Shown: positions 1 through 64,000 of the stretch, in pieces | How the letters are laid out: each line of letters opens with the position of its first letter | Numbering within the stretch: the stretch's first letter is position 1 | Source: Terribacillus sp. DMT04 | GTDB lineage: Bacteria > Bacillota > Bacilli > Bacillales > Amphibacillaceae | NCBI RefSeq assembly: GCF_019056395.1 | Contig: NZ_CP077640.1 | Location: 1-64,000 of the forward strand | Direction of reading: 5' to 3' | Length of the DNA: 64,000 nt | Notes under the pieces: generated by a model | The model's input: the letters and a program-made list of their open reading frames with translations, nothing else | Databases searched by the model: none | Told to the model about the DNA's origin: nothing | Position numbers and translations under genes: made by a program

Positions 1-570
1 ATGGTACTTAAATTAGTTGTAGACAATACGAAACAAGATCATATTTCATGCAGAAACAGCTGCGAGTTATTTGATCCGGTGACCGCTTCTTGTGGGTTAG
101 GCAAGGATGCTAACCCGTTCAACGATGATGCTTCCAGATGCAGAGATATCTTCTGGACAAAATCTAAGGATATTAAAATTAGGGGCAGATTAATTGAAGA
201 TGACTTTGAAGTAAATATTGATCATATCGATGATTTAACAACAATGATTAATCCTTCTAATATTTCGGAAAGTAATTATCCTTTTGTTCCAGGAATTAAG
301 CCTGAACTACCTGGAGCTTATTGGTTTATATCTAATGATAGAGAATATGGCTGCTGGATTATCAATAATTCTAAGCAGCGGCTCAGATTAGTACAAGATA
401 TTGAAAATCCAACTGGAAAGACTATCTACAAGAGCCCTGTACCATTACACAACCATAATGCATCTAAAGCAATAGTTAACAGGATGGCTTGGATTGTAGA
501 TGCTGAGGGTTATGGCCAATATGGCTTTTTAATTAACGGTAGCATCTCATTTTTAAATAAAAATGACTAG
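1..570 (+). CDS. Cysteine-containing hypothetical protein (5' end at window edge)
   Basis: An open frame of 189 aa begins with ATG at the first base, so the true start could lie upstream, outside the window. I do not recognise the family. The first 50 residues hold a cluster of four cysteines (CRNSC, then ASCGLG and SRCRD), a spacing that could bind a metal; the rest is acidic and mixed, with no signal peptide or membrane segment. A strong terminator follows directly, so this is the last gene of its transcript. Function unknown. Confidence 0.7.
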   Translation: MVLKLVVDNTKQDHISCRNSCELFDPVTASCGLGKDANPFNDDASRCRDIFWTKSKDIKIRGRLIEDDFEVNIDHIDDLTTMINPSNISESNYPFVPGIKPELPGAYWFISNDREYGCWIINNSKQRLRLVQDIENPTGKTIYKSPVPLHNHNASKAIVNRMAWIVDAEGYGQYGFLINGSISFLNKND

Positions 571-575
571 GGACA

Positions 576-614
576 CCCCAAAAGAAGTGCATTGCACTAT
601 CTTTTGGGGTTTTT
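576..614 (+). terminator. Rho-independent terminator
   Basis: CCCCAAAAGA pairs with TCTTTTGGGG, with an inner AGTGCA/TGCACT arm, followed by a T-run. It closes the first gene and sits just upstream of the next ribosome binding site. Confidence 0.85.
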
Positions 615-637
615 ATATTTAAAGGAGCTAATTAATA

Positions 638-1066
638 TTGAACATTTATCACCTAGATTCTCAATCTAGTTATAGAGAAGGAATCAAGAACATCTTGGAG
701 ATACACTTTACAGGTATTAAGGTAAAATCATTCGACATTTATAATTTTAAAGAACTGGAACCCAACAGTACTGACTTGTTAATAGTGGAGCCCTTCGGAA
801 ATCCGGAAATAGCTCAAATTGTAATCGATCGACACTTGAATAAAGAGGGTAAAGTATTCATCTTATCATCTGAACTTCATAAAAAGACAGCACTAGAATA
901 TTTAAAGATGGATGTAAAAGGCTATGCAACTAAAAACATCCTTACAATGGATCTAGTCCGAGCAGTTCAAGATATCATTGAGGGAAAGAGATTTTATGTC
1001 TCGTCTGTAGCTAGTTACCTACATGAGCAATATTTAGAAAATCCTCCAATAGATACTTGCAATTAG
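638..1066 (+). CDS. Stand-alone receiver-like protein with Glu at the phosphoacceptor position
   Basis: A 142-aa protein starting at TTG, chosen because AAAGGAG lies 10 bases upstream. It resembles the receiver domain of NarL/LuxR response regulators (start IYHLDSQSSYREGIKNIL) and is clearly related to the N terminus of the regulator at 33180 (IFIVDPQPLYREGIKLIL). The strand that should end in the phosphorylated Asp reads LLIVEPFG, so Glu (about residue 51) replaces Asp and could mimic constant phosphorylation. There is no C-terminal helix-turn-helix. It may act by protein-protein contact, for instance with the related regulator; that is inference. Confidence 0.65.
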   Translation: MNIYHLDSQSSYREGIKNILEIHFTGIKVKSFDIYNFKELEPNSTDLLIVEPFGNPEIAQIVIDRHLNKEGKVFILSSELHKKTALEYLKMDVKGYATKNILTMDLVRAVQDIIEGKRFYVSSVASYLHEQYLENPPIDTCN

Positions 1067-1109
1067 TTCTTTTTATGATATATTTGTTTTATAAATAGGA
1101 GGTTTTCTT

Positions 1110-1406
1110 ATGAATAAAACAATTGCAGTTTTCGGTGGATCTCATGAATCTACACTAAAAAAATTAGCTAAACAGCACGGATGTAGTGTCCTTTTCCATA
1201 ATGGTAAGACGAGAAATGGAGGTAATAAGAAGGAATTTAAGAACATCATTAAAAAATCCGATATTGTTGTCTGCCTCTATGGAGCTTGCGGTCATGTAAG
1301 TATGGATTGCGTGAAAGAGGTTTGTAAGAGATTAAATAAAAAACTTCTCTTTCATAAGATGGGGGCTTCTGGAGCAATAAGCTTATGCATTGAAGAATTG
1401 AGTTAG
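1110..1406 (+). CDS. DUF2325 family protein
   Basis: A 98-aa protein with an ideal AGGAGG 7 bases before ATG. The pattern is that of DUF2325: a Rossmann-like start IAVFGGSHES, a central Gly/Asn-rich segment, the strand DIVVCLYGACGH and a final basic strand (KLLFHKMGAS). Family members are small cytosolic proteins of unknown role, common in Firmicutes and on plasmids. The downstream gene starts within 13 bases, so the two are probably co-transcribed. Confidence 0.75.
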   Translation: MNKTIAVFGGSHESTLKKLAKQHGCSVLFHNGKTRNGGNKKEFKNIIKKSDIVVCLYGACGHVSMDCVKEVCKRLNKKLLFHKMGASGAISLCIEELS

Positions 1407-1418
1407 GAGATGAATAGT

Positions 1419-2180
1419 ATGAAAACGGCGTACTTAAATAATGGTGAAGTAATAGATGCTCTAGAATATATTGAAAGCATACACGGCAGCGAAGTATATT
1501 GTATTGATCGATCTTGTAAAGCACCGGTGATTTATGTATCCGGAACAGAAACAAAATCCCCTTATTTTAAAACCTCAGGAAAACATAATTCAAAGCATAG
1601 TCATGATTGCGGCTTTTTTAGAACACTTGATTTTAAGGAATCACTTCTAAAGATAGAAGACTATCAAAAAGATCTCATAGGTACCGGCTTTAAAGAAAAC
1701 ATCATTAGATTAAACTTCAATAAGATGGATCCCGATTACATAAGTAAATCAACTGAGCGAGCAGCAGAAGATAAAAGTAGAGCTGTAGAAAGAGTAAAAG
1801 TAAAACCTGATAGCAGCACACCACAAACAGTTACTTCTTTAAAATCAGTATATAAATTATTTATCTCTAATGACCTAGACATTCTAAGCTCAATTATAAT
1901 TAGTGTTAAGGGATTTAAGATCCCAATATCTGAATTAATCCTTGGCCAAAAGTCTTTACACCACAAGCTTTGGAATGATGAGTTGATCCCACGCATGCCT
2001 TATTTTGTTTACGGAAAGATAGAATTTGCTGTAAAAAGAGAAAAGGTCATGTACATAAATTTTGAGAAGATAGATGATACAAAGATAACAGTTGTCCTAT
2101 TCGATAAATACTTCAAGTACTTCTCCTATGAACCCGAGTCATTAATTTGGAAAAGACGTAATAGTGTGGGGGGATGTTAG
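1419..2180 (+). CDS. Hypothetical protein with CoiA-like N-terminal zinc-site pattern
   Basis: The start at 1419 is preferred over the ATG at 1410 because AGGAG (1405-1409) abuts the earlier ATG but is correctly spaced for the later one; this gives 253 aa. Residues 25-65 hold a CxxxxC pattern and PYFK...HSHDCGF, which recalls the N-terminal zinc-binding module of competence protein CoiA and related plasmid proteins. The nuclease part of CoiA is not evident. The rest (from about residue 120) is unrecognised and rich in short beta strands. Probably co-expressed with the DUF2325 gene. Function unknown. Confidence 0.6.
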   Translation: MKTAYLNNGEVIDALEYIESIHGSEVYCIDRSCKAPVIYVSGTETKSPYFKTSGKHNSKHSHDCGFFRTLDFKESLLKIEDYQKDLIGTGFKENIIRLNFNKMDPDYISKSTERAAEDKSRAVERVKVKPDSSTPQTVTSLKSVYKLFISNDLDILSSIIISVKGFKIPISELILGQKSLHHKLWNDELIPRMPYFVYGKIEFAVKREKVMYINFEKIDDTKITVVLFDKYFKYFSYEPESLIWKRRNSVGGC

Positions 2181-2272
2181 AAAAAACAGCTTTAGAGATG
2201 TCCATTCTACAGAAGTAATAATAAAATCCGATAAATATATTGAGTTTATTAATTATAAGGGGGATTAATTTT

Positions 2273-2536
2273 ATGAGTAAACAAGTAGTATTTGTATTCA
2301 ACAACAATGAAAGAAGACTATTCGATTGGGATGGTTCATTACATGGGGATATAACTAAGACATATCAATACAATGAGGGCAAGAGCAGCGAAGAACTAAG
2401 GAATGATGTTCTTAAAATAATCAACGATAACACTTATATCTATTTTGATTTTGTTAAGGAAAGAACATATACGACTAATTCCATTCTGAGAATCGAACTA
2501 GTAAGTCCACGTCAAAATTGTACGATTTCCTCATAA
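2273..2536 (+). CDS. Small hypothetical protein
   Basis: An 87-aa protein. The start at 2273 is chosen because AAGGGGG lies 9 bases upstream; an upstream in-frame ATG at 2240 has no ribosome binding site. It begins with a beta strand (KQVVFVFNNNERRLFDWDG), then a polar middle, and has no signal or membrane segment. I do not recognise it. Confidence 0.55.
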   Translation: MSKQVVFVFNNNERRLFDWDGSLHGDITKTYQYNEGKSSEELRNDVLKIINDNTYIYFDFVKERTYTTNSILRIELVSPRQNCTISS

Positions 2537-2541
2537 TAGCA

Positions 2542-2594
2542 CCTCAACTCGAATTATCTTTAGAACAGCGTCCTAGTGTCCCAGACTTAATCAG
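2542..2594 (+). repeat. Direct repeat R1 with GAACA-N9-TGTCC palindrome
   Basis: About 53 bases nearly identical to 3480-3532, in the same orientation. Shared blocks include CTCGAATTA, CTTAGTGTCCC-like and ACTTAATC. The core imperfect palindrome is GAACA-N9-TGTCC (2563-2581). The pair flanks the gene for a ribbon-helix-helix protein, so an operator role is plausible (inference). Confidence 0.7.
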
Positions 2595-2655
2595 AGGGAG
2601 GGAGCCTTTTAAGGCTAACATATAGCTTCGCCACCCTATATTGGAATGTTTTATA

Positions 2656-2688
2656 AAGAGGGACAAACTCTTTAGAGTTTGTCCTCTT
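2656..2688. terminator. Bidirectional hairpin terminator
   Basis: AAGAG-GACAAACTCT pairs with AGAGTTTGTC-CTCTT with a one-base bulge. It separates the plus-strand gene ending at 2536 from the minus-strand gene ending at 2840. Confidence 0.7.
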
Positions 2689-2839
2689 CTCTGTGCACTG
2701 GATACTACACGCGACCTTTTCCTGATATTCTCTCATTAACCACTCCTATCCAACCATAACCTTCAGTCATTTCATTTAGCCATATCTTTATTCTTTAGTC
2801 CATAAGGGTAGGTATGAAGTTAGTTGTAGCTACCGCTTT

Positions 2840-3469
2840 TTATTTATGTCTATCAATCCAAGAGGATATTTTAAGCTTAAGGTTCATTGTATTATCCTTT
2901 ACTTCATCCATGATTAGCGATATTAGGTTCATCCATGAAAGTTCTTCGTTGTATGGATTATTTTCATTTATATATTTAAGTACTTGTTTAAGTTCATTCA
3001 TTCTACTATTGTCCAACTGTTCGCTTAAATGCAGCTTAATAATGCTATCGGATAGGCTCGTATTTTTCACACTAGCATCTAGCAAGAATGAAGTAGCTTT
3101 TGATGGAGTAACATCTAAGGCATAGGCCAAGGCTGTGATGTAATTGTAGGTATCCTGAGGAAATCGTGTTGTTATACGCTCATTTCTTCCAGACTGATAT
3201 TTCCCTTGCAACGATGCCCCTTCATACTGTCCTAAGTAAAGTGTACTTTTAAACTCATAATCTCTTCTAAAGAACTGAGCTAAATAATCGATTACTTTCC
3301 TTGATTGTAATCCCTTGGTACACAGAATTTCAGCTATATCTTTGACGGGTATGTTTGTAATATATGAAAGGCGGTAAATGCAATTCTTCAGATCAAGGGA
3401 GATAGTCGGCTTGATATCTCTTTTCTTATCTGATCTGATTTTTCTTTTTTTAACCTCTTCTCCATTCAT
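2840..3469 (-). CDS. Tandem ribbon-helix-helix DNA-binding protein
   Basis: A 209-aa protein with GGAGGG upstream of ATG. Two segments fit a ribbon-helix-helix pattern: a strand then two helices at about residues 20-52 (TISLDLK then two helices) and again at 97-135 (ERITTRFPQDTYNY, then LDVTPSKATSFLLDAS). Such proteins act as plasmid repressors, ParG/ParR-type partition factors or relaxosome accessory proteins. The gene is flanked by two copies of a palindromic repeat, one of them 11 bases before its start codon, which suggests autoregulation. The C-terminal 70 residues are helical and unrecognised. A specific role cannot be assigned. Confidence 0.65.
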   Translation of the reverse strand: MNGEEVKKRKIRSDKKRDIKPTISLDLKNCIYRLSYITNIPVKDIAEILCTKGLQSRKVIDYLAQFFRRDYEFKSTLYLGQYEGASLQGKYQSGRNERITTRFPQDTYNYITALAYALDVTPSKATSFLLDASVKNTSLSDSIIKLHLSEQLDNSRMNELKQVLKYINENNPYNEELSWMNLISLIMDEVKDNTMNLKLKISSWIDRHK

Positions 3470-3479
3470 CTTTGGGGTC

Positions 3480-3532
3480 CCTCCACTCGAATTAACGTTA
3501 GGACAGTGTCTTAGTGTCCCAAACTTAATCTA
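3480..3532 (+). promoter_or_regulatory. Direct repeat R2, candidate operator between divergent genes
   Basis: Second copy of the 53-base repeat. Here the palindrome is perfect, GGACA-N9-TGTCC (3501-3519). It lies between the minus-strand ribbon-helix-helix gene and the plus-strand small gene at 3562, so binding could control both. Candidate only. Confidence 0.55.
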
Positions 3533-3561
3533 AATATATGGGGGAGAGAGGGGAGTTATGT

Positions 3562-3720
3562 ATGAGATTAATGAAATTTGGTCATACTTCATGTAAAAGG
3601 AATATGGAGTTGTTACCCATCAAAATGACAAAAGAACAAGCAGCAGATATTGCAAAGAAATGTATCGAAAATAGCAAAAAGTACGGCCTACCTTTGAAAA
3701 CAAAAAAGAAAAGTAAATAA
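3562..3720 (+). CDS. Small basic hypothetical protein
   Basis: A 52-aa product. The ATG at 3562 is preferred over 3538 because GAGGGGAG is correctly spaced before it. The protein is Lys-rich, with a short helix (MTKEQAADIAKKCIENSKKY) and a KKKSK tail. It is divergent from the ribbon-helix-helix gene and shares the repeat R2 region. Function unknown. Confidence 0.5.
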   Translation: MRLMKFGHTSCKRNMELLPIKMTKEQAADIAKKCIENSKKYGLPLKTKKKSK

Positions 3721-3764
3721 TTTAGAGAGACTTATCTTTGTATGGAATTATCAATTCTGCTTAT

Positions 3765-3790
3765 GCTACTCCAAAATGAGTAGCTTTTTT
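3765..3790 (+). terminator. Rho-independent terminator
   Basis: GCTACTC pairs with GAGTAGC, followed by a run of T. Ends the transcript of the small gene at 3562. Confidence 0.8.
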
Positions 3791-3869
3791 TATCCCTGAA
3801 TTTGTATTATACTTTAGATAAATACAATCGCACGTTCGCATCACTTAAACCTTTAGGGGGAGAGTACTA

Positions 3870-4337
3870 ATGAAAGATCCTCATACGATTAAATATGTCC
3901 TCCGGTATATTGGATTAAGTCTTGCATACAAAAACTGTGAGATTGATCTTAAACTGCTAGGTAAGATGAATCAAGAATCTGGTGATTTTTTACCTTGGCT
4001 TATTGATGAGGTAACAGAGATCTTACAGAAGGATATAAAAGCATACAATACCATTAATAATTCTGTAGGATTTGAATCAAAGACAACTAGCAGCTTTTTA
4101 CTATTGCTTATCGAGGGAGTAATGGATATCCTGCTGGAAGATATGAAAATGTACCGCGGCATAAATATTACAATGAAGCGTGAATCAGTTACTACTAGGG
4201 TTTTTCATTGGAGATATAGATCAAACAAAGGTAGTATCCGATTAAGCACGGATCAGCTGCTTAAGCTGACTACTGAAACCTGCAGCAAATATTTCTCCGA
4301 TCATAGAGTTGAGGTAAAAAGTAAAGCATGGTACTGA
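3870..4337 (+). CDS. Hypothetical protein with an internal duplication
   Basis: A 155-aa protein with AGGGGGAGAG before ATG. Two helical segments look alike: FLPWLIDEVTEILQKDIKAY (about residues 45-64) and FLLLLIEGVMDILLEDMKMY (about 77-96), which suggests an internal duplication. No transmembrane prediction is convincing because charged residues are interspersed. The tail is basic. I do not recognise the family. Confidence 0.55.
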   Translation: MKDPHTIKYVLRYIGLSLAYKNCEIDLKLLGKMNQESGDFLPWLIDEVTEILQKDIKAYNTINNSVGFESKTTSSFLLLLIEGVMDILLEDMKMYRGINITMKRESVTTRVFHWRYRSNKGSIRLSTDQLLKLTTETCSKYFSDHRVEVKSKAWY

Positions 4338-4365
4338 TTGAATTAAAATTAGATTTTTCTATCGT

Positions 4366-4411
4366 AAAAAAGGACTTCCTTGTGTTGCTAGGAAGCCCTG
4401 TGACGCATTTA
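4366..4411 (-). terminator. Terminator of a three-copy hairpin family (copy 1)
   Basis: On the minus strand GGGCTTCC and GGAAGTCC form a stem followed by T6. The 5' flank TGCGTCAC is shared with copies at 5438-5480 and, less well, 7879-7920. It lies just past the stop of the minus-strand gene at 4514. Confidence 0.75.
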
Positions 4412-4513
4412 TAAGTACGTCTAAACATAGTTATTAAGTTATTGTCCAATATATAACATCTACTGTTGGATATTATCTGAAGAAGCTGCAAGTAGCAGCT
4501 CCGTATCTATTTA

Positions 4514-5020
4514 TTATTTAATGAGTTCTGATATAGATATCTTTATTTCGTCGTCATCCAAATACGAATCACTGTTATCATCTGTAATGTTAATTAAATA
4601 TTGCTTTTCATCGTAATTGAAAGTTGCCCTCTTCTCAAGTCCAGCCTCTACTACCTGTAATTCATACCCTGGGGCATCCACAACAAACTCAGCATCATCC
4701 ATGTTATACGCGCTTTTAACTTTAATAGATACTTGTCCCTCTACCACTGTAAACGTGTCTCCAACCTTATGCCAGGTTTCCTCATAGACAATTAGTTTAC
4801 CAAGTTCCACTTGTTCTTCATATTCCTCTATCTTTTTTTCTAACTCAACTATTTTTTCTTTCTTTTGATCTAAATCTCCTTGTATAGGATTAACTCTTAT
4901 ATTCTCAGAGACTAACCAGGTAGCTACAACCGAAGCAACAGCTACTCCAACAATGACTATTAAAGCATGGTTCTCTAATGTCTCTCTAAATCTACCCAAA
5001 TCTTGCACCATCGCCTTCAT
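4514..5020 (-). CDS. Membrane-anchored coiled-coil protein
   Basis: A 168-aa protein with one clear transmembrane helix (about residues 19-37, HALIVIVGVAVASVVATWLV) near the N terminus. A charged coiled coil follows (about 52-75, KKEKIVELEKKIEEYEEQVE), then a beta-rich domain that should be outside the membrane. The architecture is common in unknown stress, transport and conflict proteins and is not diagnostic. The gene is alone, with its own terminator. Function unknown. Confidence 0.6.
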   Translation of the reverse strand: MKAMVQDLGRFRETLENHALIVIVGVAVASVVATWLVSENIRVNPIQGDLDQKKEKIVELEKKIEEYEEQVELGKLIVYEETWHKVGDTFTVVEGQVSIKVKSAYNMDDAEFVVDAPGYELQVVEAGLEKRATFNYDEKQYLINITDDNSDSYLDDDEIKISISELIK

Positions 5021-5401
5021 TTATTTATGAACTACTTATTTATTGTAAACTAAATTACAATCGAATATATCCACTTTAAATAATAAACCTTCATTTGTTT
5101 AACTAGCTCTTATTGATGTTTTCAAATACACGTTCAGAAAAGTACACTTTTGTGGATAGTAAAAAGGATTGAATAGTTAACGAGACTAAAGATTAATGGA
5201 TGTATCTTATGAAGGAGATTGTTCATATAGTGCCACTTGCGTACACCTTAACTTATATTTATTATGTTATCCGTTGTAAACTTCGCATCACATCCTACTC
5301 CTTGTAGAAAGGTCGAACCCCTTCTATACTGCCAAAGTGAGGCGATAAAGTAGAGGCCTTTACAAGTACTGATTCCATCTTTTGAAAATTGGATTGCCTA
5401 A

Positions 5402-5422
5402 TCCCCTTTTAGGGGAATTTTT
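5402..5422 (+). terminator. Short hairpin terminator
   Basis: TCCCC pairs with GGGGA around TTTTA, followed by ATTTTTG. No gene is recognised immediately upstream on the plus strand. Confidence 0.5.
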
Positions 5423-5437
5423 GCTTTTATATGTGCC

Positions 5438-5480
5438 AAAAATGACTTTCCTGAGTTGCTAGAAAGCCCTGAGACGCAAT
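5438..5480 (-). terminator. Orphan terminator, hairpin family copy 2
   Basis: On the minus strand GGGCTTTC and GAAAGTC form the stem, then ATTTTTGG. The flank TGCGTCTC is shared with copy 1. No minus-strand gene lies upstream, so this is probably left over from a lost gene. Confidence 0.55.
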
Positions 5481-5839
5481 TATTATTAGCATTACCCATT
5501 CCATTACTAAATGTAATTGCACCACGTCCTATACTCTCCATATTTTTCATGAAGACTGTTAATGAATTTTGCTATTCCATCAGCATCCAATGGTTTCGTT
5601 AAAATCAGGAAAATAGATTTTACTATTTGTAGCTACAATCTAATCACCAGTTCATTATTTGCACTTATTCGTGCTGAAAACTAAGGAATAGTTAAGTATC
5701 GAGACCTAAATAGCAAAGGTTACTGTTTTATAATTTTCTATTCATAATGCCTACATTAATTTAAAATTAATTCCAAATAAGGAAGGTTTTTGTAATTATA
5801 TGTAGAATAAATTTTGTAACCCATATAGGAGGTTTCTTA

Positions 5840-6322
5840 ATGAAGAAATTTTTTGTTAGTGTTTTAGTTTTAATGATGGTCTTGATAGCTTTTATGCCTA
5901 GTCATTCACATGCCGAATCAAACGCAGAACATACAGAACATAGTCATTCTCATGAAGAATCAAACACAGAGCATTCAGAACATAGCCATTCTGAAGCCAA
6001 TGAAGGTGAGGGGGAGTTTACTGTACAGTATATTCCATGCCCTAGGGGTGGAAAGCATACAATGACACCACATTCCCTAGGTGAAATTCGACAAAATGGG
6101 AAAGTAATTCTTAAAGTGGGATATGCATTTCAATGTAGCAAATGCTTGGAGACAATGGTAGTTCAGCATAACCCTTCTTGGGGGGCGACTAAACTTGGTA
6201 CATATGGAACAGATACTCCTGGATTCCGACTTCGTACAGGTTATGTCATGAAATATCCAGATTACGTAGGATACAATTCTTCTTTACGAAATCGTGGATG
6301 GGATTCATACATTTGGTATTAA
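5840..6322 (+). CDS. Secreted histidine-rich protein
   Basis: A 160-aa protein with AGGAGG before ATG and a clear signal peptide (MKKFFVSVLVLMMVLIAF, likely cleaved after SHSHA near residue 25). The mature N terminus has two copies of a His/Glu repeat, ESN(A/T)EH(T/S)EHSHS (about 26-51), of the kind that binds zinc or other metals. The C-terminal part has CPRGGKH and CSKC, a possible zinc site, and then an aromatic-rich tail. It may buffer or capture metal at the cell surface; no transporter is adjacent. The family is not recognised. Confidence 0.65.
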   Translation: MKKFFVSVLVLMMVLIAFMPSHSHAESNAEHTEHSHSHEESNTEHSEHSHSEANEGEGEFTVQYIPCPRGGKHTMTPHSLGEIRQNGKVILKVGYAFQCSKCLETMVVQHNPSWGATKLGTYGTDTPGFRLRTGYVMKYPDYVGYNSSLRNRGWDSYIWY

Positions 6323-6350
6323 TAATTAATACAACTTAACTCATCTTATC

Positions 6351-6384
6351 AAAAGAACTCTCCTTAACAAGGGAGAGTTCTTTT
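6351..6384. terminator. Bidirectional terminator
   Basis: AAAAGAACTCTCC pairs perfectly with GGAGAGTTCTTTT. Shared by the converging genes at 5840 and 6392. Confidence 0.9.
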
Positions 6385-6391
6385 AATTACT

Positions 6392-6913
6392 TTACATATT
6401 AGGCTGACTTAATTCTGTCATTAGTTTGTCTACTCTAATTAACATGTATTCAAGCAGGTGATCTTCATTCAAATCAGCCTGTCCTGTAATTGTTTCTTCA
6501 CCTGATGAATCTCCGTCTATATTTTTGTACTCAATTTTCATTGTAAAATCATATACGTTATCTTCTGATTCCGTACTCTCTACCTCTATGTCTGTAACAT
6601 TTAATTCATAATTATTTCTTACTGGCTCAATCCATAACAATGATCCGTAAGTAGACGTGTATTCTTTATAAAATTCGTCACTTGCAAAATAATCTTTTAA
6701 TAGTTCTTCTTCGTATTGGACTATTCCCTCAATATTAACGTCATTCATCATTTCTCTTACTTCTTCTTCAGGGCCATTAAAGTTGTTCTCTAGTACTGTT
6801 TGGACAACATCTGCATCTTTTTCTTGTATTTTTGATGCTTCTGAACTACAACCAACAACAAAGAGCAGTGTAGTTGTTAAGAAAATTGGAAAAAGTAATT
6901 TTTTTAACTTCAT
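6392..6913 (-). CDS. Lipoprotein of unknown function
   Basis: A 173-aa protein with a typical lipoprotein signal: basic MKLKK start, hydrophobic stretch and lipobox VVGC with Cys at residue 22. The mature part is acidic with alternating helices and strands (a possible NTF2-like or DUF-type fold, not certain). Anchored to the outer face of the membrane. No functional partner is adjacent. Confidence 0.7.
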   Translation of the reverse strand: MKLKKLLFPIFLTTTLLFVVGCSSEASKIQEKDADVVQTVLENNFNGPEEEVREMMNDVNIEGIVQYEEELLKDYFASDEFYKEYTSTYGSLLWIEPVRNNYELNVTDIEVESTESEDNVYDFTMKIEYKNIDGDSSGEETITGQADLNEDHLLEYMLIRVDKLMTELSQPNM

Positions 6914-7123
6914 ATATTTTACACTCCTTCATAACTATACGAATCCTCAAAATAATCATTTCAATTTTTTAACAGTTCTGTTTATTCTAACATGAAAGAT
7001 TGGGATTTTCATTAATCATTAAGTATTTTAGCCTTGGGAAAGTTACTATATGAGATGGTACAGAAAGTCTAAAAAATGAACGTTATATGTATTTACACAT
7101 CTAAATCAATAGGAGAGATTATT

Positions 7124-7355
7124 ATGGCTTTTGTTATTACATCACCTTGTAAGATAGAGAAGGCCGGAGAATGTGTAGAAGTATGTCCAGTAGATTGTAT
7201 AGAAGAAGGCAGGGACATTTTATATAAACTCTGAAATATGTATAGATTGTGGAGCATGTGAAACAGTGTGCCCTGTTGAAGCAATTTATCACGAAGAAGA
7301 TATCCCAATCCAGGAATTGCAATATATTGAGATTAATAGAAAGTTCTTTTTATAA
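7124..7355 (+). pseudogene. Frameshifted 7Fe-type bacterial ferredoxin
   Basis: The frame opens at ATG 7124 after AGGAGAG and reads MAFVITSPCKIEKAGECVEV, with the C-x7-C-x3-C-x3-C pattern of the first cluster. It stops early after EEGRD-ILYKL. The next frame continues the same protein: FYINSEICIDCGACETVCPV with the second C-x2-C-x2-C-x3-CP motif, then a normal tail ending NRKFFL. A net +1 or -2 change near 7226 breaks the gene. The intact protein would be about 76-77 aa, the normal length for the Fe4S4/Fe3S4 ferredoxins of Bacillus. A sequencing error cannot be excluded. Confidence 0.85.
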
Positions 7356-7416
7356 TATCTCATACAAACCAAAATATCCTATATCGTCCTTTTTACACAT
7401 TCAGTTTATATGATAA

Positions 7417-7445
7417 TAAAAGCCACCTCGAAGGTGGCTTTTATT
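7417..7445 (+). terminator. Rho-independent terminator
   Basis: AAAAGCCACCT pairs with AGGTGGCTTTT around TCGA. Downstream of the ferredoxin remnant. Confidence 0.85.
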
Positions 7446-7565
7446 TATTGATCTAGTTTTGTATTCGTGATTTCTGCATAACTACTCCCAGCTCCTATCC
7501 AGTTAACTGATGCACAAATTTTTGAATTTTCGTGACTACAATGAACAATTTATAGCTAATAAGAA

Positions 7566-7591
7566 AAACATCTCAAAATAAGAGATGTTTT
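7566..7591 (+). terminator. Hairpin, probable terminator
   Basis: AAACATCTC pairs with GAGATGTTT, then TGAAA. A second hairpin in the same gap, without an obvious upstream gene. Confidence 0.5.
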
Positions 7592-7662
7592 GAAATAGAT
7601 TTCACTGTGTATTGCTTATTATTCCGAAGTTAGGGAAATGGAAGGGCAAGGGGTGATAGTAA

Positions 7663-7839
7663 TTGCAGCAGTCTGAAATCGTGTTGTTAGAAAGAGAGAT
7701 AGAACGTATTCAAGAAGACGCAGCCAACTGTCCAAACTCAGCATTAAGGAACTACATGCTATATGAAATTATATTATTATGCTATGTTGTAAAGAAATAT
7801 CGACCTGCTGATAATAGAATACAAAAGAAACGATTGTAA
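7663..7839 (+). CDS. Small helical protein, distantly Spo0E-like
   Basis: A 58-aa frame from TTG, with AAGGGGTGAT upstream. It reads as two helices separated by a short turn (ERIQEDAANCPNSALRNYML). Size and layout recall Spo0E-type aspartyl-phosphate phosphatases, but the family's SQELD signature is absent (here MLYEI), so I do not assign it. Located just before a converging STAS-domain gene. Confidence 0.4.
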   Translation: MQQSEIVLLEREIERIQEDAANCPNSALRNYMLYEIILLCYVVKKYRPADNRIQKKRL

Positions 7840-7878
7840 TTTCAGCGTTTCTATCACTACTATTTCTATCTTAAATAC

Positions 7879-7920
7879 AAAAAAGCTTTCCTGTGTTTTA
7901 AGAAAGCTCTGTCGCGCATT
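7879..7920 (-). terminator. Terminator, hairpin family copy 3
   Basis: Minus strand: GAGCTTTC pairs with GAAAGCTT, then T6; the flank TGCGCGAC resembles the TGCGTCAC of copy 1. Ends the STAS-domain gene. Confidence 0.75.
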
Positions 7921-7946
7921 TGTAGAAGGTAGTAACCTGTTTTAAA

Positions 7947-8741
7947 TTAAGAAAATATCCTACCTTGGCTGATTGCTAAATGTAATGAACTTTTCGATTC
8001 TGTTGAACCATTGAGACCCATATACATAGCAGATTTTGCAATATCCGGATGTACTCCAGATATGACTATTTTTGTACCCATTATTTTCAGTGTTTCTGTA
8101 AGATTAGATATAAATCGGGAGGCGTCCTTGTTTAAGCTCTTCAATCCAGTTAAATCGACAAATATGTTGTCTAATTGTAGTTCGCCTACTTCGTGTGTAA
8201 TAGAGGTAATAATCTTCTCAGCACGAGCATTATTAATATGACCGAACAGAGGAACTAAGGCTGAATTTATACTTAAACGTATCAGTGGAGAACCTAGCGA
8301 TTCGATTACCTTCTCTTGCTCAAGCATGAAATCATTATATGCCTTAAAAGCACTAGTTGTGAGTCTACTAATAAATTGATCGAAAAAGAGAGTGATTAAA
8401 TTGCATATTCTAAGTCCTTGGTGAAAGCTCAATGCGTTTTCAGTGCAGAAAGATTCTACCAGATTTATATACAACCATTTTACTTCGCTTAGCTTACTTA
8501 CAATTTCTTCAATAGGAAAGTTAAAGTAATATAGGTCATTTAAATCTTTTGCCCTATCTTCAAGTATCTTAGTTGTAAGATCCTCTTCAGTATTAAATAC
8601 ATCACAGAATCTATCGTTAAAGTTTGATGGTTGTGTTTTATCCTTGATAAACAAATATTGGTCGATATCTTTAAACTTATTATTTACGTTAAAGTTGGTA
8701 TTTTGAACTAGATAGTTTCTGAAATGGGTGTAATGAACCAT
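7947..8741 (-). CDS. RsbR-like protein with C-terminal STAS domain
   Basis: The start at 8741 is chosen because TAGGAG precedes that ATG; the frame upstream has no ribosome binding site. The product is 264 aa. The C-terminal 115 residues form a STAS domain: IRLSINSALVPLFGHINNAR, then NIFVDLTGLKSLNKDASRFI and GTKIVISGVHPDIAKS. The N-terminal part is helical and may be the globin-like sensor found in RsbR paralogues. RsbR proteins scaffold the stressosome that controls SigB through RsbT. In canonical members the sites phosphorylated are Thr residues; here DLTGLKSLNKDAS offers candidates. No rsbS or rsbT is nearby, so it would act with chromosomal partners. Confidence 0.75.
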   Translation of the reverse strand: MVHYTHFRNYLVQNTNFNVNNKFKDIDQYLFIKDKTQPSNFNDRFCDVFNTEEDLTTKILEDRAKDLNDLYYFNFPIEEIVSKLSEVKWLYINLVESFCTENALSFHQGLRICNLITLFFDQFISRLTTSAFKAYNDFMLEQEKVIESLGSPLIRLSINSALVPLFGHINNARAEKIITSITHEVGELQLDNIFVDLTGLKSLNKDASRFISNLTETLKIMGTKIVISGVHPDIAKSAMYMGLNGSTESKSSLHLAISQGRIFS

Positions 8742-8831
8742 ATAAACTCCTATAATAATATGACATAGTATTCCCTCTACCCTATTTTGCATGCGAAGTA
8801 ACTTGTTTAATGATCTTTATATTAATAATAC

Positions 8832-8987
8832 AAAAAAAGACACCTACTTTACTGAGTGTAAACGGTAATGGACAGGTTACAATCGCAGAAGCAAAAACTG
8901 CAGGGTTCAGTATGCCCAATAACAAGTGAACATTGGTTGTACAAGTATATGAGGGATAATGATCACGACGGTATGGTAGGCGAGTAA
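8832..8987 (+). pseudogene. Remnant of an Excalibur calcium-binding protein
   Basis: Successive frames read CK, then NGNGQVTIAEAKTAGFSMP, then HWLYKYMRDNDHDGMVGE and a stop. This matches the EF-hand-like Excalibur domain (DxDxDG) of secreted Bacillus proteins. There are at least two frame changes and no start region. A shorter remnant (HWLYKYMQDNDNDGMVGE-like) lies at 25673-25730 within the duplicated block. Confidence 0.65.
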
Positions 8988-9132
8988 ACCGCTATTTAAT
9001 AGAGATAACAAAAAGGACTAATCACTGCTTCAGCGATTAGTCCTTTTTACTTCTTTAAAGCCCACATTTTGATCAGTCGCTAAATGGGTTTGCGACCCCT
9101 CCTTATAACCTGTCAGTAGGGGTAACGGCTCC
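8929..9132 (+). repeat. 204-bp dispersed duplication, copy 1
   Basis: Roughly 88% identical by eye to 25672-25876 in the same orientation. It comprises the tail of an Excalibur-type gene, its terminator (9010-9048), and about 80 bases of conserved sequence ending ACGGCTCC. On the minus strand, copy 2 of the conserved 3' part encodes a short basic frame (RGRKPIKRLIKMW), interrupted by TAG in this copy. Confidence 0.85.
9010..9048 (+). terminator. Rho-independent terminator inside the duplicated block
   Basis: AAAAAGGACTAATC pairs with GATTAGTCCTTTTT around an 11-base loop. The identical hairpin is at 25755-25793. Confidence 0.9.
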
Positions 9133-9222
9133 AAGCGCGTTTTTTTTGCTCTATCATCTAGAACGAGGCACCATTAATTAGTGTAAGGTGCGAGCTCATC
9201 TGGAAAGGAATTTTGAATAGAA

Positions 9223-9339
9223 TTAGTAACCATATCCGCCGCCAACATAAGAAGTACCTACAATAATAAGTAGGATGAAAAGTACAACAAGCAATGCAAA
9301 TCCTGCACTCATACCGTATCCACCTTCGTAGCTGCTCAT
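9223..9339 (-). CDS. YjcZ-family small sporulation protein
   Basis: A 38-aa protein with AAGGAGGG before ATG. It starts [20 protein letters not shown], continues with a hydrophobic helix ([12 protein letters not shown]) and ends GGGYGY. This is the pattern of the YjcZ family of tiny membrane proteins in Bacillaceae; one member, SscA, is needed for spore coat assembly in Bacillus subtilis. It probably acts in the sporulating cell. The next gene on the same strand upstream is a broken coat-like gene. Confidence 0.85.
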
Positions 9340-9402
9340 ATAAACCCTCCTTATATTTTATGCATTAATATTATTACTTGCCATGGACAAGCGTGGAATT
9401 AA

Positions 9403-9596
9403 TCAACAAAAGAAATTTCGCCTATGATGTACTACTTCCGTTCTGTAAATGGGTTTCACAATGTATCTTGGTACATCTATTACATTTATTCGTCTAACGT
9501 GGACAACTGGGCGAATGATTGGTTGGACTCGTTTAACATATTCATTTCTAACACGATTTTCTGGAGGACAAAAATTGGTCTTCTTGTGTGAAACAC
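9403..9596 (-). pseudogene. CotD-like spore coat protein with a frameshift
   Basis: From GTG at 9596 (AAGGGGGTGA upstream) the frame reads MFHTRRPIF and then leaves the reading frame. The next frame continues CPPENRVRNEYVKRVQPIIR, PVVHVRRINVIDVPRYI and ends VVHHRRNFFC. One missing T in a T-run near 9570 explains the shift, and adding it gives exactly 64 aa. The CPPE...HP-type, Val/Arg/His-rich sequence resembles CotD-family inner coat proteins. A sequencing error is possible. Confidence 0.6.
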
Positions 9597-9880
9597 TTTT
9601 AATTCACCCCCTTAATACTTATATTAGATGGATAATATGTACATTTTGAAACGAACAAATGGTGATTCTACTTGAATAATAGGTTTATTAACTAGAATTA
9701 AGGCAAAAAAATAATAAGATGCTTTCTTTAGTAAAATAAATCACACAAGGTAATTAGGAAGATAAAGAGGGTAAAATAACCTAGTTATATGCGAATAATT
9801 TCGCCGGATGCAAAATTATTTAGAAGGTCTTAGTTTGCTGTATATGCATAAAAAGGTTTGTATAGACCCACTCGATTTAG

Positions 9881-9911
9881 CCTTGTTAAGCTATCTAGGT
9901 ACTTAACAAGG
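9881..9911 (+). promoter_or_regulatory. Inverted repeat overlapping the ribosome binding site of the CDF gene
   Basis: CCTTGTTAAG and CTTAACAAGG are a perfect 10-base inverted repeat around 11 bases. The right arm overlaps the AAGGAGG (9908-9914) of the exporter at 9922. In RNA the hairpin would hide part of the ribosome binding site; in DNA it could be an operator. No yybP-ykoY riboswitch consensus was recognised. Confidence 0.5.
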
Positions 9912-9921
9912 AGGAACAATA

Positions 9922-10815
9922 ATGGTTGTAGATGAAAAAGTAAGAAACCTGAAATTAGGTGAAAGGGCAGCCTATCTGAGCATTGTTGCCTATATATTTA
10001 TGTCAGTTTTGAAATTGTATATTGGTTACACAAGTGACTCACAAGCTCTGCGAGCAGACGGATTGAACAACACCACTGATATTATTGCCTCAATTGCAGT
10101 ATTAGTCGGGTTGAAAATTGCCCAACGACCGGTAGACAAAAATCACCCTTATGGACATTGGCGTGCTGAAACTGTTGCTTCTATGGTTGCGTCATTTATT
10201 ATGATGGCTGTGGGACTGCAAGTATTGTTCGAGGCGGTGACTTCCATATTTGAACCACATCAAGAAGCTCCGGACTTAATCGCAGGTTATACAGGAATTT
10301 TTGGTGCGATCTTCATGGGAGGGGTTTATTGGTACAATAATCGACTTTTTAAGAAAATCAACAGTCAGGCTGTCCGAGCAGCTGCAAAAGATAACTTGTC
10401 TGATGCACTAGTAAGTATCGGAACAGTAGTCGGTATTTTTGGCTCCCAATTAAATATGCCATGGCTAGATCCAGTGGCAGCTGTAATGGTAGGGATTATG
10501 ATATGTAAAACTGCTTGGGATATTTTCCGGGATGCTTCTCATCAGCTAACAGACGGGATAGATGAAGGTTTATTAATGGATTACACGGCTACTATCGAAA
10601 GTACTAGGGTTGTAAAATCAATTAAGACTTTAAAAGCCCGAACATATGGCAATAATGTTGTGATAGATACGGAAATCAGAGTGTCACCTGATCTTGATAT
10701 CTATAATGCACACGAAATTGCAGATAGAGTAGAATCTGAGTTAATTAAAAAACATGAGGTGTACAACGTTCATGTACATGTAGAACCTGATGAACAACTG
10801 AGCAGAATGGAATAA
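9922..10815 (+). CDS. Cation diffusion facilitator, probable Mn(II) exporter
   Basis: A 297-aa CDF-family efflux protein with six predicted membrane helices and a C-terminal cytosolic ferredoxin-like domain (about 210-297, ending VHVHVEPDE). Helix 2 carries ADGLNNTTD (N49, D53) and helix 5 carries DNLSDALVS (D157, D161). Zinc exporters have HxxxD in helix 5; the DxxxD seen here is typical of the manganese-exporting branch (MntE; MneP/MneS in B. subtilis). It would export Mn(II) using the proton gradient. AAGGAGG precedes ATG and an inverted repeat covers that site. The metal is an inference from the motif. Confidence 0.85.
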   Translation: MVVDEKVRNLKLGERAAYLSIVAYIFMSVLKLYIGYTSDSQALRADGLNNTTDIIASIAVLVGLKIAQRPVDKNHPYGHWRAETVASMVASFIMMAVGLQVLFEAVTSIFEPHQEAPDLIAGYTGIFGAIFMGGVYWYNNRLFKKINSQAVRAAAKDNLSDALVSIGTVVGIFGSQLNMPWLDPVAAVMVGIMICKTAWDIFRDASHQLTDGIDEGLLMDYTATIESTRVVKSIKTLKARTYGNNVVIDTEIRVSPDLDIYNAHEIADRVESELIKKHEVYNVHVHVEPDEQLSRME

Positions 10816-10899
10816 TTCTAAGAACCTGATTGAAGAGTGGGCAATAACACTTTTCTTTTCCTTGCATAAAATGCTACGGAAAGAAAGGGAGGGTAAAGT

Positions 10900-11451
10900 A
10901 TGTTTAATCAACCTTATAACCATTTAGGTCCATATTTTAATGGATATAACCATAATGAAACACAACAGGATTACAGGTATTTTCAAAATCAAGTGATACC
11001 TCAAGAGGGAAACAACCATCCTCATTATACACGCGAACAGATGTATTTTCGCGATCACGGCGGACAACCATTTGTAGTCGATATCAATGTAGCTTCGAAA
11101 CGCAACAATAATTATAGAAATGCTATATGGACAGGGGAACATTTACAAGTGACTCTTATGAGCATAAATCCAGGAGAAGATATAGGACTTGAAGTTCATC
11201 CCAATGTGGATCAGTTTCTCCGTATTGAACAAGGTCAAGGCTTTGTTCAAATGGGGAGTAGCAGAAACAATCTTAACTTCCAAAGAAATGCTAAGGACGA
11301 CGACGCAATTATAGTCCCAGCCGGTACGTGGCATAATGTAACTAACACTGGAAGTATACCATTAAAACTGTATTCTATTTACGCTCCACCAAATCACCCA
11401 TTCGGTACTGTACATCACACCAAAGCACAAGCAATGCACATGGAAAGATGA
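10900..11451 (+). CDS. Cupin-domain protein
   Basis: A 183-aa protein with GGGAGGG before ATG. The first 45 residues are Asn/Gln/Tyr/His-rich and look disordered, like coat-protein tails. The cupin follows: motif 1 around GEDIGLEVHPNVDQFLRIEQ (His100, Glu/Asp in the following turn) and motif 2 PAGTWHNVTNTG (His145). This double-stranded beta-helix resembles mannose-6-phosphate isomerase-type cupins of Bacillus. The low-complexity N terminus and the neighbouring coat-type genes suggest a spore surface role, but no substrate can be inferred. Confidence 0.8.
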   Translation: MFNQPYNHLGPYFNGYNHNETQQDYRYFQNQVIPQEGNNHPHYTREQMYFRDHGGQPFVVDINVASKRNNNYRNAIWTGEHLQVTLMSINPGEDIGLEVHPNVDQFLRIEQGQGFVQMGSSRNNLNFQRNAKDDDAIIVPAGTWHNVTNTGSIPLKLYSIYAPPNHPFGTVHHTKAQAMHMER

Positions 11452-11470
11452 ATCAAGTCATTTAAGCTTA

Positions 11471-11503
11471 AACCAGCATTAGGTTTTTCTAGTGCTGGTT
11501 TTT
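11471..11503 (+). terminator. Rho-independent terminator
   Basis: ACCAGCA-TAG pairs with CTA-TGCTGGT, followed by T5. Ends the cupin gene. Confidence 0.85.
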
Positions 11504-11587
11504 AGTATTAACTATACCTAACGAAGGAAAGCCAACAATTCAGTAGCCTTAATAATATAGATACATAAAAAGATTCCAGCATTAATT

Positions 11588-12703
11588 TTATTTTTTGTAA
11601 ATACCTCTCGTTCTAACTTTCACTTCTATATCAGCGTGCATCTGAACTTTACGGAAATCTTCTTTCCAATTTAATTGTTTCCATATGTCATTATGAAAAG
11701 CGTGTAAAGTCCTTCCCACGCCAAAAATATCTCCATTGGCTTCTTTAGTTAGTTCAAAAATTTCCTCGGCTTGATGTGTGAGACTTTCTTCAAGCTCTTT
11801 TTTAACCTTTGGGATATCATCTAATGTAAAGTCATCAGCAGGATATTCCTCAATATCTACAATCAACTTTGTATTGAAGTAAACATGAATATTTTTTCCA
11901 TTCGGTGGTACTTTCATAGAGGCCTTTAATTTTTCAACAAATATTGTTGTGTAGTTTTTAGGGTTTTGAGATTCGTTATCCCTTATCTTAGCGGTAATTA
12001 GAGCTCTATCTCCTTTTATTCCCCGCATTAATAAAGAAAGCGTACAAAGTCTCGGGGGAATATCGACACCAGAATATTTATTATCTGAAAATATAGCCAT
12101 GCCTTCATAAGAAACTTCATCATTTTTCTCCGTTTTTTTAAGTATTGGAGTAACAAAATCAATACCTGATTCGTAAATATACTTATTTATTGTATCTACA
12201 TTTACTTCCTCCAATTCAGTGGTATTTACTAATGACTCCAAAATGCCCTCAACATACTCTGATTTTTCTACTTCGGATTTTGGTGCAGTGCTTATTAGTT
12301 TGGCAGCATCCCCTCTAACTAATCCAAGTACTGCATCTAAATGCATGCGTGGATCTCGATAGAATGCATCAAGGTAAGGATATATATTTTGTTTAGCTAA
12401 CTTCTCACTAAACAGAACAACATCTAATTGAGATGGACCATATGTATTCCTTAATTTATTATCCAGATTTTTTCTTGCCTCGGATGGTGTGTTTCCGTTA
12501 GCTGAATAGATAAATGCTGGTGAAGGTTGTGTGGGTCCCGAACCACTTTTTTGTATGTTAGGAATTAAAATGGAATTTTTGTATCTACCATGAACTATGT
12601 CGTATGCAGCTAAAATGCCAAGTTGAACATCTTTCATTGGTCTGGCATCCCAGCAACCACACAACATTACTAGAAGTATAAAAATTATGATTACCTTCTG
12701 CAT
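11588..12703 (-). CDS. Ger(x)C-family spore germination lipoprotein
   Basis: The start is set at 12703 (ATG after AAAGAGGGATACAA), which gives 371 aa beginning with a lipoprotein signal and lipobox LCGC. The frame extends a further 39 codons upstream without a ribosome binding site. Family marks are CWDARPMKDVQLGILAAYD at the mature start and YRDPRMHLDAVLGLVRGDA. These proteins are the C subunits of GerA-type nutrient receptors in the spore inner membrane. The usual A and B partners are not adjacent, so this is an orphan C subunit or part of a split set. Confidence 0.85.
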   Translation of the reverse strand: MQKVIIIFILLVMLCGCWDARPMKDVQLGILAAYDIVHGRYKNSILIPNIQKSGSGPTQPSPAFIYSANGNTPSEARKNLDNKLRNTYGPSQLDVVLFSEKLAKQNIYPYLDAFYRDPRMHLDAVLGLVRGDAAKLISTAPKSEVEKSEYVEGILESLVNTTELEEVNVDTINKYIYESGIDFVTPILKKTEKNDEVSYEGMAIFSDNKYSGVDIPPRLCTLSLLMRGIKGDRALITAKIRDNESQNPKNYTTIFVEKLKASMKVPPNGKNIHVYFNTKLIVDIEEYPADDFTLDDIPKVKKELEESLTHQAEEIFELTKEANGDIFGVGRTLHAFHNDIWKQLNWKEDFRKVQMHADIEVKVRTRGIYKK

Positions 12704-12867
12704 TTGTATCCCTCTTTTTAGAAATGAGTTGCTCACAAGTAGTGTATACAGGTAGTATGCGCAAAGCTTGAAAGACATATAAAAGAAAATAATCATCCTT
12801 ATTTGGGAAAGACTAAACAAGATATTTGCTTAGGAAAGTAAGGATTAAGTAAGAAGGGTGAGTAGGT

Positions 12868-13596
12868 GTGAAGTTGGCGTATCTTAGTAAATCAGTAATT
12901 ATGTCAATAACAGTAGTGATTTTATTAGGGTTTCAACATGGACAGCTAAATAAAGAGGAATATGAAAAGTCAGGGGAAATCACCTGGGAAGTGCAGACAA
13001 AGAAAAAAGTTATTGCATTGACATTTGACGATGGTCCGAATGGGACCTACACTAATCAAGTATTGGATGTGTTAAAAGAGAACAATGCGAAAGCCACTTT
13101 TTTTGTGATCGGGGAAAATGTTAAGAGAGACTCCAGAACGTTGATAAGAACACATACTGAAGGACATGAAATTGGGAATCACACATTCACACATCCAAAA
13201 TTACAGAATATTGACTTGATTAGTGTAGAAAAAGAAATAAAACAAACTGACGATATTGTGATGAAATATATAGCACAAAAACCTCTATACTTTCGTCCAG
13301 TTGGAGGATATTACAATGAAGAAATTGTAAAAGCAGCAGTAGATACGAATCATAAGATAATACTGTGGTCACAGGACACAAGAGACTGGAATCACGAATC
13401 GGCGGATCATATTTACAAGCAGGTAATGGATAATATTCACCCAGGAGTTATTATTCTTTTACATGATGGTGGTGGAGATAGAACCGAGACAGTTCAAGCG
13501 ATCAAAAGGTTAATTCCGGCTTTAAAAAAGAAAGGATACGCATTATTAACGATTTCAGAATTGAAAAATCTAGCCAATGATAAGAGCCCTTCATAA
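12868..13596 (+). CDS. Polysaccharide deacetylase (PdaA/PdaB-like)
   Basis: A 242-aa NodB-homology enzyme from GTG with AAGGGTGAG upstream. One N-terminal hydrophobic segment (about 8-22) serves as a signal or anchor. Motif 1 is TFDDGP (Asp54, Asp55); motif 2 is NHTFTHP (His106, His110) for the metal; motif 3 is RPVGGYYNE, where the family consensus is RPPxG; then DTRDW and LLHDGG. It should remove N-acetyl groups from peptidoglycan or another amino-sugar polymer outside the membrane. In Bacillus such enzymes act in spore cortex and germination. Confidence 0.85.
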   Translation: MKLAYLSKSVIMSITVVILLGFQHGQLNKEEYEKSGEITWEVQTKKKVIALTFDDGPNGTYTNQVLDVLKENNAKATFFVIGENVKRDSRTLIRTHTEGHEIGNHTFTHPKLQNIDLISVEKEIKQTDDIVMKYIAQKPLYFRPVGGYYNEEIVKAAVDTNHKIILWSQDTRDWNHESADHIYKQVMDNIHPGVIILLHDGGGDRTETVQAIKRLIPALKKKGYALLTISELKNLANDKSPS

Positions 13597-13613
13597 TGAA
13601 GGGCTCTTATCAT
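13580..13613. terminator. Bidirectional terminator overlapping a stop codon
   Basis: ATAAGAGCCCTTCA pairs with TGAAGGGCTCTTAT; the stop codon of the deacetylase gene lies in the loop. It also faces the minus-strand gene at 13658. Confidence 0.85.
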
Positions 13614-13657
13614 TTCTGGAATATTTGCGTCAATTGTAAACAATAATCGCGTACTCA

Positions 13658-13807
13658 TTATACAACTTCATCAGGATCTACAAAAGCGTAGTTGTTATAT
13701 GCAAAATAAAATGCGAGTATTGCCCCACCAAATAAAATGCCGGTTCCAATTAATGAAAGTATACTTAAAAGCAAGCTTCTTTGCTCTGATGTTAACTCTC
13801 CGCCCAT
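13658..13807 (-). CDS. Small single-pass membrane protein
   Basis: A 49-aa protein with GGAGG upstream of ATG. It starts MGGELTSEQRSLLLSILS, has one long hydrophobic helix (about 12-36, with GTGILFGGAILAFYF) and ends NNYAFVDPDEVV. It is the last gene of a short minus-strand group with two Tyr/Gly-rich coat-like proteins, so a sporulation role is plausible. Family not recognised. Confidence 0.65.
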   Translation of the reverse strand: MGGELTSEQRSLLLSILSLIGTGILFGGAILAFYFAYNNYAFVDPDEVV

Positions 13808-13832
13808 TTATAATTACCTCCATTATCATGCT

Positions 13833-14072
13833 TTAATAGTACCCGTACCACATATAATGAGAAGGGTATCCAGCACCATATGGAGTATAGTTAGTTTCAT
13901 ATTGATTATACGGTTGGGAATAGCTCGAGCCAAATTGATTATAGTGAAATAGGTGATTTGGGAAGAAGGCGCCTGCACTTCCGGATAGAACCGGAATGAT
14001 TATTGCATCCCTGTGTTCAAAAGGATTCAGATATTGATTATAGGCATTAACATAAGGGTGATGATCGATCAT
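13833..14072 (-). CDS. Tyr/Asn/Pro-rich small protein, coat-like
   Basis: A 79-aa protein with AAGGTGAGA before ATG. The centre holds a short hydrophobic stretch (AIIIPVLSGSAGAFF); the C terminus is Tyr/Pro/Gly-rich (QPYNQYETNYTPYGAGYP). Such composition is typical of spore coat or exosporium proteins. It follows the Gly-rich gene by 11 bases and is probably in the same transcript. Identity uncertain. Confidence 0.6.
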   Translation of the reverse strand: MIDHHPYVNAYNQYLNPFEHRDAIIIPVLSGSAGAFFPNHLFHYNQFGSSYSQPYNQYETNYTPYGAGYPSHYMWYGYY

Positions 14073-14083
14073 CGATTCTCACC

Positions 14084-14536
14084 TTAGTATGGATAGCCGT
14101 AGCCGTAGCCGTAGCCGTAAGGATACCCGTACCCATAAGGATATCCATACCCACCATAGTAAGGACTATACAGGGTGCTTGCTAATGCGCCGCCTATTAA
14201 TCCACCCACAAAAGGTGCACCGAACCCATACCCGCCATAAAACGGTCTACCAAACCCAAATCCAGGTCGCCCGAAACCAAATCCTGGCCTTCCAAATCCA
14301 AATCCTGGTCGTCCAAAACCAGGTCGCCCGAATCCAAATCCAGGTCTACCAAACCCACCGAATCCAATGCGTCGTACATCTTCAGGCTCTACCACTTGAT
14401 GGGTCTGATCGTATCCATAGGTTTCTGGATTATTTAACACCTCTGACTGGTTATTCCACGTTTGATATTCATAATGCTCAGGACTATTTGATACCTCTGC
14501 CAGATCATTCCATGTTTGATATTCATAATTGGTCAT
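14084..14536 (-). CDS. Gly/Phe/Tyr-rich repeat protein, probable spore coat or surface protein
   Basis: A 150-aa protein. The N terminus has two copies of YEYQTWN(D/N)xxEV (residues about 4-35). From residue 58 it is built of (G)FGRPGFGFGRPG repeats, followed by GYGYPYGYGYPYG repeats to the end, with a short GAPFVGGLIGGALAST stretch between. Low-complexity proteins of this kind are found in Bacillus coats. The plus-strand frame across the same bases is its antisense shadow. It heads a three-gene minus-strand group. Confidence 0.7.
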   Translation of the reverse strand: MTNYEYQTWNDLAEVSNSPEHYEYQTWNNQSEVLNNPETYGYDQTHQVVEPEDVRRIGFGGFGRPGFGFGRPGFGRPGFGFGRPGFGFGRPGFGFGRPFYGGYGFGAPFVGGLIGGALASTLYSPYYGGYGYPYGYGYPYGYGYGYGYPY

Positions 14537-14612
14537 TTTTAATCCCCTTTCCTTTATGGTTTAATGTATGCCTAATGAATATTGGGGATTGAACACATGC
14601 CTATTTATCATT

Positions 14613-14640
14613 AAAAATACGCCTATTTTAGGCGTATTTT
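14613..14640 (-). terminator. Terminator after the flavohemoglobin remnant
   Basis: AAATACGCCT pairs with AGGCGTATTT, with T-runs both ways. A closely related hairpin lies at 16003-16031 on the other side of the same pseudogene. Confidence 0.8.
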
Positions 14641-14696
14641 GATTAATGGATAAGAAATAAGTGGTGCTCTTAATTGAACAACTTATTCCATAACAC

Positions 14697-15901
14697 TTAT
14701 TCATCTAGAATGGCGATGGGATTGAATACTTCGTAGTTAATTTGTTCTGCTGGTATACTTAGTTGTTCTAAGATATGGTTAATAGCTTGCATAAATGGTA
14801 TCGAACTACAAAAATAAATCTCAGTATCCTTTAAATAAGGGATAGACTTAAGCAAATCTGTGTCAATAAACCCTTCTTTTTCTAAGTTGTGCTCGAATTG
14901 ATCTTGTTGCGACGGCATGCTGTAACATATAACCTTATCAACGTTTGAATTTTGGGTTGCTATCTCCTCGATGTGATCCTTGAATGCTTGTATTTTACTA
15001 TTAGCAGCAGCATGAACGAAGGTAACCTGACGATGATCCTTATTTTTAATTAAGCTATTAAGCATGCTCATAATTGGAGTAATACCGTTTCCTCCGCTAA
15101 TGAATACAGTGGAACGATCATTCTCCTTCAGTACAAAGTCACCCGCCGGTGCTGAAAAAAACAAGGTAACATCTTTAGAAGATTCTTTATGGAGATAATT
15201 AGATACGATTCCAGGGGGACCATCTTCATTTGAATCCACGCGTTTTACACTTATGTGATAATATTTACTATTCGGAGCATCAGAAATATTGCAATGCCGA
15301 ACATGGGTATATTGTTCTCCCGGGATTTTAGCTTTTATCGTTAAATACTGTCCCGGCTTATACGTGGCTATCTCTTTCCCGTCTTTTGGTTTTAAGTAGA
15401 ATGAAGTGACTTTTTCGGTTTCTTTTACACTTTTATCTATGTAGAATTCTCTATAACCGCTCTATCCTCCAATTTGCTTCACTGTTTCATCATATAACTT
15501 CTTTTCTAAGCTGATTAATGTATTTGATATATATCCGTACGCTTTTCCCCAAGCATCAATGATTTCATCTGTAGCTGCATGACCCAAAACTTCTTTTACT
15601 GCTTGGAGAAGAGTTTCTCCAACAACAGGGTATTGATCAGGCATGATACCGATTGCTCGATGTTTATGACATATTCTTTCAATTACTGGATTAAGTTCAC
15701 TAAGATCTGTAATATGCATACTGCATATCCTAACGCTTCCTGTTGAAGATCTCTTTTTTGATTAGTCTGATTAAAGATGTTATATAATTCAGGAGCCTTA
15801 TCAAATAAGAGTCTATAAAACGTTACTCCTATCTGTTTGCTGTTTTCTTTTAATACGGGAGCTGTAGTTTTAACAATTTTGATGGTTTCATTGTCTAAAA
15901 T
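14697..15901 (-). pseudogene. hmp: Flavohemoglobin (nitric oxide dioxygenase), disrupted
   Basis: Assembled on the minus strand, the pieces give a full flavohemoglobin. The globin starts LDNETIKIVKTTAPVLKENS after AGGAG, but the start codon is ATT in place of ATG (15899-15901). Near 15720 the frame shifts after LGYAV and resumes at HITDLSELNPVI, with roughly ten bases missing. At 15462-15464 TAG replaces the expected Trp codon after KQIGG; the same frame then continues through the FAD-binding part (HVRHCNISDAP-like) and the NAD-binding part (STVFISGGNGITPIMSML) to a normal end. The intact enzyme detoxifies nitric oxide. With three separate lesions it is almost certainly inactive. Confidence 0.88.
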
Positions 15902-16002
15902 AAGTATTTACTCCTCGTTTCTTAAAATGTACATTAAGTTTTCCAAATAGTATAAACGTATACAAGGGAATCCACATAGGAGAATTGAAGGATTAAATAT
16001 CT

Positions 16003-16031
16003 AAAAATGCGCCCTATATTAGGCGCACTTT
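16003..16031. terminator. Hairpin terminator
   Basis: TGCGCC pairs with GGCGCA around CTATATTA, with A-run and T-run flanks. On the minus strand it can end the transcript of the gene at 16348; it resembles 14613-14640. Confidence 0.65.
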
Positions 16032-16066
16032 TCTGTAGTATTTTGAAAGGAAAGGTAAGGTATCAT

Positions 16067-16324
16067 ATGCAACATTTATGTGAGGAGTTAACGATTAAAT
16101 CAATACCTTATTGTTATAGACAAAATTCAAGTAAAGGACTAAAATATTTCAATCCTATAGAGGCATATACCCTGTCCGAGATTGAAAATCAGCATATAGT
16201 ATCTTATATCCATCGAGAATCACAGTTATGTTTCTCTGGGTACCCCTTTTCAAGCTTTATTATTGGTCATGATAAAGCTAGGACTCCTCCAGTTATGGAA
16301 AGGAGTCCTTTACAATTCGAATAA
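16067..16324 (+). CDS. Doubtful 85-aa hypothetical protein
   Basis: From ATG at 16067 (AAAGGTAAGG upstream) a frame of 85 aa opens with MQHLCEELTIKSIPYCYRQN. Its last codons run through a hairpin (AGGACTCC/GGAGTCCT, 16279-16312), which suggests the original stop was lost or that the frame is chance. An in-frame extension to 16007 has no ribosome binding site. No family recognised. Confidence 0.35.
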   Translation: MQHLCEELTIKSIPYCYRQNSSKGLKYFNPIEAYTLSEIENQHIVSYIHRESQLCFSGYPFSSFIIGHDKARTPPVMERSPLQFE

Positions 16325-16347
16325 ACAGTAATCTATATATTTATTTT

Positions 16348-16593
16348 TTAATAATGGTGATAGCCTTGAGAGTAATTATGTCCGTAGTGTGGCTGGCCGT
16401 ACCCATAATGCGGTTGACCGTACCCGTAATGTGGCTGATCGTACCCGTAGTGTGGCTGCCCATATCCGTAGTGTGGATACCCATATCCGTAATGTGGATA
16501 CCCACCATAGAATGGAGGTCTTCCATAACCAAATCCCGGTCTGATATTTCTTTCATCCTCGTGCTGACTACTGTAGCAATTTTCGTTTTGCAT
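16348..16593 (-). CDS. His/Tyr/Gly-rich repeat protein, coat-like
   Basis: An 81-aa protein with GGAAAGGGG upstream of ATG. After a polar start (MQNENCYSSQHEDERNIRPG) it consists of tandem (G/D)QPHYGYG-type repeats (about 35-73), ending YHHY. Composition matches spore coat or exosporium proteins and parallels the Gly-rich gene at 14084. Tandem codon repeats suggest length variation by slippage. Single gene with its own terminators. Confidence 0.65.
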   Translation of the reverse strand: MQNENCYSSQHEDERNIRPGFGYGRPPFYGGYPHYGYGYPHYGYGQPHYGYDQPHYGYGQPHYGYGQPHYGHNYSQGYHHY

Positions 16594-16691
16594 TTACAAA
16601 CCCCTTTCCTTTATATGGTGCAGTGTATGCCCATACTTTGGTTATGACTGAGCTAATACCCAGAAAAGAATAAGCATTGATTTTGTTATAC

Positions 16692-16719
16692 AAAAAAACC
16701 TCCTCATAAGTGAGGAGGG
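16692..16719 (-). terminator. Terminator of the minus-strand DUF421 gene
   Basis: Minus strand: CCTCCTCA pairs with TGAGGAGG, followed by T7. Confidence 0.8.
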
Positions 16720-16881
16720 AATAGGGATATTATATAGGTGAGGGAGTATGACCACTCCGCTACAAAAGTATATGTAGAGCCGTCTTAGTGGGTTACATAT
16801 CTAAAAGTAAAAGAAGTCCTTAATATATGCTTCTCAATACATATTACTATTAGATTTACATTCGTGAAGCTTGAGAAGTCA

Positions 16882-17416
16882 CTAATTGTTTTCTTTATCG
16901 TTTTGAGTCTGCACAAGAGAATGAGAAATTTTAGTTAAATCAGCCATGGTAATCGGTTGATGAATTTTCTTTTTTTCATAAGATAACTGTCCGCTGGGCT
17001 CGAGATAAGCCGTTTCGATTTCATTAATGTCAAAAACGCTGTGTTCCCGAAAGCGTTGCTGAAGATCGGCCATTGTTATTTTCATTCTTCTCATATTCTC
17101 TTCGTTTAATTTCCCCTTCTCCATAATGATAGTTGGAGTACCAGATAAATACTTCTTTATTTTTCTATTTTTAAAAGTAAGTAGGAGCAACAAGTAAAAT
17201 GTTATAACAAGGGCGATAAAGACAATTAAAGAGTGCCTGAACGTAACAGAAGGGTCAATTGCCATATTTGCAATAACTGAGCCAATTACAATAGACAATG
17301 CAAAGCTGAAATGGTTCTTATTGGAGTTAATGTGTTTGCCTATAAGACCAGTAATTACAAGAAGTAATAAGAAAACTAAATACTGCCTTAAGTGTTATAT
17401 AAATATAGACATTCAT
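16882..17416 (-). pseudogene. DUF421/YetF-like membrane protein, frameshifted
   Basis: The natural start is ATG at 17416 (MNVYIYITLKAVF), but the frame breaks near 17380 and the downstream part (YLVFLLLLVITGLIGKHIN, then SIVIGSVIANMAIDP) continues in the next frame. The C-terminal DUF421 domain (PTIIMEKGKLNEENMRRMKI) is complete. Net change is +1 or -2. Intact members have three membrane helices and a cytosolic domain; YetF-type proteins occur in spores and vegetative cells with unknown biochemical role. If the shorter frame from TTG 17298 is used, the first membrane helices are lost. Confidence 0.65.
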
Positions 17417-17548
17417 GTTGGTCATTCCTTACCAAAGCTATTTTCAACCTAGGACATAACGTTCCCTAATCGGTTAAAAGGCATTCAATAATAAATTTTA
17501 AGAACTTTGTTCAAACTACATATAAACCTCATGGAAAGAGTGGGTTAT

Positions 17549-18253
17549 ATGGATTTGTTAATGAACCCTTTCATTATTTTTATATTTGGGTTCCTGTTTT
17601 TACGCTTTACTGGAAAAAAGGCTGTATCTCAAATGCATACATTTGATGTTCTTTACGTTATTGTAATTGGTAATGCAATCAGCCAACCAATACAGAAAAA
17701 CAATATTTGGTTAGCACTACTGTGTACAGGAATCTTTGTATTACTTTATAAAATATTCATGCGTCTATCACTTCATAATAAGTTACGTTGGATTCTTTAT
17801 GAGAGTCCGACTGTTCTCATTAGAAATGGTGATATTGACCGAAAAGGTTTGAAGAAGGTTAGGCTACCTGTTGATGAATTTCTCGCACAGTTGCGAATTC
17901 AAGGTATCACCGATACTACCACAGTTGAAATGGCTACGCTTGAAGATTCTGGTGTATTAAGTGTGATACCTAAAGCTGAGTATAGACCTGTCCAACCTGC
18001 AGATATGGATATCAATGTCAAAAGAGAATACATACCTATACCTCTGATAATGGATGGCCAAATAATCAACCACAATCTTAAGTATTTGAACCTTACAAAG
18101 GAATGGGTTTTGCAACAGTTAGAGTTAAAACATATAGGGATTGATGATATAATCCTTGGAACTTACACAGAGAATAAGAAATTACGAGTGGATACAAATG
18201 TTGAAAAAGGTCAGTCTGGAATGTATTTCTACCAACCAGGTCAACATAATTAA
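17549..18253 (+). CDS. DUF421 (YetF-like) membrane protein
   Basis: A 234-aa protein from ATG 17549 (an upstream in-frame ATG at 17507 is possible; neither has a strong ribosome binding site). It has the full layout: membrane helices (PFIIFIFGFLFLRFTGKKAV, then DVLYVIVIGNAISQPI), then the domain PTVLIRNGDIDRKGLKKVRL with the usual DEFLAQLRIQGI segment, then a second similar domain. This is the only intact one of three DUF421 genes within 3.5 kb. Function unknown; paralogues are frequent in spore formers. Confidence 0.8.
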   Translation: MDLLMNPFIIFIFGFLFLRFTGKKAVSQMHTFDVLYVIVIGNAISQPIQKNNIWLALLCTGIFVLLYKIFMRLSLHNKLRWILYESPTVLIRNGDIDRKGLKKVRLPVDEFLAQLRIQGITDTTTVEMATLEDSGVLSVIPKAEYRPVQPADMDINVKREYIPIPLIMDGQIINHNLKYLNLTKEWVLQQLELKHIGIDDIILGTYTENKKLRVDTNVEKGQSGMYFYQPGQHN

Positions 18254-18305
18254 TGAAAGTATTCCAATAGGTCAAATAACGTAGTTTAATACACCATCTG
18301 AAAAC

Positions 18306-18359
18306 GGAAACGCAGATAACTAAAGGCGCCTCATTGCACCTTTAGTTATCTGCGTTTCC
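18306..18359. repeat. Long perfect inverted repeat
   Basis: GGAAACGCAGATAACTAAAGG and its exact complement CCTTTAGTTATCTGCGTTTCC (21 bases each) surround a 12-base loop. It sits between the DUF421 gene and a converging gene. No T-run follows on the plus strand, so it is either a weak terminator or a small mobile repeat. Confidence 0.8.
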
Positions 18360-18420
18360 TGATGAAAGGATACTATAATAAGCCGATTTGCATACAACCT
18401 AAGTTCATCTTAATTTCAGC

Positions 18421-18714
18421 TTATTGTATCCTTCGAAGAATTGCAGCAAGAACATCGTCCATAGACATATCATCATTAGCGTCAAGGAAATCAGTTAATT
18501 GGTTATTGTTATTTGTATCTGAAGGTACTTCTCCAATTAAAGTGATATTGGACAGGTCCGTATTACGATCAGTCTCAATCAAATCAACACTAAGCTTTCC
18601 ATTCAATAATAAGACAGCTGTTAAGATGTCTAAATCACTTACAACATAGTCATTCTTGGAAAGTTGGATCTGAAGGTTATTATTTTGCACTTTAGATTTG
18701 TTTAATTGTCTCAT
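18421..18714 (-). CDS. Hypothetical 97-aa protein
   Basis: The start at 18714 is chosen for AAAGGGGGA upstream; an in-frame start 33 bases earlier lacks one. Residues 8-60 (VQNNNLQIQLSKNDYVVSDL, then ILTAVLLLNGKLSVDLIETD) read as a beta-rich domain, and the acidic tail ends MSMDDVLAAILRRIQ. No signal or clear membrane helix. Not recognised. Confidence 0.6.
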   Translation of the reverse strand: MRQLNKSKVQNNNLQIQLSKNDYVVSDLDILTAVLLLNGKLSVDLIETDRNTDLSNITLIGEVPSDTNNNNQLTDFLDANDDMSMDDVLAAILRRIQ

Positions 18715-18853
18715 CGCAATTCCCCCTTTATGATAGGTTATTCTCATCTTAATAGTTCGTGCTTTTAATTTCTCTATAGGGTTCTTGTAAATAGTAAGTT
18801 TTTAGTTATTTGGAGACAGTATTTATATATAACTTAGAGAGGATGAGAATAGA

Positions 18854-19174
18854 ATGAGTTTTCCTATAATACATACGAATTTTTGGGACTCTACGATAGG
18901 TATACCTGTGGTTTTAATACTGACGCAATGTATTAAGTGGTTTACACCTATAAGTAGAAAGTACATACCTACTGTCGCAGTAATATTAGGGTTAATGGTA
19001 TCTATATTTTATAGTCACCCACATGACCTTGTGGCAGGTATATTTATGGGATATTTCTATGGGTATGCTGCTATTGGCAGCTACGCAGCAACCAAAACCT
19101 CTTGGCAAGCATTTAGAGAAGAGAAGCGTACTTTTACACAGTATCAATTGAAAAGTAAAAAGCCTCCTTACTAG
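18854..19174 (+). CDS. Holin-like small membrane protein
   Basis: A 106-aa protein with AGAGAGGATG before ATG. Three hydrophobic segments: IGIPVVLILTQCIKWF, TVAVILGLMVSIFY and GYFYGYAAIGSYAATKTSW, then a basic tail. The layout resembles the A118-type phage holin family (Hol118). No endolysin is adjacent, so it is either a phage relic or a membrane protein recruited for another role. Confidence 0.55.
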   Translation: MSFPIIHTNFWDSTIGIPVVLILTQCIKWFTPISRKYIPTVAVILGLMVSIFYSHPHDLVAGIFMGYFYGYAAIGSYAATKTSWQAFREEKRTFTQYQLKSKKPPY

Positions 19175-19287
19175 TGTAAGGAAGCAAGTTGGGAGATTAA
19201 TTAAAAACAAAGTCGTACTAATGTAGTATATGGTCAACTGCATAAGAGTGTGAAAAGATTCGTCAGTACTGGAAGAGAAAATTAGTG

Positions 19288-19464
19288 TTAATGTAACTCA
19301 TCCAGTTGCTCATTATCCACTTCTATCATACGTTGAATAATTCGCTTGTGTGCCATTAATTCGATTCTAGTTGTACGACTCAATAAAGTATCTTGGAGCT
19401 GATGGTCTATATAAGCTATTGCTTGAAATAGATCCTCATGTTCTTGTTCGATATCATCACCCAC
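19288..19464 (-). CDS. Small helical protein, possibly truncated at the 5' end
   Basis: A 58-aa helical frame from GTG (GDDIEQEHEDLFQAIAYIDH, later RIELMAHKRIIQRMIEVDNE). An in-frame TAA stands immediately before GTG. Ten codons upstream an ATG with a good AGGAG site (19494) opens the same frame but meets that TAA. Either the gene lost its first ten codons to a nonsense change, or GTG is used by reinitiation. Not recognised. Confidence 0.4.
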   Translation of the reverse strand: MGDDIEQEHEDLFQAIAYIDHQLQDTLLSRTTRIELMAHKRIIQRMIEVDNEQLDELH

Positions 19465-19663
19465 TTAAATAATAATAGTAATCATCTGATTCATTATTAT
19501 TATCTCCTAGTGTGTAGGCTGCATTCATCTAACTGAAAGCAATGCATTAACTAATGAATTATTAAATTCAATACATAGATAACCTGTAAGTTCATAACCT
19601 GTCGTAATACTGCGGAAATATCACAATCATGTAGTTCTCAACAAATAGGTGGTTAAGGAATTA

Positions 19664-20327
19664 ATGAGCTTTGCAGGAGTAACAATAAGATGTGTATTCA
19701 GTTTTACTATTTTGTATATCGTCTCAAGAATTATAGGTAAGAAGCTCATTCCAAATCACCTTCTTCGACTTCATTTCAGGTATTTCATTGGGTGCAATAG
19801 CTTCTATAATGATTCTGGAGAGTAGGGTACCTCTGTTAAAAGGAGGATACGTTGTTATATTATTTGGAGCACTAACATGGTTTCTCGGTGTTTCAGCTAT
19901 AAAATCCTTTACAGCAAGAAAAGTGTTGGATGATGAACCTTTATTAGTCATCAAAGATGGAAAAATACACGAACAAGGGATGAAACACGCTAGGCTTACA
20001 AAGGATAGCTTACTTCCTCTTTTAAGGCAGAAAGATATTTTTTACTTGGGTGAAGTAGAGTTTGCCTTCTTTGAAACTGATGGGTCTCTTTCACCTTATA
20101 AAAAACCAAATCAAAAATCTGATCAAGCTACTGTAAGAGGTGTACCACAGACCTTTATCATGGATGGAAAGATTCTAGAGGATTCTCTTCAAGCTACGGG
20201 GAAAAATAAAGACTGGGTAGCTCACATTTTAAAAACACGTCAAATTAATCTAAGAGACGTGTTTGTCGCACAACTAGACGAAAGAGGAGAGCTGTATGTC
20301 GACATGCGGAATGACAAGCATTTTTAA
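19664..20327 (+). pseudogene. DUF421/YetF-like membrane protein, frameshifted
   Basis: ATG 19664 (AAGGAA upstream) opens MSFAGVTIRCVFSFTILYIV, then SRIIGKK. The frame then breaks near 19745 and the next frame continues SFQITFFDFISGISLGAIAS, a canonical DUF421 segment, through the cytosolic domain (PLLVIKDGKIHEQGMKHARL) to a normal end. Net change +1 or -2. If read from the internal ATG at 19788 the first two helices would be missing. This is the second broken DUF421 copy in 3.5 kb. Confidence 0.65.
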
Positions 20328-20436
20328 TAATTGTGCTTAATTTAGTTTGGAGTCGGGAGTTCTTCTGTAACAGAAAACATTGGAGAACAAATATTAATGA
20401 TGTAATGTTAATCAAGATTACAGAAGGAAGGGTTAT

Positions 20437-20583
20437 ATGAAATCGACAATATTTACATATACAATTTTTGTAACATGCTTTATTTTTTTAGTATTGTACT
20501 ATTTTTTACTGTTTAGCTATCATGAATTCCAAGACAACATACACAACTTTGATGCATTTATAAAAGTGGACGAAAAGAAATAA
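20437..20583 (+). CDS. Small single-pass membrane protein
   Basis: A 48-aa frame with GGAAGGG before ATG. One long hydrophobic helix (TIFVTCFIFLVLYYFLLF, about 9-26) then a polar tail. It follows the DUF421 remnant by about 110 bases. Not recognised; membrane peptides of this size are easy to over-call. Confidence 0.45.
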   Translation: MKSTIFTYTIFVTCFIFLVLYYFLLFSYHEFQDNIHNFDAFIKVDEKK

Positions 20584-20712
20584 AAAGCCCCTTAATAGGG
20601 ACTTGTGTAGGGAGATTGCATTATTCGCAAGAATTTCTTGCAAAACCAGTATATGTTCAATGGTAAGTTAATGTTACTCATAGTAGATTTTTATAATGTC
20701 TTAAAATCGTAC

Positions 20713-21699
20713 TTATATAAAACCCCCTCTAACAAGAATACCTTTTATTTCATTTACTTTAAGCAAGTTTTGGCTTGAGCTATAATTTGTTATTTCAACT
20801 TTATTAAAATTTCTATAATGCTCTTTAATCTTTTCAGATACCACAACTGGAAGAATAACAAAATAACTATCATCATAGATAATTGCTGATAGGCTTTCTG
20901 TATCACTTAAAAGTACTTCATGAATCTTCTCGCCAGGTCGTATACCTATGATTTCGAAATCATTATCTATTTTATGCTCTTTCATTAATACAGTGGCCAG
21001 TTCAGTAATCTTAATTGCCGGCATCTTCATAATGAAGATCTCTCCGCCCAATGCATCAAATGTGGCCTTCAATACTAGCTGTATGGCGTCTTCAACTGTC
21101 ATAAAGAAACGTGTCATCTCCAAATTAGTTATTTTTAACTTTTCCTTTTTTGAAATTGATTCATCAAACAAGTGAATAACACTGCCATTTGTACCAAGTA
21201 CATTACCACCACGAATACAAATGAACTTAGTTTTAACATTCTCATTTGTATTTGCATGCACTATCAAGCGTTCTCCCATAGCTTTGGTTAAGCCGTAGAA
21301 ATTGGAAGGATCAGCAGCTTTATCAGTTGATATATATATGACTTTATCTATATTGTGACGAATGGCAGTATCAATGACGTGTTGAGTACCTATTACGTTT
21401 GTCTTTAATGCTTCTAATGGTTGTTCTTCGCATACTGGCACATGTTTAAGTGCAGCTAAATGAAATAAATAATTAACTCCGTTAGTAGCATCGAATAAAG
21501 CTTCCTGATCCCGTATATCTCCAATTATAAATTTTAATGTTGGATTGTTATTAAAATCGTGCTTCATCTGAAACTGGCGCGATTCGTTTCTAGAGAATAT
21601 GCGAATCTCTGTAGGTTGATAAGCAAGTAATTGCCTTACTAGCTCATATCCCCAAGAACCAGTACCTCCTGTAATACAGATGACCTTATTCTTAAACAA
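20713..21699 (-). CDS. UDP-sugar 4,6-dehydratase of the CapD/FnlA family
   Basis: A 328-aa short-chain dehydrogenase from TTG, with AGGAGG upstream. The NAD site is CITGGTGSWGYELV; the catalytic pair lies in YISTDKAADPSNFYGLTKAM (Y-x3-K). NESRQFQMKHDF and ICIRGGNVLGT are typical of inverting UDP-GlcNAc 4,6-dehydratases (FnlA, CapE, PseB-like). It makes a UDP-4-keto-6-deoxy sugar. Together with the 2-epimerase upstream it would supply deoxy amino sugars for a surface glycan. It is separated from that gene by about 330 bases that include a terminator, so it may have its own promoter. Confidence 0.85.
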   Translation of the reverse strand: MFKNKVICITGGTGSWGYELVRQLLAYQPTEIRIFSRNESRQFQMKHDFNNNPTLKFIIGDIRDQEALFDATNGVNYLFHLAALKHVPVCEEQPLEALKTNVIGTQHVIDTAIRHNIDKVIYISTDKAADPSNFYGLTKAMGERLIVHANTNENVKTKFICIRGGNVLGTNGSVIHLFDESISKKEKLKITNLEMTRFFMTVEDAIQLVLKATFDALGGEIFIMKMPAIKITELATVLMKEHKIDNDFEIIGIRPGEKIHEVLLSDTESLSAIIYDDSYFVILPVVVSEKIKEHYRNFNKVEITNYSSSQNLLKVNEIKGILVRGGFI

Positions 21700-21862
21700 T
21701 CTCCAAACCTCCTAATGAGATGACTTCTTAATTAAAATCACTTGATTAAAGGCGACATCTAGGACAACCATTACTTCACGAACCCTCAATTTAGTATATG
21801 AATATTGTTAAATAGTGATTGGATAAAACCGCGAATAGATTACCGCGTTAATTCTTAAATAC

Positions 21863-21893
21863 AAAAAAAGACCCCTTATCAAAAAAGGAGTCA
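21863..21893 (-). terminator. Terminator after the 2-epimerase gene
   Basis: Minus strand: GACTCCTT pairs with AAGGGGTC, followed by T7. It lies between the epimerase and the downstream dehydratase gene. Confidence 0.7.
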
Positions 21894-22025
21894 CGAGGGG
21901 GAGGGTCCTCATATACCCGCCCTGTTGCGGTTACCGATATATATTGTATGTCAGAAGTATAATATAGTTCTTAATTCAAAAAAGAAATACAAGCTTCAGA
22001 TACATAACATCAGTACTTTTCAGTA

Positions 22026-23123
22026 TTAATTATACTTTTCAATCCAATTAACGATACGGGTACTTGTTTGTCCATCCCCGTAGGGATTCTTTGCTTTTGC
22101 AGTTTGATTATAGAGTGAGGGGTCGATTAGTTGTTTATGTATTGCATCTATAATGGGTGCACTTTCTGTACCAGCAAGAATCAAAGTTCCAGCTTCCATG
22201 CCTTCAGTTCGTTCTGTAGAATTTCTTACTACGATAACAGGGATATCAAAAGCAGGTGCTTCTTCTTGTATTCCGCCAGAGTCCGTGACAACCATATATG
22301 ACTGCTTCATCAAAACGGAAAATGATACATAATCCATTGGTTCTACCACATGTACTTGTTTGTGATTTAATAGTCTTTTTATTTGACGCTGGACATTTGG
22401 ATTGGGATGAGCTGGAAAAACAACCTCAACATCCTTATGCAGATTTACAATTTCTAAGATTGCATTATAAATCTTATTCATATGCTCGAAGTTTTCTCTT
22501 CTATGGGTAGTCAACAACAATATCTTCTTTTTGAAGTTCAGATAGGGGTGAATTTCATATACAGAACTATTTGTTTGTTGCTGAATGTAATGTAATGCAT
22601 CAATGACAGGGTTTCCTACAACTTGGATCTTACTTTCCAATATGTTCTCTGCGAGTAAGTTTTCTTTATTTTTTTGCGTGGGTGCAAAATGGTAAGTTGC
22701 CAAGCGTGTAACTAGTTGGCGATATGCTTCCTCAGGGAAAGGAGAATAGATATCATTAGTACGTAGCCCGGCCTCAATATGAACTATAGGAACCTTGTGG
22801 TGAAATGAAGAAAAGGCAGCAGCAAAAGTAGATGCAGTATCCCCAACTATAAAAACAAGGTCGGGCTTGATGCTATCTAAGGTCTGTGAAATCGCCGAAA
22901 TTGCTTTACTAACAAATTGATCGGCACGTTGATTTTTGGACATAAGCTTTAAATTATAATCAGATTCTAAAGAAAATAATTGTAGTGTATCATTTATAAG
23001 CTTTTCGTGTTGTCCTGTATTTATTAATACAGTTTCATGCTTAGTTTCTTTTCTAATAGCTTGAATAACGGGGGCGAGTTTAATGCCTTCCGGACGAGTA
23101 CCAAGTATAAAAGCAATTTTCAT
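22026..23123 (-). CDS. wecB: UDP-N-acetylglucosamine 2-epimerase (non-hydrolysing)
   Basis: A 365-aa GT-B fold enzyme with AGAGGTGAC before ATG. It begins MKIAFILGTRPEGIKLAPVI and has INTGQHEKL, HIEAGLRTND, HRRENFEHM and VTDSGGIQEEAP, all hallmarks of WecB/MnaA. It interconverts UDP-GlcNAc and UDP-ManNAc (or the corresponding 6-deoxy sugars) in the cytosol. The glycosyltransferase ends 16 bases upstream, so the two are an operon. Likely an accessory copy for plasmid-encoded surface glycan. Confidence 0.9.
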   Translation of the reverse strand: MKIAFILGTRPEGIKLAPVIQAIRKETKHETVLINTGQHEKLINDTLQLFSLESDYNLKLMSKNQRADQFVSKAISAISQTLDSIKPDLVFIVGDTASTFAAAFSSFHHKVPIVHIEAGLRTNDIYSPFPEEAYRQLVTRLATYHFAPTQKNKENLLAENILESKIQVVGNPVIDALHYIQQQTNSSVYEIHPYLNFKKKILLLTTHRRENFEHMNKIYNAILEIVNLHKDVEVVFPAHPNPNVQRQIKRLLNHKQVHVVEPMDYVSFSVLMKQSYMVVTDSGGIQEEAPAFDIPVIVVRNSTERTEGMEAGTLILAGTESAPIIDAIHKQLIDPSLYNQTAKAKNPYGDGQTSTRIVNWIEKYN

Positions 23124-23139
23124 AGTTAGTCACCTCTTC

Positions 23140-24639
23140 CTACATAAGTTCTAAGCCTATAATATTACCGTTACTTTCAATAAATCTTACGACCATTGAG
23201 TTGTTACCCCATTCTTGTAACTGGTTTTGAACAACTGCTTTAAATTGATAATTAAGTGTTTGTTGATCAGTAGAGGTAATGTTATTACTATGTCTTCTTT
23301 GATGGTATAAGGGAACATCAATCCAAGAAAATTCACAGACGGAAGCTAATTTTAAAAACATCATGTAATCATCAGCCAGTAAAGGCTCACCGTTTAGTTC
23401 CGCCTTCCAACCACCTAACTGTTCCAAAGTAGACATTCTATACATACGAGGACAATGTGTCGCAAATTTCTCCATGACATCGTATTTATCCTTATACTTT
23501 ATACCTTTAACAATAGGGCCTTCCTCTAACCCCGATTCTGTTTGATACCATAATTTACGATTTGCATAAAGTAAACCAACGTTTTGATTTATAGAATTAA
23601 ATTGTTGATGCATAATTTCGACAGCTTTATTGTCTAGCCAATCGTCACCATCTAACTCCAAGACATATTTACCAAGAACATATTCAAGTCCTATGTTAAG
23701 TGCCTCGGCCTTCACTCTAGCAGATACATGTATTGGTATAATACGAGAATCACTGAAGCTTGTAATTTTCTGAAGTGTACCATCTGTTGATCCTACGTCT
23801 ATAACAACAATATGGATGTTTTGATGCGATTGATTTAAGACACTCTGAATACATTGTTCTATATATTCTTCATGGTTTTTGGCAGTAATGATTACTGTAA
23901 CATCCGGAATATCTTGTTTGAGACGCCGATGGTGTAGACTTGCTTTCATGGCCTGTAAGTATAGGTCTTGTTGACCTGTCAGAGTAGTTAGAGAGAATTT
24001 CCCATTGAGACGATACTCCATTAGGGATTTCGGAATAAGTTGAATTTCACCTTGATCTAAAAGTCTAATCCAAAATTCATAGTCTGATACAACACCAAAT
24101 TGAGTACTGTATCCACCAGCTCTCTCGTATGCATCTCTCTTAAAAATAAAAGATGCTCCTATAAAAGAGAGAGAGAGAATTGAACTTTTCTCCTTATTCA
24201 TTAGTTTTTCCATGATAGTGTACCAGTTATCTTCATCAACAAATTTGATCCCGTCTTGATTTATGGGCAAGTAATAGGAATAAAGCAGAACCACATCTTC
24301 AGTTGTTTTCTGAATATACTCAGAAAAAGTGCTTAGAAAACTAGGGTCTTGTCGATTATCTATTGAAATCCAAGTAAGATATGGGCAGTCCGTCAAATAA
24401 GAAAAACCTTCATCTAATGAGAATGCTATTCCCATGTTTTTCTCTCTATTTATTATTCGATAAGGAATAGTTAAAATATCTACAGCTTTATAAACATGCT
24501 CGACAGTTTGTTGATTAGCGCCATCAAGTACAATAATCAATTTGAAATCACGGTGGATTTGTTGTTCAATGGCCTGCATACATTCGTAAATGTATAATAC
24601 TTCAACATTATATACAGGTAAAACTACACCTATAGTCAT
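23140..24639 (-). CDS. Two-domain family 2 glycosyltransferase
   Basis: The start at 24639 is supported by GGAGGAGGGAG; the product is 499 aa. It contains two GT-A domains. The first (about 1-210) starts TIGVVLPVYNVEVLYIYECM and has WISIDNRQDP where DxD is expected. The second (about 225-420) starts VTVIITAKNHEEYIEQCI, with DVGSTDGT and the canonical LELDGDDWLD. It would transfer one or two sugars during glycan assembly on the cytosolic side. First gene of the operon with the epimerase and divergent from the DUF1796 gene. Confidence 0.85.
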   Translation of the reverse strand: MTIGVVLPVYNVEVLYIYECMQAIEQQIHRDFKLIIVLDGANQQTVEHVYKAVDILTIPYRIINREKNMGIAFSLDEGFSYLTDCPYLTWISIDNRQDPSFLSTFSEYIQKTTEDVVLLYSYYLPINQDGIKFVDEDNWYTIMEKLMNKEKSSILSLSFIGASFIFKRDAYERAGGYSTQFGVVSDYEFWIRLLDQGEIQLIPKSLMEYRLNGKFSLTTLTGQQDLYLQAMKASLHHRRLKQDIPDVTVIITAKNHEEYIEQCIQSVLNQSHQNIHIVVIDVGSTDGTLQKITSFSDSRIIPIHVSARVKAEALNIGLEYVLGKYVLELDGDDWLDNKAVEIMHQQFNSINQNVGLLYANRKLWYQTESGLEEGPIVKGIKYKDKYDVMEKFATHCPRMYRMSTLEQLGGWKAELNGEPLLADDYMMFLKLASVCEFSWIDVPLYHQRRHSNNITSTDQQTLNYQFKAVVQNQLQEWGNNSMVVRFIESNGNIIGLELM

Positions 24640-24757
24640 TAACTCCCTCCTCCTAAATAGCAATATATGATTGAATTTTAAATTTATGTATCAATCCAAT
24701 TAAAGGCATTTTAGAGTGGAAACTAAAATAATAATAAATAGAAGGAGGGGGAATTGG

Positions 24758-25444
24758 ATGAAGCTTACAGAGATACAAAAGACCTATGATCATGTCATTA
24801 GCCTAGGTTACTGGTGCGATGGCGCATCTCAATTAAGAAATAAAAATCTAAGAAGAGAAGCATTTCCTTTTGATTGGATGTTAACACCCTCATTAGGGAG
24901 TATATCTTCCTTAATAAGGACTGACTTTAAGGACTACATGACTATGGAGAACCTTATTGCAATTGGTCAGAGTAATATCTTAGTGGATATGGATGTTATC
25001 GACGAAAAAAATATCACACAAGTAGTCTATGACAAGAAGTATCATATTGCTTCCGTTCACGATATTCCACTAGCATCAGAGGAAGAGTGGCCATATCTTT
25101 ACAAGGAATACATACTAAAAGTTCAAAGGAGAGTTGATCGATTCACGCGTGTCTTATCATCCAACGATACAATTCTTTTTATTCGAGTTAGTGGAAACAC
25201 AGGTGAAGTTGCCAGACTAATACAAGCACTTGATGACAAATCAAAAGGGCCATATACACTACTAATTATTAACCCAACTGATGAAGTGGAAACTATTTTC
25301 GAGGAGAATATACCTGAACTCAAAAATGTATGTTTCGTAAATGTGCCTTTAAAGTACAATGATACTTTCCTAGATATTCTTACAATCAAAAGAATAGATC
25401 AGACTTATTGGGACTCCATTTTAAATGGTATAACCCTATCCTAA
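24758..25444 (+). CDS. DUF1796 putative papain-like protein
   Basis: The start at 24758 is backed by GGAGGGG; 228 aa. The pattern is that of DUF1796: YDHVISLGYWCDGASQLRN (Cys at the family's conserved position), FPFDWMLTPSLGSI, then KYHIASVHDIP (His) and ILFIRVSGNTGEVARL. The family is annotated as putative cysteine peptidases and is usually linked to glycan or surface polysaccharide genes, as here, where it is divergent from the glycosyltransferase. Substrate unknown. Confidence 0.75.
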   Translation: MKLTEIQKTYDHVISLGYWCDGASQLRNKNLRREAFPFDWMLTPSLGSISSLIRTDFKDYMTMENLIAIGQSNILVDMDVIDEKNITQVVYDKKYHIASVHDIPLASEEEWPYLYKEYILKVQRRVDRFTRVLSSNDTILFIRVSGNTGEVARLIQALDDKSKGPYTLLIINPTDEVETIFEENIPELKNVCFVNVPLKYNDTFLDILTIKRIDQTYWDSILNGITLS

Positions 25445-25553
25445 ATAAGCTGAAGTAATGGGTTAGGAGCTTTAGTAACATGGGTTGCTTTAGTCTTATC
25501 ACTTTTTAGAGCGTGGGGATCTAGCGAACTATGACTGAGCAAACTAAGTAAAA

Positions 25554-25574
25554 AGAAGCCCTCTGGGGGCTTTA
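25554..25574 (+). terminator. Hairpin terminator
   Basis: GAAGCCC pairs with GGGGCTTT around TCTG, with A and T flanks. Downstream of the DUF1796 gene. Confidence 0.55.
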
Positions 25575-25596
25575 GTTGAATAATTAAATTAAATTG

Positions 25597-25637
25597 GACC
25601 ACACATATTAGACATATATAATATGTGTGGTCCTTTT
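25597..25637 (+). terminator. Strong hairpin terminator
   Basis: GGACCACACATAT pairs perfectly with ATATGTGTGGTCC, followed by T4. No further gene is seen between here and 26029 except the repeat block. Confidence 0.8.
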
Positions 25638-25671
25638 AATATCAACTGTTTCACTTATCCAACCTAAATAT

Positions 25672-25876
25672 AACATTGGTTGTACAAGTATATGCAAGAT
25701 AATGATAACGACGGTATGGTAGGCGAGTAAGCCGCTAGATTTAATAGAGATAACAAAAAGGACTAATCACTGCTTCAGCGATTAGTCCTTTTTGTTATTT
25801 CCTGCCCACATTTTAATGAGTCGCTTAATGGGTTTGCGACCCCTCTTTATAACCCGTCAATAGTGGTGACGGCTCC
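25672..25876 (+). repeat. 205-bp dispersed duplication, copy 2
   Basis: Partner of 8929-9132. It begins inside an Excalibur-type frame (LYKYMQDNDNDGMVGE then stop at 25730), includes the same terminator (25755-25793) and the same trailing segment. Homology upstream stops abruptly at AACATTGG, so this copy is a truncated transposed or recombined fragment. The minus strand of its 3' half has an open frame reading RGRKPIKRLIKMWAGNNKKD without a start codon. Confidence 0.85.
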
Positions 25877-26028
25877 TGTCTTATAACCCCGCTTCAGGAA
25901 CTAGCGGCACTCTTTAAGTTGGCATACACTTAGAAACAAGCTAACACTAGGTTTTTCAAGGAACACAAACTTACGCAGAAAGTTTCTATAAAGCAGTGTA
26001 CTGTATTTTGAGTATATTTTCCAGTTAT

Positions 26029-26861
26029 TTATCCACTTTTCAGGTTATCCCAACAAACAAATGAAGGTATTCGTAAATATCCTTTGCTGGTTAGATTACG
26101 GTACTTTACAGTTGCCTGCAGCACCGGATCCAGTTGGATGAAATCTTTTGTATCCTTAACAATGTACTTCTGATATTCTTCGTATAATCTTTTCTTATCA
26201 TTCGTACTCATGAATTCTAAAATCCCAGCTGAAGTTCCATCTTTAAGGACATTAGGACACCAAATTTCCCTTTGCGAAGTCCTGTAAAATAAACCTCTTC
26301 AAATTGATAATTTATCACCTTTAACCAATTAGGTGATCTTGTGCCAGGCTTATATATAGAATCAGCCTTTTTTAAAACGATACCTTCAAGCGCTTGAGAT
26401 TTTATTAACTTGAACAACTCAGCACCTAGACCTTCAAAATGCTGGACATATACAAACCTGTCATCTGCCGGCAGCACTTCCTGCAGCAACATCTTCCGAT
26501 CGAACAAAGGCTTAAACATTACATTGGTTCCTTTATAGTAAAGAATATCAAATACACAGTACTGCACGTGATAATCTGTCTTACTAGAAAGAAAACGGGC
26601 CATCATTGCTTCAAAATTCGGCTTATCTTCTTCTCCTGGAACAATAATCTCCCCATCCAGGACAGTACCATCTGGGATATCTATATCCAGCACCTCTTTG
26701 AAGCGGCTGGTTACTTCATTATTGTGTCGCGTATAGAGTTTTACGACCCCATTCCATTTGGAAAGGGTTAAGCGTATACCGTCATATTTTAATTCGCTTA
26801 GGTATTCACCATCTGAGAATGCTTCGTCTGCTTTGTGCAATAACATCGGTGAAATGTACAT
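26029..26861 (-). pseudogene. ATP-dependent DNA ligase (LigB/YoqV-like), frameshifted
   Basis: Starts at ATG 26861 with GGGGGG eight bases upstream. The nucleotidyltransferase domain is complete: SELKYDGIR (Lys25 is the adenylated residue), TVLDGEI, EGIVLKK and WLKVI. Near 26260, after GKFGVL, the frame shifts by one base; the correct frame goes on LKDGTSAGILEFMSTNDKKR and finishes the OB-fold domain at 26029. The intact protein would be about 278 aa, close to the SP-beta phage ligase YoqV. Broken as given, unless this is a sequencing error. Confidence 0.8.
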
Positions 26862-26969
26862 ATACAAAACCCCCCATTATATTCTAATAGGGGGTGAGCT
26901 TAATGTATCTAGTTGGTTAAAGGTAAATCAGGAAAATATGAGTACAAATGCTGGTCAGTCTAGATCTTA

Positions 26970-27104
26970 TTAGAGATCTGTTAATTTGATAGAGTGCGGT
27001 GTAATGCCTTTATCATAGGCAGTTTCTTTGCTGCTAACCATACCAAGTGCACCGCTAACTAAGATTGTGGTAATCAATGCTACAACAAACAATTTCTCTT
27101 TCAA
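26970..27104 (-). CDS. phr: Phr-type signalling peptide precursor
   Basis: A 44-aa frame from TTG with GAGGTGAT upstream, beginning 17 bases after the rap stop codon. It has a secretion signal (KEKLFVVALITTILVSGALG) and a short polar C terminus (KGITPHSIKLTDL), the layout of Phr precursors. In known systems the exported precursor is cut to a penta- or hexapeptide that re-enters the cell through Opp and inhibits the cognate Rap. Which residues form the mature peptide cannot be read from the sequence. Position and architecture, not similarity, support the call. Confidence 0.8.
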   Translation of the reverse strand: MKEKLFVVALITTILVSGALGMVSSKETAYDKGITPHSIKLTDL

Positions 27105-27121
27105 AAGAATCACCTCATTGT

Positions 27122-28192
27122 TTAATTTTTCTTCTCCATTATAGCAAGGGCGATTTTATTATAGTAATTTGCATCCTCAAAATTTGAAATACTTTCATAA
27201 TGATTGGCCAACAATTTTGCGTAAACCGGAATATCATGATCCTTTTTATTATCCAGGAAGTAATGAACCGCTTGAGAGAGTATTTCCTCAAATTCACCAA
27301 CTTCAAAGTGTGTGACTAATAATACGTTATAACGATGAATGAAGTCTTGGTTTTGTAGCTTTGTAGCCAACTGAAGACCCTCAGCTACATGATTGCTTGC
27401 TTCTTGCAGTTTACCGTTTTGAATGAGACTTTCGGTGAGATGGTAAAGAGACTCCAGCAGAAATGGCGGTTCTGCCGCAATTACCTGGTTAAAATATCGA
27501 ATAGCAGCTTCATACATTCTCTGCTTTTTGTATAATAACGCGAGGTTATGATAAGCAATATGCTGATACGTATCCAGCTTTAACTCCATATAATGCTTCA
27601 AGCCGCTATGGATATATTCTTCAGCTAGTTCATAAAATCCAATGTCTGTATAATTAAGTCCTAATGAAATCTCTGCATGGGCCAGCTGCTCCTTGAATAC
27701 AGGCAGCTCTTTATAAAGATGATAAGCTTTTTCCAAATGGAAGAGGGACTTAGAGTTTAGGTCCATATGGTAATAGACAGTTCCCATCTCATACCGGTAG
27801 TCAGCTTCATCTGCTTGATCGGTGAAGTGTCTACTCAACTCTTCAGCAAGTTCATATTCCTTTAAGGCAGCAGAGAATTCATGCTTTCTATCATAGTACA
27901 TACCTAAGAAGTAGTGGAAGTAAAATCGGAGCGGATCTGCGGCATTATCTATATCCTTCCGCAGCTCTTTCAATATGCTGAAAGCAGTTTCCCTTTCATT
28001 GCATAATAAATGATAGCGGCTGCGCATTAGGTTATAAAAGATATTATCCGGCTTATCTAACCCTGTCACCAAGTCTTCCAGCTCAACTAAAAATGCCTTG
28101 GAAGCATCTTTTTTCTTTTGTTTGATAAGCATGTGCCAAATGTGAACGCGTTCTTGGAATTCTTCTGTAGTGATAGTGTTTATCTCTTTCAT
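27122..28192 (-). CDS. rap: Rap-family tetratricopeptide regulator
   Basis: A 356-aa protein with AGAGGAG before ATG. An N-terminal helical bundle (about 1-70) is followed by TPR repeats to the C terminus (for example FHYFLGMYYDRKHEFSAALK, YEMGTVYYHMDLNSKSLFHL and YHNLALLYKKQRMYEAAIRY). This is the Rap/Rgg-like layout. Rap proteins dephosphorylate Spo0F or block ComA, DegU or plasmid transfer regulators, and are inhibited by their Phr peptide. The Gln and Asp needed for phosphatase activity cannot be judged without alignment. Immediately followed by the phr gene. Confidence 0.88.
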   Translation of the reverse strand: MKEINTITTEEFQERVHIWHMLIKQKKKDASKAFLVELEDLVTGLDKPDNIFYNLMRSRYHLLCNERETAFSILKELRKDIDNAADPLRFYFHYFLGMYYDRKHEFSAALKEYELAEELSRHFTDQADEADYRYEMGTVYYHMDLNSKSLFHLEKAYHLYKELPVFKEQLAHAEISLGLNYTDIGFYELAEEYIHSGLKHYMELKLDTYQHIAYHNLALLYKKQRMYEAAIRYFNQVIAAEPPFLLESLYHLTESLIQNGKLQEASNHVAEGLQLATKLQNQDFIHRYNVLLVTHFEVGEFEEILSQAVHYFLDNKKDHDIPVYAKLLANHYESISNFEDANYYNKIALAIMEKKN

Positions 28193-28345
28193 ATTATACT
28201 CCTCTTATAAGAATCGACATTGAAAGCATAATTTTATGATACCACTTATAAATTAGGCAAAAGTTGGGAAAGTGTAGTACTATAAGCGACGTTAATGTGG
28301 TAATTACACACCTGAATTTCTAAATTAAAGATACCGCGTATAGCT

Positions 28346-28373
28346 TTGGCTATTCATACAATCATGGTATGAT
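28346..28373 (+). promoter_or_regulatory. Candidate SigA-type promoter
   Basis: TTGGCT (28346-28351), 16 bases, TATGAT (28368-28373), 35 bases before the start of the small gene at 28408. Confidence 0.45.
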
Positions 28374-28407
28374 AAATTACAATTACAAGCGGAACGGAGA
28401 GATCAGT

Positions 28408-28548
28408 ATGGAGCGTATGAACGCTACTCAATTAGAGCAATATCAGTCGTTGAAGAACTCCTTGCTGGAGGCAACAAGTCAATCAGAGGTCAGATACTTT
28501 GAGAAGAAAATTCATGTATTATTAGATCAGTTAGGTGTTCCTAAATAA
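28408..28548 (+). CDS. Small helical protein, paralogue of the gene at 32106
   Basis: A 46-aa frame with GGAGAG before ATG. The core LKNSLLEATSQSEVRYFEKK, then IHVLLDQLG, matches the layout of the 73-aa protein at 32106 (LMEKLRNASTVREIVQYENQ, then INSLLDQSS): helix, A(T)S turn, E-x-x-x-Y/F-E-x-x-I, LLDQ. Both are therefore members of one small family on this element. Its stop codon overlaps the left end of the IS, so the insertion may have changed its 3' end. Function unknown. Confidence 0.5.
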   Translation: MERMNATQLEQYQSLKNSLLEATSQSEVRYFEKKIHVLLDQLGVPK

Positions 28549-28588
28549 AAAGAGAGCGGGACAAAACCCCAAAAAATGAGAAATTAAA

Positions 28589-28635
28589 ATGAGGCAGGCG
28601 TCTCCGAGAATTCGGAGATGCCTGCCTCATCTTTT
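28589..28635 (+). terminator. Long hairpin at the left end of the IS
   Basis: ATGAGGCAGGC-TCTCCGA pairs with TCGGAGA-GCCTGCCTCAT (one mismatch), followed by CTTTTT. It insulates the transposase from outside promoters. Confidence 0.85.
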
Positions 28636-28724
28636 TATCGTTAATTTACTGTTTATAGAAGCAAAAAAAGGACCCCTCTGATAGAATTAAGTTACGACAC
28701 AAAACACAAAAGAGGAGGGTCCTT

Positions 28725-30410
28725 ATGTTTAAACATTATACCATGTGTGAAGTCGTTTTACCTCTAGATTTGGAAAGAAAATTACCTGAAAATGATATTG
28801 CTTTTACCGTTAACCATTTAGTAGAAAGTATTCCAGACGAAGCTTTTGACGGTTTCCGTCGGGAAACCGGACACCCTGCTTATCACCCTCGCATGATGAT
28901 GAAGATTATTTTATGTGCCTATACGCAATCCGTTTTCTCGGGCCGTAAAATTGAGTCATTACTTCAAGACAGCGTACGCATGATGTGGCTTGCCCAAGAT
29001 TATCAGCCCAGCTATCGCACCATCAACCGATTCCGTGTGAACCCTCACGTAAAAGAACTCTTACGCCAGTGCTTTGTCCAATTTCGCAGCCAGCTGGTTC
29101 AAGAAAAAGTCATTGAAGAAGAAGCCATTTTTATTGATGGCACCAAAATCGAAGCAAATGCCAACAAGTTTACTTTTGTATGGCGGAAGTCCACTGAGAA
29201 ATACAGTACGCAATTGGTGGAAAGATCGGCTCAGATGTATGAAGAACTGTTGGAGCAGGAAATTATCCCCGCAATCGAGCTGGAGAACCCCGAAGCCCTA
29301 TCGGGCGAAGAGTTAACAAAAGTAGCAGAAAAACTGGACGAAAAGGTGCAGGAATACGATCGCCGCATAGAAGCAAGTGATGATACTGCCGAACGCAAGC
29401 AGCTTCGTTCCGAACGTAAAGCACCAAAACAGTACCGAAAGCAAGTCAATGATTTCATTAAACGGAAATCAAAATATCAGGTCGACATGGAAATCTTCGG
29501 AGACAGAAATAGCTACTCCAAAACTGACCATGGTGCCACTTTTATGCGCATGAAAGATGATTATATGAAAAATGGCCAACTTAAACCTGGGTACAATGTG
29601 CAGCTGGCTACTGAAGGTCAATATGCCCTGGCCTATGATGTGTTCCCGAATCCTACGGATACGCGAACTTTCATCCCTTTCCTTGATAAGATTGAACGGG
29701 ACTTTTTTGAGCTGCCCGACTATATTGTCGCGGATGCCGGATATGGCAGTGAGCAAAATTATGATGATGTGGTAAATAATCGGAAGCGCATCCCTCTCAT
29801 CACCTATAATCACTACCGAAAAGAAAAGCAAAAGAAATATAAACAAGATCCTTACCAAGTAGCTCACTGGGATTATGATGCCGAAGGCGACTTTTTCACT
29901 TGCCCGAATAACCGGAAATTAGCGTTTCGGTACCTATCCGAAAGATGCGACAAATTTGGATTCAAGCGTCATTATCGCGTGTATGAATGTGACGATTGTA
30001 CTGCTTGTCCCTTACGTGCAGAATGTACGAAAGCGAAAGAAGGAAACAACCGGAAAATCTATTACAACGAAAGATGGGAAAAACAAAAAGCATATACCCA
30101 GCAATTACTCAGCGAAAAAGAAACAGGGAAAATTTACGGAAAACGTAAAATAGATGTCGAGCCAGTCTTCGGATTTCTGAAGGCTCATTTGTGTTTCACT
30201 CGTTTCTCGGTACGAAGTAAAGAGAAAGTGGAAAACGAATTAGGATTCGCCTTCATGGCGGTGAACATCAGGAAGTTCACCGCCAGATCAGCAAGTATAG
30301 TAAGGAATTCAAAAAATATCAGATCAAAAAAGATCTCGGTCACCATTTTCCTGGTGACCGAGATCTTTTTTGTGTCAGAGAGGAGTTATGTCCCGCTCTC
30401 TTTTTATTAA
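28725..30410 (+). CDS. IS1182-family transposase
   Basis: A 561-aa DDE transposase. AGAGGAGG precedes ATG. N-terminal IS1182/IS5-like domain (HPAYHPRMMMKIILCAYTQ, SYRTINRFR), the first catalytic Asp in IFIDGTKIEANAN, the middle coiled region and the second Asp in DYIVADAGYGSEQNYD, then a zinc-finger-like C-x2-C-x2-C (CDDCTACPLRAEC) and the Glu region (KRKIDVEPVFGFLKAH). After FAFMAVNIRKFTARSAS the frame runs through the terminator hairpin and the right inverted repeat and ends just outside the IS, so the last 30 or so residues are probably not native. Confidence 0.92.
   Translation: MFKHYTMCEVVLPLDLERKLPENDIAFTVNHLVESIPDEAFDGFRRETGHPAYHPRMMMKIILCAYTQSVFSGRKIESLLQDSVRMMWLAQDYQPSYRTINRFRVNPHVKELLRQCFVQFRSQLVQEKVIEEEAIFIDGTKIEANANKFTFVWRKSTEKYSTQLVERSAQMYEELLEQEIIPAIELENPEALSGEELTKVAEKLDEKVQEYDRRIEASDDTAERKQLRSERKAPKQYRKQVNDFIKRKSKYQVDMEIFGDRNSYSKTDHGATFMRMKDDYMKNGQLKPGYNVQLATEGQYALAYDVFPNPTDTRTFIPFLDKIERDFFELPDYIVADAGYGSEQNYDDVVNNRKRIPLITYNHYRKEKQKKYKQDPYQVAHWDYDAEGDFFTCPNNRKLAFRYLSERCDKFGFKRHYRVYECDDCTACPLRAECTKAKEGNNRKIYYNERWEKQKAYTQQLLSEKETGKIYGKRKIDVEPVFGFLKAHLCFTRFSVRSKEKVENELGFAFMAVNIRKFTARSASIVRNSKNIRSKKISVTIFLVTEIFFVSERSYVPLSFY
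30326..30371. terminator. Long hairpin at the right end of the IS
   Basis: AAAAAAGATCTCGGTCACC pairs with GGTGACCGAGATCTTTTTT. It lies inside the nominal 3' end of the transposase frame. Confidence 0.85.
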
Positions 30411-30574
30411 TGTTTGGGGTCTTCTTTTGAGTGATTGGGCCTTATAACTATAGCAAGAATAAAGAATGCTATAGCAATGCCAAATCCAATTAGATACTCC
30501 CGCATAACGATTCCAATGAACAAGATACTGAGCGCCATTAATACAAATGAAAGCTTACTAATTATGTTCCTCAT
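30407..30574 (-). CDS. Small two-helix membrane protein next to the bacteriocin-like gene
   Basis: A 55-aa protein with two hydrophobic helices (LSFVLMALSILFIGIVM and LIGFGIAIAFFILAIVI) and a polar tail. ATG at 30574 lies 10 bases after the stop of the bacteriocin-like gene, so the two are likely co-expressed. Small membrane partners of peptide toxins are often immunity factors; here that is only a suggestion from position. Its 3' end touches the right end of the IS. Confidence 0.6.
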   Translation of the reverse strand: MRNIISKLSFVLMALSILFIGIVMREYLIGFGIAIAFFILAIVIRPNHSKEDPKH

Positions 30575-30583
30575 AATTCTATT

Positions 30584-31345
30584 CTAACATTCTTCAAGGC
30601 AATCAAACACGGCATTTGCTCCTATTATTCCGGCTGAATTTACACAAGCATAACATGCAGTTCCCGCTGTCGCTGGTACTCCTGCAGTACAGGATACACC
30701 GCACAGGATGCCTAATGCAGTTAGAGCCCATTTGCTAATCTCTTTTTCAGCGAGACAATCATTCATACATCCTGTCCATCCTTGTGTTGACATAGTAGGT
30801 TCTTCTTCTGTTGATAAATTACTGATATCAATAACTTCGTCCTTATCAAGTTGACCATCAACCCATGATTTTGCAATACCACGATCTCCGCTTGCATTCT
30901 TATGAAGATCTACTTCATAAGTCTTAAAAACGGAGTCTTTATCACTATTGAAGACTACATTTAGCATACTTACTTCTTCCATACTTTCTTCATCAGCATA
31001 TGTGAATGCAACGCTATACTGGATTGTCCCATCACTATACTCAATACCTCTTACTCTCGGATTATCAAATATCTTATCGTTTCCGGAATGATGTTTGACT
31101 TCACCAGATTCAATTAGTTTCTTAGCTTTATCCAAAAGCGATTTCTCATCTTCTTCTGATACATCAAAGCTTTGCTCGTTGATGTATTCTGCCATATCAC
31201 GGACTTCTTCTTTAGCAGCATCTGCATTAGGAGTTGCAGTTGTAGGAGTCGCTGCTTGAACACCTGATACTGATGCGAAGTTAAAAATCAACAAGGCTGC
31301 AATGGCGACGAGCATCAGTACATGTCGGGACGTAAAGTTCTTCAA
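30584..31345 (-). CDS. Secreted precursor with a halocin C8-like cysteine-rich C terminus
   Basis: The start is TTG at 31345, chosen because AGAGGAGAA precedes it; the frame upstream to 31375 has no better site. The 253-aa product has a signal peptide (to about SGVQA, residue 31), an acidic middle domain (about 40-185) and a C-terminal segment of about 65 residues with eight Cys (193, 197, 215, 219, 231, 234, 249, 253) in a hydrophobic Gly/Ala-rich context (LGILCGVSCTAGVPATAG). Halocin C8 has the same plan: signal, a long N-terminal immunity domain, and a Cys-rich mature bacteriocin at the C terminus. It is probably exported and processed to a disulfide-rich peptide. Confidence 0.7.
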   Translation of the reverse strand: MKNFTSRHVLMLVAIAALLIFNFASVSGVQAATPTTATPNADAAKEEVRDMAEYINEQSFDVSEEDEKSLLDKAKKLIESGEVKHHSGNDKIFDNPRVRGIEYSDGTIQYSVAFTYADEESMEEVSMLNVVFNSDKDSVFKTYEVDLHKNASGDRGIAKSWVDGQLDKDEVIDISNLSTEEEPTMSTQGWTGCMNDCLAEKEISKWALTALGILCGVSCTAGVPATAGTACYACVNSAGIIGANAVFDCLEEC

Positions 31346-31375
31346 AAAAATTCTCCTCTCATGATTGGGTTCCAC

Positions 31376-31666
31376 TAAACCCTACAACAAATCCCAATAA
31401 AAGTCATAAAAAATCAAAAAAATGGTAAATAATGAACCTTTATGTAAATTATCGTCGGTATTTTAGTCTCACATTAATTATATATACTAGTCTTTTCTAT
31501 ATAGTCGCTTTTGCTTATAAATGACTACAAATAACTATCTCTTTAATATTTAAGGAGTAAAGTCTTTCGAAATTAGTAAAATACTAGTAAAATAAAAATT
31601 GTAAGTTTAATTATTCTCTTTTTTTGCAACCGCGTTATATGGTTAGCTGTATACAAAACAAATTTC
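31376..31666. other. AT-rich intergenic region upstream of two divergent genes
   Basis: About 290 bases with no coding frame. It should hold the promoters of the bacteriocin-like gene (minus) and of the unit starting at 31755 (plus); no clear -35/-10 pair stands out. Confidence 0.4.
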
Positions 31667-31730
31667 AAGCGATCTTTGGATCGATGTTTAAGCTTTTTTG
31701 CTTATGCATCCTTCTAGATCGCTTTTTTTG
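31667..31730 (+). terminator. Leader terminator or attenuator
   Basis: AAGCGATCT and AGATCGCTT enclose an inner hairpin (AAGC/GCTT flanked by GATG/CATC) and are followed by T7. It stands just before the AGGAGGGGG of the gene at 31755 and has no gene before it on this strand, so it would stop transcription before the gene. Confidence 0.7.
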
Positions 31731-31754
31731 TTTTGCAGAAAGGAGGGGGCTTAA

Positions 31755-32090
31755 ATGATCAAATTAGTACTAATGGCAGGAATTATAGGCGGTGTAACCG
31801 GTGTTATATCTCATCTATTGAGAAACGGTAGAGTCCTAATTTATCCAAAAAGAAAACAGAGACCGAAAGGATTATATCTCGGGTTTATTGCTGATTTTCT
31901 GTTTGGATCCGCTGCAGCTATTTTTGCTGTAACATACCTGGTTTCTGACTCATTTGATGTAAAAACTATAGTAGGCATTTCTATCTTAGCTGGACTTAGT
32001 GCGGAGAATATCCTTTTACAAAAGGAATTGGACACCGAGCGGACAAAGATAGAGAGTATGGACAGGATTAACGATCGATTAAGTAAATAA
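31755..32090 (+). CDS. DUF4257-like membrane protein
   Basis: A 111-aa protein with AGGAGGGGG upstream of ATG. Three hydrophobic segments (LVLMAGIIGGVTGVISHLL, FIADFLFGSAAAIFAVTYLV and IVGISILAGLSAENILL) with a basic loop RKQRPKGLYLGFI between the first two, then a charged helix. The pattern recalls DUF4257, small membrane proteins of Bacillus elements with unknown role. Followed by the small gene at 32106, with a 15-base gap. Confidence 0.6.
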   Translation: MIKLVLMAGIIGGVTGVISHLLRNGRVLIYPKRKQRPKGLYLGFIADFLFGSAAAIFAVTYLVSDSFDVKTIVGISILAGLSAENILLQKELDTERTKIESMDRINDRLSK

Positions 32091-32105
32091 AGGGAGAGTT
32101 GAACA

Positions 32106-32327
32106 TTGGTGAATAAAGATCTTAATCGACGCGATAAGCAGAAGTTAAGAGAGTTAATGGAGAAACTTCGGAACGCAAGTACTGTAAGGGAAATTGTTCA
32201 GTATGAGAATCAAATTAACAGTCTGCTGGACCAATCAAGTACTAGGAAATTCAGAGTTAGAAAGGCTTACTTTGAAACTCCTACATACAACAAGGTTAAA
32301 ATTAATAACAATCTTGAAAGAGTTTAA
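32106..32327 (+). CDS. Small basic helical protein
   Basis: A 73-aa protein; AGGGAGAG precedes TTG at 32106, and a GTG three bases later is an alternative. The first 45 residues are charged helices (RRDKQKLRELMEKLRNAST, then YENQINSLLDQSS) that resemble the small protein at 28408. The tail is basic and aromatic. Co-transcribed with the membrane protein upstream. Function unknown. Confidence 0.55.
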   Translation: MVNKDLNRRDKQKLRELMEKLRNASTVREIVQYENQINSLLDQSSTRKFRVRKAYFETPTYNKVKINNNLERV

Positions 32328-32332
32328 GAAGA

Positions 32333-32361
32333 AGGCGGCTACTTGTTAGCTGCTTTTTTTT
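32333..32361 (+). terminator. Rho-independent terminator
   Basis: GGCGGCTA pairs with TAGCTGCT around CTTGT, followed by a run of T. Confidence 0.8.
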
Positions 32362-32497
32362 TATTGAGAAGATGAAAGCATAAGTGAGCGCCATATAATC
32401 TCTTTTAATCTGTCAATTGAAGGAATAACATAAGGTATGATTTCTAAGTTAATTCTCTTTTTATACAAATTACATACAATACCAAATCAAAATATAG

Positions 32498-32574
32498 TAT
32501 AATCCTAGTAAATACATATGTTAGGGAAAAGCCCGATTATTGCATTATATTTAATGCATTAATCGGGCTTTTTT
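32498..32574 (+). promoter_or_regulatory. Promoter -10 and leader terminator of the lipoprotein gene
   Basis: A TATAAT box (32498-32503) is followed about 25 bases later by a very strong hairpin (AAAAGCCCGATTA/TAATCGGGCTTTT, 32527-32574) ending in T6, and then the ribosome binding site of the gene at 32596. Most transcripts should end in the leader unless terminated RNA is itself the product or an antiterminator acts. Confidence 0.65.
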
Positions 32575-32595
32575 CTATCTGTTAGGAGAGAAATA

Positions 32596-33078
32596 ATGAA
32601 AAAGCTGAAAGTTATAGTTATGATTCTGATGGCAAGTGTCCTATGCGTAGCGTGTTCTTCTAAAGAGAAGGAGGAACAAACTGCAGAAGCGGCTGCCGGC
32701 CAAGCGGAGGTTGAGTATGGAAAACACCTTGGACAGGTATTTACGACCTCAGAGAAGCTGCTATCTTCTCTTAATAGTGCTTTAGATGGCCTTTATAAGG
32801 GAACCACTTCAGAAGCGCAGCTAAAGAAGATATTATCCGATAATGTGATTGATGATTCTAGGGAACTTGTAAAAACCGTTGAATCTTTCGACGTCGACCC
32901 AAGTTTCTATGCGGTGGATCAGCTTGTAAGTGAATATATCAATATGCAGCATTATTTATTCCAGGACGCAATGGAAATGGTCAATCAAGAGAAACTGGAT
33001 AAGGATAAGATACGTAAGAGTGTAGAGGAACTGAAAGCTAAGCAATCCGAGATTAATAATCAATGGCAGCAGTTATAA
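32596..33078 (+). CDS. Lipoprotein of unknown function
   Basis: A 160-aa protein with a lipoprotein signal (MKKLKVIVMILMASVL, lipobox CVAC, Cys20). The mature part is a charged, almost all-helical domain (for example TTSEAQLKKILSDNVIDDSR) resembling small surface lipoproteins of conjugative elements, some of which act in entry exclusion. No specific family recognised. Expression appears to be controlled by the leader terminator. Confidence 0.65.
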   Translation: MKKLKVIVMILMASVLCVACSSKEKEEQTAEAAAGQAEVEYGKHLGQVFTTSEKLLSSLNSALDGLYKGTTSEAQLKKILSDNVIDDSRELVKTVESFDVDPSFYAVDQLVSEYINMQHYLFQDAMEMVNQEKLDKDKIRKSVEELKAKQSEINNQWQQL

Positions 33079-33081
33079 TCC

Positions 33082-33109
33082 AAAAGTCACCCTTATATGG
33101 GTGATTTTT
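33082..33109 (+). terminator. Hairpin terminator
   Basis: AAAGTCACCC pairs with GGGTGATTTTT (with a G-T pair). Ends the lipoprotein gene. Confidence 0.65.
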
Positions 33110-33179
33110 CATGATTAAAACTTACAAATAATAGTATATATTTAGTAATATTAAACTATCGTAAGAAGGGGGCACATTA

Positions 33180-33851
33180 GTGAGCAGGGAAGAGATAGAG
33201 ATTTTTATAGTAGACCCACAACCATTATATAGAGAGGGGATAAAGTTAATATTATCTAATTGCAAAAACATAGTCATTAAAGCAGAGGGAGAGAGTATAA
33301 GGGACATAGAAGAAATAATAGATTATAGCGGCTCTCCAATAATCTTATTTGCTACTAACCATTCACGCGATCTCCAGGACATCGAAGTTATTAAGAGATA
33401 TAATCCACACTTTCGGATCGTTTCGTTGTCGGAGTACATTGATGAGAATATTGTTACAGAAGCAATTAAGAAGGGTGCGGATGGATTTATCGTTAAGGAT
33501 AAGGCCGGTTCGGAAGATCTTATTGCAGCAATATATTCCTTACATAATGAAGGGTGTTATTTACATCCTTGTATTACAAAGTTTGTTATAGATGAGTACA
33601 AAAAGCTTTTATTTAATACTGATAAGCATCGCTACGTTAATAGTGGTTTGTGGTCCTATCCTAACTTGACTAAAAGAGAGGAAGAGACACTCAAACTTAT
33701 AGCAGAGGGGCTATCTAACAAAGATATTGGCAATAAACTGCATATTAGCGAAAAGACAGTAAAAAACCATGTAAGCAATTTAATGAGAAAATTGAATGTA
33801 AGCGATCGTACTCAAGCAATTATTCTTGCATTCAAGAATGGCTGGCTATAA
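33180..33851 (+). CDS. NarL/LuxR-type regulator with degenerate receiver
   Basis: A 223-aa protein from GTG with AAGGGGGC upstream. Residues 155-223 form a clear LuxR-type helix-turn-helix (LTKREEETLKLIAEGLSNKD, then HISEKTVKNHVSNLMRKLNV). Residues 5-120 fold like a receiver (IFIVDPQPLYREGIKLIL), but the position of the phosphorylated Asp reads IILFATN, so it lacks the acceptor and is unlikely to be switched by a kinase. It resembles DegU/ComA-type regulators in layout and is related to the receiver-only protein at 638. Target unknown. Confidence 0.8.
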   Translation: MSREEIEIFIVDPQPLYREGIKLILSNCKNIVIKAEGESIRDIEEIIDYSGSPIILFATNHSRDLQDIEVIKRYNPHFRIVSLSEYIDENIVTEAIKKGADGFIVKDKAGSEDLIAAIYSLHNEGCYLHPCITKFVIDEYKKLLFNTDKHRYVNSGLWSYPNLTKREEETLKLIAEGLSNKDIGNKLHISEKTVKNHVSNLMRKLNVSDRTQAIILAFKNGWL

Positions 33852-33941
33852 TAGGTTGGGTTGGTAATTAATCCTACAAAGGTAATATTAATCGTGATAA
33901 AATTAACGATAATAAATAATGAACTTAAGAGGTGACATTAT

Positions 33942-34145
33942 ATGAGTGAGCCTATCATCATAGCTATTATAGGGGCAGTTGCTACCGTGACCGCAGCTTT
34001 AATAACAAAATCAGCTGTAACCAGAAAGAAAAACAAGATTAATAAAAACACAGGAACTTTTATTGATCAGTCCGGAAATAATAATGTTGCTCACTCAGGT
34101 ACTACTATCAATTACCATGGTACTGAAGGCAAGAATCGTGAATAA
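33942..34145 (+). CDS. Small membrane-anchored protein with an NNNVA motif
   Basis: A 67-aa protein with GAGGTGA before ATG. One N-terminal membrane helix (IIIAIIGAVATVTAALI), a basic stretch, then QSGNNNVAHSGTTINYHG. The same turn-rich motif recurs in the next gene (QPGNGNVAFQNTTVNIYQ). Short segments of this kind are common in multi-gene bacterial conflict systems as docking or beta-helix elements (known in general; not proof here). Overlaps the next start by 8 bases, so the pair is translationally coupled. Confidence 0.55.
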   Translation: MSEPIIIAIIGAVATVTAALITKSAVTRKKNKINKNTGTFIDQSGNNNVAHSGTTINYHGTEGKNRE

Positions 34146-35448
34146 GAATACTATCAAACAACCTGGTAATGGAAATGTTGCTTTTCAAAATACAACAGTA
34201 AATATTTATCAATCACCAACAAAAAGACAACAACTCGAGGTAGCAAAAAGGAAAGGGGATCAAAAGGAAGTTTACGAAATTGCTAAAGAAATGTACAAAG
34301 AAGTTGATGACGCTCATCCTTTTTATCCACATTACAGATATAGATTTGATGGGGAAAAACTTAGACATGAAGCGACTAGTAGGGAAGCAGCACTAAAACA
34401 CCCATTAACTTATCGGGGTAACTTCAACATCTCAAGGGATCAAATGAGAGGATTTACAAATCTGGATGACTTGTTTAATGATGCAGCATATAAGGAGTAC
34501 GGTATTAAAATATCTGTATCTGAACTCAACGCCTTCATTGACGGTACAGAAGTAATAAACGACAGAGAAATTGATGAACAATGGGAATTAAAAGTTGAAT
34601 CTAATTTGCCTAAAGTTAAAACTAAATTGTATTTCCTTAATGAAGATATTGAGAAATCAATACTAGACTACCTTGAAATTACTGTTGAGCATTACAATCG
34701 TAAATCCAATGTTTTAACACTCAGTAACAGAAAACAGAAAAAGATTCCAATCACTCTAACTATTACGATTTATTTAGATAATCAAATAGTACAAGGAGAA
34801 CTTGTCGCAATACAAAAATGCAATCTAAAAGTAGACTTAAGAAAAGAAAATCAAGGGAATATAGCTGATACACTTCAATTTCTCAGGGTTCTTGAGAGTC
34901 TCAAAACTCAAAAGGAAATTATTTTCAAAAACTTAGAAACTAATAGCATATTTTATAAATGTGACGTACATTTTCATGGACCGTTAGAAGAGTTAAGAGA
35001 ACGAATTACAGCGTTGAATAGGCTAATTGAGATCGAGAGATATTACAATGTGAGCTTTGATTTACCTGATAAGGTAAGCGAATCAGAGGAAGAAGCTATT
35101 GAAATCTTAGAAAAAAGCATGCAAAAGAAATCTATATACAAAACCATTAAAACTGTTCGATGGAAAGGAATTAATAAAGAGACAGTAGGCAATCTGATAA
35201 ATGAGTGTAAGAATAAGAAAGTTTATTCTGTAGCAGAAGTTTATACAGGCCCTGAAGGAAGAATAGAACTATTTGGTGCTACAATAAAGATAAAAGAACG
35301 TATTATTTTTTATGAAAGTCTGAAGATAAAAGATTATGATAGAGTTTCAAAAAAGCTAGAGTTAATGGATGAAGAAGATACACTAACTGTGAACTTTTTG
35401 CCAGGTGATAGCAATGTCTGTAAAGACACATTCACTTTTGATGTATAA
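34138..35448 (+). CDS. Large hypothetical protein coupled to the membrane gene
   Basis: GTG at 34138 is preferred (GAAGG upstream, 8-base overlap with the preceding gene) over the ATG at 34063, giving 436 aa. It starts VNKNTIKQPGNGNVAFQNTT, a motif shared with its neighbour, then a helical stretch (about 30-60) and a long mixed alpha/beta region with no recognised catalytic motif. No signal or membrane helix. The pairing of a small membrane protein with a large soluble one is reminiscent of defence or sensing pairs; I cannot assign a family. Confidence 0.6.
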   Translation: MNKNTIKQPGNGNVAFQNTTVNIYQSPTKRQQLEVAKRKGDQKEVYEIAKEMYKEVDDAHPFYPHYRYRFDGEKLRHEATSREAALKHPLTYRGNFNISRDQMRGFTNLDDLFNDAAYKEYGIKISVSELNAFIDGTEVINDREIDEQWELKVESNLPKVKTKLYFLNEDIEKSILDYLEITVEHYNRKSNVLTLSNRKQKKIPITLTITIYLDNQIVQGELVAIQKCNLKVDLRKENQGNIADTLQFLRVLESLKTQKEIIFKNLETNSIFYKCDVHFHGPLEELRERITALNRLIEIERYYNVSFDLPDKVSESEEEAIEILEKSMQKKSIYKTIKTVRWKGINKETVGNLINECKNKKVYSVAEVYTGPEGRIELFGATIKIKERIIFYESLKIKDYDRVSKKLELMDEEDTLTVNFLPGDSNVCKDTFTFDV

Positions 35449-35471
35449 TGAATTTTGTTTTGGTAGAGGAA

Positions 35472-35498
35472 TAGACCAGAAAAATATCTGGTCTTTCA
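35472..35498 (+). terminator. Hairpin terminator
   Basis: AGACCAGA pairs with TCTGGTCT, followed by TTC and T-rich bases. Ends the coupled pair. Confidence 0.6.
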
Positions 35499-35664
35499 TT
35501 CCACCTTAAATGTAAACCGATAAAACATCCTAGTTTACATAAGATATATTATAGGAAGTTAGTGGTTATTATTACAAAATATCTCATTAGGTTTAGTATT
35601 CTTGTATTTTGAGACAAAATCTCAAAATCAAATGTTAATAGTAATTGATTACGATTAACACAAT

Positions 35665-35689
35665 AAAAAAGACTGCCTTTGCAGTCTTT
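35665..35689 (-). terminator. Terminator of the minus-strand membrane pair
   Basis: AAAGACTGC pairs with GCAGTCTTT around CTTT; a run of T follows on the minus strand. A separate perfect inverted repeat (ATTTTGAGA/TCTCAAAAT) lies at 35606-35628. Confidence 0.75.
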
Positions 35690-35716
35690 AGATTTTAAAT
35701 AATTGGCTGCTCTTTT

Positions 35717-35992
35717 TTATCGCTGCGTAAGCCTACCATACACAGTTCTAATAACAAATAGTGGCCAAAGTGTACCTATAACAGCAAAAGCCATAGGAAC
35801 GATAATCTTATTTAACTTATTCACATTTGCCAATGAACTAATAAATTCACTTTCTTCACGTTCAAGTTCTTCTCCTTCTTCGTGCTTACCTACTACGCCA
35901 TCAGCTATGCGCATTGACCATGAAGCATATAAAATTCCACATAAGATGTATATACCAATTCCTATAAGTATCCAAGATGTTATATTAGACAT
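35717..35992 (-). CDS. Two-pass membrane protein
   Basis: A 91-aa protein with AAGGCGG before ATG. Helices at about 7-27 (WILIGIGIYILCGILYASW) and 63-82 (KIIVPMAFAVIGTLWPLFVI) flank an acidic cytosolic-type loop (KHEEGEELEREESEF). It follows the gene at 36019 by 26 bases and is probably in the same operon. Not recognised. Confidence 0.6.
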   Translation of the reverse strand: MSNITSWILIGIGIYILCGILYASWSMRIADGVVGKHEEGEELEREESEFISSLANVNKLNKIIVPMAFAVIGTLWPLFVIRTVYGRLTQR

Positions 35993-36018
35993 TCGATTTT
36001 CCGCCTTAAGATTTATTT

Positions 36019-36804
36019 CTATATTTTGCTCGTTTTTATACCTGGATCTATTTTTTTAATCCGTTTGTCTTTTATATTAATCAGCGTGCCTATAAATTGA
36101 TGTGTACGCATCAGATGATAATAAGGATGAAATACAATTACTAGTCCTTTAAGTAGGTACAATAAATGAAGTTTACTATTTATTGACCAATCAAATTCTG
36201 TTTCAATCTCTCCTGTTACAAGGATATCCCCTCTATAAGCAACATTATTATTACTTGGCCTAATATAGACATTATCGCGATTAAGTTCTTTTGGATTTAT
36301 TGTAATTTTGTATTTCCTAGGTCTCATTTCGTGCAAATGATTGAATAGGAGTGAATCTCTTGAGGGCTGCTCACCTTTTTTACATAAGTGGAACCATATA
36401 AAAGGTTCCCTTTTCAGATCAAAATCTGCTACGTAATTTGTTGCTGCGTTTTCTACTCCTTTAATTCGAATGTAGCCACTTTTTCTATATAATTCTAAAT
36501 CATCTTCGGATATGTTATTTGTGTACCGGATGATTACAGAATCCTCTAATTTATCCTTATAACCTCTCGAGACTCTCTTCAGATAAAAATTTCCTATAGT
36601 TCTTGCCCAAAGGTCTGGAATTAGCAAATAGCCTAGCAAACCTATAGCTAGATCAAACAGAGGGTTATATACCTCAAAAACTAATCTATTCATTAATAAA
36701 ATAACACTTATATACAGAATGAAGAATATAAATAAAGCAACTGGATCTATTATCTTAAATAATAGGAGATTCTTATTTTTTCTTTTATGATGCTTAACTT
36801 TCAT
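36019..36804 (-). CDS. Membrane protein with a soluble C-terminal domain
   Basis: A 261-aa protein with GGAGAG before ATG. Two hydrophobic segments near the N terminus (about 20-75: VALFIFFILYISVILLMNRL and FDLAIGLLGYLLIPDLW) precede a domain of about 180 residues rich in strands. It contains RPSNNNVAYRGDILVTGEI, which again carries the NNNVA motif seen in the genes at 33942 and 34138. No enzyme motif seen. Operon with the gene at 35717. Confidence 0.55.
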   Translation of the reverse strand: MKVKHHKRKNKNLLLFKIIDPVALFIFFILYISVILLMNRLVFEVYNPLFDLAIGLLGYLLIPDLWARTIGNFYLKRVSRGYKDKLEDSVIIRYTNNISEDDLELYRKSGYIRIKGVENAATNYVADFDLKREPFIWFHLCKKGEQPSRDSLLFNHLHEMRPRKYKITINPKELNRDNVYIRPSNNNVAYRGDILVTGEIETEFDWSINSKLHLLYLLKGLVIVFHPYYHLMRTHQFIGTLINIKDKRIKKIDPGIKTSKI

Positions 36805-36890
36805 TTTATCTCTCCTTCACCAATAATGATTGGTGCATTATTTAGTATTTAATGTTATAATAATCTTACTAATAATAGGAGATGATGTCA

Positions 36891-37922
36891 ATGAATACAT
36901 TGCTACACTTAGGTGATATCGCTTTACAATACTATAGAGGTCGTAAAACGGGATTAGTCGGTTTAGCTGCAATATTTATCACTATAATTATAGTGGCAGC
37001 ATGGGACTATATATCACCAATTTTTAGATTAACCGGTATAAGTAGCGCCTTAACGAATATAGGTTTAGTCACTCCAGGAGATGCCGCGCTATCCGGATAC
37101 AAGATCCTCTTTGCTATAGTAGCGGTATACTTCTTGCTAATTCTCATTACATTCCCTGCTCTTGTATTCTTCGCTATACTGCATCGTCTTGTTTCAAGTA
37201 AGCTAGGTACATATGGAATGACTGCAATGCTTGGGGTTTTACTATCACCATTAATTATTTTGAACTTCTTTTTGAAGTTGTTTATCCCGAATATCAAAAA
37301 AACGGAATTGGCACCAACAACTATAGTAGATGAGCTTCTGACTTATAAGTGTGCTGAGGGTGAAGATAATGCAATTACCTTTGAAGAAGCTAAATCATAC
37401 TTGAACCGTCTCCCTACTATAAGTGATAATTTCTTTCTATTAGGTGTTACTCATGAAGAAGATTTATATGCATTATTGCCCCGGCCATTTGACGTTTCTA
37501 TCTACGGTGATGTTCATAACAAACTTTTTTGTAAACGACTGAATGTACACAGATATAACCATGTGAATGACAAGATACCATCTTATGCTCGGGTTCCTGA
37601 TGCCTTTGTAGCGGAAATAGAAGTCAATTCAAGGATTAATGATATTGATGTAGAGAAATTTGCTTCCAATCGCTTTAAAGACTTTGTAAAAGCTAGTAAT
37701 ATCCCCGATTTAATGAACGCTTTCTCTATTTACATGGAAAATGAACAGTACAAAAGTTATGTTAAAGTAGTACAAAATAACTTCTATAAGGGCATGGATA
37801 AAATTAAATATGAATTAGGAAATGGATTAGATCAACAGTCTTTCAATACCTTAAAAGAAGAACTAAAGCATTACGAAAAAGTACCTAACCAGAGCATTAT
37901 AAGATTCGTCTGGGAAGGGTGA
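36891..37922 (+). CDS. Membrane protein of unknown function
   Basis: The start at 36891 is preferred (AGGAG nine bases upstream), giving 343 aa. Three N-terminal membrane helices (LVGLAAIFITIIIVAAWDYI; LFAIVAVYFLLILITFPALV; MTAMLGVLLSPLIILNFFLK) are followed by a soluble part of about 210 residues. A region DEDLYALLPRPFDVSIYGDV-like suggests a mixed fold. Divergent from the membrane pair at 36019. No family recognised. Confidence 0.6.
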   Translation: MNTLLHLGDIALQYYRGRKTGLVGLAAIFITIIIVAAWDYISPIFRLTGISSALTNIGLVTPGDAALSGYKILFAIVAVYFLLILITFPALVFFAILHRLVSSKLGTYGMTAMLGVLLSPLIILNFFLKLFIPNIKKTELAPTTIVDELLTYKCAEGEDNAITFEEAKSYLNRLPTISDNFFLLGVTHEEDLYALLPRPFDVSIYGDVHNKLFCKRLNVHRYNHVNDKIPSYARVPDAFVAEIEVNSRINDIDVEKFASNRFKDFVKASNIPDLMNAFSIYMENEQYKSYVKVVQNNFYKGMDKIKYELGNGLDQQSFNTLKEELKHYEKVPNQSIIRFVWEG

Positions 37923-37949
37923 AAAATTAGAGAACATTGAGGGATATTA

Positions 37950-38702
37950 ATGGAATCGGAAAGACAAAAAAAAATAATCAAACAAGTGAAAGACTCTAAT
38001 ATTAGAGTCGGTACTGTAAGGGATTGGAACGCATCTGCTAAGGAACTAGATTTACCATCTAGTTCGACGATTATAAATGAATTTGGCTCCTGGAAAGACT
38101 TTAAGGGAGCTTGTGGTGTTAGTCTGGAGTATGGATACACTTACAATGACTTGTTAGGCATAGCACAATTGCACAAGGAACATCTCACTTCACGTAGAAA
38201 ATGGGATGATTTTGCTTCTAAAAATTCCCTTCCGCGATCACAAATATTTATAGATAAATTCAGTAGTTGGAATAATCTAAAGCATGAATTAAACTTGCCA
38301 ATCTTAACAAAGCGATCGGACCTCTATACAAAGGAAGACATAGTAAGAATACTAAAACAGCATGGAGCTAACCTTGAGTCCCGCCAACAATGGGACGTAT
38401 ACGCCCATGATAATAATCTACCTGCGTATAAAACTTTGCGGAAACACTTTACATGGGAAGAGATATTAAAATTGGCCAATAGGAATAAGATTAGTCACCT
38501 GACGAGAGATGATCTTATAGAAATTAGCATCAAGCATTATAAAGTATTTAGCTCAGCATCTATCGCGGCTTGGAACAAATATGCTAGGGATAATAAAGTC
38601 CCTAGCAGCTATAGCTTCATAAGAAACTTTGGAAGTTGGAAAAAAGCTAAAGTTGAAATCACTAAATTAAAAAATGCTTTAAAAAAGACACCAACTAATT
38701 AG
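37950..38702 (+). CDS. Protein made of homing-endonuclease-associated (HNH_repeat) repeats
   Basis: A 250-aa protein with GAGGGAT before ATG. It has four copies of a 50-60 residue repeat with the signature W-(D/N)-x-(Y/F)-A-x-x-x-x-L/V-P-x-S-x-x-(I/F)-x-x-x-F-x-(S)-W, for example WNKYARDNKVPSSYSFIRNF and WDDFASKNSLPRSQIFIDKF. These repeats bind DNA next to HNH or other homing nucleases. No nuclease motif is present here, so this may be a free DNA-binding protein. Basic tail. Position before the transfer cluster is suggestive only. Confidence 0.7.
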   Translation: MESERQKKIIKQVKDSNIRVGTVRDWNASAKELDLPSSSTIINEFGSWKDFKGACGVSLEYGYTYNDLLGIAQLHKEHLTSRRKWDDFASKNSLPRSQIFIDKFSSWNNLKHELNLPILTKRSDLYTKEDIVRILKQHGANLESRQQWDVYAHDNNLPAYKTLRKHFTWEEILKLANRNKISHLTRDDLIEISIKHYKVFSSASIAAWNKYARDNKVPSSYSFIRNFGSWKKAKVEITKLKNALKKTPTN

Positions 38703-38715
38703 TTGGTGTCTTTTT
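38683..38715. terminator. Bidirectional terminator
   Basis: AAAAAGACACCAACTA pairs with TAGTTGGTGTCTTTTT. Shared by the HNH_repeat gene and the end of the conjugation operon; it overlaps both stop codons. Confidence 0.9.
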
Positions 38716-39337
38716 CGATTTGAGCAACTATTTCAGAAGGTGCTGTAGAAACTAGATATGTCGAGAGATCATCACCATGATTATTTGAACTGTAGTGTTT
38801 AAAAGTCAAATTTATCTCAGCTTCAGAATGATCACTGTATACCACTTTAACAGCCGCCTCATCTTTAAGAGTACCCAGGACTCCTTCTTTCTGAATGAAG
38901 TTAATATCAGTTATTTCTTGCTCCTTCGAAATAGCCTGGATAAAATCCATGATTACCTCACTGTTATCTACAGAGTCGCCATTGAATATATCCTTAGAAA
39001 GACTCTCTGGCTCGAATGCTTGAATAAAGAGATCCTCATCTTTTAATGTAACAGCAGAAAACAAGAATGTAATGGCCCCTTCTACTGTATTATACTTCTC
39101 TGCTACTTCATCATTGTGTAAATGAATGTGGCCGCCGTCTCCAATCTTTTCTTCGTCAGCCCACTTATACAATTCTTCTTCCTGCCCCATAACCGATTGC
39201 ATATCTTCTAGTGTGTCAGCAGACGCTTGCTTAATATTTATCCTGTCTTCTTCTTCATCTAAATTGAAGTATATAAGAAGCCCTATCATAATAAGCATCC
39301 AGGCAGCGATAGAAGCTAAAGCAAGCTTTCTTTTCAT
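38699..39337 (-). CDS. Membrane-anchored protein at the end of the transfer operon, possibly VirB8-like
   Basis: A 212-aa protein with AGGAGGT before ATG. One N-terminal helix (LALASIAAWMLIMIGLLIYF) and an exterior domain whose second half (EGAITFLFSAVTLKDEDLF, then VKVVYSDHSEAEINLTFKHY) has the strand order of NTF2-like folds. VirB8/TcpC proteins of type IV secretion have one membrane helix and such a fold, so it may be the VirB8 analogue; similarity is too weak to be sure. Nine bases after the peptidoglycan hydrolase gene. Confidence 0.55.
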   Translation of the reverse strand: MKRKLALASIAAWMLIMIGLLIYFNLDEEEDRINIKQASADTLEDMQSVMGQEEELYKWADEEKIGDGGHIHLHNDEVAEKYNTVEGAITFLFSAVTLKDEDLFIQAFEPESLSKDIFNGDSVDNSEVIMDFIQAISKEQEITDINFIQKEGVLGTLKDEAAVKVVYSDHSEAEINLTFKHYSSNNHGDDLSTYLVSTAPSEIVAQIEKDTN

Positions 39338-39346
39338 GATTACCTC

Positions 39347-41371
39347 CTAGAATTGCACATATTTTGCAGGATCTAATTTACCAGACTTGGTGGAATTCCA
39401 TGCTGGCGAATGTAGTTCAAAATGTAGATGCATTCCTGTCGATTGTCCAGTGTTACCCATGTAACCTATAAACTGTCCTTTTTTTACATTAGCTCCTGCT
39501 GATACCTTCCTCGAAGCTAGGTGAGCATATAGAGTTTCATACTGTTTTCCTTCTATATTGTGCCGGATGATAATTGTATTTCCGTATGAACTTGAAAGAT
39601 ATGACTTAACAACTACGCCATCTGCAGATGCCACTACTTGTACATTTGATCTACCGCCGCCACCAATATCTATCCCATTGTGGTAAGTTCCCCAACGAGG
39701 ACCAAAAGTAGAAGTGATATCACCTGTTGCCGGCCTCATAAAGGTTCCAGAGGTTACTTGTGGTACATCTCCACCACCATTAGGGGTGTAAGTTGCTTGT
39801 GATTTGAATTTATTAGCGTTTTTAAGAACTTTATCGACATACCAGTTAGCATGATTGTAATTGTAGATAGCTCCTCTTTGATCGGTTGCATAATTACTTC
39901 CCGCCAAGTAATTGGCAGCAGTATGTATTGCATCTTCAATCTGCCAAGGATCAGCCTTTCCATCACCATTACCATCTACACCATATCCGCCGCCAGCTTT
40001 AATTACACTTAAACTGGTTATGTCTGTACCCGCGCTCACAAGACCGCCACCTATATTATATTTCCAACCGACCCATGTTGCAGGCATGAACTGGAGATGC
40101 CCAACAGCTCCGACTGAAGATACCATAGTGGGATGTGTACTAAACCCTGTCTCAACAAAGTGAATGGCAGCTAGAGTATACCAATCTACACCGTATTTCT
40201 TTTCTGCAGCAAGATATATAGGCATGTACTCTGCTGGGACTCCTTCTCCTGGAACAATTGTCCCGTCGTAAGATATCCCGGAACCAAAACCAGCGCTAGT
40301 ATCTGATTCGAGCCATTCTAAGTAGCTAATATCAAATCCTTGAAATTCATAGTTAGCTGAGATCAGACGCTTATCATTAATCCCTAACCCATATGAATTT
40401 AAGATACTATCAAAGTTTGAGTAATCATGAGTCGTGGTTTCTGTGGTATTAAAGCGCTGTTTTCTAGTCATCGTTGTGGTTTTTACTGTTATATCGCGGA
40501 CTTTTTCAACTGGAACCCTTTCTTCTACAGTTTCCTTTACAACTTTGTGCTTAGTAACATACTCTTCTTTCCAAGTCCCGTCTTTTTGCTGAACATATTC
40601 TTTTTCTCTATAGGGCACTTTCGTTGAAACCGTCTTAGTAACAGTCTCATACTCGATATATTCTTCTTGCTCTGTCTTATATACAACATCACTCTTCCAA
40701 TCAGTAATATAATCATCATGGTCAAAGTGAGTTCCACCTTCCCAATGCTCTACACCGGTTAACTTAGTAACCCATTTGTCTTCCCTATCTACATCACTCC
40801 ATTTTTCGCACTTGTCATTTCTACAGACTTGTGTCTTACTTTCTGACCATTCATTATATTCATTGTAAGAGAACGAAGGAGCTAAACTTTCCGTAAACTT
40901 GTTTACAAGCTCGTAATAATCTTCTCCTGCCATTCCATCAATTTGGATTACTGCGGATAGTAACTCAATAGGCAATTTATAAGGTGCCTGTAAAGGATCA
41001 GACATATCAACTGTCTCTTCTGTTTTCTGAACCATATATTCATGGAGATCCTTTTCTTCAGAATTTAAACTGTCTCCAGAACCGAGGAAGAATGATAGAG
41101 AAAGAGAAACAACTATTACCAAGAATATAACTATTACAACTACAATGAGTGCCGGAGCACCAATTGTCCCTAAGAAAGTCAATAGCATTTTCGCTAGTAC
41201 TAGAGCTCCTTTCTTTATTGCTTTAGCTGCTAATTTAGCGAGTTTTTTTGCAATTTTTTTTGCAACTTTTTTTCCTGCTTTTTTTGCCTTACCCTTTGCG
41301 TATCCTTTTGCTAAATCTATAGCGCCTGAATTCTGTTCTGAATTCTTATCTTGTTTAACAGGAAGAACCAT
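39347..41371 (-). CDS. Bifunctional peptidoglycan hydrolase of the transfer apparatus (SLT + M23)
   Basis: A 674-aa protein; its ATG overlaps the TAA of the VirB6-like gene (TAATG) with GGAGGAGCC upstream. A basic Lys/Ala-rich N terminus precedes a membrane helix (APALIVVVIVIFLVIVVSLS). The middle has a long polar region. A lytic transglycosylase domain follows (YMPIYLAAEKKYGVDWYTLA, with VETGFS and GAVGHLQFMPATW), and a C-terminal LytM/M23 domain (HNGIDIGG, HLHFELHSPAW with metal-binding His). Such VirB1/CwlT-like enzymes open the cell wall for the transfer channel. Both catalytic domains look intact. Confidence 0.88.
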   Translation of the reverse strand: MVLPVKQDKNSEQNSGAIDLAKGYAKGKAKKAGKKVAKKIAKKLAKLAAKAIKKGALVLAKMLLTFLGTIGAPALIVVVIVIFLVIVVSLSLSFFLGSGDSLNSEEKDLHEYMVQKTEETVDMSDPLQAPYKLPIELLSAVIQIDGMAGEDYYELVNKFTESLAPSFSYNEYNEWSESKTQVCRNDKCEKWSDVDREDKWVTKLTGVEHWEGGTHFDHDDYITDWKSDVVYKTEQEEYIEYETVTKTVSTKVPYREKEYVQQKDGTWKEEYVTKHKVVKETVEERVPVEKVRDITVKTTTMTRKQRFNTTETTTHDYSNFDSILNSYGLGINDKRLISANYEFQGFDISYLEWLESDTSAGFGSGISYDGTIVPGEGVPAEYMPIYLAAEKKYGVDWYTLAAIHFVETGFSTHPTMVSSVGAVGHLQFMPATWVGWKYNIGGGLVSAGTDITSLSVIKAGGGYGVDGNGDGKADPWQIEDAIHTAANYLAGSNYATDQRGAIYNYNHANWYVDKVLKNANKFKSQATYTPNGGGDVPQVTSGTFMRPATGDITSTFGPRWGTYHNGIDIGGGGRSNVQVVASADGVVVKSYLSSSYGNTIIIRHNIEGKQYETLYAHLASRKVSAGANVKKGQFIGYMGNTGQSTGMHLHFELHSPAWNSTKSGKLDPAKYVQF

Positions 41372-44300
41372 TAGATGGCTCCTCCCATACTTTGATGACG
41401 CAATGTTTCATAATCCCTTCTTTTCTGTAATCGATTGTTCACTACAGGAGGAAGAAGTTCTTCCGGTTTTATAAGGTCTTCTGGTCTTGCTGAAGTAAAG
41501 TATTTTTGACTGGAAGCATTTAAATCCCTGACCAGCCTCTTATTTTCAACTGAATAGTTTATTTGTACAGTTTCATCAGCATCTAATCTTCCATCGCCTT
41601 TACCATAAGGTGATACTCTAAATTCTTGGCCACTATTATCCTTGGCGACCATATAGCTTCTGCCCTTAGATACGACCATACGAATGTCTTTAGTGTTTTG
41701 CACAACATCAGCATAAGAAAGTTCACCGCTATCGACTTGCTGATTAATCGCAGGTACTTCTTGGAAGGATGGTTGCTTACTAGAATTCGTACCTGCTCTG
41801 TTTGCTAACAAGCTTGCAGGCTTGACGTTAATTGGTCTCCCTGTTTCTATTCTGCCACCAGTACTATCCAATTTATATGGAGTAGAATCATGTACAAGAG
41901 CTCCATTAGAAACATTAAGGTCTTGATATACGACTTCACCTTTCTTAAGTGAACTATCTCCTGAACCATAACGAGATACTACTTGTTTCTGACCATGTAT
42001 ATCCTTAACTTGAACAAATGATTTGTTACCTGTTGTGACTAGTTGTACTGCACCCTTCGCAATTTCTTTATTGCCGCTAGGTGTTTGGGTTTTCTGGGCC
42101 ATATGTTCAACCTCAGATACTTCCATTACTTTCTGATTAACATCTGCATTATAAGGGTTTGTACGAACTCCTAGTTTACTTGCGGCTTGGTAGCCTCTAA
42201 CACCACCTACAACACCACCTACAAAGGAAACTGCATTTGTATAATTTGCTTGTCTTTGTTGAAGGTTTTGCGGAATATGAGTGTTACCAATTTCCGTCTT
42301 AGCAGCGGCTATCCCACCACTTATTCCATTCGAAACAGCTGAAAACGTGTTAGTAATTGGACTTGTAGCCAAATTAGGATTGTTTACAGCCTCTTGATAA
42401 GCTAAGCCAGCGCCTTGTATGCCCGATGATACGACCTTCCCTAGCTTTGTATCCTTGGCAAAAGTCGCCATATCTTTCACACCAGTTGCAGCTCCGACAC
42501 CACTAAGTACCCCTGAACCGATGGCTGCGGCACCATTAATTGCCTTAACATTACTGAAAGCACCATTAATCGGTATTTGAGAAGGTATTTGTTGTGATAC
42601 TTCTTTAAGGTTCTGCTTATATGCATTTGGCTCTTGTGCTTGCCAGGCTTGTTCAGCAGCTTCTGTTGTGACTCCCTGCTTCTCTTGTTGCTTGATAAAA
42701 CTAGCCTTAGCTTCACCAGTTTTAATTGAAGCCATTTGAGAAGCTAAGTAATCTGTGTTTACTTGATTTCCAGAATATAAGGTTCCTGATTTAACAGAAT
42801 CAGCTGCTCCTCTAGCCATTTGGAAATAACCACGAGAAGATCCATTATGTTCTTTGAAAGCAATTTCAACATCCTCCTCGGATGCACCTGGATTACTTGC
42901 CTTATAATTCTTTTTGAATTCTGCTTGATCAGCATTAAATACCTCTTCACTAACGCCGTTAGCAAAATTGTTCTTGTCAATTAATGAGGAGTTTCCTAGA
43001 TTTGCACTTGTCATGTTAGCCGCCACGGAGGTTGCCATAGATTTAATGCTTCCGGATTTGGCTGTAACAGCATTATTCCATGCAGCATCTCTTTGTTGTG
43101 TGCGTGTAGCCTTCTCTTGTTCTGTCATATTCTCTGTGATAGGATTTTCCCTATCGTAATTGTCCATGAATGCTTGTTTATTATTAGCCGCCCAGTTATT
43201 AGTCAACTTGGCCGTAGTTGCATTTACCAGATCGTCGGCATTTGCCACTTTTGACTGTCTAGCAATGTTCTTACCGGCAGTAAGACCACTTACAGCTGCT
43301 AAAGCGACCTGTGCATAAGAAGACTTATCGCCATTTATTGATTGGAATGCCTCTTCTGCTTGCTCATCTGTTGCAGCAGGGTTATTTTTCATAAACCTGT
43401 CTTTAAATTCACTCTTATTCATGTCTGATACTTGATCACTTACCGCTTTAGCGTAATCCGATTTGTTAATAAAAGCTTGTTCAGCGGGTAGGCCGTTACT
43501 CATTTGACCAGCAGTTGATTTCGAAATGCCTGCTATCTGTTCACGTTTATTTGCAACAGCATTATTCCACTCAAGTTCCTTTTTCTCTTCCCTATCTGCT
43601 AGATCTTTCGAAGACATTCCAGGAACTACAGGATTATTCTTATCGAAATCTTCTGCAAACTGTTCTCTATTCTTACTTGCCCAGTCCTGGCTTAATTGAT
43701 CAGTGGTAGCTGCAGAAAGAGAATTAGCATTAGCATATTTACCATCATTTGCTCTAATCTTACCAACTTGTTCTCTTGCACTAGCTAGATGTTCTGCTTT
43801 TTTCTCACCCAGTTTTTCATCCCAGCGCTGATTTAGACTAGACTCATGAGAATCCGGAAACTTTTCTTTCAGGTCATTCATAAATTGTTCTTTATTAGCA
43901 TTTGCCCATTTAGTAGTATCATTTTCTGCTATTGCTTCAGCAAGCTGTTCGTCCGACTTGGAGGGATCCATTTTGTCCTTAGCGGTTTGCAGACCCTCTT
44001 GCCATCCTTTTTTCAACCTAGAGCCAACGGCCATAGCGCCAGCTGCCCCTGATCTACCTACAAGGCCCCCGGCAAGACCACCCGCTTCATACCCAATTGT
44101 AGAACCCAAGATACTACCTGAAGGTCCCATGGTAGAACCAGCAATGGAACCAGCCGCTCCAAATACTGCTTTACCACCGCGGGACATCAAATCTCCTGCT
44201 TTGAGCATTTTTTCAGCTCTGGTAGTACTTCCAGAATCGGTTCCAGTGTTTGCTGCAAGAGTACTAGGATCTGTTTCTCCATTTTCGCCTTTAGACTTAC

Positions 44301-45234
44301 CAATCTTATCTTTTGCACCTTGATATGCACCTTTTAATGCACCAGTTACAGATTTACCTTCTAAAGCTCCTTTGGTTGCTCCATACATTCCTGCAAGACC
44401 AGACATACCAAACATTGCTCCAGCTTTACTCATAGCTGAGTTCATGCCGCCACCTAATCCTAATAATGAACGTAGGGACTCCGAAACAGGGATAAAGATT
44501 ACATACAATATTATTGTTTCTAGACCGTTATTGGCTGCAGCCAGTAACGCAATAATCCAGTACAAAGCAGCATGTATAGACTGCACAAACACTGTTCCTA
44601 CAAACTCCGAAAACCATGCCATTGTCATTTTTTTCGTTTGTGGTATTAAATATAGTACAACCATTAAGGGTCCAATTATCATAAAGATGATAAGTGTAAG
44701 CTTTCGCATCATATAGTAGAAATTCGCCCAAATACTAAGGCCAATCAAACATAAACCAATAATGATTTGTCCTATTATATCTTCCCCAGCCTCAACACTT
44801 TCTTTTACTTTCATTATTTCTTCGTTGCTACCGCCACCAGAGAACAATTCAACTATAGTATAGTTAACACCAAATATTATCATGTATATTGTTGATAGAT
44901 TAAAGAACACGATTCCTACAACCGCTAGGTCCTTCATAAATTCAATCGCATAGGTACGATTTGAAGGGTTGATACCAGAAGATGATATTTTCATGCCTCC
45001 AAGTGCTATTGCAATAAGTAATGCGCTAACAGCAAGAACGACAAACATATTCATACCGGGGGTGTAAATGTTTGTCAATTCTTCCTCTTTAAAGATGCCA
45101 AATGCTAGATCCACATCACCATCTCTTCCGTAAATTAAACCTTTAATGGTACGTAGCTCTAAGAACGGTGCGATGGTCCAAGTGTACATAGTGGCAAAAA
45201 GACTTTTAAAAATATCTACAATCCCATCAAGCAC
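41371..45234 (-). CDS. Very large VirB6/TrbL-like channel protein
   Basis: A 1287-aa protein from GTG, one base after the VirB4 stop. The first ~290 residues carry about seven hydrophobic segments (for example NMFVVLAVSALLIAIALGGM and ITLIIFMIIGPLMVV-like), as in VirB6/TrbL. A Gly/Ala/Met-rich stretch follows (MSKAGAMFGMSGLAGMYGAT), then about 500 residues of charged repeats with the motif W-A-x-x-N-(K/R)-(E/Q)-x-F and D-x-x-W-(N)-x-A-V at roughly 130-residue intervals. The C terminus is mixed. It should form the inner-membrane channel of the secretion system with an unusually long soluble extension. Confidence 0.8.
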   Translation of the reverse strand: MLDGIVDIFKSLFATMYTWTIAPFLELRTIKGLIYGRDGDVDLAFGIFKEEELTNIYTPGMNMFVVLAVSALLIAIALGGMKISSSGINPSNRTYAIEFMKDLAVVGIVFFNLSTIYMIIFGVNYTIVELFSGGGSNEEIMKVKESVEAGEDIIGQIIIGLCLIGLSIWANFYYMMRKLTLIIFMIIGPLMVVLYLIPQTKKMTMAWFSEFVGTVFVQSIHAALYWIIALLAAANNGLETIILYVIFIPVSESLRSLLGLGGGMNSAMSKAGAMFGMSGLAGMYGATKGALEGKSVTGALKGAYQGAKDKIGKSKGENGETDPSTLAANTGTDSGSTTRAEKMLKAGDLMSRGGKAVFGAAGSIAGSTMGPSGSILGSTIGYEAGGLAGGLVGRSGAAGAMAVGSRLKKGWQEGLQTAKDKMDPSKSDEQLAEAIAENDTTKWANANKEQFMNDLKEKFPDSHESSLNQRWDEKLGEKKAEHLASAREQVGKIRANDGKYANANSLSAATTDQLSQDWASKNREQFAEDFDKNNPVVPGMSSKDLADREEKKELEWNNAVANKREQIAGISKSTAGQMSNGLPAEQAFINKSDYAKAVSDQVSDMNKSEFKDRFMKNNPAATDEQAEEAFQSINGDKSSYAQVALAAVSGLTAGKNIARQSKVANADDLVNATTAKLTNNWAANNKQAFMDNYDRENPITENMTEQEKATRTQQRDAAWNNAVTAKSGSIKSMATSVAANMTSANLGNSSLIDKNNFANGVSEEVFNADQAEFKKNYKASNPGASEEDVEIAFKEHNGSSRGYFQMARGAADSVKSGTLYSGNQVNTDYLASQMASIKTGEAKASFIKQQEKQGVTTEAAEQAWQAQEPNAYKQNLKEVSQQIPSQIPINGAFSNVKAINGAAAIGSGVLSGVGAATGVKDMATFAKDTKLGKVVSSGIQGAGLAYQEAVNNPNLATSPITNTFSAVSNGISGGIAAAKTEIGNTHIPQNLQQRQANYTNAVSFVGGVVGGVRGYQAASKLGVRTNPYNADVNQKVMEVSEVEHMAQKTQTPSGNKEIAKGAVQLVTTGNKSFVQVKDIHGQKQVVSRYGSGDSSLKKGEVVYQDLNVSNGALVHDSTPYKLDSTGGRIETGRPINVKPASLLANRAGTNSSKQPSFQEVPAINQQVDSGELSYADVVQNTKDIRMVVSKGRSYMVAKDNSGQEFRVSPYGKGDGRLDADETVQINYSVENKRLVRDLNASSQKYFTSARPEDLIKPEELLPPVVNNRLQKRRDYETLRHQSMGGAI

Positions 45235-45235
45235 T

Positions 45236-47329
45236 TTACATCACCTGACCATTCCTGGAATTAAGTTTTCTTCTTTTTTTCAATAACTGCTCGAGAACGG
45301 CTGTATTCGACTCAATAAATGTCAGCTCTTCTTCACTTGGATTAGTCTTCAGCCACACCGAACTTTTTCCACTTCTTAAAATACCTTCACCCTTGTCCGG
45401 ATTACCAAAGAGTATTCCAATCTCTCCATCACTTAGGTCGAAATTCTCTTTAACTTTTTCGAGATCAATTTTGTTCTGTTGCATGAACAAAATTGTGAAT
45501 GTAGAGGAAAGTATACCCCTTGCTTTTGGGTTTTCTAAGATCCGAACAAAATCCTGAGTTGCCCAGCATAATCCACAGTTCCTCTTCCGGGCGCGCCTTG
45601 CAACTTTCTCAAAGAACGAAACCGTTTGTTCATTATCAATAAACTGCCAAAGTTCATCCGCGTATATGTATTTCTTCTTCGTAGCATTTTCACTGTTCTT
45701 GGCAAAGTACTCCCAAAGATAGTTTAGAATTACATGGTAAGCGATTGGACGTAAGAATCCTTCTTCCATCTGGCTAATGTTAAAGTTGATTAATCTAGAC
45801 GTGTTTAATGTCTGTGTTACACCTTTACCAAGATACGTTTGACCATCGAAAATTGGTTTTGACCCTGTACGTAGGAAAGGACGAATAGCAGCAATGAGCC
45901 GCCCTGCTTTCCTATCTTTAGCGTACTTAGTAGTAAGGTAGTTATAAACATCTGATATGGTAGGTTCAGGCTTTCTAACCTTTGACTGTGTAAGAATACC
46001 GTCAATCTCTTTAACATCATCTGTGTATAGAGAAGCAGGGTGAGATGTAATTTCTAATTGCTCTTCGAATACATATTTAATGGATTCTTCAAGAAAGTTT
46101 CTTTCAAAAACATCTAATCCACCTTCTTCTCCATTCTTACCGCGAACGATAATATCAAAAAAGCTTAGAATTTCATTCTGTTTCTCTCGCAAAGGTACAA
46201 AACGAATAAAGGTCTTCTCGCCTTTTTGGACTATCTCCCGATCATCAGCTGTCTCCAACCAATCTAATTCTTCATCATCATCTTCCATCGGTATATCTGT
46301 AAAGTTAATTGAACATGGGTTAATACAAATATCTGCTTCTTCATTGACATTGAGGTTAATACCACCCAATCTTTTGGTTAGCATGGTAAATTCGCCTTCA
46401 GGATCGATGATTGTAGACCATACATTTGCTCCACTCATTTCTCTAGCAATTTTCAATTTCATTGCCAAAGATTTTCCGGAGCCTGGGATACCAGTTATAC
46501 CTACGTTATAGTTTTGGGGGCGGTCTTCTTCTGTTCCAAAACTGTTGATGAATTCAAGCTGATCAGTAATTTGATTTTTACCTAGCGGAACCCCGCCGTT
46601 GTATCTTCCACTCCCACTAATAAAAGGAGAGAAAGTAGAAAGTGCTCTTCTATCAACGTTTCTCATTGAGTCAGGAATCTCATTCTTACCTATAGGTAAA
46701 ACACTATAGAATCCTTTCTTTACTCGACTCCACGTAGTAGTCATTTTTATGAAATTGCCGGAGAGTTCATCTTCAAGTGTTTCACTATAGTTATTTAATT
46801 CTTTTTCACTATTGGCGTATAACACACCCATAGTTGAAACATAGAACAGATCATTCTCAGAGAATTGAATCTCTCCCATAAGAACATCAGTATCGTGCAT
46901 CTTTGTCTCTAAGTCCTTGATTTGGTCGATGTTGCCCCTTTTCATCTGGAATGAATAGTTGGACTGCAACATTGTCATTTGGATTTGTAGCATTCTCATC
47001 GCATCTGTTTTTGATATTTTGTGAATATCAAGCATTGTATCTGCCTCACCGCTTGATGTGATAGAATACAACCAGTTTGTTGCAAGTTTACGAGGATATC
47101 CATCTCGTGGTACATACCAAGGTCTAAAATAAGTTTTAGTACCCATTGATTGCTTGATGACACCATAGTCTTCTGCATTTATCGTCATTCCATCCGGAGC
47201 AATGATGTCCCATAAAGTCGGCTTCTGATCGACTTGGGTCTGTGTGTTCTCCTCAGTCGAGTTCTTTTTTTGTTTAGGATTAGCTTGCTTTGTCTTCTTC
47301 ATCACGTTCTTCTTCTGAAACAGCTTCAT
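45236..47329 (-). CDS. virB4: VirB4/TraE-family conjugation ATPase
   Basis: A 697-aa ATPase with AAGGAGGG before ATG; it overlaps the upstream gene by 50 bases. Walker A is GIPGSGKS (residues 280-287), the Walker B strand is KYIYADELWQFID, and FSRT-like helices (WATQDFVRIL) and the final DGEIGILF segment fit VirB4. It powers pilus/channel assembly and DNA transfer at the membrane. A VirB4 N-terminal-like protein is encoded immediately upstream, so the VirB4 function may be split between two proteins. Confidence 0.92.
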   Translation of the reverse strand: MKLFQKKNVMKKTKQANPKQKKNSTEENTQTQVDQKPTLWDIIAPDGMTINAEDYGVIKQSMGTKTYFRPWYVPRDGYPRKLATNWLYSITSSGEADTMLDIHKISKTDAMRMLQIQMTMLQSNYSFQMKRGNIDQIKDLETKMHDTDVLMGEIQFSENDLFYVSTMGVLYANSEKELNNYSETLEDELSGNFIKMTTTWSRVKKGFYSVLPIGKNEIPDSMRNVDRRALSTFSPFISGSGRYNGGVPLGKNQITDQLEFINSFGTEEDRPQNYNVGITGIPGSGKSLAMKLKIAREMSGANVWSTIIDPEGEFTMLTKRLGGINLNVNEEADICINPCSINFTDIPMEDDDEELDWLETADDREIVQKGEKTFIRFVPLREKQNEILSFFDIIVRGKNGEEGGLDVFERNFLEESIKYVFEEQLEITSHPASLYTDDVKEIDGILTQSKVRKPEPTISDVYNYLTTKYAKDRKAGRLIAAIRPFLRTGSKPIFDGQTYLGKGVTQTLNTSRLINFNISQMEEGFLRPIAYHVILNYLWEYFAKNSENATKKKYIYADELWQFIDNEQTVSFFEKVARRARKRNCGLCWATQDFVRILENPKARGILSSTFTILFMQQNKIDLEKVKENFDLSDGEIGILFGNPDKGEGILRSGKSSVWLKTNPSEEELTFIESNTAVLEQLLKKRRKLNSRNGQVM

Positions 47330-48182
47330 CTTCTAGTCCCTCCTTTACAAGGTTTACACGTATGTCATCTTGATCTGATGTGACGAATAGTGACAGCATC
47401 TCATTAGGTCCAAAATCCTTAAATCTTGATTTGACTGCCCTTTTCCTATTAAATGCATGATAGAGAACTTCTGTAATTCCTTCACTAGTTAGTAGTTGTA
47501 CGTCTATTCGTGCTTTTCTAAGTTGGTTTCTAGCAGCAAAATATCTACGCGAAAGTTCTGAAAACGCCTTATCTACTATCTTTTGCTCCAACTCATCTTT
47601 GTTATCAGCAGAAATGTCATTTGACTTCACTTGATATATGTTTAATAGATACCTTTTAGTTTCGAAGCGTGGCGCTATGCGTTGCCACTCTGTTAAATCC
47701 TCAACCATAGTTTTGGCGTATTCTCTGGCGTTTTCACTTAAATCTTCCGCATCCTCCATACTTTTCCGCATTGATTCAATCTGATCTGATAAATCTACAT
47801 ACCTGTTTTGCAAATATATTTGGAACCGATAATTTGTTTGAGCTAACCATCGCTCGAAAACTACATCAATGGCTTCCTGCTCTGCCTGGCTTAACAAGAA
47901 GTAATTTACTGGCTCTACTTCTGCTATCATGACAAAGGTGTCATCTGTGTAGCGAAGCATGTGGCCTTGTATTCCTTCTAAATCTTTAAAGAGATCTTTA
48001 AATGGTTGCGGCTCTTCGTCCAAGTCAATATTGCTCTTATTATTAGGGGTTTTTTTCTTTTTGAACCTGTTATTCTCACGAGTTTTTTTTTCACCCCAAG
48101 GAATTATGGGTTCTTTCATAGCAATTCTGTAGAATATCCATAGCCCTATTCCAAACCCAATGAATACTAGCACGTCTCGCAT
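47280..48182 (-). CDS. TraC/VirB4 N-terminal-like conjugation protein
   Basis: A 300-aa protein with AAGGAGG before ATG. One N-terminal membrane helix (LVFIGFGIGLWIFYRI), a basic linker, then a domain (YTDDTFVMIAEVEPVNYFLL, RYVDLSDQIESMRKSMEDAE, FSELSRRYFAARNQL) that resembles the N-terminal CagE/TrbE/VirB domain of VirB4 without an ATPase part. Encoded between PrgI and VirB4, where such proteins stand in Gram-positive transfer operons. It probably anchors VirB4. Confidence 0.75.
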   Translation of the reverse strand: MRDVLVFIGFGIGLWIFYRIAMKEPIIPWGEKKTRENNRFKKKKTPNNKSNIDLDEEPQPFKDLFKDLEGIQGHMLRYTDDTFVMIAEVEPVNYFLLSQAEQEAIDVVFERWLAQTNYRFQIYLQNRYVDLSDQIESMRKSMEDAEDLSENAREYAKTMVEDLTEWQRIAPRFETKRYLLNIYQVKSNDISADNKDELEQKIVDKAFSELSRRYFAARNQLRKARIDVQLLTSEGITEVLYHAFNRKRAVKSRFKDFGPNEMLSLFVTSDQDDIRVNLVKEGLEDEAVSEEERDEEDKAS

Positions 48183-48194
48183 TTTCTTCCTCCT

Positions 48195-48515
48195 TTATTT
48201 AGGTCCTTTGCGCCAAACACCAAGTTGCTTTTTATACGCTATCCTGACAATTAAATAAAAGTCGTAATTCATTCCATATTTCTTATTTTTGTAAAATCCC
48301 AAAAGAAACACCAATGCCGCAGTAGGTATTAATGACATTAAGCACATAATTACACCAACTATCATATTAGGTGCTAGATTATATACAGGTGCTATGTATG
48401 AATAAATTACAATAGCTCCAACGATCATATAAATTAATTGTCTTTTAGTTATAAGACTCAGGATTTCTTTTTGTTCACTGGCCATATCAATTGGAACCGT
48501 CACTTTTCGACTCAT
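48195..48515 (-). CDS. PrgI-family (VirB3-like) transfer protein
   Basis: A 106-aa protein with AGAAGGAG before ATG. It starts SRKVTVPIDMASEQKEILSL and has two hydrophobic helices (LIYMIVGAIVIYSYIA; GVIMCLMSLIPTAALVFLL), ending VRIAYKKQLGVWRKGPK, all typical of the PrgI family that stands before VirB4 in Gram-positive type IV systems. Twelve bases separate it from the next gene. Confidence 0.85.
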   Translation of the reverse strand: MSRKVTVPIDMASEQKEILSLITKRQLIYMIVGAIVIYSYIAPVYNLAPNMIVGVIMCLMSLIPTAALVFLLGFYKNKKYGMNYDFYLIVRIAYKKQLGVWRKGPK

Positions 48516-48531
48516 ACAAATCTCCTTCTAT

Positions 48532-48567
48532 AAATACACCCCTCTCGGATATAAGAGGGGTGTATTT
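48532..48567 (-). terminator. Hairpin inside the transfer operon
   Basis: AAATACACCCCTCT pairs with AGAGGGGTGTATTT around CGGATATA. It lies between the pilin-like gene and prgI and could lower expression of the downstream genes relative to the pilin. Confidence 0.75.
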
Positions 48568-48581
48568 CTTTGTTATGAAAT

Positions 48582-48968
48582 TTAAGCTCCGAATCCTGCG
48601 ATCCACCCAGCTAAGTCATACGCTTTGTAGATTACAAGTCCTCCAACAGCAGCAAAAGCTAAACCTATCATTCCAGCAGTACGGTTTTGTGGATTTCCTT
48701 GTGAACTGGAAAGTTTCATACCCGCGAAAATCAAGCAAAGTAATACCCAGAACCCACCAAAAACTATAACTATAGTTACAAGACTGCTAAGATCGTCATA
48801 AACTCCACTGCTTTCTACGTCACCATCTGGTGTGATACCAGCTTTCTCCCATGCATTAGCGGAAGCAATATCTGGGTTAATTGACATTAAGGCAAAAACA
48901 GCTGCCACCATAACCAAAGCAACAAGCGCTCTAGTTAGCATAGGTTTTTTTGAAGTTAGACTGTTCAT
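48582..48968 (-). CDS. VirB2-like pilin or small two-helix channel subunit
   Basis: A 128-aa protein with GGAGGTGA before ATG. It has a signal peptide (RALVALVMVAAVFALMSI, likely cut after DIASANA near residue 38), then two membrane helices (VTIVIVFGGFWVLLCLIFAG and TAGMIGLAFAAVGGLVIY) with the SSSQGNPQNR turn between them. Layout and position as first gene of the operon match VirB2/TrbC-type pilins. Size after processing would be about 90 aa. Confidence 0.78.
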   Translation of the reverse strand: MNSLTSKKPMLTRALVALVMVAAVFALMSINPDIASANAWEKAGITPDGDVESSGVYDDLSSLVTIVIVFGGFWVLLCLIFAGMKLSSSQGNPQNRTAGMIGLAFAAVGGLVIYKAYDLAGWIAGFGA

Positions 48969-48996
48969 CTCTTAATCACCTCCATCTTTCGGAAAC

Positions 48997-49050
48997 AAAA
49001 AAACCCCGCAACTATAAGAAATGATTAATTCATCTCTTAATAGTGCGGGG
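48997..49050 (-). terminator. Leader terminator before the transfer operon
   Basis: On the minus strand CCCCGCA-CTATTAAGA and TCTTATAG-TGCGGGG pair, followed by T7, all upstream of the ribosome binding site of the pilin-like gene. No gene precedes it, so it attenuates the operon itself. Confidence 0.75.
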
Positions 49051-49187
49051 TGTCCCGTTTATATGTAGTTATTGCTTTGTCTAACTAATAGTAATGTTAT
49101 AAGATATTTTGGCAAAAAGCAACGTTAATTCGCCTTTTTTGTAAAATTGTGGTTTTCTACAATATCCTATGTTATAAGTGGTTTCCT

Positions 49188-49196
49188 TGCTATAAT
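49188..49196 (+). promoter_or_regulatory. Extended -10 promoter
   Basis: TGCTATAAT, an extended -10 element, about 30 bases before the start at 49228. A clear -35 is not seen. Confidence 0.5.
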
Positions 49197-49227
49197 TAAG
49201 TGTAGATAAATAAAGGAGTGATGTTTA

Positions 49228-50751
49228 ATGGTAGAACTTCCTTATCTGATATATCAGGGCATAAACACGTCTCCTAAGTACGCACTTCTTAAAGATAAAC
49301 TTGTACAACTTTTCGGGGAAGATGAAGAATTTGTTGTAAAGAGGATATTTGAAGATTACTTCGATAATAAGGATCCGGATTCAGTTGTTTATTATCATAA
49401 ACATAACAAACTTATAAAACGGAAGAAAAGTTGGACCGATAGAGTGAGATCCGGTTATGACCAATATCGGAGCGGCAGCAACAATCCTGGAAAGGGATTT
49501 GCGCGGCACTTAGCAGATATTTATAAGATGATGAAAGATTACGAGGATGATAAGGGTAAATCCGGATTTGAGATGATGTTCAAAGAACCGAGTGCTGATG
49601 CGGCCATTATTAAGTATATTAATGAACTAGATAACTGGTACCGTAATAAAGAAAGCATGTTAGTTGAATATCCTTTCTTCAGTGACTTAACTAGTAATCA
49701 AAAAACCGCATCTGTAGAGATTGATTTAATCTTAATCATTGGTCAGTGGTTAAAAGAAAATCTCCATTCATTGTCTCCTACCGGCATTGAGGATGGTCTT
49801 TTAGTATTTGATGAAGAAGAATATAAGGAATCAATGAAGTTTGTTGAACAGGCCCCTACTTCTGCATTAGAACATCCATACTGGGGGGTTGCTAAGAAAG
49901 GAAAATCACCTTTAAATACTGAAACAACCCTATCAGAAGATGGCAGAACCCTATTTGAAGTACACAAGAAAAAAGCATTTGAGCTCGACGATTCCTACAA
50001 TTTAGTTGTAGATGCAGAAATGATTGAAAGTTTTAATAAACATATTAAAACTCCAGATATGTTCGATTCTAAAATCTTCATTGATTTGATCAATAGAAGA
50101 GATAAGAACTTCCAAAAGAATCGCCGCATTAGAGTTTATCTCTCGGAACTATTGGATACCCATTTTAATGATAAAAGCCAAAAATCATATAAAGAGTTAA
50201 CGGAGAGGCTGCTAAGACTAGGCTATTTTAGAATAGCTCAACGCGAGGGAGATTCTGTTAGGTTGCGGTCCCTATTCTCTGAAATGACAATTGAAAGGGA
50301 ACAAGGTAACAACGACCGATGGTATCTAATGGCTTATGTAAGCGATAGTGTTTACGATAATATTCTTAAAGAGCAATACGTCAGCATCTACAATAAAAAG
50401 ATACAAGAATTAAAGAATGATTTAGCTTATCACCTCTCCTTTATCATTCAAAAAGAGCGTATCTTAAGCTATAAATCTGATTCTGAAGATATTTCCTTTG
50501 AGTTAAGTTGGAACGATCTCAGCTCTTCGATTCGGTTTAATAAGAGAAGTAAAAAAGAAAACTTCGATGAGATTGAGGCTGCTCTAGTAGAAATTGAACA
50601 CAAAGACTTTATTATTAAGGATTTCAAGCGATATACAAACACGTCATTTTTTGTTACATGCCACCCACTTAACAAAAGAGAACTACAAGATATGAATAGC
50701 AAGCGGCTCGATTTAAATTCTTCCAGTGAGGCAATGATATTAGGAAGATAA
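49228..50751 (+). CDS. 507-aa plasmid protein, possible replication initiator or regulator
   Basis: AAGGAGTGATG precedes ATG. No catalytic motif is recognised. Residues 320-430 (RRIRVYLSELLDTHF, then LTERLLRLGYFRIAQREGDS and MAYVSDSVYDNILKEQYVSI) have a winged-helix-like flavour seen in theta-type plasmid initiators. It lies next to the iteron region, upstream of the cyclase-like gene and the initiator candidate. It could be a second initiator or a regulator of copy number; I cannot choose. No membrane or signal segments. Confidence 0.6.
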   Translation: MVELPYLIYQGINTSPKYALLKDKLVQLFGEDEEFVVKRIFEDYFDNKDPDSVVYYHKHNKLIKRKKSWTDRVRSGYDQYRSGSNNPGKGFARHLADIYKMMKDYEDDKGKSGFEMMFKEPSADAAIIKYINELDNWYRNKESMLVEYPFFSDLTSNQKTASVEIDLILIIGQWLKENLHSLSPTGIEDGLLVFDEEEYKESMKFVEQAPTSALEHPYWGVAKKGKSPLNTETTLSEDGRTLFEVHKKKAFELDDSYNLVVDAEMIESFNKHIKTPDMFDSKIFIDLINRRDKNFQKNRRIRVYLSELLDTHFNDKSQKSYKELTERLLRLGYFRIAQREGDSVRLRSLFSEMTIEREQGNNDRWYLMAYVSDSVYDNILKEQYVSIYNKKIQELKNDLAYHLSFIIQKERILSYKSDSEDISFELSWNDLSSSIRFNKRSKKENFDEIEAALVEIEHKDFIIKDFKRYTNTSFFVTCHPLNKRELQDMNSKRLDLNSSSEAMILGR

Positions 50752-50758
50752 TGGGGTT

Positions 50759-50789
50759 AGGATTGATCGCATAAGATCAATCCTATTTT
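50759..50789 (+). terminator. Rho-independent terminator
   Basis: AGGATTGATC pairs with GATCAATCCT around GCATAA, then ATTTTG. Confidence 0.8.
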
Positions 50790-50807
50790 GTTTAAATTAT
50801 CATTCGA

Positions 50808-50835
50808 TTGAGTGGTAAAATGTAGAATATATAAT
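50808..50835 (+). promoter_or_regulatory. Candidate SigA-type promoter
   Basis: TTGAGT (50808-50813), 16 bases, TATAAT (50830-50835), just before the cyclase-like gene. Confidence 0.6.
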
Positions 50836-50851
50836 AAATGGAGGTAAATGA

Positions 50852-51655
50852 ATGAGTCGTGAATATGATTCGAATCAACCAAGTCTTATAAACTCCGTTG
50901 TATGCTTTATGGATATCTTAGGATATAAATCATTAGGTAAGAATGCGTTAAAAGAAAATAATGGAGATACCGCGGAAGATTTTTTGAGAAATCTCCATAA
51001 TTCACTTAGAAAAGCTAAAAGATCAATTACGCCGGACCCGTCCTTACCAGCTAAAGTAAAAGTATTTACAGATAATATTGTAATAGGCTGGCCTATCTTA
51101 GAAGATGGGGAAACTGAGTTAGGCACGACATTTGTAAACATAGCAAATTATCAGCTTCAACTTGCTTTAGATGGTTTCTTTATCAGGGGGGGCATAAGTA
51201 ATGGTAAACATTTTATGGATGAAGAGACTGTCTTTGGGCCCGAACTGTTTGAGACTTATACTCTTGAATCAGAAGTAGCTGTTTTCCCCAGAGTTGTTTT
51301 AAGTAACAAGAGTAAGGAATTAATTAAGCGCTTTAATACAGAGTACTATGGAGGAGTTGGTTCACCCTTCTATGAAGAAATTCTTGAAGATATGGACGGA
51401 GAATGGTTTCTTAACTATTTAATTGCTACGAAGGACGAGGATCGGGGAGTCTTTAATCTAAGGCTTATCGAAATACATAAACAAAAAGTGGCAGCTGCTC
51501 TTTCAGATTACTCTAGTAACTATAAACTTTTAAAAAAGTATGCTTGGATAGCAAACTATCATAACTTTTTCTGCGATAAGTTCTTAATAGACGCGGAAGA
51601 GTATAAAATAGACACACCTATTCAGATGTCAGATCCGAGACAAATATCCACATAA
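50852..51655 (+). CDS. Class III nucleotide cyclase-like protein
   Basis: A 267-aa protein with GGAGG upstream of ATG. The order of motifs resembles the class III cyclase homology domain: VVCFMDILGY (Asp21, first metal position), VFTDNIVIGW (Asp74, second metal position) and IRGGISNGK (substrate region), then AVFPRVVLS. Proteins with FxDILGY...FTDN...RGGIS are widespread in bacteria and are often left as hypothetical; Pycsar cyclases (cCMP/cUMP makers in phage defence) belong to the same fold. A TIR-like gene of the kind used as a Pycsar/CBASS effector lies 2.5 kb away. Activity is not proven by sequence alone. Confidence 0.55.
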   Translation: MSREYDSNQPSLINSVVCFMDILGYKSLGKNALKENNGDTAEDFLRNLHNSLRKAKRSITPDPSLPAKVKVFTDNIVIGWPILEDGETELGTTFVNIANYQLQLALDGFFIRGGISNGKHFMDEETVFGPELFETYTLESEVAVFPRVVLSNKSKELIKRFNTEYYGGVGSPFYEEILEDMDGEWFLNYLIATKDEDRGVFNLRLIEIHKQKVAAALSDYSSNYKLLKKYAWIANYHNFFCDKFLIDAEEYKIDTPIQMSDPRQIST

Positions 51656-51716
51656 AATATAAGGCCAATTAATGAGATGAGGATCCAGGATAATTCATTT
51701 ATTAACAGCATAAATT

Positions 51717-51748
51717 AAAAACAGCTACCGCATTTGGGAGCTGTTTTA
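51717..51748 (+). terminator. Hairpin terminator
   Basis: AAAACAGCT pairs with AGCTGTTTT. Ends the cyclase-like gene, just before the iterons. Confidence 0.75.
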
Positions 51749-51778
51749 TTAAGATTTAATAATATCTTCTAGATGTAA

Positions 51779-52274
51779 TCGGGTATTTCTGCATGTAGTA
51801 AAAATAACCTTAGAAACTTCTATTATTCTTCGGGTATTTATACATAAGTTCTATTAATGTTCGGGTATTTCTGCAGTTTCTCTATCATATATCGGGACTT
51901 TCTGTATTAATTCTACTTTCTTTCGGGTAATTCAACACTTTATTATATTTCACAAAAGATTATTGTTCTGATTCACAAGAAGATGTGTAAGCTTTTTCGA
52001 TAATTTATCGGGAGTTTCTGCAAATTTAGCATGTATTCTATATAATCTTGCTTCTCATATTAGAGTTTGTTTCTATTTCTTCATAAATCTCTGTAAATCT
52101 TCGGGTATTTCTACACCTTTATAAACTGAAATTTTTTTCAAGTCTGCAACCATGCGCACTCTTAAAAATCTCTATTTTCTTTCGGGAAATTCTACACTGC
52201 TTTTCACTCTATTTTATGCTTTTATAAAAGTCTTTTCTACAAAGTTTCTGCTTTTAATCGGGAGTTTCTGCAAT
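51779..52274. repeat. Iteron region, candidate replication origin
   Basis: Nine direct repeats of the form TCGGGTATTTCTGCAT, starting near 51779, 51830, 51861, 51892, 51923, 52008, 52101, 52182 and 52258. Spacing is 51, 31, 31, 31, then 76-93, so four copies are set three helical turns apart. The region is very AT-rich and lies just before the winged-helix gene at 52364. This is the layout of an iteron-controlled theta origin. The irregular spacing and lack of unique spacers rule out CRISPR. Confidence 0.85.
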
Positions 52275-52363
52275 TTTGACCTCAAGATTGAATTCTATTA
52301 TAAATGGTTAATAGAGGTAACTATACTACTACATTTTACTAATTATCCAAGGAGGCGGCTGCT

Positions 52364-53467
52364 TTGAAACTAGAATTCAGAAATCATACACCTATAGCAA
52401 ATAAGTGGTTAATCGTCTTCTCCGGTATTAATAAGAATGCAGTAGACAAGAACGGTAAGAAGATTTACGAGCAACACGCATTTCATATCCCAAAGAGATG
52501 GATCTCTGTTAAATGGAGCCGCAGTATGATCAAGCAAATGTTAGCATACATGGCCTTATCTGATAGTGAAGGTAATGCTGGAGTTATCCATCTTGATACA
52601 TTGGCTACATACATAGGATGTTCTACAAAAACCGTTCAGAATAATAACAGAACTTTTGAAGCGCTGCAGCTCATTGAACGAACTGAGCTATGGTCTAATT
52701 TAGTATGCATTAAGCTTTCTAAGTATCGTGAAAACTTTTTGGATCTCTATACCTCCCCTGTAAAAGGAGGCTCTTTGACAAGCGTTAATCCTGGTTCTGA
52801 AAGTGAAGAAACTAAATATTACTCCCGAACTGGTTACACCACTATCAAAAGAGAAGCTATGATAGAACTTCTTGGACTTTTAAACGTAAATGAGCTGCGC
52901 ATTGCTTGCAGATCTTTTTATTTGTTTGAAAAAGAAGTAAATGTCGGCAAAAACTCAAAAGCTTATCTTACATATAATGACCTTAAGGGTATTTTACCAA
53001 AATACTATGTATTCAAAGCTAATATTAAAAAGACATTCAAGTATTTAAGTACTCTGTTCAGTTTTAAGACATTAGAAGAGAAAGAGATCGTAGAATCATT
53101 AAGTAAAAGCACTGAGTCGATTCCAACGCAACTTCAGAAGCTAAAAAGTAGATTCATTGTATCTTTCCAGCTACATAAACAGAAAAACAGCCGCCTTACA
53201 CTCCAAGAAGAAATTAAAGAAGCAGATTCTGCATTTGATCTTTTCTTCTTGGAGACGAAAATAAGGCCTATTTCTAATGAACAGAAAAGCTCACTCATTT
53301 CTGAATTTGGTCTGGCCAAACTAAGCCAGGCTCTTGATGAAATAATAACTATAATTAAAGGTAACTACTCTCAAACCAGATCTATGCTATTAGATGAATT
53401 AGAAAGTACACCTGTCAATTCCATAAAACATTTCATTACTAGTGAAAAGGTGCAATTGAGTAAATAA
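52364..53467 (+). CDS. rep: Winged-helix plasmid replication initiator candidate
   Basis: A 367-aa protein from TTG with GGAGGCGG seven bases upstream. Residues about 50-125 form a winged helix: SMIKQMLAYMALSDSEGNAG, VIHLDTLATYIGCSTKTVQN and NRTFEALQLIERTELWSNLV. The rest is helical, basic and unrecognised. It follows nine iterons directly, the standard place for the initiator that binds them, and is followed by a terminator and an AT-rich region. I recognise no named Rep family with certainty; the call rests on context and the DNA-binding domain. Confidence 0.7.
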   Translation: MKLEFRNHTPIANKWLIVFSGINKNAVDKNGKKIYEQHAFHIPKRWISVKWSRSMIKQMLAYMALSDSEGNAGVIHLDTLATYIGCSTKTVQNNNRTFEALQLIERTELWSNLVCIKLSKYRENFLDLYTSPVKGGSLTSVNPGSESEETKYYSRTGYTTIKREAMIELLGLLNVNELRIACRSFYLFEKEVNVGKNSKAYLTYNDLKGILPKYYVFKANIKKTFKYLSTLFSFKTLEEKEIVESLSKSTESIPTQLQKLKSRFIVSFQLHKQKNSRLTLQEEIKEADSAFDLFFLETKIRPISNEQKSSLISEFGLAKLSQALDEIITIIKGNYSQTRSMLLDELESTPVNSIKHFITSEKVQLSK

Positions 53468-53533
53468 GGGCCTTTATTTGTCATGCTTAAATTTTGTATT
53501 ATTCGCTACTCCAATAATAATTTAATAAGAAGA

Positions 53534-53588
53534 AGGAACTAATAATGATTCTGCAGTGACAAGAAATCAACTTTAGTTCCTTTTTTTG
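53534..53588 (+). terminator. Terminator after the rep candidate
   Basis: AGGAACTAA pairs with TTTAGTTCCT over a long loop, followed by T7. Confidence 0.7.
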
Positions 53589-54002
53589 GAACTTCAAGAA
53601 ATAAATCAAAAGAGATAGCAGTTTATCAAATATAAAGAAAATAATTCAGAATATATATAAATTAATAGTAACTATAGACAAAAAAACAATAGAAATATAT
53701 TTTTTCATAACAACTAAGTAATATTTCATTTGTACAATAGCCACCGAAACCCTTCTATAAAAGGCTTTTTAATGATTTTCATTTCACAATTTCTTTTAAT
53801 GTCCTTTAATTTCTTTAAATCTTATATAAGTATATTATTCATATTCGATATTTTTATATCTTTTTTTTCAACCGTTATAAGTGCGGAAGTACTATGTGCG
53901 TAATAAGGAGTCTTAAATTAGAAGTATTGAAGAGTAATTAGAAGAAGGATTGCCACTATTGATTCTACTACGTCATAGATAATGTTTACTGATAGAGTAA
54001 TT
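53589..54002. other. AT-rich 400-base region without genes
   Basis: No coding frame. It is unusually A/T-rich (for example runs near 53630-53720 and 53860) and contains a small hairpin near 53752-53774. Such a tract beside the initiator gene could serve as the DNA unwinding element or hold control RNAs; nothing in it is diagnostic. Confidence 0.45.
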
Positions 54003-54007
54003 TAAAA

Positions 54008-54035
54008 AAGCTGCAGATAAAGTAATCTGCAGCTT
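54008..54035 (-). terminator. Terminator of the TIR-like operon
   Basis: AAGCTGCAGAT pairs with ATCTGCAGCTT; a run of T follows on the minus strand. Confidence 0.85.
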
Positions 54036-54042
54036 CTATATA

Positions 54043-54201
54043 TTATGCTCTCTTCAACCGATCTAGAGGATGAATGTATTCAGCTTTCTTAGAGTAAACA
54101 AGAACACCAACGTTTTTATCGTCTTTTTTGTTTTTCGCTTCTTCAGGTGTAACAGCAGCACTATACAGTTTTTTTGGTTCAAACTTTTTAATTGTGCTCA
54201 T
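54043..54201 (-). CDS. 52-aa partner overlapping the TIR-like gene
   Basis: GGAGGTGGAG precedes ATG, which overlaps the TGA of the TIR-like gene (ATGA), so translation is coupled. The protein is basic (MSTIKKFEPKKLYSAAVTPE, then KAEYIHPLDRLKRA). Not recognised. A tightly coupled small partner of a TIR-like protein may be an inhibitor, sensor or assembly factor; this is inference from the overlap. Confidence 0.7.
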   Translation of the reverse strand: MSTIKKFEPKKLYSAAVTPEEAKNKKDDKNVGVLVYSKKAEYIHPLDRLKRA

Positions 54202-55205
54202 TGTTCTCCACCTCCACTTTCATTTAATAATCTCTGAACAATTGCAATTACATCATTATTGTAGTCTGTTAAACTGTCAAGATGTTCTTGGCTTAGTTCT
54301 TTACTTCCCGATATATGGACCGTCAAAACGAACTTCTTAGCTACATGATAGCATATTAGGTACGTCTTAGTAAGACCTGAGTCCTTATACAAAGTATATT
54401 TTTCTTTCTTATCCTTAAAGCATTCAATAACCATGATTTGACTTTGATAATCTACATCAAAATCATAGTGACCACCTATACCCACGTTACCTGCAACTTG
54501 AGAAATACCTTCTGGGCTTGCTTCCCAAATGCTTGTACCATCTAGGCTATAATGCATTTTCGTTAATTCATCAGGTATTTTATAGTTATGGTTAAACGAT
54601 GTAGAAAGTATATCCATCTTATCTTGCTCACCTTTAAATAACTTATCCGTTAAATGAGTATAAAACAATGTTGCTTTAATAAATGGATCAGTATCTGCTT
54701 TAATTCTTTCCAGCTCTTCCATAAGTTCCACTTCCGGCTTTTTTATCTTACCTAATTCAACAATTTTCTCATTTATATAACCGCAATGTTTTGATACTGC
54801 TGCTTTTATGTTATCGTCTTCTCTATTTTTATATGCCATTGTAGTTAGACCTGTAAAATCAGAAGGCAACTTATAATCACTTTCAGCAGTTGAATCTGGA
54901 TGTAAAAAGAATACTCGTTCCCTTCCAAGTTTGCCCCAAAACAATCCTAATTCAAACATTGAGTTATCACGAGTCTTTTTATAATTAACATTGCGCATGT
55001 TTACAATATCATCTGGAGATAATATAAACACTGCAAAATCATTAGTTTCTAACTGTTTCTCTAAGTCATCCATTGGATATTTCTGAAAATCAAAAGCACT
55101 ATTCCAAGGGGTCACTTCAGCTGTATGTTCCAGATGATCTTGTACTGCAGTCACATATTTTAAAGATTCCGCTGCAGAACCAATAAATACTCTAGGATTA
55201 TTCAT
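54198..55205 (-). CDS. TIR-like (PF10137/CAP12-type) nucleotide-binding protein
   Basis: A 335-aa protein with AGGAGGAACA before ATG. Residues 4-115 have the TIR-like pattern of predicted nucleotide-binding effectors: PRVFIGSAAESLKYVTAVQD, VTPWNSAFDF, FAVFILSPDD and DNSMFELGLFWGKLGRERVF. This domain is used as an NAD-cleaving effector in CBASS and Pycsar systems. The C-terminal half (about 190-325) is a separate beta-rich domain (HYDFDVDYQSQIMVIECFK) that may sense a ligand. The downstream 52-aa gene is translationally coupled. A cyclase-like protein is encoded 2.5 kb away on the other strand. Confidence 0.75.
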   Translation of the reverse strand: MNNPRVFIGSAAESLKYVTAVQDHLEHTAEVTPWNSAFDFQKYPMDDLEKQLETNDFAVFILSPDDIVNMRNVNYKKTRDNSMFELGLFWGKLGRERVFFLHPDSTAESDYKLPSDFTGLTTMAYKNREDDNIKAAVSKHCGYINEKIVELGKIKKPEVELMEELERIKADTDPFIKATLFYTHLTDKLFKGEQDKMDILSTSFNHNYKIPDELTKMHYSLDGTSIWEASPEGISQVAGNVGIGGHYDFDVDYQSQIMVIECFKDKKEKYTLYKDSGLTKTYLICYHVAKKFVLTVHISGSKELSQEHLDSLTDYNNDVIAIVQRLLNESGGGEQ

Positions 55206-55231
55206 ATTTGTTCCTCCTACAAATTTCTTTT

Positions 55232-56515
55232 TTAGAATAAGGCATTAATATTCGGCTTCTTACGTCCAATAAATAGATCATCTATGCCTTTACCGTCCTC
55301 TGCGTTCCATATAACCATATTAACATGGTAACCCCTGATTTTAAGCTCTTTTACGCATTTCATAAGATTAAGTCTAACGTATGGATTATTTACTACGTCC
55401 GCGTCAAAAGCCAAATTTATTACCTCTACACGCATGTCCTCTAATAGCGGTAAAACCATTTGCCATGCGTTAACTCCAGGAAGCCCTAAAAAGATATTGC
55501 CGTATTCTTTAAGCTCACTTTCTGTAAGAATCTCCTGTATTTTATCTGAAGCAATATCAATCTTGAGAGGACCTTCGGATAGCCAAACAGATTTTGCTTG
55601 AATTCCGTTTTCTCCTCTTTTCCGGATACCTGTAGGTAGTGATACGTGAATAGGTGGTGGGTCACCAGAACCTGTTCCTTTTGGTTTATTAGCAGAACTA
55701 AGCCAGTAATATCTGTTACCTTTTTTCAATGTTACTGACCCAAGAATATCCTTTATCTTTAAATCCTTTTCAGAAATATTGTCATAGATAAAAACACCCT
55801 TATCCAGTTCAAATGTCTTTTCATAAAGGAGTTCATTATCTTTATAAATACGCACAACATTCGGCTGCTCTATGACTTCAGCTGTTAAGCCAGGATACCT
55901 TTGATCCACTTTCACGTCATTAGGTGGATTATCTAATCGATATTGAAATCCCACTATCTGTTGCCGAGTATTTCTAAAAGGAATCAATATTCCTGATCTG
56001 CCGCTAATTGTCCAATAGCTGCTACCATACTTACCTTGTGCTTCGTAAAAGCCAGGCACACCTTTGAAGTCGTCTATACCTAATCTTTTCTGAACCTCTT
56101 TAACAACGACCCAAGGCTTGTCCGGAAATGAGCGGTATTCTCTTTCCTGTACCTGATTGAGACTTAACCCTCTTTCAGGAGAGGTAAGGTGCTGTATGTG
56201 TTCATTTGTTAAGGTTAGACAATTGATTAGCTCTGAATATACGCGGTGAAGAGTATCTTCATCAGCTTTTGGTTCACTCACCTCGATAACCTGCTTATCG
56301 TCGATTTTTTGTCTTCGTTGATCTTCATTAAGATAATGAAGGTACGAAGGTAATGAAGAATTTTTACTGAAGTATTTATTACTTTCAACTCTTATACAAG
56401 CGACCATATTTCCATCTTTATGTTGCATACATGCACCTGTTTTACCACATACCGGGCAAGCAATCTTAGTGAACTCGTACCACCCTTTTATTCTTGTTCT
56501 CCGTAATTCTTTCAT
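55232..56515 (-). CDS. Primase-like protein (zinc finger + DUF3854/Toprim-like)
   Basis: The start at 56515 follows GAGGAGTG; 427 aa. An N-terminal zinc finger (IACPVCGKTGACMQ, later MVACIR) resembles the CHC2-type finger of DNA primases. The C-terminal third has a Toprim-like domain of the DUF3854 type (SVWLSEGPLKIDIASDKIQE with the conserved E, later VINLAFDADVVNNPYVRLNL with D-x-D). Plasmid and phage proteins with this layout prime DNA synthesis or act as helicase-primases. The helicase part is not here. It lies between the TIR-like gene and the TadZ-like gene, all on the minus strand. Confidence 0.7.
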   Translation of the reverse strand: MKELRRTRIKGWYEFTKIACPVCGKTGACMQHKDGNMVACIRVESNKYFSKNSSLPSYLHYLNEDQRRQKIDDKQVIEVSEPKADEDTLHRVYSELINCLTLTNEHIQHLTSPERGLSLNQVQEREYRSFPDKPWVVVKEVQKRLGIDDFKGVPGFYEAQGKYGSSYWTISGRSGILIPFRNTRQQIVGFQYRLDNPPNDVKVDQRYPGLTAEVIEQPNVVRIYKDNELLYEKTFELDKGVFIYDNISEKDLKIKDILGSVTLKKGNRYYWLSSANKPKGTGSGDPPPIHVSLPTGIRKRGENGIQAKSVWLSEGPLKIDIASDKIQEILTESELKEYGNIFLGLPGVNAWQMVLPLLEDMRVEVINLAFDADVVNNPYVRLNLMKCVKELKIRGYHVNMVIWNAEDGKGIDDLFIGRKKPNINALF

Positions 56516-56584
56516 TTGTACACTCCTCACTTTGTTTGATAAAAGCTATCTTTCTATCACCGTTGTTCTCCATAAACACAAAAA

Positions 56585-56646
56585 AAGTGGTCCTAAGAAT
56601 AGAGAACAACACATTAATGTGTTAATCACTAGTCCAAGGACCACTT
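56585..56646 (-). terminator. Long two-part hairpin before the primase-like gene
   Basis: AGTGGTCCT pairs with AGGACCACT and encloses AACACATTAATGTGTT, a perfect palindrome. T7 follows on the minus strand. It ends the TadZ-like gene and acts as a leader hairpin for the primase-like gene. Confidence 0.75.
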
Positions 56647-56741
56647 GATAAGTTTAGTTTAAAGAACCTGCAAGCTAACTGCTGCAAACGAAAATAAAAA
56701 GATAAGTTTCAAGATAATCATACCTTTAAAATTTTCGCTTA

Positions 56742-58097
56742 TCAAGAGCCACTAGGCTGCAGAAAAGACTGAAGGCGTTTGAATAGTCCTGGTTTTTTGT
56801 TCTTAGCGTAGTCATCTCCAAGTAAGTCAGATGCTAATATATGAAAAATTGGATTTAGTTCATTTTGTACCTGCTGTACTTCTATTAAAGGCTTTTTGTC
56901 GAGATAATTTTTATATATCTCTTCCGTCAAATCCGGAACTGCTGTAAGTAAAGGGATGCCTAATTGCTTGGCCAAATCATCACTACGTACGAATGGGAAG
57001 TCCTTTATAAAGATGAGTTTGGCATCTAGGTTATAGGTACTTATGGTATTTTTGATGTAGTTCTTCCAAGCAAGAATCTGTTGATAGGAACCATCGACAA
57101 GAATCCAAATCTCATCAAGGTATTCTAATGTATCAAGCGTATGATTAGCCATTTCACCAGTAGGTAAATCTACTATAGTGACATCAAAGTACTTCGGAGT
57201 ATTAATGTATTGTTTTATATGCTCTTTACTCCATGAAGTTGATTTTGCATCCTCATCATCTAGTGGGAGCCAATGTACTCCTTTAAATTGCCACTCCACG
57301 GAGCTTGGGTGCTTCTCTGGATGATTTAGTACTTGTATAAATGAATTCCAGTTATCCGGGGTCTTTGTATATCTCATTAGCATGCTCTTCAATAATTGCT
57401 TTTGAGTAAGCCCTTCAATCACAGCGCAAGGAATATTGTACATGCCCAAATAAATAGAGAAATTAACTGCTAAAGTTGTTACACCGATACGGTGTAGAGG
57501 AGACCAAATACCAATGGTTTTATTTCTATCCCAATTTCCATTGTTAAAGGCTTTTCTCCTTATCAGTAATGAGCGTTCAGATAATAAATCAATCTCTTCT
57601 TCTTCAGTTGTCGTATCATTGTTTTCTTGAATTAATTTCTTACCCTCTTCTTCTATCATTCTAGACATACTGTCATCAACTATATCAGGGTATGGATCGC
57701 CCACTTCTACAGGGTTGTAATCATTCTCAGTGTCATTTACTTCTGGTTTCTCTTGTTTCTCTTCATTAGCGATTTCAAAGACATTAGAGCCATGTTTTCG
57801 TATCCAGGCAACAAATGCCTTAACATCATTAAATATCAAGTGTCCAGGCTTTATCTCATGCAATACATTGTCTTGTGTACTCCGAATTAAACAAGTTGCA
57901 TTTGCAAATTGTAACTTCTTGTAATCCTCAACAGACACATACTTTTCATCAGTAACCAGAAAATCACATTCAACTTTCGATACATCGATTTTCTCTTCAA
58001 TGACTGAGATAGAAAGCTCTTCAATGACCGCGCCGAATTCGCTGCGAACAATATTGAGTAATGTATTGTCACATATTGCTAAAGAGATTTTCTTCAT
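56742..58097 (-). CDS. TadZ/ParA-like protein with a degenerate Walker A and N-terminal receiver-like domain
   Basis: A 451-aa protein. The N-terminal ~100 residues have a receiver-like fold pattern (CDFLVTDEKY). An acidic linker (about 110-175) follows, then a ParA/MinD-type ATPase domain. The deviant Walker A reads IGIWSPLHRIGVTTLAVN, lacking both signature Lys residues; FDVTIVDLPTGE is the Walker B strand and the switch region looks normal. This combination (pseudoreceiver plus atypical ParA) is that of TadZ/CpaE, which localise secretion machines, or of divergent partition ATPases. No parB-like gene is adjacent. The XRE gene overlaps its 5' end by 29 bases. Confidence 0.72.
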   Translation of the reverse strand: MKKISLAICDNTLLNIVRSEFGAVIEELSISVIEEKIDVSKVECDFLVTDEKYVSVEDYKKLQFANATCLIRSTQDNVLHEIKPGHLIFNDVKAFVAWIRKHGSNVFEIANEEKQEKPEVNDTENDYNPVEVGDPYPDIVDDSMSRMIEEEGKKLIQENNDTTTEEEEIDLLSERSLLIRRKAFNNGNWDRNKTIGIWSPLHRIGVTTLAVNFSIYLGMYNIPCAVIEGLTQKQLLKSMLMRYTKTPDNWNSFIQVLNHPEKHPSSVEWQFKGVHWLPLDDEDAKSTSWSKEHIKQYINTPKYFDVTIVDLPTGEMANHTLDTLEYLDEIWILVDGSYQQILAWKNYIKNTISTYNLDAKLIFIKDFPFVRSDDLAKQLGIPLLTAVPDLTEEIYKNYLDKKPLIEVQQVQNELNPIFHILASDLLGDDYAKNKKPGLFKRLQSFLQPSGS

Positions 58098-58317
58098 TTC
58101 TGATTCTCTCCTGTTTTATATATGTGTTAATTCTTTCTCTAATTTGAGGAGTAAAAGGAAACTTGCGATTTTCTACCTGCCCTATGTAACTTGCGGAGAA
58201 TCCCAGATCTTTTGCGAATTGATACTGACTTCTACCTAAACGTTTTCTAAGGATAATCAATCTCTCAATATCGTCCTCTATTGTGCTGATTTCATTAAAG
58301 CTATTGATATTCACCTT
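58069..58317 (-). CDS. XRE-family helix-turn-helix regulator
   Basis: The start is GTG at 58317, chosen because it is the only one with AAGGGTGAT upstream and lies after the leader terminator; the longer frame back to 58455 would be read through that hairpin. The 82-aa product has a clear HTH (RKRLGRSQYQFAKDLGFSAS, then YIGQVENRKFPFTPQIRERI). It overlaps the TadZ-like gene, so it probably autoregulates the pair and may also control the divergent rad52/dnaN unit. Confidence 0.8.
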   Translation of the reverse strand, partial: KVNINSFNEISTIEDDIERLIILRKRLGRSQYQFAKDLGFSASYIGQVENRKFPFTPQIRERINTYIKQERIRNEENLFSNM

Positions 58318-58344
58318 TATCACCCTTGTGCCAGAATTTAAAAT

Positions 58345-58387
58345 AAAAAAACCGCTATTATCCCTTTTCTTGGGATTATAGCGGTTT
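58345..58387 (-). terminator. Leader terminator of the XRE gene
   Basis: AACCGCTA-TATCCC pairs with GGGAT-TATAGCGGTT; T-run follows on the minus strand. It stands between the promoter region and the GTG start. Confidence 0.75.
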
Positions 58388-58447
58388 TCGCTTCGTTTAT
58401 AATTTGAGATTATTATAGCACAATTTAAAGTGAAATCGGAAAAATAA

Positions 58448-58476
58448 TTGAGCAATTGCTACGAATGGGCTATACT
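58448..58476 (+). promoter_or_regulatory. Promoter of the rad52-dnaN-PRTRC unit
   Basis: TTGAGC (58448-58453), 17 bases, TATACT (58471-58476). The start of transcription would be near 58483, giving a leader of about 170 bases with two hairpins. Confidence 0.65.
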
Positions 58477-58507
58477 AGCCTTATATTCACTTTTTTTAAT
58501 CTTTTTA

Positions 58508-58606
58508 AGCAACTCATTTGAGTTAGCTGTTTCATTATTAATGACACGTTACGGAGCCTTTGAGGTTCATAGATATCCCGTCTATGTATCCTCAAGGGCT
58601 TTTTTG
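58508..58606 (+). promoter_or_regulatory. Two-hairpin leader with terminator (attenuator)
   Basis: A first hairpin (AACTC/GAGTT, extended by AGC/GCT, 58508-58528) precedes a terminator (AGCC-TTGAGG...CCTCAA-GGCT with inner CATAGA/TCTATG, then T6, 58555-58606). The order resembles attenuators; the effector is unknown. Confidence 0.65.
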
Positions 58607-58653
58607 CGTTTAAAAGACGTGAATAATAAATTCAGAAAGGGTGCAAAGAAATC

Positions 58654-59586
58654 ATGGGAGATAATTTAGACTTTGCAAGTATTGAACAGGAATTTAAAAA
58701 ACCATTTAAAGATGATGAACTGGGTTGGAGAGTATTAAACTCATTCAAAAGGAATAACAAAACGTATGTGAACTTAGCAGCATATGTAGATAGTAGAGCA
58801 ATTATGAAAAGACTAGATTCTATATTAGGTATTGATGGTTGGGAAGACATTTATGAAGAAATAAATGATGGTTTTAAATGTGGAATACGAATTTGGATTA
58901 CACAAGATCAATCCAGAATAAAATGGGATGGTGCTCCTCGTACTGATTTTGAATCAGTAAAAGGCGGTATGAGTAATGCATTCAAGCGTGCTGCAAACAA
59001 ATGGGGCATCGGTAGATACCTTTACGATGAAAGTCTCGTTTCTACCGAGCTACTTCCGCAAAGAGGTAATAATGGGGAATATAACTATTTCCAAGATAAA
59101 AAGAAAGACCTTAAAGGCTACTATAAAGTGCCTGTTAAATCACAAAAAGCTAAAGCACCAATAGAACCACCTGCTAGAGATGAAAGTGATCAAGAGTTAG
59201 AAAAGATATTTGAAGGCCTCAATGATTATGAATACAAATTAGGGTTATCAAACAAACCAAAGTTGAGCGTCAGGATCTTTAATAGAGCAAACAATATTAC
59301 AGAGAATTTGAATGTTAATCAAATTGATTACATTCATAATAAAGCTTCTAAAGCCGAACTGAAAAAATATTATTTAGCACTAAGACCGTTATACAACATC
59401 TGTATGGCTGCTAATAAATTTGAAACTAGCTTAGATGAAGTTCTTAAATATGCTCAAATTATCAAACCAGAAATAGAAGTAACTAACGTATTCTCACTTT
59501 TATTTCAACTTACCAATGATGAGGTTAAGCAGATATTTGAGATAGCTGAAACGGAGTATAACAACAATAAAAAGCATGCAATGTAA
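58654..59586 (+). CDS. Rad52/22-family single-strand annealing protein
   Basis: A 310-aa protein with AAAGGGTG before ATG. The N-terminal 180 residues fit the Rad52/22 family: FKDDELGWRVLNSFKRNNKT, AIMKRLDSILGIDGWEDIYE, then KGGMSNAFKRAANKWGIGRYLYDE-type segment. These proteins (phage Sak, plasmid homologues) anneal complementary single strands in recombination. The C-terminal ~130 residues are helical and unrecognised. First gene after the attenuated leader; it may aid post-transfer circularisation or repair of plasmid DNA. Confidence 0.82.
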   Translation: MGDNLDFASIEQEFKKPFKDDELGWRVLNSFKRNNKTYVNLAAYVDSRAIMKRLDSILGIDGWEDIYEEINDGFKCGIRIWITQDQSRIKWDGAPRTDFESVKGGMSNAFKRAANKWGIGRYLYDESLVSTELLPQRGNNGEYNYFQDKKKDLKGYYKVPVKSQKAKAPIEPPARDESDQELEKIFEGLNDYEYKLGLSNKPKLSVRIFNRANNITENLNVNQIDYIHNKASKAELKKYYLALRPLYNICMAANKFETSLDEVLKYAQIIKPEIEVTNVFSLLFQLTNDEVKQIFEIAETEYNNNKKHAM

Positions 59587-59601
59587 TTGCTTCTAAGGGT
59601 G

Positions 59602-59628
59602 AACAGGAGATAAATCTTCTGTTTTTTT
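59602..59628 (+). terminator. Intra-operon terminator
   Basis: AACAG-AGAT pairs with ATCT-CTGTT, followed by T6. It lies between rad52 and dnaN, 30 bases before the dnaN start. Confidence 0.7.
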
Positions 59629-59657
59629 ATTTACATCAAACATTGGAGGAAGAAAAT

Positions 59658-60779
59658 ATGAAACTATCGATTGAAAAAAGCATTTTATTAGAAGGTCTAC
59701 AAAAAGTAACGAAGGTTGTTACTAACAAGAATTCTATACCAGTGCTACAAGGGATCCTAATGGACGTTGACCACGAAAAGATTGTTTTAACTGGCAGCGA
59801 TTCTACAGAAACCATTCAGCACACTATACTTGTTGAAGAAGGTATAGAAGTTACGGAAGCAGGAAAAACAGTACTGCCTAAAAAAGTACTCGATATAGTT
59901 AAGAAAGCACCAGCAACTATTTACTTAACAGAAGATGGAGATAAATTGAAGATAAAGTTCAAAAAGAAAGGGAGAAGTGAATTTAATCTTAATTGTCTTA
60001 ACGCTGACGAATTCCCTGCATTGCGGGATAACGAAAAGAATTCGGCAGCTATCAGTTTAAGTAGTCAACAGTTCAAGTCTATTGTAAATAAGACTATCTT
60101 TGCCGCAAGTACACAAGAAGCACGTCCTATGTTACAGGGTGTTCAATTTGGTACAAAAGAGGGTTTACTAACTCTTTACGCGACAGATAGCCATCGTCTC
60201 TCTAAAGTGCAAATAGAACAGGATTGTACAGACTTCAATGTTGTAGTGCCAGCAAGAGCTTTAGATGGCATGTTAAAGGTTTTTGATGATGAAGGAACAG
60301 TTGAACTTCATATTCAAAACGAGCAATCTGTCATGTTTAAAAGCGGTAATACGAGTTTCATCACAAGGCTCTTCCAAGGAAATTATCCTGCAGTAGAAAG
60401 ATTACTGCAGATCGAGTCAGACACTACGATGACAATCGAACGAAAAAGCTTCCTTAATGGATTGGATTTAGTATCACTCGCAGCTGATAATACACGCCCT
60501 ACTGTTCATCTTCATGTAAACGGAGTAGCAGTTTTGGAGAGTTTATCAAGCCAATCCGGAAAAGGAACAATTGAGGTTGAGTACAAAGCAATTGAAGGCA
60601 TGCAAGACGAATTCGATATAACGTTCGATGCAATGTTTGTTATGGATTCGCTTAAAGCGTTACAGAGTGATGAAATTAATTTTAATTATGTAGCTAAAGA
60701 TAAGCCTATTATTATCACTGGGGCTGACGATACTTTAGCTTCAGAGGTACATCTAATTACACCAATTAGAACTAAATAA
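59658..60779 (+). CDS. dnaN: DNA polymerase III beta subunit (sliding clamp), plasmid copy
   Basis: The start at 59658 follows GGAGGAAG; 373 aa, the normal length. It starts MKLSIEKSILLEGLQKVTKV and shows the three DnaN domains, with YATDSHRLSKVQIEQDCTDF in domain 2 and the final LITPIRTK (usual LPIRT-type end that shapes the binding pocket for clamp partners). A plasmid-encoded clamp could favour plasmid replication or recruit plasmid proteins. It is flanked by terminator hairpins on both sides. Confidence 0.9.
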   Translation: MKLSIEKSILLEGLQKVTKVVTNKNSIPVLQGILMDVDHEKIVLTGSDSTETIQHTILVEEGIEVTEAGKTVLPKKVLDIVKKAPATIYLTEDGDKLKIKFKKKGRSEFNLNCLNADEFPALRDNEKNSAAISLSSQQFKSIVNKTIFAASTQEARPMLQGVQFGTKEGLLTLYATDSHRLSKVQIEQDCTDFNVVVPARALDGMLKVFDDEGTVELHIQNEQSVMFKSGNTSFITRLFQGNYPAVERLLQIESDTTMTIERKSFLNGLDLVSLAADNTRPTVHLHVNGVAVLESLSSQSGKGTIEVEYKAIEGMQDEFDITFDAMFVMDSLKALQSDEINFNYVAKDKPIIITGADDTLASEVHLITPIRTK

Positions 60780-60790
60780 TGTTAGAGGCA

Positions 60791-60815
60791 GGGAGTATTC
60801 ATTTTGAGTACTCCC
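60791..60815 (+). terminator. Intra-operon hairpin after dnaN
   Basis: GGGAGTA pairs with TACTCCC, followed by CCTTTCT. Weaker than its neighbours but in the same place relative to the next gene. Confidence 0.6.
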
Positions 60816-60837
60816 CTTTCTATTATGGAGGATTAGT

Positions 60838-61182
60838 ATGAACAAATTTAATATAAGTTCATTCGAGGAGAACCTTAAGGAAAAGCATAAGAATTCTGGA
60901 CATTTATCTTGTAACAAAGGCTATATAACTGTCCTTGAAACTCTTTGGTACGGAAAAGACATTACAAGAATAGATTTCACAGCATTCACAGATTCTGATG
61001 TACAACTTGCACTCGACCATATATGGAGTATAGCAGGTGAGGCGTTGGATGATGGTGATGAAGCATTTGAAATTGATTGGTCCTCAGATTATATGACATA
61101 TGGAGCAATAGATAACGCTCTTACAGCGATAGCAATGAGTAAATTTAAACGATATCACAATGAAAATGATGATTTCATTTAG
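60838..61182 (+). CDS. Hypothetical protein in the PRTRC operon
   Basis: A 114-aa protein with GGAGG before ATG. It reads as an alpha/beta protein with an acidic C-terminal half (LDHIWSIAGEALDDGDEAFE, then SDYMTYGAIDNALTAIAMSK). No family recognised. Nine bases separate it from the next gene, which places it in the operon that leads to the E2-, JAMM- and E1-like genes. Confidence 0.65.
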   Translation: MNKFNISSFEENLKEKHKNSGHLSCNKGYITVLETLWYGKDITRIDFTAFTDSDVQLALDHIWSIAGEALDDGDEAFEIDWSSDYMTYGAIDNALTAIAMSKFKRYHNENDDFI

Positions 61183-61191
61183 GAGGATCAA

Positions 61192-61698
61192 ATGAGTGTT
61201 ATAGAATCGCAAGAAATTCACTCTTTAGAAGCGACACTATCCACGCTTTTAACAGCAAAGCTTTTTGTAGACGCCGGTGTAAATCCTGATGAGTTTCGAA
61301 CTAAGGATATATACGTGAATTTCTACAGAGGAGACACCAATGGTTATGAAATATTTATTGAAGGCCTAAATTTCTTATTCGAAGAGATTGAAGAATATGA
61401 TCCATACGATAATTCTAGAGAAGAGTTACTCGAAGTTGGAATCAGTGCAAATGGTCATGAAAAGTATCTGATATTAAAAGATAAGCTTTTTAATGGCTGT
61501 AAAACAATAGATTTATCTGAATACAAAAGAATAATAGATCAGGATAATCTCTTCTTTGATATGGGATTTGAATGGGCTTCTAAATGCGATGGTATTCTTA
61601 TAAGCCTTGATGGTATTGGATACTATCACTCATTAACCAGGGCTATTTTAAAGCTTAGAGATGATTTAAAAAATCGAAAAGAGGAAATTGTAGCATGA
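61192..61698 (+). CDS. Hypothetical protein in the PRTRC operon
   Basis: A 168-aa protein with AGGAGG before ATG; its stop overlaps the ATG of the next gene (ATGA). Acidic, mixed alpha/beta, with repeated FDMGFEWASKCDGILISLDG-type strands. It may correspond to one of the poorly conserved PRTRC proteins (D, E or F), but I see no diagnostic motif. Tight overlap with the PRTRC-B-like gene suggests a shared complex. Confidence 0.65.
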   Translation: MSVIESQEIHSLEATLSTLLTAKLFVDAGVNPDEFRTKDIYVNFYRGDTNGYEIFIEGLNFLFEEIEEYDPYDNSREELLEVGISANGHEKYLILKDKLFNGCKTIDLSEYKRIIDQDNLFFDMGFEWASKCDGILISLDGIGYYHSLTRAILKLRDDLKNRKEEIVA

Positions 61699-62399
61699 AA
61701 TTCACTATTGTAATAGATGATGACATCTCAAATTTTGATGATCATGTATTAATAACGCAGGAAGAAGAGAATGTGACAGTTGCTCAGTATACTATGTCTC
61801 TTTCTGATGTAAGTGCAGCCTTAAACAATTCAAGGGAAAGCTATACCTATATTGAGACTCCCCTTCTACCGAGTAATTGTTTGAAATATGAGAAGGTAGA
61901 TGGTTCCAGGGTAAATGGAGGCTTTGTTGAAAATGTCTTTGTTGAGATCCCAAAAGGCAATTTCAACATTACATTTGAAGACAAGGTTTACAAAATAGGA
62001 GTTCCCCGACTAATTATAAAATACTCTGTTGCTTCCAGCCGAGTATTTGAAATAGCGATTTTTGCATTAAAACAAGGTCAGAGAATCGAGGAAGATGGAG
62101 AATTGTTCTACTTCCCCTTTCCTAATGTAGCGCACGAATCTGGTGTGGCGTGTTTTGGTGCTAATACTCTACCTAAAGTTGAGAAAATAAGACATTTAGA
62201 AACATATCATTACCTTTTCTTCGCAGCCCCTTTTGGAGCGGATTATGGTACTAGAGTTCTAACAAATAAGACTATCCTTCAATTATTTGAAAGTCTGGAT
62301 AATGAGGAATTTAATGATGATTGGCTTATGCCGGCAACAACAAAAAAAATTGGTGACTTTATGAAAATAAACGATGAGGAGAATTTACAAAATGACTAA
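61695..62399 (+). CDS. PRTRC system protein B-like, predicted E2-like fold
   Basis: A 234-aa protein starting in an ATGA overlap. It matches the pattern I know for PRTRC protein B: LLPSNCLKYEKVD, then PRLIIKYSVASSRVFEIAIF, then GELFYFPFPNVAHESGVACF and GANTLPKVEKIRHLETY, with a Cys at the VACFG position and HYLFFAAPFGADYG near the end. This family has been grouped with predicted prokaryotic E2 (ubiquitin-conjugating-like) proteins. The next two genes encode the JAMM and E1-like partners. The Cys in VACFG (about residue 154) is the candidate catalytic residue. Confidence 0.75.
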   Translation: MKFTIVIDDDISNFDDHVLITQEEENVTVAQYTMSLSDVSAALNNSRESYTYIETPLLPSNCLKYEKVDGSRVNGGFVENVFVEIPKGNFNITFEDKVYKIGVPRLIIKYSVASSRVFEIAIFALKQGQRIEEDGELFYFPFPNVAHESGVACFGANTLPKVEKIRHLETYHYLFFAAPFGADYGTRVLTNKTILQLFESLDNEEFNDDWLMPATTKKIGDFMKINDEENLQND

Positions 62400-63330
62400 A
62401 AAACTTAATTCAGAGCAAACAGATATCTTTTCACTTTTTGATATGCCCGACGAGTATGCTGAGGAACAAAAGAAGCAAGCAGAAGAACGAAAAAAACAGC
62501 AGGATGAGAGATTAAAAACAACCAAAGAGGCTGCTAACAAAAAGGATAAGAAAGACGAATTCACGCTTAATACTGATACTAAAATATACTTTTACTCGGA
62601 ACTGATCGATGTTAATGAGTACTTTAGTATCGAGGAACTTACGAATGGAATTCCTAATACTACAAAAGCAGAAGAAGAACTCACTTATAAAAAACTAAGT
62701 GAAAGAGAGTTATTGAGTAGGCTAAAAAAAGACTATCCCGTATTAGATGTGAGTACAGGAGCGCAAGCAGTGTATATCAAAAGTAAAAACGCTGTTTCCA
62801 TAATACTTCAAGCTAAAAAGAAGGGTGGTCCTGCAGCTCCTACCCATGGATTAGTCAAAACAGATACCAAGATCCCTTATAGTATTTTGAGAGATTTCAT
62901 ATCTCTTGCAAAGAGAGTATATGACCTATATGGAACAGAGTTTCATGCAGATATATACCTGGATCATGAAACGAATGAATTCTTTTTAGATATTCCACAA
63001 CAAGAAGTAACAAGCGTTACAGTAGAAGTTATTGAAGATGAGCTAACTACCGCATTACGTTTCTTGGAGCGAAGATGTACCAAGTATATGGAGATACATT
63101 CACATCATGTTATGAGGCCAATACCGAGTGCATTAGATGATGCTAGTGAAAGAATACCCATCTACTATGCAATAGTTGGCCGCTTAGATTATTATTTGCC
63201 TCAAGTAACAGTGAGAACTTTTGATATAGAAAGAAATGAGCATGTCAGTTTTAGTCCATCTTTAGTTTTTGAAGATCCTTTCTATTATGCTAATCCACAA
63301 TATGATTTAAGTAAGGTGGAGAAAGTATGA
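62392..63330 (+). CDS. Ubiquitin-like segment fused to a JAMM/JAB isopeptidase domain
   Basis: The start at 62392 follows GGAGAATT; 312 aa. Residues 1-55 are a charged coiled segment. Residues 57-146 (TKIYFYSELIDVNEYF, LSERELLSRLKKDYPVLDVS, VSIILQAKKKGG) resemble PRTRC protein C, a predicted ubiquitin-like protein, and end in Gly145-Gly146. From about 157 a JAB domain follows (IPYSILRDFISLAKRVYDLY, EFHADIYLDHETNEFFLDIP) with an intact JAMM motif HSH-x7-S-x2-D (His236, His238, Ser246, Asp249). The zinc peptidase could cleave after the Gly-Gly to free the ubiquitin-like part; this is inference. Confidence 0.72.
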   Translation: MTKKLNSEQTDIFSLFDMPDEYAEEQKKQAEERKKQQDERLKTTKEAANKKDKKDEFTLNTDTKIYFYSELIDVNEYFSIEELTNGIPNTTKAEEELTYKKLSERELLSRLKKDYPVLDVSTGAQAVYIKSKNAVSIILQAKKKGGPAAPTHGLVKTDTKIPYSILRDFISLAKRVYDLYGTEFHADIYLDHETNEFFLDIPQQEVTSVTVEVIEDELTTALRFLERRCTKYMEIHSHHVMRPIPSALDDASERIPIYYAIVGRLDYYLPQVTVRTFDIERNEHVSFSPSLVFEDPFYYANPQYDLSKVEKV

Positions 63331-64000
63331 AGGAAATAAGTCTTCTCAAAGATTTCGGGCGATACAATACTGTTTATCCTTTCATATGTCAGATAGGAAC
63401 CGGTGCAACTGGTACACACTTAGTTCAGAACATTGCACAAATGCTATCAGGATTTAGAATGAGTTTTAATTACATTCTAGCTGATCCAGATGTAGTAGAA
63501 GATAAAAACCTAAAAAACCAATTGTTTATTAATAAGGACGTCGGCCAGACAAAGGCAAATGTCTTAGCCAAGAGATATAGCTCTGCATATGATATAGGGA
63601 TAAGTTCTTATTCTGATGGATATGTAGAAGATGTAAAAACGTTAAAAAGGCTGTTTAGTATAAATGAAAAATATGCTGATATTAACTATGGTACATTAAT
63701 CTTGCCTATACTTATAGGTAGTGTTGATAATAACTTCACCCGTAAGGTTATGCATGAGTTTTTTTATTCCGTACCTAGACTATTGTATATCGACGTTGGA
63801 AACGATTCAGTTAAGTTACCTAAAGATAAAGAACTAAGTAATATAGGTCATTGGACCGCGGATGAGAAGATAGAATATGATTCATCAGGTTGGGATGGAC
63901 AGGTGGTCTGCGGATTGAGATTTAATAATGATACTATCTTAGATCCGGTAGCTACTATTTTCCCTAACATCCTGGAAGAAGAGGATGAAATAGCGCCAAG
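63327..64000 (+). CDS. PRTRC-type ThiF/E1-like protein (cut by window end)
   Basis: Starts in an ATGA overlap with GGTGGAG upstream; 224 codons are visible and the frame is still open at the window edge. ThiF hallmarks: nucleotide loop ICQIGTGATGTHLVQ (G24-x-G-x-x-G29), YILADPDVVEDKNLKNQLF (acidic pair, then NLKNQ), DVGQTKANVLAKR, then the PRTRC-specific order LIGSVDNNFTRKVMHEFF, LLYIDVGND, GWDGQVVCGLR and PVATIFPNIL. It should adenylate the C terminus of a ubiquitin-like protein. The tail lies outside the window. Confidence 0.85.
   Translation, partial: MKEISLLKDFGRYNTVYPFICQIGTGATGTHLVQNIAQMLSGFRMSFNYILADPDVVEDKNLKNQLFINKDVGQTKANVLAKRYSSAYDIGISSYSDGYVEDVKTLKRLFSINEKYADINYGTLILPILIGSVDNNFTRKVMHEFFYSVPRLLYIDVGNDSVKLPKDKELSNIGHWTADEKIEYDSSGWDGQVVCGLRFNNDTILDPVATIFPNILEEEDEIAP

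Follow-up and report, generated by a model that had tools for sequence, protein, structure and literature searches.

The window, the whole stretch of DNA analysed here, comprises 64,000 nucleotides from Terribacillus sp. DMT04 and lies on contig C2, a plasmid-like contig of 115,498 bases in a genome of two contigs. Towards the end of the window, a Rad52-like gene is followed by DnaN, two genes referred to as p1 and p2, an E2-like gene (PRTRC-B / Prok-E2_D), a gene that fuses a predicted ubiquitin-like domain to a JAB/JAMM protease, and a ThiF gene. These genes, and the parts of the fused gene, are located as follows:

58654..59586, plus strand: Rad52/Rad22-like protein (PF04098, E 1.7e-13)
59643..60779, plus strand: DnaN sliding clamp (TIGR00663, E 2.9e-77)
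60838..61182, plus strand: p1, a small operon gene of 114 aa (no family at E <= 1)
61192..61698, plus strand: p2, an operon gene of 168 aa (no NCBIfam match; in Pfam only DUF4026_N, at E 0.22)
61695..62399, plus strand: E2-like protein (PRTRC-B / Prok-E2_D), with Cys153 at 62151-62153
62392..63330, plus strand: fused gene, an open frame of 312 aa, predicted ubiquitin-like domain plus JAB/JAMM protease
62392..62559, plus strand: charged N-terminal leader of the fused protein, residues 1-56, variable in the alignment
62560..62826, plus strand: predicted ubiquitin-like domain, residues 57-145
62824..62826, plus strand: Gly145, the predicted mature C-terminus of the modifier (from 41/41 fused rows and the split relatives)
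62827..62865, plus strand: linker, residues 146-158, its first residue being the unconserved second Gly of GG
62866..63291, plus strand: JAB/JAMM domain, about residues 159-300, with E183, H236, H238, S246 and D249
63327..64000, continuing to 64169 of contig C2, plus strand: E1-like ThiF protein, 280 aa

A GAGGAG-like ribosome site precedes the start of the fused gene at 62392, and the first bases of the gene overlap the 3' end of the E2-like gene. In an AlphaFold2 model, the leader contains one long helix and has pLDDT block means of 46-78. A preliminary description of this DNA, made from the sequence alone, had residues 57-146 ending in KKKGG and had seen behind them a linker and a JAB domain with an intact HSH-x7-S-x2-D motif; coordinates, sequence and motif all proved correct (residues 57-146 lie at 62560-62829), and the upstream glutamate can now be added. 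The JAMM motif (Glu plus H-x-H-x7-S-x2-D) is thus made up of E183, H236, H238, S246 and D249, each present in 41/41 rows of the alignment of fused proteins, and the C-terminal domain has the JAB fold of a JAMM/MPN+ metalloprotease. Against TIGR03735 (the PRTRC-A type JAB), the window protein scores E 0.013 and 15 bits with a cut-off of 101.8, and the best of its fused relatives, at E 2.3e-16, is also under the cut-off. The spacing from the Gly at the end of the first domain to HSH is 91 residues in the window protein, 88-100 in 25 of the 41 rows and 131-164 in the other 16, which carry a longer segment ahead of JAB. PRTRC / 6d JAB proteins have in this place an extra alpha+beta domain, JAB-N, defined by an Arg and a Trp; the comparison with it made here covered length only.

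The E2-like protein matches PF14460 (E 1.3e-10, 41.7 bits, cut-off 25) and, under the cut-off of that model, TIGR03737 (E 1.4e-8); its cysteine is found in 22/22 rows. The part of the ThiF protein inside the window matches TIGR03736 at E 5.3e-12, with 45.6 bits against a curated cut-off of 144.75, and Pfam ThiF with 28.9 bits (cut-off 28.1). Its Cys229 is present in 20/20 rows and its glycine-rich nucleotide loop in 19 of these 20, the exception (L012) probably being annotated without its start. The operon therefore has both an E1-like ThiF protein and an E2-like family D protein with a conserved Cys, as a PRTRC / 6d system should. Neither p1 nor p2 matches a PRTRC family at E <= 1, and each has a similar-sized gene at the same place in seven annotated plasmids. 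In PADLOC, ThiF had weak E1-E2 matches only, and neither the fused protein nor the E2-like protein, p1 or p2 had any.

Elsewhere on the contig, transfer-like genes at 39347-47329 of the window encode a TraG/AAA ATPase, a protein with a weak TrbL/VirB6 match and an M23 peptidase with transglycosylase domains, and a CAP12/Pycsar-type TIR domain at 54198-55205 (PF10137, E 9.3e-28) may belong to an anti-phage effector. Directly after ThiF, on the minus strand, lies a transposase-like two-frame element that appears IS3-like by eye (L002:10229-11391, C2 about 64228-65390). Further along, a tubulin/FtsZ-like GTPase (L002:16971-18326, C2 about 70970-72325; PF00091, E 1.6e-8) sits beside a small 119-aa gene, possibly as a tubulin-type plasmid partition pair.

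When single fused proteins were searched against Pfam and NCBIfam with hmmscan, no modifier family was matched, and the comparison was then made between profiles. With hhalign, the domain profile scored 29.3 against PRTRC-C, the best of 200 shuffles reached 17.5, and the match ends with K-G aligned on K-G. After removal of the tail, the match still beats 200/200 shuffles, but it spans only 20 columns. The AlphaFold2 model of the segment gives the order strand-strand-(insert)-helix-strand-strand, and the domain is fairly well predicted inside the full-length model; pLDDT is below 50 for residues 144-156, which include the end of KKKGG. Structural matches of the domain alone are weak, and Foldseek gave no significant one. 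The domain profile, run with hmmsearch on the sequences of the PDB, retrieved only weak matches to other proteins (best E 0.14). The kinship to PRTRC-C suspected in the preliminary description thus held up in a shuffle-controlled profile comparison, and the beta-grasp fold it had in mind agrees with the predicted order of elements but has only weak structural matches. It is very improbable, in our judgment, that the segment lacks a ubiquitin-like fold and that the PRTRC-C match is a short chance resemblance: the controls (shuffles, reversal and other families) speak against this, as do an element order that is that of a beta-grasp and an operon that otherwise shows no modifier. We regard a predicted ubiquitin-like domain with kinship to PRTRC-C as supported by the profile comparison and as consistent with the element order of the model.

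The fusion is found well outside this plasmid. A tblastn search retrieved 39 plasmid records, all below 60% identity and mostly from Bacillales, together with two phage records; many of the weaker plasmid matches span the JAB part only and not the first domain. Scanning genome contigs with the single protein as the query found no relative, and a profile scan with the alignment of relatives found 22 contigs. Matches occur in 15 of 397 genomes in a sample of the order and in 2 of 61 genomes in the first set of relatives, the window's own genome being included in both counts. By alignment, fusions beyond Bacillales are found in Clostridia (L020, L044) and Rubrobacter (L021). The 41 fused rows consist of the window, L004, 16 of 18 plasmid records drawn from the 39 tblastn matches, the 22 genome contigs and L022, a phage contig cut at its 5' end. 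Outside this count stand L018, in which domain and JAB are neighbouring genes, L056, whose modifier is a gene of its own, L017 with its tandem modifiers, the six viral contigs L046-L051 (JAB region only) and the twelve loci L062-L067 and L069-L074.

The modifier had been described as ending in Gly-Gly, a claim that the preliminary description itself made dependent on conservation of the Gly-Gly among homologues. G145 (in KKKG) is present in all 41 fused rows, window included, and in 34/34 at <80% identity. A second Gly follows in only 2 of the 41, the other rows having L (9), M (9), S (7), A (6), N (4), C (2), T (1) or I (1) there; by that measure the second Gly falls, and Gly-Gly as a conserved signal was rejected. 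The residue before G145 is Lys in 38 of the 41 rows, Asn in two and Arg in one. Across window columns 57-160 of the 34 non-redundant rows, G145 is the sole invariant column, with K144 next (32/34). A further 12 fused loci (partly the same sequences), examined by eye, also have K-G, and none has Gly as the next residue. PRTRC-C/Prok_Ub proteins likewise end in one Gly. Among six separate PRTRC-C-type genes, L056 and L060 stop at KG, L059 goes on for five more residues, and L057, L058 and L061 have long extensions. Judged from these alignments, what is conserved at the end of the modifier is one Gly, almost always preceded by Lys, and the PRTRC-C proteins examined share this.

In five relatives, the domain and the JAB are encoded as adjacent separate genes, and in four of these the modifier gene stops exactly after the Gly. 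The four are Peribacillus asahii (L018), Metabacillus (L080), Cytobacillus (L081) and G191 (L075, L079); in each, the modifier gene ends with AKG and a stop codon and directly precedes the JAB gene. The annotated JAB start overlaps the modifier stop (ATGA) in L080 and L081, the same overlap is present in the G191 sequence, and in L018 the JAB gene is annotated to begin a few bases beyond the stop. In the fifth split relative, G111 (L078), the modifier gene is three residues longer (KGCSQ). In a JAB-domain tree of 54 rows, the supported branches force at least two changes for the split state: L018 groups with the fused L013, L014 and L045 (support 95/94), while the other four split rows are not mutually independent because they form one tree group. 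We read these changes as two separations, or as one separation and a re-fusion, at the same residue, and such repeated splitting or fusion would be hard to explain unless the Gly is the working end of the modifier.

Some operons of this type are interrupted, or their genes spaced apart, by insertions. Two modifier/JAB/ThiF operons with insertions (L018:6647-10520 and L006:3926-5737) are both annotated with group II intron genes, and at G086:C2:155510-159211 (L072, L077) the JAB match comes in two pieces ~2.8 kb apart.

Tandem modifiers are also found. The Bacillus phage vB_BauM_KLEB27-3 (L017) encodes four tandem copies with KAGVKG junctions, B. velezensis pAD3 (L054) four with KAGTKG junctions, and a Cytobacillus plasmid (L055) two, of which the last ends KAGTKGF; in all three, the JAB is a separate gene without a ubiquitin-like domain. 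In the phage protein, Pfam Prok_Ub is matched in four copies (E 5e-27) and NCBIfam PRTRC_C at E 8.8e-17. These four near-identical PRTRC-C-type domains (L017:2153-2860) lie a few genes ahead of E2-like, JAB and ThiF genes; the plasmid arrays are at L054:7629-8366 (four copies) and L055:5989-6330 (two copies). The extra residue of the last L055 copy is a single Phe, and in eukaryotic polyubiquitin the last copy likewise carries one extra residue. A scan of viral contigs with the phage tandem modifier gave no matches. Precursor processing after K-G looks to be common in the PRTRC-C family, and fusion to a JAMM protease would be one form of it. In our view, this natural variation, both split relatives and tandems, is the best evidence for precursor processing.

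The searches of the host genome bear on which protein the E1 and E2 might serve. They turned up neither another significant copy of the domain nor any significant copy of a stand-alone small PRTRC-C modifier gene with a C-terminal Gly, and the Prok_Ub and PRTRC_C models gave nothing above cut-off, although these models miss the fused domain too. On these searches, the fused domain is the only candidate modifier for the adjacent E1 and E2.

From the domain order, the invariant Gly, the intact catalytic-type residues, the gene order and the split and tandem relatives, all of which are observed, we infer cleavage, activation, conjugation, removal and any target. We think it likely that the fused protein is a precursor in a plasmid-borne E1-E2-modifier-JAMM cassette (PRTRC / Iyer 6d), and that it is cut after G145, activated and conjugated. 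The modifier (residues 57-145) would be produced joined to the N-terminal side of its own JAMM protease, and the JAMM domain, its own in cis or that of another copy in trans, would cut after Gly145 to leave a modifier ending in KKKG. The ThiF protein would then adenylate Gly145, probably form a thioester through Cys229, and transfer the modifier to the E2-like protein, at Cys153, so that it can be joined to a target, from which the same JAMM domain could later remove it. The idea of a precursor, put forward in the preliminary description, gains from the separate-gene relatives that stop at the same Gly and from the tandem copies; cleavage in trans would leave the same sequence picture as cleavage in cis.

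If the ubiquitin-like domain were instead never released, it could stay on the JAMM as a lasting part with a regulatory or docking role, such as that of an occluder or substrate guide. This fits with the domain being fused in 41 of the relatives read and with its fairly good prediction in the full-length model. There is also a eukaryotic protein of similar plan, which we take to be NPL4. Proteins of this type retain an N-terminal Ubl with an inactive JAB, according to the available part of PMC1949818. However, the sole invariant residue of the window's domain is its terminal Gly, the separate-gene relatives stop at that Gly, the genome searches yielded no further modifier copy that could serve the E1 and E2, and the JAB motif is intact, unlike that of NPL4; we therefore consider a permanent domain unlikely.

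A released domain could also be a sulfur carrier (a ThiS/MoaD-like thiocarboxylate) rather than a protein modifier. The E1 is of ThiF type, with weaker matches to thiamine-pathway ThiF models, and two relatives have neighbours that would fit: in L016 a gene for phosphoadenosine phosphosulfate reductase lies about 5 kb downstream, and L012 has a thioredoxin-family gene ~1 kb after ThiF. A dedicated E2-like protein, with its Cys in every row, and the frequent presence of DnaN next door make this reading less credible still than that of a permanent domain, and the conjugated modifier remains the interpretation that we prefer.

Of 39 fused loci (plasmid, phage and contig, near-copies included), 28 have a DnaN hit and 21 a Rad52 hit. 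Some of the remaining loci (L013, L014, L015) have, close by, genes for the clamp-loader subunits dnaX or delta prime or for a 5'-3' exonuclease, whereas L016 has redox genes and the above reductase gene a few kb downstream instead. This neighbourhood suggests replication or recombination proteins as targets of the modifier. In some of the relatives with the long segment, clamp-loader genes are found by ThiF (dnaX in L013 and L014, delta prime in L013 and L015), occupying the setting where the window's group has DnaN. A more specific version has the precursor cleave itself in cis, so that modifier and deconjugase arise in a 1:1 ratio, and has the modifier conjugated to replication or recombination proteins of the plasmid itself, the DnaN or Rad52-like protein encoded just upstream. 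We consider this unlikely; if true, it would be a bacterial counterpart of the marking of PCNA by ubiquitin and SUMO.

The closest known arrangement is type 6d of Iyer 2006 (PMC1779556), which in the accessible part of that paper combines a small ubiquitin-like protein ending in a single Gly with an E2-like protein, an E1 and a JAB that carries an additional N-terminal domain. The window shares with PRTRC / 6d the order E2-like, JAB, ThiF, as in L058 and L059, and the single conserved Gly at the modifier end. It differs in that PRTRC-C is there a separate small gene (L058, L059, L060) and is here fused to JAB, and in the short segment before JAB in the window's group. As no significant stand-alone PRTRC-C gene was found in the genome and its place is taken by the fused domain, which shares the K-G end, we regard the cassette as a variant of PRTRC / 6d. 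The preliminary description had called the arrangement unreported. We found no report of a modifier-JAB fusion in a PRTRC cassette, nor of any biochemistry of that cassette, in the open-licence literature covered, some of it in part; related Ubl-JAB fusions are nevertheless in print. Within the available text of Iyer 2006 (PMC1779556), tandem modifiers are described for type 6e, and a modifier-JAB fusion is mentioned only for one E. coli prophage tail protein. This recalls the lambda-type tail assembly proteins I and K, which likewise pair a ubiquitin-like domain with JAB, but in a phage tail context for which the same text describes no E1 or E2. The eukaryotic protein discussed above also combines an N-terminal Ubl and a C-terminal JAB, but with a zinc cluster between them, an inactive JAB and another context (PMC1949818, available part). 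In FtsH-ternary conflict systems, JAB is proposed to free the Ubl from a multidomain EAD1-Ubl-E2 protein, but there the Ubl is fused to the E2 and JAB is separate, and the proposal, in the portion of PMC7159879 accessible, is a prediction only.

By analogy, Rpn11 and BilC are working precedents for the cutting of a precursor by a JAMM protease. In BilABCD / type 6e polyUbl systems, a longer modifier precursor is cut by a JAB/JAMM protein (BilA by BilC; PMC11354881), but the modifiers are in tandem and the JAB is separate or fused to the E1, with no mention of a modifier-JAMM fusion in the accessible sections. An archaeal JAMM (Rpn11) cuts pro-ubiquitin, and the E1 activates the cut or truncated form and not the full-length one, as stated in the sections of PMC5654768 at hand. 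As would be the case here, JAMM cleavage by the Caldiarchaeum subterraneum Rpn11 homologue exposes the terminal Gly needed by the E1; its protease and pro-ubiquitin are separate genes, however, and the latter has a di-Gly end and a nine-residue propeptide (PMC5654768, same sections). Set beside these systems, the PRTRC cassette has the look of a complete bacterial set of E1, E2, modifier and JAMM, in which the fusion points to a single Gly as the mature end of the modifier and gives a one-protein cleavage assay, while the pairing with a sliding clamp in 28 of the 39 fused loci suggests testable targets. The same modifier appears to be made fused to its protease, in tandem or as a separate gene, much like eukaryotic ubiquitin.
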